23,460 bases of DNA from Lachnospiraceae bacterium. Its GTDB lineage: Bacteria > Bacillota_A > Clostridia > Lachnospirales > Lachnospiraceae. The stretch's first letter is position 1. Every line of letters begins with the position of its first letter. Positions 1-23,460 of the stretch are shown here, in pieces. The stretch spans positions 1 through 23,460 of the forward strand of contig JAFOYH010000034.1 of the NCBI GenBank assembly GCA_017391465.1, in the 5' to 3' direction. Under the pieces are notes generated by a model. That model was not told the origin of the DNA. It was given only the letters and a program-made list of their open reading frames with translations, and ran no database searches. The translations under genes were made by a program, and so were the position numbers.

Positions 1-20
1 AAGGGTTGAGGGTAATTAAA

Positions 21-983
21 ATGAAAAAAAGTTATAATGAAGTAAATTTGAGAAAAGTTGCGATTATTGGATGTGGATTTGTCGGCTCAGCATCTGCGTT
101 TGCTATTATGCAGAGTGGATTATTCTCAGAGATGGTATTGATTGATGCAGACAGAGACAGAGCAGAGGGCGAAGCTCTGGATATCAGTCATGGTCTTCCT
201 TTTGCCCAGCCAATGAAAATCTATGCAGGGACTTATGATGATATTGTGGATGCAGCTATCATTATTATTACAGCAGGGGCAAATCAGAAACCGGATGAAA
301 CGCGTTTAGATCTTGTAAATAAAAATGTTTCTATTTTCAAAAGCATTATTCCGGAAATTAAAAAGAGAGAGTGTGGCGGCATCCTTCTTGTAATTTCGAA
401 TCCGGTTGACATTTTAACCTATACAACATTAAAGCTCAGCGGTTTCCCTGAAAATCGTGTGATCGGTTCTGGAACCGTATTAGATACTTCGCGTTTAAGA
501 TATGAAGTCGGCGAATATCTGGATGTAGACAGCCGAAGTGTGCATGCATTCATCATAGGAGAACATGGGGACAGTGAAATCGCGGCATGGAGCAGTGCCA
601 ACGTTTCCGGAGTACCTTTAAAGAATTTTTACGAATTAAAAGGTAAACGTAAATACGAAGCTGTGACAACACGTATGGCTGAAACGGTAAAGAATAGTGC
701 TTACGAAATTATTTCCAAGAAAAAAGCTACATATTATGGAATCGCCATGTCTGTGCGTCGTTTGTGCCAGGCCATTATGAGAAATGAAAATTCCATTTTA
801 CCAGTTTCTGTCCCAATGCACGGAGAGTATGGTATTAATGATGTTGTTTTAAGTTTTCCATCGATTGTGGGAAAAAATGGTGTAGAGTCCAGAATGCCGA
901 TCGAGTTAAGTTTAGAAGAACAGGAAGCACTTCGTGAATCTGCGGAAACATTAAAAAATGTATTAAATAAAATTGAATTATAA
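21..983 (+). CDS. ldh: L-lactate dehydrogenase
   Basis: Reduces pyruvate to L-lactate with NADH in the cytosol, regenerating NAD+ at the end of fermentation. The 320-residue product has the usual family length. It carries the Rossmann glycine motif GCGFVG (residues 17-22), an acidic residue at the end of the second strand (D42) that favours NAD, and the substrate loop GANQKPDETR with Q89 and R95. Glutamine at this loop position marks lactate rather than malate dehydrogenase. The catalytic D155/R158 (DTSRLR) and H182 (GEHGDS) are present. I chose ATG at 21 over an in-frame TTG at 6 because GAGGG at 8-12 is spaced correctly for it. The upstream promoter lies outside the window. A strong terminator follows directly, so this is a single gene or the last gene of its transcript. 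Confidence 0.95.
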   Translation: MKKSYNEVNLRKVAIIGCGFVGSASAFAIMQSGLFSEMVLIDADRDRAEGEALDISHGLPFAQPMKIYAGTYDDIVDAAIIIITAGANQKPDETRLDLVNKNVSIFKSIIPEIKKRECGGILLVISNPVDILTYTTLKLSGFPENRVIGSGTVLDTSRLRYEVGEYLDVDSRSVHAFIIGEHGDSEIAAWSSANVSGVPLKNFYELKGKRKYEAVTTRMAETVKNSAYEIISKKKATYYGIAMSVRRLCQAIMRNENSILPVSVPMHGEYGINDVVLSFPSIVGKNGVESRMPIELSLEEQEALRESAETLKNVLNKIEL

Positions 984-994
984 AATATAAATAT

Positions 995-1035
995 AAAGTG
1001 TTTCATATGCCCGCAAAGTGTATGAAACACTTTTT
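995..1035 (+). terminator. Intrinsic terminator after ldh
   Basis: A perfect 13-bp stem (995-1007 pairing with 1021-1033) encloses a 13-base loop and runs into a T-tract from 1031. It begins 12 bases after the ldh stop codon. Because the stem starts with AAA and ends with TTT, it could also work for transcripts from the other strand. Confidence 0.88.
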
Positions 1036-1037
1036 GT

Positions 1038-1066
1038 TTGTGTAAATACTATGAATTTGTTAAAAT
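1038..1066 (+). promoter_or_regulatory. Candidate promoter of sbcDC
   Basis: TTGTGT (1038-1043) is followed after 17 bases by TAAAAT (1061-1066), which is preceded by TGT, an extended -10. The -35 matches only half of TTGACA and overlaps the end of the ldh terminator. It is the only well-spaced pair in the gap before sbcD. Confidence 0.45.
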
Positions 1067-1112
1067 TATAAAATAGATAATTACATGAAAATGAGTCCAT
1101 CGGAGGTTTACA

Positions 1113-2279
1113 TTGAAGATTTTTCATATATCCGATTTACATATCGGAAAACAGTTAAATTATTATAGTCTAAAAGAGAATCAGGAAGATATTTTAAACC
1201 AGATTATTGAACAGATGAAAGTTCATAGACCCGATGTTTTATTAATTGCAGGAGATATTTTTGATAAATCCATGCCTTCGGGGGAAGCTTATACATTATT
1301 TGATCATTTTTTAAATGATCTTTCAGACTTACAGCCGAATATACCCGTATGCATGATCTCAGGCAATCATGATTCTCCGGAACGACTCAATTATGCCAGC
1401 AGTTTTATGGAGAAACATCACATCTATGTATCGGTTATGCCTCCGGTGCGAGAAGATGAGTATATAAAAAAAGTGGTGCTGCAGGATGCGTTCGGTCCAG
1501 TCAATATTTATCTTTTGCCATTTACAAAGCCGGGATATGTGCGTCCCTTATTTAAAGATCAGGATGTGCCGGATTATGAGACTGCCATTCGTTTGCTCAT
1601 TGAACGTGAAAATATAGATGTTACTGAGAGAAATATTTTAGTATCTCATCAGTTTTATCAAAGTCAGGGTTGGGAAACGGCAACGTGTGATTCAGAGCAG
1701 GTGTTATTATCTGTCGGGGGATTGGATCGAATTGATATTGGTGTGTTGAAAGATTTTGATTATGTTGCCCTTGGTCATCTTCATGGTCCACAGAAGATTA
1801 AGAAAGAATGGATTCGATATTCTGGTTCACCTTTAAAATATTCAGTCAGCGAAGAACATCAGAATAAATCAATTACGGTGATCACGATGGAGGAAAAGGG
1901 AAAGCCGCTTCAGATGGATCAAATTATGTTAATTGCAAAACAGGATGTACGTTCTGTGCGTGGAACTTTAGATGAAGTACTTGAACAGGCAAATACGGAA
2001 AATAATCATGACTTCATTCGTGTGACTTTGACGGATGAGCATGAGCCATATCGCATGAAAGAACAGCTTCGTGAAGTCTATGATTCGGTTTTGGAAATTC
2101 ATGTGGACAATACACGAACACGAAGAAAATTGGAATTTGACATAGAAAAAACAGAAAATCTGACACCCTTTGAAGCTTTTCAGATTTTCTATGAAGATAT
2201 GAACAGAGCACCAATGTCAGAAAGTGAAGAAGAACTTATGGTATCTATTTTCAGGAAGACGATGGAGGATGGAGAATGA
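1113..2279 (+). CDS. sbcD: Exonuclease SbcCD, nuclease subunit SbcD
   Basis: Mre11-type metallophosphoesterase subunit of the SbcCD complex, which cuts DNA hairpins and protein-blocked ends in the cytosol. The phosphoesterase motifs appear in order: DLH (D8, H10), GDIFD (D48), GNHD (N85, H86, D87), SHQF (H179) and GHLH (H222, H224), all ligands of the two-metal site. The 388-residue length is normal. The start is a TTG at 1113, chosen because CGGAGG (1101-1106) sits 6 bases upstream and the family's N-terminal strand (KIFHISDLHIG) begins at once. No ATG or GTG is available at that spacing. The stop codon overlaps the sbcC start (ATGA), so the two subunits are probably translationally coupled. 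Confidence 0.95.
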   Translation: MKIFHISDLHIGKQLNYYSLKENQEDILNQIIEQMKVHRPDVLLIAGDIFDKSMPSGEAYTLFDHFLNDLSDLQPNIPVCMISGNHDSPERLNYASSFMEKHHIYVSVMPPVREDEYIKKVVLQDAFGPVNIYLLPFTKPGYVRPLFKDQDVPDYETAIRLLIERENIDVTERNILVSHQFYQSQGWETATCDSEQVLLSVGGLDRIDIGVLKDFDYVALGHLHGPQKIKKEWIRYSGSPLKYSVSEEHQNKSITVITMEEKGKPLQMDQIMLIAKQDVRSVRGTLDEVLEQANTENNHDFIRVTLTDEHEPYRMKEQLREVYDSVLEIHVDNTRTRRKLEFDIEKTENLTPFEAFQIFYEDMNRAPMSESEEELMVSIFRKTMEDGE

Positions 2280-5128
2280 AACCGTTAAAACTTGTATTAT
2301 CTGCATTTGGTTCCTATGGCGGATGTGAATGTGTGGACTTTGAAAAAATGCAGAAGGGTCTCTTTCTTATTACCGGAGATACGGGTGCTGGAAAAACGAC
2401 CATATTTGATGGGATTTCCTATGCTCTTTATGGTCAGACGAGTGGACGCAGACGTGATGGTGATATGATGCGCAGTCAATACGCGACGGATGCGGACGAG
2501 ACATTTGTAGAATTTACCTTTATTGAAAGTGGTAAAATATATAAAATACGACGAAATCCTAACTGGCAGCGAATGAGCAAACGTAAAAATAAGGCTGGTG
2601 AATATGCTCTGACAAAAGTTTCCGCCAAGGTCGAACTAACTATGCCGGATGGTACTGTGTTTGCTGGAAAGATGAAAGAAACGGATCAGAAGATTATTGA
2701 AATCATCGGAATGGACATCCATCAGTTCTGCCAGGTATCCATGATCTCTCAGGGAGATTTTATGAAATTATTATTTGCCTCATCCAAAGAACGTAAAGAA
2801 ATTTTTTCTAAAATTTTTCCAACAGAAGTTTACTGGCGCATCCAAATACAGCTCAAAGATCAGGAACGTTACTTATATGGACAATTGGAAAATATGCATC
2901 AGCGATGTCAGAGTGATATTTCAAATGTTCAGTACCTGTCTGAAAGTGCGTACAAAAGTGCATGGGAAGAAAATGGACATTTCTCAGAAATAGATAATGA
3001 AGATGTTCTTAAATTAATCGAATCGATTATTTCGGAAACTACCGCGAAAGAAAAAGAACTTCAGGATGTTATAAAAAATATAGATGTTTTAATAGAATTG
3101 TATCGTATAAAAGATGAAAAGCTGGAAAGAGAAAAAAAACTCAAAGTTGAAGTTGAGTGTTTAGAAGATACCATTCTGAAATTATTTTCTAATGTTGATC
3201 TTGAAGAAAAAGAATTGTTGAATATACGTGAGCATTATGATCGTTCATGGTGGGAAAAACAAAATCATATGCTTCGTATCCAACAGGAAATGCCGGAGTA
3301 TGATACCCTGGAAGAAGAAAAACAGAAGCTTCAAGATGTTCGTTTGGAATTGGAACTGACTGGAAATACTGCGATTCAATGGAAAAATGAAGCCGGACAG
3401 ATTTTAAAAAGGATTGAAACGACTCGGCAGGAACAGGAATATCTAAAAGACAGTGGTATTCGAAAAGTTGAAATCGAACAGAAACAGACGATCCATAATG
3501 AACAGTTAGAACGTATGAAAAAACTTCTGGAGCGTCGCGGTGTGTGGAATCGAAGTATTCAGAATTATAAAACAGAAAAGGAATATCTGGAGAAAAAGTT
3601 ACAATCCTATCAGCAGGCATCGAGGCATTATGATATGCTCTATGATCAGTTTATTGCATCTCAGGCAGGTTTGATGGCAAGAAATTTAAAAAATGGGGAA
3701 CCATGTCCCGTATGTGGTTCGGTGCATCATCCGGCCCCTTATAAAATGGAACAGTCGGAAAAAATGGTGGACCAGAAGATGGTGGAAGATGCGAGAGCTT
3801 TCAGAGAACACGAACAAAATGCAGTTGAGACATCCAGGGAAACATTTACAAAAGTTTCAGATCAGTTAATCGCATTTAAACATCAGATTTTACAGGAAGG
3901 TTCGCATTTTCTTGAGGATGGGGAAAGTCTGCTTAAAGCAAATACTTTCTGGACAACAATTTCCAAAATGGTTCGGGATAAAGAAAATGTGTGTGCTGCA
4001 TTGAATAATCAATTAACTCAATGCATAAAAAATGTAAAGGTTTATGAACAGAATGAAAAGCAGCTCAAAATTATGGAAGAACGAATGACTCAGGCGAAGG
4101 ATGTTTATCAGGAGATGATTCAAAAAGAAGTACTTCTGCAGGCAGAACAGACGCAGCATGAAAAAAATATCAGACACATTGGAGAAAAGTTATCCTATTC
4201 ATCCAAAAAAGACGCTGAAGTTATAATGAAACAACTTGAAGATGGAATGAAACAGTTGAAAGATCAATTGAGTCAGGCAGAAAAAACATTGGAGAATAAT
4301 AAAAAGAAACTTCAGTCCAATCAGGGACAACTTGAAGAACGTAAGCGTCAGTGGAAGCAGATGATTGAAGAAGTACAAGCTGCAGACCGGATCTTTGAAT
4401 CCCATATGAAACAGATGAATTTTTCTCTGGAGATGACTTTGGGTGAGTTAAATCATATGAAGAAGCTGTATCATGAACAGGAAAAACAGGCCTATGGTAT
4501 TCGACAATCGAATCAAAGCATATATTACCGTTTAAAAGAAACATTTACAGAGTATAAAGATCAACAGGAACATTTTGCAAAAGTGCGAAAACTTAGTCGT
4601 ATTGCCAATGGTGAGATGCCGGGTGTTGCTAAAATTGATTTTCAGACCTATATGCAGCGTCGTTATTTTAAACAGATGATTCAGGCGGCAAATCGAAGAT
4701 TGGCTGTTATGAGTCGAAATCAGTTTTTGCTGGAATGCCGTGATATGAATCAGTTAGGAAAACAAGGTGAAGTGGGGCTTGACCTGGATGTGTATAGTCT
4801 TGTCAATGACAGTGTTCGTGATATTAAGACCTTATCCGGTGGAGAATCCTTTATGGCAGCTCTTTCGATGGCCCTTGGTATGGCAGATGTCATCCAACAG
4901 GAAGCTGGTAAGATTCATGTAGATACATTATTCATTGATGAAGGTTTTGGGACACTGGATGAAAATTCAAGAAATCAGGCCGTACACATTTTAAATGAGT
5001 TGGCCGGAGGTGAACGTCTGGTAGGTATTATTTCGCATGTACATGAATTAAAAGCGCAGATTGAGCAGAAAATACAAGTCAAAAAGACAGAACAGGGGAG
5101 TCAAATTGTTGCTTGTTATTTGGAATAG
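2276..5128 (+). CDS. sbcC: Exonuclease SbcCD, ATPase subunit SbcC
   Basis: Rad50-type SMC-like ATPase that partners SbcD. The two halves of the ABC ATPase lie at the ends: Walker A GDTGAGKTT (residues 34-42), and near the C-terminus the signature LSGGES (853-858) and Walker B LFIDEG (885-890, with D888 and E889). Between them are long charged coiled-coil arms. At their tip is the zinc hook CPVC (477-480), almost exactly in the middle of the 950 residues, as expected for a folded-back coiled coil. The start ATG overlaps the sbcD stop. GGAGA at 2271-2275 is very close to it, which fits coupling to sbcD. All key residues are intact and I see no frameshift. Confidence 0.95.
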   Translation: MKPLKLVLSAFGSYGGCECVDFEKMQKGLFLITGDTGAGKTTIFDGISYALYGQTSGRRRDGDMMRSQYATDADETFVEFTFIESGKIYKIRRNPNWQRMSKRKNKAGEYALTKVSAKVELTMPDGTVFAGKMKETDQKIIEIIGMDIHQFCQVSMISQGDFMKLLFASSKERKEIFSKIFPTEVYWRIQIQLKDQERYLYGQLENMHQRCQSDISNVQYLSESAYKSAWEENGHFSEIDNEDVLKLIESIISETTAKEKELQDVIKNIDVLIELYRIKDEKLEREKKLKVEVECLEDTILKLFSNVDLEEKELLNIREHYDRSWWEKQNHMLRIQQEMPEYDTLEEEKQKLQDVRLELELTGNTAIQWKNEAGQILKRIETTRQEQEYLKDSGIRKVEIEQKQTIHNEQLERMKKLLERRGVWNRSIQNYKTEKEYLEKKLQSYQQASRHYDMLYDQFIASQAGLMARNLKNGEPCPVCGSVHHPAPYKMEQSEKMVDQKMVEDARAFREHEQNAVETSRETFTKVSDQLIAFKHQILQEGSHFLEDGESLLKANTFWTTISKMVRDKENVCAALNNQLTQCIKNVKVYEQNEKQLKIMEERMTQAKDVYQEMIQKEVLLQAEQTQHEKNIRHIGEKLSYSSKKDAEVIMKQLEDGMKQLKDQLSQAEKTLENNKKKLQSNQGQLEERKRQWKQMIEEVQAADRIFESHMKQMNFSLEMTLGELNHMKKLYHEQEKQAYGIRQSNQSIYYRLKETFTEYKDQQEHFAKVRKLSRIANGEMPGVAKIDFQTYMQRRYFKQMIQAANRRLAVMSRNQFLLECRDMNQLGKQGEVGLDLDVYSLVNDSVRDIKTLSGGESFMAALSMALGMADVIQQEAGKIHVDTLFIDEGFGTLDENSRNQAVHILNELAGGERLVGIISHVHELKAQIEQKIQVKKTEQGSQIVACYLE

Positions 5129-5141
5129 AATTGCATATAAT
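5113..5141 (+). promoter_or_regulatory. Candidate promoter of the GtrA-like gene
   Basis: TTGTTA (5113-5118), a 17-base spacer and a perfect TATAAT (5136-5141). The -35 lies inside the last codons of sbcC and the -10 just after its stop. Expected transcription start is near 5148, leaving about 50 bases of leader. Confidence 0.55.
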
Positions 5142-5197
5142 GATTAAATGTGTCCAATATACATGGGCATAATTAAGACAAGTAAAGAGGGAGACAG

Positions 5198-5602
5198 ATG
5201 ATAAAAAAAATAATCGAAACCTATAAAGAAATTATATCTTATTTGTTTTTCGGAGTATGTACAACGGTTGTCAATTTTATTATTTATTTTGCATGTACAA
5301 ATCTTTTAGATATGAATTACCTGCTTGCGAATGCATTATCATGGGCGGGAGCCGTGACTTTTGCGTATGTGACCAATCGTATTTGGGTGTTCCAAAGTAA
5401 AAATCGAGGGATTCGTGCTATTTTTAAAGAAATTATTGCATTTGTCGGATGTCGATTGTTATCGGGAGTGATGGATATGTTGATTATGTTTATTGGCGTG
5501 GACGTGTTGGGGATTCCTGATAGCATTACAAAGTTTATGACGCAGGTAGTTGTGGTTGTTTTGAATTATATATTCAGTAAATTAATTATTTTCCGTAAAT
5601 AA
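5198..5602 (+). CDS. GtrA-family small membrane protein
   Basis: A 134-residue integral membrane protein with four predicted helices, roughly residues 12-34, 40-59, 77-100 and 111-129. The layout matches the GtrA/DPMS family (PF04138). The family-typical motifs NRIWVF (60-65) after helix 2 and NYIFSKLIIFR at the C-terminus are both present. Members are thought to move polyprenyl-linked sugars across the membrane or help glycosyltransferases that build cell-surface polysaccharide. No glycosyltransferase lies beside it here, so its substrate cannot be inferred. The start is supported by the purine-rich site GAGGGAG (5187-5193), 4 bases upstream of the ATG. It has its own likely promoter, and no clear terminator separates it from the htrA gene downstream. 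Confidence 0.85.
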   Translation: MIKKIIETYKEIISYLFFGVCTTVVNFIIYFACTNLLDMNYLLANALSWAGAVTFAYVTNRIWVFQSKNRGIRAIFKEIIAFVGCRLLSGVMDMLIMFIGVDVLGIPDSITKFMTQVVVVVLNYIFSKLIIFRK

Positions 5603-5693
5603 AATTCACAAAGGAATCACAGTTGAAACACAAACCAGTCACAAATAACTGATAGAATATCGACATAAAATGAAACAAATGGAGGAATTTTTA

Positions 5694-7022
5694 ATGAGTG
5701 ATTATTACAATTACCACGATGAACAACAGGGAAATAATTACAGCTATTACCAATCGGATGAGGCTGCAAGAAGATCCTATTCTCCTTACGATACACCGGA
5801 ACCAAACCGAACAGAACGTAAAAAGAAAAAGGGAAGTTTTGCAGGAAAACTGGTAAAGGCTATCTGTCTGGGTCTGACATTTGGGCTTGCAGCAGGGGCA
5901 GCCTTTGCAGGGGTGACAAAGATTGCGAATTTGGGAAAAAGAAATGGAAACACAGAGAATGCAAGTAACGCTGGGATGAAGGTTAATATTGTTAAAACAT
6001 CAGACACCGATGTTCAGACCATTAATGCAACGGATGTATCAGATATTGTGGAAGAATGTATGCCATCCATCGTTGCAGTGAATACACAGGTTGTGACGAC
6101 CCAGTATTTCTTTGGACAGTCTTATTCTAAAGAAGGCAGTGGTGCAGGTTCTGGATTTTTGATCAGCGAAGCGGATGGAACATTATATGTTTTAACAAAT
6201 TATCATGTTATCCAGGATTCTACGAGTATCAGTGTGACATTTAATGATGGAAGCAAAGCGGATGCACTGGTCAGAGGTTATGATGAAAGTGCAGATATTG
6301 CGGTCATTACCGTGGATTACAGTACATTATCTGAAGAAACAAAATCCAATATAGCAGTCGCTGTTATGGGTGATTCAGATGCATTGGAAGTTGGTAATGG
6401 TGCCATTGCCATTGGTAATGCTTTGGGCTATGGTCAGTCTGTTACAACCGGTGCCATTAGTGCTGTGAATCGAGAAGTTCAATTGACGGATGGAACGGTA
6501 ACGCTTATACAGACAGATGCGGCCATTAATCCAGGAAATAGTGGTGGCGCACTGCTGAATACAAAAGGTGAAGTCATTGGTGTGAATACAGTGAAGTATT
6601 CAGATACAGATGTTGAAGGTATGGGATTTGCTATTCCGATTAACTCTGCATTAGAAACTGCGCAGGGAATCATTGATGGAAGCATTGTTCCAAAAACGGA
6701 TGAAAATACAGCTTACCTTGGAATTTCCGGTGGCACGTTGGATGAAGCTGCAGCCGAAAGCTATGGTTATCCGGCCGGAATTTATATCAGTATGGTTGAA
6801 CGAAATTCTGCAGCAGCCAGAGCTGGCTTACAGCAGGGAGACATCATTACTGGATTTAATGGAGAAACCATTTTAACAATGGAAGAACTTCAGGAAAGAC
6901 TCATGGATTGTCTGCCAGGGGATCAAATTACATTAACTGTTCAGAGACAGAACATGCGTGGCAGTTTCGCTGAGATGGAATTGAGTACCATTCTTGGTTC
7001 CAGAGCAGATGTCATGGAATAA
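5694..7022 (+). CDS. htrA: HtrA/DegP-like S1C serine protease with PDZ domain
   Basis: Membrane-anchored serine protease that degrades misfolded proteins outside the membrane. The 442-residue chain has a Tyr/Gln-rich cytosolic head (1-40), a basic patch KKKK (about 43-46), one transmembrane helix (about 52-78), a trypsin-like domain and one C-terminal PDZ domain (about 340-430). The catalytic triad is complete: H171 (NYHV), D201 (ADIAV) and S283 (GNSGG). I prefer ATG at 5694 to the upstream in-frame ATG at 5670, because GGAGGA (5681-5686) lies 7 bases before it. It is the first gene of an apparent operon: the clpX-like gene follows after 22 bases. No convincing promoter was found in the 91-base gap upstream, so read-through from the GtrA gene is possible. 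Confidence 0.92.
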   Translation: MSDYYNYHDEQQGNNYSYYQSDEAARRSYSPYDTPEPNRTERKKKKGSFAGKLVKAICLGLTFGLAAGAAFAGVTKIANLGKRNGNTENASNAGMKVNIVKTSDTDVQTINATDVSDIVEECMPSIVAVNTQVVTTQYFFGQSYSKEGSGAGSGFLISEADGTLYVLTNYHVIQDSTSISVTFNDGSKADALVRGYDESADIAVITVDYSTLSEETKSNIAVAVMGDSDALEVGNGAIAIGNALGYGQSVTTGAISAVNREVQLTDGTVTLIQTDAAINPGNSGGALLNTKGEVIGVNTVKYSDTDVEGMGFAIPINSALETAQGIIDGSIVPKTDENTAYLGISGGTLDEAAAESYGYPAGIYISMVERNSAAARAGLQQGDIITGFNGETILTMEELQERLMDCLPGDQITLTVQRQNMRGSFAEMELSTILGSRADVME

Positions 7023-7044
7023 TCATATAGAAGGAGGCAGATGG

Positions 7045-8529
7045 ATGCCAGATTACAGAGAAGTTGATGAAGATTTTAAAACTACGAAAGATAAAGATAT
7101 TATAGAGTCTCATAATGCTAAAAAAGAAGACGCAAACGCAAACATTATTGAGGATGATTCCAAGGACGATTATGAGGAAATCTGCTACATGTGTCGCAGA
7201 CCGGAAAGCATTGCCGGAAAGATGATTCACATTCCTATGGAAAATGTCTGCATGTGTATCGACTGTATGGAACGCAGTTTTAATATGATGAATAACACGC
7301 CAATTGACTATGATGAAATTATGAAAAATATGAATTTCAATATGTTTGGCGGCAATATGATGGGTGATGGCATTCCAAAAAGTCAGCGTTTGAAGAAGAA
7401 AAAGCCAAAAGAGAATCAGGAACCGCCAATTCATCTAAAAGATATTATGCGTCCTCACAAGATGAAAGAAAGTCTGGACGATTATGTGATTGGTCAGGAT
7501 TATGCAAAAAAGGTTATGTCTGTGGCTGTTTATAATCATTACAAACGTGTGGCAACCAATACGATGGATGAAATCGAAATTGAAAAGTCCAATATGCTGA
7601 TGATTGGACCAACCGGTTGCGGAAAAACCTATCTGGTGCGCACATTGGCAAAATTATTGGATGTTCCATTAGCTATTGCGGATGCCACATCTTTAACGGA
7701 AGCCGGTTATATTGGTGATGATATCGAAAGTGTTGTGTCAAAATTACTTGCTGCAGCTGGCAATGATGTTGAGAAGGCAGAACGCGGTATTATTTTTATT
7801 GATGAAATTGACAAAATTGCCAAGAAAAAGAATACCATGAGTCGTGATGTCAGCGGAGAATCCGTACAGCAAGGTCTTTTAAAACTTCTTGAAGGAAGTG
7901 ATGTGGAAGTTCCGGTAGGAGCCAGCAGTAAAAATGCTATGGTGCCACTGACAACTGTTAATACACGCAATATTTTATTTATATGCGGTGGGGCATTCCC
8001 GGATCTTGAGAATATTATTAAGTCTCGTTTGACAAAGACAACTACCATTGGTTTTGATGCTTCTTTAAGAGATGAATATGATAATGATCCAGATCTTATG
8101 AGTAAAGTAACAATTGAAGACCTTCGAGAATTTGGTATGATTCCGGAATTTATTGGACGTTTACCGGTTATTTTCAGTTTGAAGGGATTGGATGAAGAAG
8201 CACTCGTGAAGATTTTAAAAGAGCCAAAGAATGCCATTATTAAGCAGTATCAGAAATTGTTGGCATTGGACGAAGTGGATCTTCAGTTTGATGATGGAGC
8301 ACTTGCAGCCATTGCACGGCGTGCGATTCAGAAAAAAACAGGTGCCCGTGCGTTAAGATCAATTATTGAAGAATTAATGTTGGATATCATGTTCCAGGTT
8401 CCAAAAGACGATAATATTGGCCGCGTAACTATTACTGAAGATTATGTAGAAAAAACAGGCGGACCATTCATTGAGTTTAGAGGTATGTATTCACTGGAGA
8501 ATAAAAAACCTGCAGGTTACATACAATAA
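7045..8529 (+). CDS. clpX: ClpX-type AAA+ unfoldase, divergent paralogue
   Basis: AAA+ ATPase of the ClpX family, which unfolds proteins and feeds them to a partner peptidase. The 494 residues show an acidic N-terminal extension (1-44), a four-cysteine zinc domain (C47, C50, C71, C74), Walker A GPTGCGKT (188-195), pore loop GYIG (221-224), Walker B IIFIDE (249-254), the ClpP-docking loop IGF (335-337) and sensor-2 GAR (433-435). The substrate-binding RKH loop of typical ClpX is absent; the matching place reads ASSKNAM (293-299). The start at 7045 is set by AAGGAGG (7031-7037); upstream starts in this frame overlap htrA and lack such a site. Its place between htrA and a subtilase, away from clpP and tig, suggests a paralogue rather than the housekeeping ClpX. 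That rests on context only. Confidence 0.85.
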   Translation: MPDYREVDEDFKTTKDKDIIESHNAKKEDANANIIEDDSKDDYEEICYMCRRPESIAGKMIHIPMENVCMCIDCMERSFNMMNNTPIDYDEIMKNMNFNMFGGNMMGDGIPKSQRLKKKKPKENQEPPIHLKDIMRPHKMKESLDDYVIGQDYAKKVMSVAVYNHYKRVATNTMDEIEIEKSNMLMIGPTGCGKTYLVRTLAKLLDVPLAIADATSLTEAGYIGDDIESVVSKLLAAAGNDVEKAERGIIFIDEIDKIAKKKNTMSRDVSGESVQQGLLKLLEGSDVEVPVGASSKNAMVPLTTVNTRNILFICGGAFPDLENIIKSRLTKTTTIGFDASLRDEYDNDPDLMSKVTIEDLREFGMIPEFIGRLPVIFSLKGLDEEALVKILKEPKNAIIKQYQKLLALDEVDLQFDDGALAAIARRAIQKKTGARALRSIIEELMLDIMFQVPKDDNIGRVTITEDYVEKTGGPFIEFRGMYSLENKKPAGYIQ

Positions 8530-8555
8530 ACTAATAGGAATCCGGGAGTGATTTC

Positions 8556-10274
8556 ATGGCGTTGACCGAAGAACAGCGTGAGAGAAGAGATATATTACTC
8601 TCACAGGATTATGCAGATTTTCTTGTAGCATATGGCGGTAATGTTGAAGTTGCTGTGGAAAAATATCAACCCGACAGTTATGAGATTATCAATAGCGGTT
8701 TTATGGTCATCCATAAGGCTTTGTCCTTGGAAGGTATCGAAATGCTGGATGATTATCCTTATAATCTCATTCCTGAGGTTATGGGATTACTGGATACAAC
8801 CAGTATGGAACAAAGTGGCATTTTGCCTGTGCATTATCGTCCGGGATCCGGATATCTTGGACAAGGCGTTCTTATTGGTGTCATTGATACGGGGATTGAT
8901 TTTACCCATCCGGTTTTTCGCAATTCCAATGGGACGACACGTATTCGTTCAATTTGGGATCAAACCATTCAATCTGAGAATATTCCGGAAAGATTTCCTT
9001 ATGGGACCTTATATACAGAGGAAGAATTAAATCAGGCATTGGCATCCGCCGATCCTTTTGAAATTGTTCCAAGCCGTGACTTTGAAGGACATGGAACATT
9101 TATGGCAGGAATCATGGCGGGTAGTGAAGATCCAGAGAATGATTTTGTGGGAGCAGCACCGGAAAGCAGCATTGCAGTTGTGAAATTAAAACCGGCAAAA
9201 GGTTATTTAAGAGAGTATTATGTTTTACCTGAAGAAGTGGTTGCTTTTCAGGAAACGGATGTATTTATGGCGATTCAGCATTTGATTAATGAAGCAGTAC
9301 GTTACCAGATGCCCCTGGTTTTATGTTTGGGTATTGGGAATACATTAAATAGTCATGAGGGAACATCAAATTTAAGTCAGTATTTGAACGCAATCAATAA
9401 TCTGACGGGTGTGTGTGTAGTGCTTGCCGCAGGTAATGAACTTGGAAGAGCCCATCATTATTCTGGTTTTGTGGCAGAAAGAGATGCCAGTGATACAGTT
9501 GAATTAAAAGTTGGTGAACAGGAGAGGGGCTTTCAGATGGAAATCTGGGGCAGCCTCTCCGATGTGTTTTCTGTAGAAATTATTTCTCCAGAAGGTGAAA
9601 GGATTACACGAGGTCAATCGAGTGGCGGCCAGTCGCTGCGTGTTCGATTGCTATTTGAGGATACAGAGATTTACATTTCCAATAAATCGGCAGGACTTAC
9701 GAGTGGACGTTTTCTTATGGTTATACAACTTCGAAATCCGACACCTGGAATATGGACATTTCGGATTTATGGAGAAAGAATCATTAATGGAAACTTTGAT
9801 ATCTGGCTTCCGATGGAAAAATTTATGAATGCGGATACAGTTTTTTTGAATCCAGATCCAGACATCACGTTGACGTCTGTGTCAACCACATCATCAACGG
9901 TGACAGTGGCCAACTATAATCATTATAATGACAGCCTGTATGTTCGTTCAAGTCGGGGATATACATCGTCAGGGATTATAAAACCGGATGTGGCGGCTCC
10001 AGGGGTAGGCGTTTTTGGGCCGATACCTGGCGGACGGTATGAAAATCGAAGCGGTTCCAGTATTTCCGCAGCCCATGCAGCTGGTGCAGCAGCAATTTTA
10101 TTTGAGTGGGGGCTTCTAAATGCTATGATTATCAATATGGATGGCAGTGATGTGCGACGAATGCTTATTCTTGGATCAGATCAGAAAGAAGGTGTTTTAT
10201 TTCCAAATAAAGGATGGGGTTATGGAGCGATGAATTTGCAAAATACCTTTGAAACTTTACGTTTGGTGAGGTAA
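8556..10274 (+). CDS. Subtilisin-like S8 protease, Csp-like
   Basis: Serine endopeptidase of the subtilase clan, 572 residues, with no signal peptide or membrane helix, so cytosolic or packaged rather than secreted by Sec. The N-terminal 95 residues resemble a prodomain. The triad appears complete: D111 (VIDTG), H179 (GHGT) and S502 (GSSISAA). A long insert of beta-rich sequence (about 300-450) lies between His and Ser, like the jellyroll domain of clostridial CspB. The Ser motif lacks the proline of classic subtilases (GTSMATP becomes GSSISAA), again as in the Csp group. In Clostridium, Csp proteases activate the spore cortex hydrolase SleC. Here the neighbours are quality-control genes, so a germination role is unproven. 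The site GGGAG (about 8544-8548) precedes the ATG. Spacing to the clpX-like gene is 26 bases. Confidence 0.85.
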   Translation: MALTEEQRERRDILLSQDYADFLVAYGGNVEVAVEKYQPDSYEIINSGFMVIHKALSLEGIEMLDDYPYNLIPEVMGLLDTTSMEQSGILPVHYRPGSGYLGQGVLIGVIDTGIDFTHPVFRNSNGTTRIRSIWDQTIQSENIPERFPYGTLYTEEELNQALASADPFEIVPSRDFEGHGTFMAGIMAGSEDPENDFVGAAPESSIAVVKLKPAKGYLREYYVLPEEVVAFQETDVFMAIQHLINEAVRYQMPLVLCLGIGNTLNSHEGTSNLSQYLNAINNLTGVCVVLAAGNELGRAHHYSGFVAERDASDTVELKVGEQERGFQMEIWGSLSDVFSVEIISPEGERITRGQSSGGQSLRVRLLFEDTEIYISNKSAGLTSGRFLMVIQLRNPTPGIWTFRIYGERIINGNFDIWLPMEKFMNADTVFLNPDPDITLTSVSTTSSTVTVANYNHYNDSLYVRSSRGYTSSGIIKPDVAAPGVGVFGPIPGGRYENRSGSSISAAHAAGAAAILFEWGLLNAMIINMDGSDVRRMLILGSDQKEGVLFPNKGWGYGAMNLQNTFETLRLVR

Positions 10275-10302
10275 AATAGAGATACATAAAGGAGGTGCAA
10301 TG

Positions 10303-10710
10303 ATGGCATTTTTTGATGATTTAAAAGCTGGTCTTAGTGAAGTGGCAAAAACAGTTGGCGAAAAGTCCGAACAACTTGTTGGAATTTCCAAGTTGCATTT
10401 AAAGAAAACAAATTTAAATAATGAATTAAAAGCAACCTATCTTGAACTTGGAAAGATGATTTATGAAGAGAAAAAAGCAGGTGCTGAATTTTCAGAAGCC
10501 GTCGTTCAGTTATGCCAGAAAGTAGACATGGGCCTTGAAGCGATTGCTGAGGTTGAAGCTCAGATTGAAGCTGCAAAAGCAGAGGGTAAAGAAACAACTG
10601 TGGAAGAAAGTATTGTGGAAGATGATATTGTAGACTCTGCTGATGTTGTTGTTGAAGAACATGCCGAGGTAATTGAAGCGGTTACTGAAGAAACCACAGA
10701 AGCGGAATAA
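10303..10710 (+). CDS. Small acidic helical protein, unknown function
   Basis: I do not recognise a characterised family. The 135-residue product begins with an amphipathic helical segment (AFFDDLKAGLSEVAKTVGEK), continues with a heptad-rich region to about residue 90 and ends in a strongly acidic tail rich in Glu, Asp and Val. The N-terminal half resembles Firmicutes proteins that usually end in a C-terminal zinc ribbon; no CxxC pair is present here. No signal peptide or membrane helix is seen. Two adjacent ATGs exist (10300 and 10303). The second is preferred because GGAGG (10291-10295) lies 7 bases from it. It is the last gene of the htrA/clpX/S8 run, 28 bases after the protease and before a terminator, so it may be a partner or adaptor of those proteins (inference). 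Confidence 0.75.
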   Translation: MAFFDDLKAGLSEVAKTVGEKSEQLVGISKLHLKKTNLNNELKATYLELGKMIYEEKKAGAEFSEAVVQLCQKVDMGLEAIAEVEAQIEAAKAEGKETTVEESIVEDDIVDSADVVVEEHAEVIEAVTEETTEAE

Positions 10711-10736
10711 TTAGAACACGGATGAATACCATGTTT

Positions 10737-10768
10737 AAACTGGCACGTTTTGACGTGCCAGTTTCTAA
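10737..10768 (+). terminator. Intrinsic terminator closing the protease operon
   Basis: A perfect 11-bp stem (10737-10747 with 10754-10764; core CTGGCACG) has a 6-base loop. The T-tail is short (TTTCT). It lies 26 bases after the stop of the acidic helical protein and separates it from the aminopeptidase gene. Confidence 0.75.
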
Positions 10769-10820
10769 GTGTGGAATTTTAGGATATTTATTATAGAACT
10801 TGAAGAAAAGAGGAAAAAAC

Positions 10821-12614
10821 ATGACACAGTTTGATCAGAGAATCGAAGTCCTTCGTCAGAGAATGAGAGAAGATCACATTGATTTTTATCTCATTCCTAC
10901 AGCAGATGATCATGCATCTGAATACATCAGTGATTTTTATAAAGTTCGTAATTACTATGCAGGATTTACGGGTTCTGCAGGAACTTTGATGATCGGTATG
11001 GATATGGCCGGACTTTGGACCGATGGAAGATATTTTATTCAGGCAGAGAATCAGCTTGCAGGAAGTCAGGTGACGTTATTCCGCATGTCAAGTGCCGGGG
11101 TACCTACTGTTTTGGAATATTTGACAGAACATATGCCGGAGGGCGGAACTTTGGCATTTGATGGTCAGGTGGTTGATCTTGCTCAGGGAAAACATTATGA
11201 AACCATGATAGAAGCAAAAAAAGGCAAGATCCTGTGGAGTGAAGATATTGCTGGTAATTATTGGGAAGATCGTCCAATACGTGCATCAAAGCCTGTCTAT
11301 GTTCTGGATGAATCCTATGCGGGTAAAAGTCGTGCCAAAAAGCTGGAAGAGCTTAAAGCATATATGCATTCCCAAAAGGGAAAAAGTGTATTGCTTGCAT
11401 CTTTGGAAGACATCGCGTGGCTTTTGAATCTCCGTGGCGATGATGTGGCACATACTCCTGTTTTTCTTTCCTTTGCCCTTGTTACAGAAGAAAATACATC
11501 GCTCTATGTGGATAAGAGTGCATTTTCTGCAGAAATCTGTGAACAGTTGTTGGCTGATGGTGTAGAATTAAAACCATATATGGATATTTACGAGGATTTA
11601 AAACATCTGGGTAAAGAAAGTATTTTATATGATGCATCAAAGGTAAATTATGCCCTTTGTCAGTGTATACCTGAAGGTGTTCAGGTCATTCCTGCAGATG
11701 TGAATGTAATGATTCCAAAGTCCATTAAAAATGAGGTAGAACTTGAGAATCTTCGAAGTGCACACATTAAAGATGGTGTGGCTGTTACGAAATTCATGTA
11801 TTGGTTAAAGACAAATGTTGGCAAAATTCCAATGTCTGAGATCAGTGCCTCCGATTATCTCGCAGAACTTCGTGCAGCCATTGATACATATATTGATTTG
11901 AGTTTTGAAACAATTGCAGCATATAAAGCCAATGCAGCCATGATGCATTATAGTGCGACACCAGAAACGGATGCGAAACTTGAGGCGGAAGGCATGTTGC
12001 TTGTAGACTCGGGCGGTCAGTACTATGAAGGAACAACGGATATTACACGTACATTTGTACTTGGACCGATTTCCGAAGAAGAAAAGAAACATTTTACATT
12101 AGTTGCAAAATCTATGTTAAATCTTGCAAATGCCAAATTCCTCTATGGATGTACAGGATATAATCTGGATATTCTTGCACGTGGACCATTGTGGAACATA
12201 GGCATTGACTATCGATGTGGAACTGGTCATGGTGTAGGATATTTGTTGAGTGTGCATGAAGCACCAAACGGTTTCCGATGGAAACAGATTCCGGATCGAA
12301 ATGATTCTGCCATTCTGGAAGAAGGTATGGTTACAACAGATGAACCAGGTGTTTATATTGAAGGCAGTCATGGCATTCGTACAGAGAATGAATTTATCTG
12401 TGTAAAAGATGAACTGAATGAATATGGTCAGTTTATGCGTTTTGAAATGCTGACATGGGCACCGATCGATCTGGATGGTATTGATCCAACATGGATGAAT
12501 CCGGATGATATTCGTCAGCTGAATAGATATCATCAGCAGGTTTATGAAAAAATTAGTCCATACTTGAATGAAGATGAAAGACAATGGTTAACTCAGTATA
12601 CAAGAGCCATCTAA
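10821..12614 (+). CDS. pepP: Xaa-Pro aminopeptidase (M24B, aminopeptidase P)
   Basis: Cytosolic metallo-aminopeptidase that removes the first residue from peptides with proline in second position. The 597-residue form has two creatinase-type N-terminal domains (about 1-310), the pita-bread catalytic domain and a C-terminal extension, as in the long eukaryote-like aminopeptidase P found in many Clostridia. The five metal ligands are visible: D396 (LVDSGG), D407 (GTTDITRT), H470 (GTGHGVG), E508 (DEPGVY) and E522 (IRTE). I chose ATG at 10821, with AGAGGA about 7 bases upstream, over a TTG at 10800. The gene stands alone between the terminator of the protease run and the promoter of the transaldolase gene. 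No clear promoter was found in its 50-base leader. Confidence 0.93.
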   Translation: MTQFDQRIEVLRQRMREDHIDFYLIPTADDHASEYISDFYKVRNYYAGFTGSAGTLMIGMDMAGLWTDGRYFIQAENQLAGSQVTLFRMSSAGVPTVLEYLTEHMPEGGTLAFDGQVVDLAQGKHYETMIEAKKGKILWSEDIAGNYWEDRPIRASKPVYVLDESYAGKSRAKKLEELKAYMHSQKGKSVLLASLEDIAWLLNLRGDDVAHTPVFLSFALVTEENTSLYVDKSAFSAEICEQLLADGVELKPYMDIYEDLKHLGKESILYDASKVNYALCQCIPEGVQVIPADVNVMIPKSIKNEVELENLRSAHIKDGVAVTKFMYWLKTNVGKIPMSEISASDYLAELRAAIDTYIDLSFETIAAYKANAAMMHYSATPETDAKLEAEGMLLVDSGGQYYEGTTDITRTFVLGPISEEEKKHFTLVAKSMLNLANAKFLYGCTGYNLDILARGPLWNIGIDYRCGTGHGVGYLLSVHEAPNGFRWKQIPDRNDSAILEEGMVTTDEPGVYIEGSHGIRTENEFICVKDELNEYGQFMRFEMLTWAPIDLDGIDPTWMNPDDIRQLNRYHQQVYEKISPYLNEDERQWLTQYTRAI

Positions 12615-12659
12615 CCATTAAAACGCGCAGAAAATGGTAAGGATTCAAGGGTTATTCAA

Positions 12660-12688
12660 TGGACAATGATTTATGAATGTGTTATATT
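12660..12688 (+). promoter_or_regulatory. Promoter of the transaldolase gene
   Basis: TGGACA (12660-12665) and TATATT (12683-12688) are separated by 17 bases, with TGT just before the -10 giving an extended -10 element. The -35 matches five of six consensus bases. Start of transcription is expected near 12695, about 40 bases before the ATG. Confidence 0.65.
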
Positions 12689-12735
12689 TAAATCAAATTA
12701 TAAAATGTGTGTAATTTTTTTAGGAGGAAAGACCA

Positions 12736-13389
12736 ATGAAATTTTTTATTGACACAGCGAAAGTAGAAGATATTAAAAAAGCTAATGATATGGGTGTTAT
12801 CTGTGGTGTTACAACAAACCCATCTTTAATCGCAAAAGAAGGACGTGTTTTTGAAGAAGTTATCGCAGAAATTGCTTCCATCGTTGATGGACCAATCAGT
12901 GGCGAAGTTAAAGCAACAACTGTAGATGCAGAAGGCATGATTGCAGAAGGTCGTGAAATTGCTAAAATCCATCCAAATATGGTTGTAAAGATTCCTATGA
13001 CTGTTGAAGGTTTAAAAGCTTGTAAAGCTTTAACAGCAGAGGGCATCAAAACAAATGTTACATTGATTTTCACAGCAAATCAGGCATTGCTTGCAGCTAG
13101 AGCTGGTGCAACATATGTATCTCCATTCCTTGGCAGATTAGATGATATCTCTACAAATGGTGTTCAGTTAATTCGTGATATCGCTGATATGTTTGCTGTA
13201 GCAGGTATTGAAACAGAAATTATCGCAGCAAGTGTTCGTCACCCAATGCACGTTACAGAATGTGCACTTGCCGGTGCTGATATTGCAACTGTTCCTTACA
13301 ATGTAATCGAACAGATGACAAAACACCCATTAACAGATCAGGGTATTGCTAAATTCCAGGCAGACTACAAAGCTGTATTTGGTGAATAA
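12736..13389 (+). CDS. tal: Transaldolase, short TalC/Fsa subfamily
   Basis: Schiff-base aldolase of the 217-residue TalC/Fsa subfamily, working in the non-oxidative pentose phosphate pathway. It moves a dihydroxyacetone unit between sugar phosphates. The lysine forming the Schiff base is K85 (VVKIPMT), and the N-terminal motifs FIDTA and TTNPSL are intact. At residue 131 (SPFLGRLDD) it has Phe. E. coli fructose-6-phosphate aldolase has Tyr at this place and true transaldolases have Phe, so transaldolase activity is the better guess, although automatic pipelines often call this family Fsa. A strong AGGAGG (12722-12727) precedes the ATG. Promoter, ribosome site, terminator and frequent GGT, GCT, GTT and ACA codons suggest high expression. 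It is transcribed alone. Confidence 0.93.
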
Positions 13390-13414
13390 TTCAAATGAAA
13401 CTTAAGATAAAATG

Positions 13415-13438
13415 GCGGGCTTTAAAGCCCGCTTTTTT
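13415..13438 (+). terminator. Intrinsic terminator after the transaldolase gene
   Basis: The palindrome GCGGGCTTTAAAGCCCGC (13415-13432) is followed by six T residues. It is GC-rich, perfect and 25 bases after the stop codon. Confidence 0.93.
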
Positions 13439-13502
13439 ATGCGATTGGAAATCCTAATGGTTTTTTAAAATTTGGTTTTTGTGTATTTAGGATGTTCGTG
13501 TA

Positions 13503-13531
13503 TTGTGTTTTGAAAGAAAATTCGATATAAT
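13503..13531 (+). promoter_or_regulatory. Candidate promoter of xpaC-telA
   Basis: A perfect TATAAT (13526-13531) lies 17 bases after TTGTGT (13503-13508). The -35 is weak, but the same hexamer is found at the candidate sbcDC promoter. The expected transcript start is near 13538, 40 bases before the xpaC ATG. Confidence 0.5.
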
Positions 13532-13577
13532 TTAGATTAGTTTCTGATTAATTATAATATAGTAATGAGGAATGAGA

Positions 13578-14765
13578 ATGAAGAGTAAAGACTTTTATGA
13601 AATCGGAGAAGAACTTCAAAAAATTGTTCAAACAGCGATTGATTCAAATAATTTTAAAGAATTAAATGAGACGATTCGAACAACAATCAATCATGCGGTA
13701 GAAAGCATTAAAGAAGGTGTGAAAACCAGTCAGATATCCAAAGGAAAGAATGAAGAGATTCCAAACATAGATGGGAATAAAAAAAGAGAGATCAAGGCTT
13801 TAGAGTCTCGATATTTTACGGCACGGCCAACTGGTAATCTACTGGGAGGTGTCATGGTGTTTTTCGGGTTTAGTACAGCGGTAATATTAGCTATTGTTTT
13901 GATTGGTTTGTTCATATTAGATATGGTGTTGGAAGGTATTTCTCTTTTGATCGTTCCAATGATTGTGTTGAGTATATTCATTATACTACTGTTATTTATG
14001 GGTGTTAAAGGACAGATCATGCGGGCGCGTGTGAAGCGTTTTAAAAAATACCGAAGAATACTGGAAGGTCGAGAATTCTGCAGTATTGAAGAATTGTCCG
14101 GGAATATTGGGAAGTCATATGATTATGTCATAAAAGATTTATATCGTATGATTGATTTAAAATGGTTTTTACAGGGACATATTGATGCACAGGAGAAGCA
14201 TCTGATCATCACGGATAAGATGTATGAACAATATACATTAGCCATGGAAAGCTTAAAACAGCGCCAGAAAAAGGCTAAAGAAGAGGCTGAAAAAATGGCT
14301 GATCCAAAATATACGGAAGAAGTGCGTCAGATGCTTTTGGAAGGTAAGCGTTTTGTTGATCATATCCGTGAATGCAATGATGCTATTCCGGGAATTGAGA
14401 TTTCAGAAAAGATGTCTCGTTTGGAATTGATTGTCTCCAGACTTTTTGCACAAGTGGAAAAAAATCCTTCTGTGGCATCGGAAATGCATCAGTTTATGAC
14501 CTATTATCTGCCAACAACCGAAAAACTTTTAGATGCATATCGGGAATTGGATGTACAGCCAGTACAGGGGCAGAATATCATCGAAACAAAAAAAGAGATT
14601 GAAGTTACATTGGATACATTAAATCAGGCATTTGAGAAACTTTTAGACAATTTTTACAGAGATATGGCATGGGATGTGACAACAGATATTTCTGTTCTGA
14701 ATACCATGCTGGCAAAAGAAGGACTGACAGATGATGCCATGACTATGGAGAGCAAAGCACAGTAG
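13578..14765 (+). CDS. xpaC: XpaC-family membrane protein
   Basis: A 395-residue protein with two adjacent transmembrane helices (about 88-113 and 121-143). The N-terminal 85 residues are soluble and polar. After the membrane pair comes a winged-helix-like stretch (about 158-210, containing EELSGNIGKSYDYVIKDL), then a long helical C-terminal region. This matches the XpaC family (PF10112), named for 5-bromo-4-chloroindolyl phosphate hydrolysis in Bacillus, where its biochemical role is still unclear. The partner is telA, 14 bases downstream; the pair is conserved in Bacillus (xpaC-yaaN) and supports the call. I prefer ATG at 13578 to the ATG at 13572 because GAGG (13567-13570) is 7 bases from it. 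The pair likely acts at the cell envelope, by family. Confidence 0.8.
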   Translation: MKSKDFYEIGEELQKIVQTAIDSNNFKELNETIRTTINHAVESIKEGVKTSQISKGKNEEIPNIDGNKKREIKALESRYFTARPTGNLLGGVMVFFGFSTAVILAIVLIGLFILDMVLEGISLLIVPMIVLSIFIILLLFMGVKGQIMRARVKRFKKYRRILEGREFCSIEELSGNIGKSYDYVIKDLYRMIDLKWFLQGHIDAQEKHLIITDKMYEQYTLAMESLKQRQKKAKEEAEKMADPKYTEEVRQMLLEGKRFVDHIRECNDAIPGIEISEKMSRLELIVSRLFAQVEKNPSVASEMHQFMTYYLPTTEKLLDAYRELDVQPVQGQNIIETKKEIEVTLDTLNQAFEKLLDNFYRDMAWDVTTDISVLNTMLAKEGLTDDAMTMESKAQ

Positions 14766-14779
14766 TGAGGAGAATGATT

Positions 14780-15934
14780 ATGAGTGATCCGTTTAATGAA
14801 TTTAACATGACACCAACATTGGTTTTTGACGATATGCCAATCATTGAGGAAGAGAAAAAAGAAGTTGTGGAAGTTTCTGAGGAAAAACCAAAGCCATTGG
14901 ATGATTCCATGCTGAATGACGATGAAAAGGCGATGGTAGACCGTTTTGTTCAGCAGATTGATCTGACCAATACGAATGCCGTTTTGCATTATGGTGCAGG
15001 TGTTCAGAAAAAGATGGCTGATTTTTCAGAAACTGCTCTTGAAAATGTAAGATCTAAAGATCTTGGTGAAGTTGGAGATATGCTCAGCAATGTTGTTGTT
15101 GAACTGAAAAGTATTGATGCAGATGAAGAGGAAAAGAAAGGATTTTTTGGAAACCTTTTTAAGAAAACAGAGAATAAACTGACAACCATGAAAGCAAAAT
15201 ATGCAAAGGCAGAAGATAATGTGATGCAGATTACGAAAGCTTTGGAATCCCATCAGGTTGTTTTGTTAAAAGACATTGCCGTTCTGGATAAAATGTATGA
15301 ATTAAATTTGAGTTATTTTAAAGAGCTTTCTATGTATATTCTGGCTGGAAAGAAGAAACTTGAACAGGTTCGAAGTGAAGAGCTGGCAGAACTTGTGGCA
15401 AAGGCAGAGGCTACAGGTCTTGCGGAAGATGCACAGGCAGCCAAAGATATGGAAGGCTTATGTCAAAGATTTGAAAAGAAAATTCATGATCTCGAATTGA
15501 CACGCATGATTTCTATTCAGACAGCACCTCAGATTCGTCTTGTCCAGAATAGTAATACGATGATGGTTGAAAAGATTCAGTCTACGGTCGTGAATACGAT
15601 TCCGCTTTGGAAGAGTCAGATGGTTCTTGCCCTTGGTGTGGAACATTCTAATCAGGCAGCCAGAGCACAGCAGCAAGTCGCAGACATGACCAATGAACTT
15701 CTTAAAAAGAATGCGGAGACACTTAAGATGGCATCTATCGAAACCGCAAAAGCATCGGAACGCGGCGTTGTTGATATTGAGACATTGAAACAGACCAATG
15801 CTTCATTGATCTCCACGTTGGATGAAATTATGAAGATTCAGACGGAAGGTCGCGAAAAACGTCTGGTTGCAGAACATGAACTTCGTCAGATGGAAGATGA
15901 TATTAAGAATAAATTATTGGAAATTCGTAAATAA
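14780..15934 (+). CDS. telA: TelA/KlaA-family toxic-anion resistance protein
   Basis: A 384-residue soluble, almost wholly helical protein of the TelA family (PF05816; B. subtilis YaaN). Plasmid members were linked to tellurite resistance, while chromosomal Firmicutes members are tied to envelope stress; the molecular activity is not settled. Family features include an acidic N-terminal segment, the GFFGNLFKK segment in the middle, and the conserved stretch around MISIQTAPQIRLVQN and VVNTIPLWKSQM in the C-terminal half. I chose ATG at 14780, 7 bases after GAGGAG (14767-14772), over GTG 14765 and ATG 14774, which overlap or touch that site. It shares a transcript with xpaC and ends before a strong terminator. 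Confidence 0.88.
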   Translation: MSDPFNEFNMTPTLVFDDMPIIEEEKKEVVEVSEEKPKPLDDSMLNDDEKAMVDRFVQQIDLTNTNAVLHYGAGVQKKMADFSETALENVRSKDLGEVGDMLSNVVVELKSIDADEEEKKGFFGNLFKKTENKLTTMKAKYAKAEDNVMQITKALESHQVVLLKDIAVLDKMYELNLSYFKELSMYILAGKKKLEQVRSEELAELVAKAEATGLAEDAQAAKDMEGLCQRFEKKIHDLELTRMISIQTAPQIRLVQNSNTMMVEKIQSTVVNTIPLWKSQMVLALGVEHSNQAARAQQQVADMTNELLKKNAETLKMASIETAKASERGVVDIETLKQTNASLISTLDEIMKIQTEGREKRLVAEHELRQMEDDIKNKLLEIRK

Positions 15935-15947
15935 ATGAACATTAAAC

Positions 15948-15976
15948 GCCCTGCCTGTTCAGGCAGGGCTGTTTTT
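15948..15976 (+). terminator. Intrinsic terminator after telA
   Basis: A GC-rich stem, GCCCTGCCT (15948-15956) with AGGCAGGGC (15961-15969), has a 4-base loop and is followed by GCTG-free T-tract TTTTT (15972-15976, after CTG). It lies 13 bases past the telA stop and insulates uvrA from xpaC-telA. Confidence 0.9.
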
Positions 15977-16036
15977 CCACTATAGAGATTATCTATGGAT
16001 TGAAACATTGTGAATGATGTTACAGAAAGGAAAATT

Positions 16037-18886
16037 ATGGCAAAAGATTATATTAAGATTCGAGGTGCAAAAGAGCATAATTTAAAGGGAATCGATATCG
16101 ATATTCCAAGAAATGAGCTGGTTGTTTTAACAGGTCTTTCCGGTTCAGGTAAATCTTCTCTGGCCTTTGATACCATTTATGCCGAAGGTCAAAGACGTTA
16201 CATGGAATCTTTATCCTCTTATGCGCGTCAATTCCTTGGACAAATGGAAAAACCGGATGTGGAAAGCATTTCTGGTCTTCCGCCAGCGATTTCTATCGAT
16301 CAGAAATCGACCAACCGAAATCCGCGTTCTACAGTTGGTACGGTAACGGAGATTTATGACTATCTGCGTCTTCTTTATGCACGTATTGGTATTCCACATT
16401 GTCCGAAATGTGGCAAAGTAATAAGAAAACAGACGGTTGATCAGATGGTGGATACGGTCCTTGATTTGCCGGAACGTACCAAAATTCAACTCCTTGCACC
16501 CGTTGTTCGCGGACGTAAAGGTGAGCATGTAAAGCTTTTGGAACAGGCTAAAAAGAGCGGATATGTCCGTGTTATGATTGATGGCAATCTTTATGATCTG
16601 TCTGAAGAAATTAAATTGGAAAAGAATAAAAAACATAATATCGAAATAGTTGTTGACCGAATTGCAGTGAAGCCGGGAATTGAAAAGCGATTAACGGATT
16701 CCATTGAAACGACTATGAAATTATCCGAAGGCCTGGTTGTTGTTGATGTCATTGGCGGAGAGCCTTTGACATTCAGCCAGAGTTTTTCCTGTCCGGATTG
16801 TGGGGTTAGTTTAGATGAAATTGAACCAAGAAGTTTCTCCTTCAACAATCCATTTGGTGCATGTCCAACCTGTAAAGGTCTGGGATTTAAGATGGAATTT
16901 TCCGAAGAACTTTTGATCCCGGATACGACGCTTAGCCTTAATGAAGGGTGTATTGTGGGTATGGGATGGCAATCTGCAAGTTCGAATGGCAGTTTTACCA
17001 ATGCTATCTTAAAAGGAATGGCGGAACACTATGGTTTTTCACTGGACACGCCATTTGGAGATTATCCAAAAAAAATCCATGATCTTTTGATCTACGGAAC
17101 CAATGGTGAATCATTTAAAGTCTATTATAAAGGCATGCGTGGTGAAGGTGTTTATGATGTGGCTTTCGAAGGTCTTATTCGAAATATGGAGCGTCGTTAT
17201 CGTGAAACCGGTTCAGAGATTACACGTCAGGAATATGAAAAATATATGATGATCACACCCTGTAATGAATGTGAAGGCAAGCGATTAAAAAGGGAATCTC
17301 TTGCGGTGACTATTTCGGATAAAAATATTGCAGAGATTACAGAACTTTCCATCGTTGAATTGTTGAAATTTATGAATGAACTGCAATTGTCTGAACATCA
17401 GACCATGATCGGACAGCAGATTTTGAAAGAAATAAAGGCTCGTTTAGGGTTTCTTGTGAATGTAGGTCTGGACTATCTCATGCTGGCACGTTCCACAGGC
17501 ACTCTGTCCGGTGGAGAAGCTCAGCGTATTCGTCTGGCAACTCAGATTGGTTCGGGTCTTGTCGGCGTTGCATATATTCTGGATGAGCCAAGCATTGGGC
17601 TTCACCAAAAAGATAATGATAAACTTTTGAAGGCTTTGAAAGATTTGAGAGATCTTGGAAATAGTCTGATTGTGGTGGAACATGATGAAGATACCATGTT
17701 AGAAGCGGACTATGTGGTGGATATTGGTCCTGGTGCTGGCGAACATGGTGGTGAAGTGGTGGCAAAGGGAACGCCTAAAGAAATTATGAGAAGTCGCAAG
17801 TCCATCACCGCAGCTTATCTTTCCGGTAAAAAACGAATTCCTGTTCCGAAAGAACGTCGTCAGCCAAATGGAAAATTGACCATTGTTGGTGCTCAGGAAA
17901 ATAACCTGAAAAACATTGATGTAGAGATTCCGCTTGGTGTATTTACGTGTGTCACAGGTGTTTCCGGTTCCGGAAAGAGTTCTCTTGTTAATGAGATTTT
18001 GTATAAACGACTGGTAAGAGATTTAAATCACTCACGAACATCACGTCCGGGCAAACATAAAGAACTAATGGGTGTGGAACAGCTTGATAAAGTCATCAAT
18101 ATTGATCAGTCGCCAATTGGTCGTACGCCACGTTCCAATCCGGCAACGTATACGGGTGTCTTTGACATGATCCGTGATCTTTTTGCTTCCACAGTGGATG
18201 CCAAAGAGCGTGGTTATAAAAAAGGTCGTTTCAGCTTTAATGTTAAGGGTGGCCGATGTGAGGCTTGTTCCGGGGACGGCATCATCAAGATTGAAATGCA
18301 TTTCTTATCCGATGTTTATGTACCATGTGAAGTTTGTCAGGGAAAACGTTATAATCGAGAAACATTGGAAGTTAAATATAAAGGGAAGAATATTTATGAT
18401 GTATTGAATATGACGGTTGAAGAGGCACTTTCTTTCTTTGAACACGTGCCATCCATTCGTCGTAAGATTGAAACATTGAATGATGTAGGGCTTTCCTATG
18501 TGCGTCTTGGACAGCCATCGACCACATTATCGGGTGGAGAAGCTCAGCGTGTAAAACTTGCCACAGAGCTTAGTCGTCGAAGTACGGGGAAGACTATTTA
18601 TATCCTGGACGAACCAACAACAGGTCTCCATTTTGCAGATGTGCATAAACTCATCGAGATTCTTCATCGTCTCACGGATGGTGGTAATACGGTTCTTGTC
18701 ATTGAACATAATCTGGACGTGATCAAGACAGCCGATTATATCATTGATATTGGACCGGATGGCGGTGACCGTGGCGGAACAGTGATCGCACAGGGAACTC
18801 CGGAAGAAGTCGCCGAATCCGATGTGTCTTATACAGGGAAATATATTAAAAAATATTTAGAAAGAGATAAAAATATATCTCAGTAA
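16037..18886 (+). CDS. uvrA: Excinuclease ABC subunit A
   Basis: Damage-recognition ATPase of nucleotide excision repair, which loads UvrB at lesions. The 949-residue length is normal. It has two ABC ATPase halves: Walker A GLSGSGKS (33-40) and GVSGSGKS (641-648), two signatures LSGGEAQR, and two Walker B motifs ([10 protein letters not shown] and [10 protein letters not shown]). Zinc modules are seen at C252/C255 with C276/C279 and at C741/C744 with C764/C767. I chose ATG at 16037 because AGAAAGG (about 16024-16030) lies 6 bases upstream and the family usually starts just before [10 protein letters not shown]; the open frame extends 9 codons further up without support. No LexA-type box was seen upstream. 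uvrB is not adjacent in this window. Confidence 0.97.
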
Positions 18887-18897
18887 CAAAGGAGTGG

Positions 18898-18926
18898 ATG
18901 TTGTCACGTAACCAAAGTGTTATAAT
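18898..18926 (+). promoter_or_regulatory. Extended -10 promoter in the gap after uvrA
   Basis: TGTTATAAT (18918-18926) is a perfect extended -10 element. TTGTCA at 18901-18906 is only 14 bases away, too near for a normal -35, so the extended -10 would have to carry most of the activity. A start near 18933 would produce an RNA covering the small ORF and hairpin described here. Confidence 0.45.
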
Positions 18927-18970
18927 TGAATAAGAAGTGTAAGATAAAGCATTGAAGTTGAGGTATGATA

Positions 18971-19090
18971 ATGCCAAAAAAGTTCAGTGCTTTTTCTTTT
19001 GCTAGAAAAGGGACTTTTTTACAAATTTGCAAATTGTTTTTATATAATTCAAGGAAGAACAGAAGGGTTTTAGGAGGTGAAAAAGCCTAG
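18971..19090 (+). CDS. Possible 39-residue basic small protein
   Basis: ATG at 18971 is preceded at 7 bases by GAGG (18960-18963) and opens a 39-codon frame ending in TAG. The product is basic (many Lys and Arg, including SRKNRR) with a short hydrophobic stretch (FLQICKLFLY). It lies 45 bases after a good extended -10 promoter. I recognise no family and an open frame of this size can occur by chance, so this is a candidate only. Its first third also forms a hairpin in the DNA. Confidence 0.2.
   Translation: MPKKFSAFSFARKGTFLQICKLFLYNSRKNRRVLGGEKA
18976..19020 (+). terminator. Possible weak terminator or RNA hairpin
   Basis: AAAAAAGTTC (18976-18985) pairs with GGACTTTTTT including one G-T pair (19011-19020). 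Inside, CTTTT (18996-19000) pairs with AAAAG (19006-19010) around a 5-base loop, leaving a 10-base bulge. The T-run belongs to the stem. It could end uvrA transcripts or a short RNA from the 18921 promoter, but it is AT-rich and of modest strength. Confidence 0.3.
19018..19048 (+). promoter_or_regulatory. Palindrome within a possible promoter
   Basis: TTTACA (19018-19023) and TATAAT (19043-19048) lie 19 bases apart, a poor spacing. The spacer holds the perfect 12-base palindrome AATTTGCAAATT (19024-19035). A palindrome between -35 and -10 is a usual place for a repressor site. AT-rich DNA makes such palindromes fairly common, so this is tentative. Confidence 0.25.
19072..19080 (+). promoter_or_regulatory. 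Full-length Shine-Dalgarno without an evident gene
   Basis: AGGAGGTGA is a complete match to the 3' end of 16S rRNA, stronger than any site before the annotated genes. No ATG follows at normal distance. The nearest start is TTG at 19091, 10 bases on. The 597-residue gene that starts at 19168 has no good site of its own. Confidence 0.45.
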
Positions 19091-19171
19091 TTGTTGCTTT
19101 ACTGTCAGAATATTCGGTGGTATAATTTTATATTATATAACGATTTTAGAATGGATAAGTGGATAAAATGA
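19091..19171 (+). CDS. Possible 26-residue leader peptide
   Basis: TTG at 19091 follows a perfect AGGAGGTGA by 10 bases and directly follows the TAG of the upstream 39-codon frame. The frame runs 26 codons and ends in a TGA that overlaps the ATG of the next gene (ATGA at 19168-19171). This would allow translational coupling. Against it: the spacing is long, the start codon is rare, and a promoter for the next gene lies inside the frame. Chance is a serious alternative. Confidence 0.17.
   Translation: MLLYCQNIRWYNFILYNDFRMDKWIK
19098..19126 (+). promoter_or_regulatory. Promoter of the Hsp70-like three-gene operon
   Basis: TTTACT (19098-19103), a 17-base spacer and TGGTATAAT (19118-19126), again a perfect extended -10. 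Expected start near 19133, about 35 bases before the ATG at 19168. Confidence 0.62.
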
Positions 19172-20961
19172 CAAAATTCGACTCTCAAAATGGATGGATA
19201 CAAATTGTGTTTGCGAATGAGGAAGATTCCTATGTTCTTCCAAGTATGATAAGCGTAAATTATCAACGCTTTCTTTTTTACTGTCTAAAAAAGGCTGGAT
19301 ATGAAGCTGTTTATTTCTGGGGAGACAATGATTCGAAATACGAATTGTTCTTTATGGACAATGAGTCTGCTCAGTATTATGAAAAAGTTCGTCCGAAAGG
19401 AGCACTTGAAAGAATTTTGGGATCATCAGATTCTGTGATAAAAAATGAAGAATATAAATTGATATCGGTGAGAATTTCCAATGAAAATATCATGGAGCAG
19501 ATCGTGTATGAAATTTTAAAAGGCAAGAAAAAAACAGCACTGGTTATTCCGATGAAAGTATTTGATGCATTCTTTTCAAAAGTCGATCGTGCGAATACAC
19601 TTGTCCAAAAATATAAAGAACAAAAGTCGAATAAAAACCTGTTATTGATCACTGCTTCGGTACGTGCGGAAGACAGCAATAAATACATCATTCGTGAGAA
19701 TGGTATTCTTTCAAAACTTTTTGAAGAAGTTCGACAAGCAGTTATTCCAAGCAAAGAAAGCAACATTTATGAATCTCTGCAGATGAATATGGGTGATAAA
19801 TCTACTTATTTAAATGATTTAAACAGAGAGATGATTCGTAATGTTGTTCGAAAACAGATGATTTTATATTCTGAAACAGAGATGAATATTTCTTCAGATA
19901 TGATGGAACGGATTGCAATGGTTTATGAATGGTATTATCAGTCCAGAAAGTTCAGGGAGAATACACCGATCATGTTGCCGGAGAATAAGAAACGGGAATT
20001 AAAGGTCATTGAAAAGAGTCTTTCAAATATGCGAACATTTACAACTATCTATACATGGATTGAGGACACAGGGGACTGGAATTCTTCGGAAGGGTTCAGA
20101 GCTTATCTGAAAAATATGTATCCAAAAGATGCAGAACAATGTTTCATTTACACAGATAATTTCCTCTTGAGACTTTGGGAACAGATTATTATTCCGGAAA
20201 GTATGCTCAACATGTATCAAAAGTCCTGGAAACGAAAGATAGAAGGTCTTACAGAACGTCTTAGAGCAGTCATCCTAAGGAATGACGAAGATCTGGATAA
20301 GGTGAATTTTGATACGTGTATGGAACAGATGAAAAAAAGTGTTAAAGATCAGAATGCAGATTCACTTCGACATGCCATGAACAGTGTGGAATTTTTACTG
20401 GATAATGTTTATGACAAAGAGGCAGCTTATCGGGAAATCTGGCCGTTTTATCAGGAACTTTTCGAATTATCCAATGAAATTAATAAGTTGAAATTAGAAG
20501 TTGAAGATAACCAGCACAGGATGAATGAGCTGGAAATCAAGTTTCGCCAATATGATGAAAAGTATATGCAAAGTAAGCAGATGCCGGGCATTACAGATGC
20601 TGAACTGGAAATCATGGTGAAGAAGATTCTTCAGTGTGATGAAGAGCGAACGATGATTGAGCATGTGAAAATTCTTAAAGAAAATCAGATTCATCAGTAT
20701 GAAGACGTCATAGAGACCATTGAACAGGCAATACAAAGTGCAAGAGGGGACGGTATTGCCAATGTTCAGGGAGTTTATGAACAGGCGATTACGATGCAAA
20801 ACAAAATGCTTGATCAGAGTTTCCAGACCATCAAAGAGGTGGAAAAAATCAAACAGAGTCATCCGGATTTCAAGGAAACAACTGGTATGAGTAAGAGTAG
20901 TTCGCTTGAAGAACTGGAAGATCAATATCGTGTTTTAGCGGCACGAATGCAGAAATTATGA
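19168..20961 (+). CDS. Unknown 597-residue protein beside Hsp70-like ATPase
   Basis: I do not recognise a named family. The N-terminal 190 residues alternate strands and helices; TALVIPMKVFDAFF (from 123) and NLLLITASVRAEDS (157-170) look like the Walker B and sensor-1 strands of an AAA+ domain, but there is no Walker A loop and no acidic pair after the first strand. A degenerate, non-hydrolysing AAA-like fold is my inference. The middle (200-420) is helical. From about 430 to the end the chain is charged and coiled-coil-like. No signal peptide or membrane helix is seen. ATG at 19168 is preferred to GTG at 19159; both have only weak ribosome sites (GTGGAT). The Hsp70-like gene follows after 17 bases, so the two are very probably co-transcribed. 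Confidence 0.8.
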   Translation: MTKFDSQNGWIQIVFANEEDSYVLPSMISVNYQRFLFYCLKKAGYEAVYFWGDNDSKYELFFMDNESAQYYEKVRPKGALERILGSSDSVIKNEEYKLISVRISNENIMEQIVYEILKGKKKTALVIPMKVFDAFFSKVDRANTLVQKYKEQKSNKNLLLITASVRAEDSNKYIIRENGILSKLFEEVRQAVIPSKESNIYESLQMNMGDKSTYLNDLNREMIRNVVRKQMILYSETEMNISSDMMERIAMVYEWYYQSRKFRENTPIMLPENKKRELKVIEKSLSNMRTFTTIYTWIEDTGDWNSSEGFRAYLKNMYPKDAEQCFIYTDNFLLRLWEQIIIPESMLNMYQKSWKRKIEGLTERLRAVILRNDEDLDKVNFDTCMEQMKKSVKDQNADSLRHAMNSVEFLLDNVYDKEAAYREIWPFYQELFELSNEINKLKLEVEDNQHRMNELEIKFRQYDEKYMQSKQMPGITDAELEIMVKKILQCDEERTMIEHVKILKENQIHQYEDVIETIEQAIQSARGDGIANVQGVYEQAITMQNKMLDQSFQTIKEVEKIKQSHPDFKETTGMSKSSSLEELEDQYRVLAARMQKL

Positions 20962-20978
20962 TAATGGAGTAAGAAAAA

Positions 20979-22688
20979 ATGCTTTGTATTGGGGTAGATT
21001 TTGGAAGTACATATACGACGGTCTCGGTTTATCAGGAAGAGACAGGAAAACTGGAAGCGCAGACGTTATCTGAAGGCGGAACACCGTTTATACCGTCTGT
21101 GGTTTCCGTTTCGAAGGGGCAGATCAGTGTTGGTCGTGAAGCGAAAATGATGTCTATGATGGGGAAAAAAGGCATTCAAAATTTTCGAGCATTTAAGATG
21201 ATGTTGGCTGAAGAAAATGAGGAGGTTTTAACTGATCGTGGATTTACCGCAACATATACACCGGAACATGTCACAGCAGATTTTCTGGAAAACATTTTAA
21301 AACAAGTATTGGATAATATCGGTGAGACAAAAATAGATCATCTTGTTTTGGGTGTTCCGGAAATCTGGAACAGCACATTAACAACCATTGATGGAAGAAG
21401 CCGATTAAGAGATATCTGCAGACGTTTTTCATTTGTTGAAAAGAGCGGTGTTCAGGTGGTCAGTGAACCGGCTGCAGCCAGTGCATTTTTTGCCTATAAT
21501 TTTCGTCAGATGGTCGGTGACAATTTTGATGGAAAGATTTTACTTGTGGATTATGGCGGCGGCACATTAGATATTACACTGAATGAGGTCGATGTTCGAC
21601 CGGACAAAAATGGTCAGGAAGGTATGGAGATTCGTATTCTGTATCGTACAGGTGCCGGCGAAAATGAACAGCGTCAGATTGGTAAAGCAAGTATTGTATA
21701 TATGGAATCCTTATTGGAATCAGCTATTCATCAGGAATTTCCAAATATGAAGATTGAACATGATGTGCATTTTTATCGTGCTCTGGATGGTTTGGAAGTA
21801 CAGCTTCAGGAATGCACAAACATCATTAAGACAATTTTTGATGATTATGGAACAGATCCGGAGGACCTTTCTGAAGATGAAATGGATGAAGAAGATTACA
21901 TCTTTACGATGATTCCATATCGAGGAATGTTCATTAATATTTCCTATCAGTTAATGGTTCAAGTCTATGATCAGATTATTCGCGGTGTTTTTGATGAAAA
22001 GATGGAAGAAGTTATCCAATATATGAAAGAACGGAATATCGATTATATGAACCGCAATGATCAGACGTTTAAAATTGTCCTGGTTGGTGGATTTGGCAAT
22101 TATTATCTGGTTAAGAAGCAGATGACAGATAAATTTAAGTTCAGCAGTACAGACGAACGTCAGAAAAATATTATTATGAAACGCGAAGATTGTGAAAAAG
22201 CGATTTCGCTTGGAGCAGCTTTACTTGCATCTAATGTTCTTCGTATTCGTAATACAGCTCCGTATTCTATCGGAATTCGCGTCAGAGATGAAGAACGAAT
22301 CAGTCTTACATATGGCCTTCGTTATAATCAGGATATTGAGTTTAATAAAATTTATATGCAAAATGATGTTTATGGGAATCCGGTTGTTATGGTTTCTTTG
22401 ACAGGTGACATCAATGCTTTTATTATCAATTTAAGAGATGATGACCGCTATGCCATGGAAATGTATCCAAAGGAAGCCATAAGAAAACGATTGAAGCAGG
22501 CAATTACGAACACAGATGGAACTGCGGTTGTTGGATTTTCATTGGATTCCTCTGGAGTGATCAGTATTCATGTGTATGATTATGATATATTTACCGGAAA
22601 GTTCGGAACAAAGGGAAATGTCATCGAATTGACGAATTTTAGAGAGTTATTCGATATGCAGACAGTGAAGAAGGTGTATAAAGAATGA
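20979..22688 (+). CDS. Hsp70-like ATPase without a recognisable lid
   Basis: Actin-fold ATPase of the Hsp70 superfamily, 569 residues. Phosphate-1 GVDFGSTYTT (5-14), a lysine at the DnaK K70 place (K73), connect-1 SEPAAASAFF with E163, phosphate-2 VDYGGGTLDI (190-199, T196) and the adenosine motif LVGGFG (368-373) are all present, so ATP binding and hydrolysis are likely. The linker, VLLLDVTP in DnaK, reads VLRIRNTAP here (420-428). A beta-sandwich-like region follows (about 429-569). The chain then stops, leaving no room for the helical lid. An acidic insert (EDLSEDEMDEEDY) sits in the nucleotide domain. It is therefore not housekeeping DnaK, and no grpE or dnaJ is nearby. GGAG (20966-20969) is 9 bases upstream. 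Its stop overlaps the next gene's ATG. Confidence 0.9.
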   Translation: MLCIGVDFGSTYTTVSVYQEETGKLEAQTLSEGGTPFIPSVVSVSKGQISVGREAKMMSMMGKKGIQNFRAFKMMLAEENEEVLTDRGFTATYTPEHVTADFLENILKQVLDNIGETKIDHLVLGVPEIWNSTLTTIDGRSRLRDICRRFSFVEKSGVQVVSEPAAASAFFAYNFRQMVGDNFDGKILLVDYGGGTLDITLNEVDVRPDKNGQEGMEIRILYRTGAGENEQRQIGKASIVYMESLLESAIHQEFPNMKIEHDVHFYRALDGLEVQLQECTNIIKTIFDDYGTDPEDLSEDEMDEEDYIFTMIPYRGMFINISYQLMVQVYDQIIRGVFDEKMEEVIQYMKERNIDYMNRNDQTFKIVLVGGFGNYYLVKKQMTDKFKFSSTDERQKNIIMKREDCEKAISLGAALLASNVLRIRNTAPYSIGIRVRDEERISLTYGLRYNQDIEFNKIYMQNDVYGNPVVMVSLTGDINAFIINLRDDDRYAMEMYPKEAIRKRLKQAITNTDGTAVVGFSLDSSGVISIHVYDYDIFTGKFGTKGNVIELTNFRELFDMQTVKKVYKE

Positions 22689-23460
22689 TTGAGTTTGGAC
22701 GAAGCAAAGATTCGCTTGAAGCATTACAATCAAAGTCCAGTGTGACTCTGGAGGATGTTTTAGGTGTCTTTATCGATTTATGTGAAGATGTTAAAGGTCA
22801 GGGTTGTTCTGTGGATGCGCTTGAGATTGAAGATTCGGATCGATTGTTGGCGAATCTGTCACGAAGCGGACGTATACTGTTGAAAATAATGAAGAAAAAA
22901 TCGGATCAGATTGACATTATGGATGCAGCAGATCGTCTTAAACGCCAGGAAGAACAGATTTCGGAAAAGACGGAAGAGATTGATGAAAAAGCAAAAACAT
23001 TAATCACAGCAAATGAGCAGTTGGACGCTAAAATTACTATTTATGAAAAGAAAAAATCCAAGTATGATCTTCAGATGGATGAAGTAAATAAAAAACACAA
23101 ATATTTTGAAAAGCTTTCATCCGAATGTGAACGCATAGAAAGCCTGATTAATGAGATGAATACGGTTTCCATTGATCCTTTGGAAACGCAGATTGAAGAT
23201 CTAAAGAAATACTATGAGGTGAGAAAAGAACACCTGGAACATTTACAAGGTCTTTTAAAATCAGAACAAAAGAAATATGCTGAACAGTCAAGTCTGTTTG
23301 AGCAGAATAAAGCTGCAAAAGACCAGATGGTTCAGAAGATCAACATTCTTGAGGAAACGATTCGCAGTCAGAATCAGGAAATTCTTAAACTTACAGAAAG
23401 TAAACAGATAAAAGCTGAAACAGTTCAGGAACTTTTGGATAGACAGAATCAGCTTGATAA
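22685..23460 (+). CDS. Coiled-coil protein, 3' end outside window
   Basis: Open frame from ATG 22685, overlapping the Hsp70-like stop (ATGA), to the window edge without a stop; at least 258 residues. The first 70 residues look like a small folded domain (SVTLEDVLGVFIDLCEDVKGQG and similar). From about 75 onward the chain is a long Glu/Lys/Gln-rich coiled coil with heptad-like spacing. No signal peptide or membrane helix is visible so far. I recognise no family. The four-base overlap points to translational coupling and suggests that the product is needed in fixed proportion to the ATPase, perhaps as scaffold or client. The C-terminal part, which may hold the informative domain, is not visible. 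Confidence 0.85.
   Translation, partial: MIEFGRSKDSLEALQSKSSVTLEDVLGVFIDLCEDVKGQGCSVDALEIEDSDRLLANLSRSGRILLKIMKKKSDQIDIMDAADRLKRQEEQISEKTEEIDEKAKTLITANEQLDAKITIYEKKKSKYDLQMDEVNKKHKYFEKLSSECERIESLINEMNTVSIDPLETQIEDLKKYYEVRKEHLEHLQGLLKSEQKKYAEQSSLFEQNKAAKDQMVQKINILEETIRSQNQEILKLTESKQIKAETVQELLDRQNQLD

Follow-up and report, generated by a model that had tools for sequence, protein, structure and literature searches.

What is an Hsp70-like ATPase doing between two genes of no obvious kinship in a gut bacterium? The question is raised by three packed genes at the end of the window, by which we mean the whole 23,460-nucleotide stretch of DNA that was analysed, and which an earlier sequence-only reading took to encode a chaperone-like machine of its own: an unrecognised protein (P1), an Hsp70-family switch and a coiled-coil protein (C), perhaps devoted to building an envelope or polymer structure. 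Judged by comparison with related loci, these genes open a predicted operon of about eight to ten genes, carried by gut bacteria and rarely found. Our tentative proposal, which we hold at a little under even confidence, is that this operon encodes a dedicated, ATP-driven machine, perhaps of a new kind, in which Hsp70 and AAA proteins remodel other proteins; it would draw on interchangeable tagged partners and possibly serve in defence. Were that so, some gut Clostridia would own an Hsp70-AAA machine whose specificity is perhaps set by tagged repeat proteins, and the operon would offer a handle both on whether bacteria have Vps4-driven polymer machines and on the role of Hsp70 homologs in multi-gene conflict systems.

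The layout of the trio is as compact as had been described, with 17 bases (20962-20978) separating P1 from the Hsp70 gene and an ATGA overlap (22685-22688) joining the latter to C (Table 1). P1 starts at the ATG at 19168, with which the starts of most homologs align; an in-frame alternative, GTG, lies at 19159. The single good promoter claimed for the trio survives in part: a consensus match is well placed upstream, but the region holds 14 promoter-type sites in a consensus scan against 16.2 +/- 4.0 in shuffled DNA, so that the site is a candidate only. By eye, within 19066-19167, the ribosome-site-like string AGGAGGTG lies upstream of the promoter-like site and not before P1, whose start is preceded by a weak ribosome site only. 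The third gene does encode a coiled-coil protein, and is homologous to the third gene of other loci (phmmer E down to 1e-15), its first 70-90 residues being the best conserved.

Table 1. Features of the trio, in window coordinates
Feature	Position	Strand	Description and basis
P1	19168..20961	+	597 aa; model with AAA-like fold lacking Walker A (~residues 1-330) and coiled-coil tail
P1 long-helix (coiled-coil) part	20422..20859	+	Residues 419-564; secondary structure of model
Hsp70-like ATPase	20979..22688	+	569 aa; PF00012 E 1e-11; family profile against PDB DnaK chain
Hsp70 phosphate-1 motif GVDFGSTYT	20991..21017	+	Alignment; pattern in 76/83 family members
Hsp70 phosphate-2 motif DYGGGTLD	21549..21572	+	Alignment; pattern in 83/83 family members
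Hsp70 adenosine motif GGF	22086..22094	+	Alignment; pattern in 81/83 family members
Coiled-coil protein C	22685..23460	+	Truncated by window end; ORF, and homology to third genes elsewhere
Promoter-like site TTTACT-17-TATAAT	19098..19126	+	TG before second hexamer; consensus match, 10/12

The central protein belongs to the Hsp70 superfamily by its actin-type nucleotide motifs, which are intact, as had been asserted, in the window and in nearly all members of its family (Table 1). Its match to PF00012 covers residues 4-204, and the best solved relative of the family profile is DnaK (E 1.9e-14 in the PDB). Among the candidates scored, 613 relatives were recovered at E <= 0.001, and an alignment of the window's copy with 27 of them retains the nucleotide motifs alongside many residues that are the clade's own. 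For the substrate-binding beta domain and the helical lid, comparison yields one weak collinear stretch, to DnaK 453-479 (0.5 bits), and a length of about 560 residues leaves little room for a lid. Beyond the window, too, no DnaJ partner was seen: a crude J-domain pattern picked out no such gene beside the operon in 80 related loci and the window; its lone match is an 805-residue protein in locus L007, some genes away from the core, which by eye resembles a tRNA synthetase subunit.

P1 is indeed unrecognised, in that it fits no Pfam or NCBIfam family (best Pfam E 0.054; none in NCBIfam), yet it is not the featureless protein that this might imply. Its structure model (pLDDT 85.9) points to an AAA-like fold without a P-loop followed by a coiled coil, and the Walker A pattern is found in 0 of 74 P1 genes, the window's among them; P1 is probably a pseudo-ATPase of AAA fold, its tail a coiled coil, as far as a predicted structure can tell. 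A large protein search gathered its relatives into 11 clusters, its own included. Profile comparison gave no sign of kinship between P1 and the AAA motor described below.

Are the three genes kept together? A gene-neighbourhood survey, which had been named beforehand as the check, covered 80 loci of Clostridia, the closest among 157 confirmed ones; the Hsp70 alone served to find them, and many are cut by contig ends. Genes were called by a homology-weighted choice of open reading frames. The P1-Hsp70 pair and its order recur in dozens of loci, more than chance would give, and the trio does travel as a unit, but only as the first part of something longer. The order, all on one strand, is P1, Hsp70, coiled coil, a Zn-ribbon protein, the helical proteins 5 and 6, an AAA motor and a second, degenerate AAA protein. 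Across the 80 loci we counted P1 in 74, the coiled coil in 72, the Zn-ribbon protein in 67, protein 5 in 63, protein 6 in 62, the motor in 56 and the second AAA in 48, the motor count excluding genes of the AAA cluster that do not directly follow protein 6, such as those on the minus strand in L040 and L047. Where at least 9 kb of sequence extends beyond the first Hsp70, 5, 6 and the motor are all present in 47 of 51 loci. The 581 labelled core genes lie on one strand (the two AAA genes having been chosen on that strand by construction) with gaps mostly below 60 bases. In the copies scanned, P1, the coiled coil, the Zn-ribbon protein, 5 and 6 matched no named family beyond coiled-coil cross-matches.

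These genes also share a history. Tree distances for Hsp70, P1 and the motor correlate at r 0.79-0.86 across 53 loci, loci with two Hsp70 copies left out, against a maximum of 0.25 in shuffles. Composition, order, motif state and shared descent of the operon are all evident in its relatives. The Hsp70 family is common and its paralogs are frequent, which lends some initial plausibility to the idea of an ordinary spare Hsp70 that happens to sit beside unrelated genes; set against a conserved order, a single strand, inheritance in common and a dedicated Hsp70 clade marked by invariant residues that no chance neighbour would explain, that explanation is most improbable. Two loci (L014 9992-15887 and L037 9992-20347) each carry two Hsp70 copies of the clade, one followed by a Zn-ribbon gene and the other preceded by P1.

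The survey alters the picture of what drives the system. In the sequence-only reading the Hsp70 was the sole switch, which no longer stands: relatives encode a classical AAA ATPase downstream (PF00004 E 5.5e-31), the likely motor, and Hsp70 is therefore one of two ATPases. This motor is of the Cdc48/Vps4 class, with one AAA domain and a helical N-terminal domain; it matches the CDC48 model at E 4.9e-38 and the CdvC model at E 4.5e-32, both far under the curated cut-offs, and also the defence ATPase IetA (E 1.8e-26) and TRIP13. The Walker A pattern is present in 55 of 56 motors and in 8 of 48 second AAA proteins.

How might such parts work together? The single intact AAA protein, of Cdc48/Vps4 class, would form the motor ring, with P1 and the second AAA, wholly or mostly devoid of Walker A, as its putative pseudo-ATPase partners. 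The Hsp70-like protein may hand over or hold the substrate, as DnaK does for ClpB, and C, 5 and 6 could provide a scaffold or substrate, or else an assembly encoded by the operon itself that is put together and dismantled. Since the genes stay together, none of the characterised systems compared matches them and the crude pattern showed no J-domain gene beside the operon, a dedicated Hsp70 machine, as first suggested, is a fair reading of the locus. By analogy with DnaK-ClpB, in so far as the excerpts consulted describe that pair, an Hsp70 beside an AAA ring suggests the same division of labour; the operon differs in that its motor is of Cdc48/Vps4 class with one AAA domain and not an Hsp100, that no DnaJ-type gene is seen and that it adds core proteins without a named family.

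What would direct this machine? Beside some operons stand repeat proteins of quite different types (RCC1 propellers, Sel1 repeats and DUF285/LRR proteins) that begin with a common N-terminal tag, a Zn ribbon followed by an aromatic motif, defined here in an alignment of 18 rows (A10). The tag is new. At a strict cut-off, 26 tagged proteins occur in 15 of the 80 loci, and the window's own genes bear none. In 21 whole genomes that carry this Hsp70, five of which seeded the tag (G001, G005, G781, G783 and G789), 25 strong matches (E <= 1e-10) fall in 8 genomes, 17 of them on the operon's own contig and 8 elsewhere; the non-seed share is 3 of 16 (G002, G787 and G792), and relaxing the threshold to E <= 1e-4 gives a match in 11 of the 21. 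Two non-seed carriers hold consecutive arrays of tagged genes, one of four (L102 1028-9058, on a contig other than that of the operon) and one of six (L103 161-9221).

The controls, limited to 34 and 23 candidates per genome for the two families where the 21-genome panel scored all, and with every match of their carriers kept, place the tag with the Hsp70. Of 200 genomes of one family, only G001 and G002, both carriers, have a strong tag, and weak matches near 1e-5 occur in the carrier G003 and in three genomes without an Hsp70 match; in a second family, sampled with 300 genomes, the Hsp70 is present in 4 and the tag, at E <= 1e-8, in 1 of these, a carrier and a seed, while at that threshold none of the other 296 yielded it. 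Strong tag matches were thus seen only in genomes with this Hsp70, a link that is specific and far from universal. The tag provides a simple sequence marker for finding partners, and its bearers would likely be interchangeable sensors or clients that set the machine's specificity.

The surroundings of the operon bear on its purpose. A HerA family is represented in 19 of the 80 loci and a BrxL family in 6, their genes lying a short distance from those of the core, and kinase-like parts are among the other neighbours. In the lineages that have them built into the operon, HerA or BrxL suggests a link between the machine and DNA handling, probably as part of a conflict with invaders. In this setting the operon could serve as a defence against phages or plasmids, with tagged repeat proteins as sensors of the invader and a response set off or carried out by the Hsp70/AAA core. 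Its occurrence is consistent with such a role: with few candidates scored per genome, P1 was found in 1 of 391 genomes of a class sample (the centre itself), and the window's P1 in 1 of 195 relatives of G787 (G787 itself); in the family samples the Hsp70 clade turned up in 7 of 397 and in 4 of 300 genomes, centres counted in. The distribution of the operon is sporadic, and accessory systems for conflict or stress typically show such patchiness together with co-inheritance. Kinases and repeat arrays as neighbours, the identification of one copy each of the optional families as DndH-like and BrxL, the motor's resemblance to IetA and TRIP13, and a 1742-residue DUF4011-helicase-MTES_1575 nuclease gene that sits inside one operon (L018 13065-18293), between the coiled-coil gene and protein 5, all point the same way, and published defence systems with Hsp70 homologs exist (CoCoNuTs; the available text of PMC11090510). 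Other findings speak against it. PADLOC models give the trio weak coiled-coil and nucleotide-binding-domain cross-matches only, their matches to the motor reflect the shared AAA domain, and protein 6 gains one weak row (HerA, E 1.5e-4); no nuclease or toxin was found among the core representatives scanned, and at the thresholds applied neither viral contigs nor plasmids yielded a relative of the Hsp70. We regard defence as possible, on the unlikely side.

The envelope or polymer target first envisaged fares worse. A chaperone machine that assembles an envelope or extracellular polymer would be compatible with coiled-coil and helical partners, and 16 of the 80 operons do include a small protein of about 157 aa that resembles a membrane protein, its sequence being hydrophobic by eye; no consistent envelope-biosynthesis gene appears among the core families, however, and the tagged neighbours start with a Zn ribbon and have, by eye, no obvious signal peptide. 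The proposal finds no direct support and is very unlikely, and the recurring neighbours, namely tagged RCC1, LRR and Sel1 proteins, kinases, HerA and BrxL, point instead to intracellular sensing or a conflict role.

A reading with a different kind of polymer is attractive. The operon might encode a bacterial ESCRT-like machine, in which protein 6, and perhaps 5, form ESCRT-III-like membrane filaments, the motor acts as Vps4 and the Hsp70 aids assembly or disassembly. As in ESCRT-III/Vps4 (CdvB/CdvC), a Vps4/Cdc48-type AAA adjoins a small helical protein of split charge: protein 6 lies directly upstream of the motor, with a basic first half in 44 of 45 members and an acidic second half in 45 of 45, and structure searches with its model (pLDDT 73) list CdvB chains as well as Snf7-type ones. 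BAR domains, TssK and designed bundles score equally or higher in those lists, however, and the motor scores better with CDC48 than with CdvC. Nor do profiles for Snf7, MIT and PspA pick up protein 6 or the motor's N-terminus. Snf7 (PF03357) gave nothing above cut-off in eight carrier genomes and no match to protein 6 up to E 10, and is absent among the best 25 of 62 Pfam families listed for 45 protein 6 members; the weak PF03357 row that G002 shows on its operon contig lies within the coiled-coil gene. MIT (PF04212) likewise gave nothing above cut-off in the eight genomes nor, up to E 10, any match to the motor; it is absent among the best 25 of 115 families listed for 34 motor members, and no MIT chain was found in the PDB with the motor's N-terminus alone. 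With PspA, hhalign returned a probability of 0.2 for protein 6, below the 30 obtained for the coiled-coil family. By sequence profile, all three were rejected as identities for protein 6 or the motor N-terminus.

The equal scores of BAR domains and bundles and the failure of these profiles are why ESCRT is kept as a rival and the system is not classed as such; we consider the ESCRT-like reading unlikely. Its fuller form, in which a Vps4-type motor, two pseudo-AAA partners and the operon's own Hsp70 would build and strip polymers of 5 and 6 under the guidance of swappable Zn-ribbon-tagged RCC1, Sel1 or LRR sensors or cargo receptors, is a shade less likely. In the part of PMC11237479 available to us, Vps4-like AAA genes are described as transferred to bacteria with snf7 displaced, and a bacterial PspA is described with a two-AAA protein. 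Other candidates for the helical proteins were set aside: protein 5 is not related to protein 6 (hhalign 0.6 and 0.3, and 7.4 for the c12 variant of 5 against 6), TelA is absent among the best 25 of 147 Pfam families listed for 36 members of protein 5, and a viral fold library gave protein 6 a best E of 0.5.

Is the machine that we favour, an Hsp70/AAA remodeller, already known under another name? The nearest described assemblies that we found, as portrayed in the available text of each source, are type III CoCoNuTs (PMC11090510) and the GTPase-centred HSP70 systems (PMC7159879). Type III CoCoNuTs are likewise large single operons that combine an Hsp70-like protein with coiled coils, a Zn ribbon, kinases and CDC48-like or HerA/FtsK ATPases, but the accessible sections define them by an McrB-like GTPase and McrC homologs, and neither of these (McrC as DUF2357) was found among the core-family representatives scanned; Walker A-like motifs of the CoCoNuT Hsp70 are there reported as degenerate, whereas the ATP motifs of the operon's Hsp70 are intact (PMC11090510). 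The GTPase-centred conflict systems (DO-GTPase/GAP1) likewise combine an HSP70 with a multi-gene NTPase system, Zn ribbons and repeat proteins; as far as the excerpts go, they centre on a TRAFAC GTPase with GAP1 and their HSP70 subset carries GrpE (PMC7159879), whereas the operon has an AAA motor and no GTPase was detected among its core representatives scanned.

More distant systems overlap at single components. BREX shares the BrxL family, of which one copy was scanned, but no BrxC, PglX or PglZ was found among the core representatives scanned. DndFGH shares the HerA family, represented by one copy that matches DndH in its C-terminal HerA part (E 1e-187), while DndF and DndG, which complete that system, did not appear among the core proteins scanned. 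The HerA/FtsK capture systems, in the text of PMC12839542 and PMC10853773 available to us, share only the optional HerA with the operon, and the term 'hsp70' does not occur there. The claim that the trio belongs to no characterised system thus stands for every system compared. No description of the operon was found in searches of open-access PMC papers, and its novelty is provisional on that account.

The remainder of the window has points of its own. Just upstream of uvrA and the trio, a Halogen_Hydrol (XpaC) gene (PF10112 E 4.2e-16) sits beside a TelA gene (PF05816 E 8.6e-128) at 13572-15934. At 6994-10274 a subtilase gene comes after an AAA gene of Clp type that matches the ClpX zinc finger weakly, a pairing that may be reminiscent of IetAS-type pairs. 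At 1113-5128, tandem SbcD-like and SbcC-like genes form an ordinary DNA repair pair.
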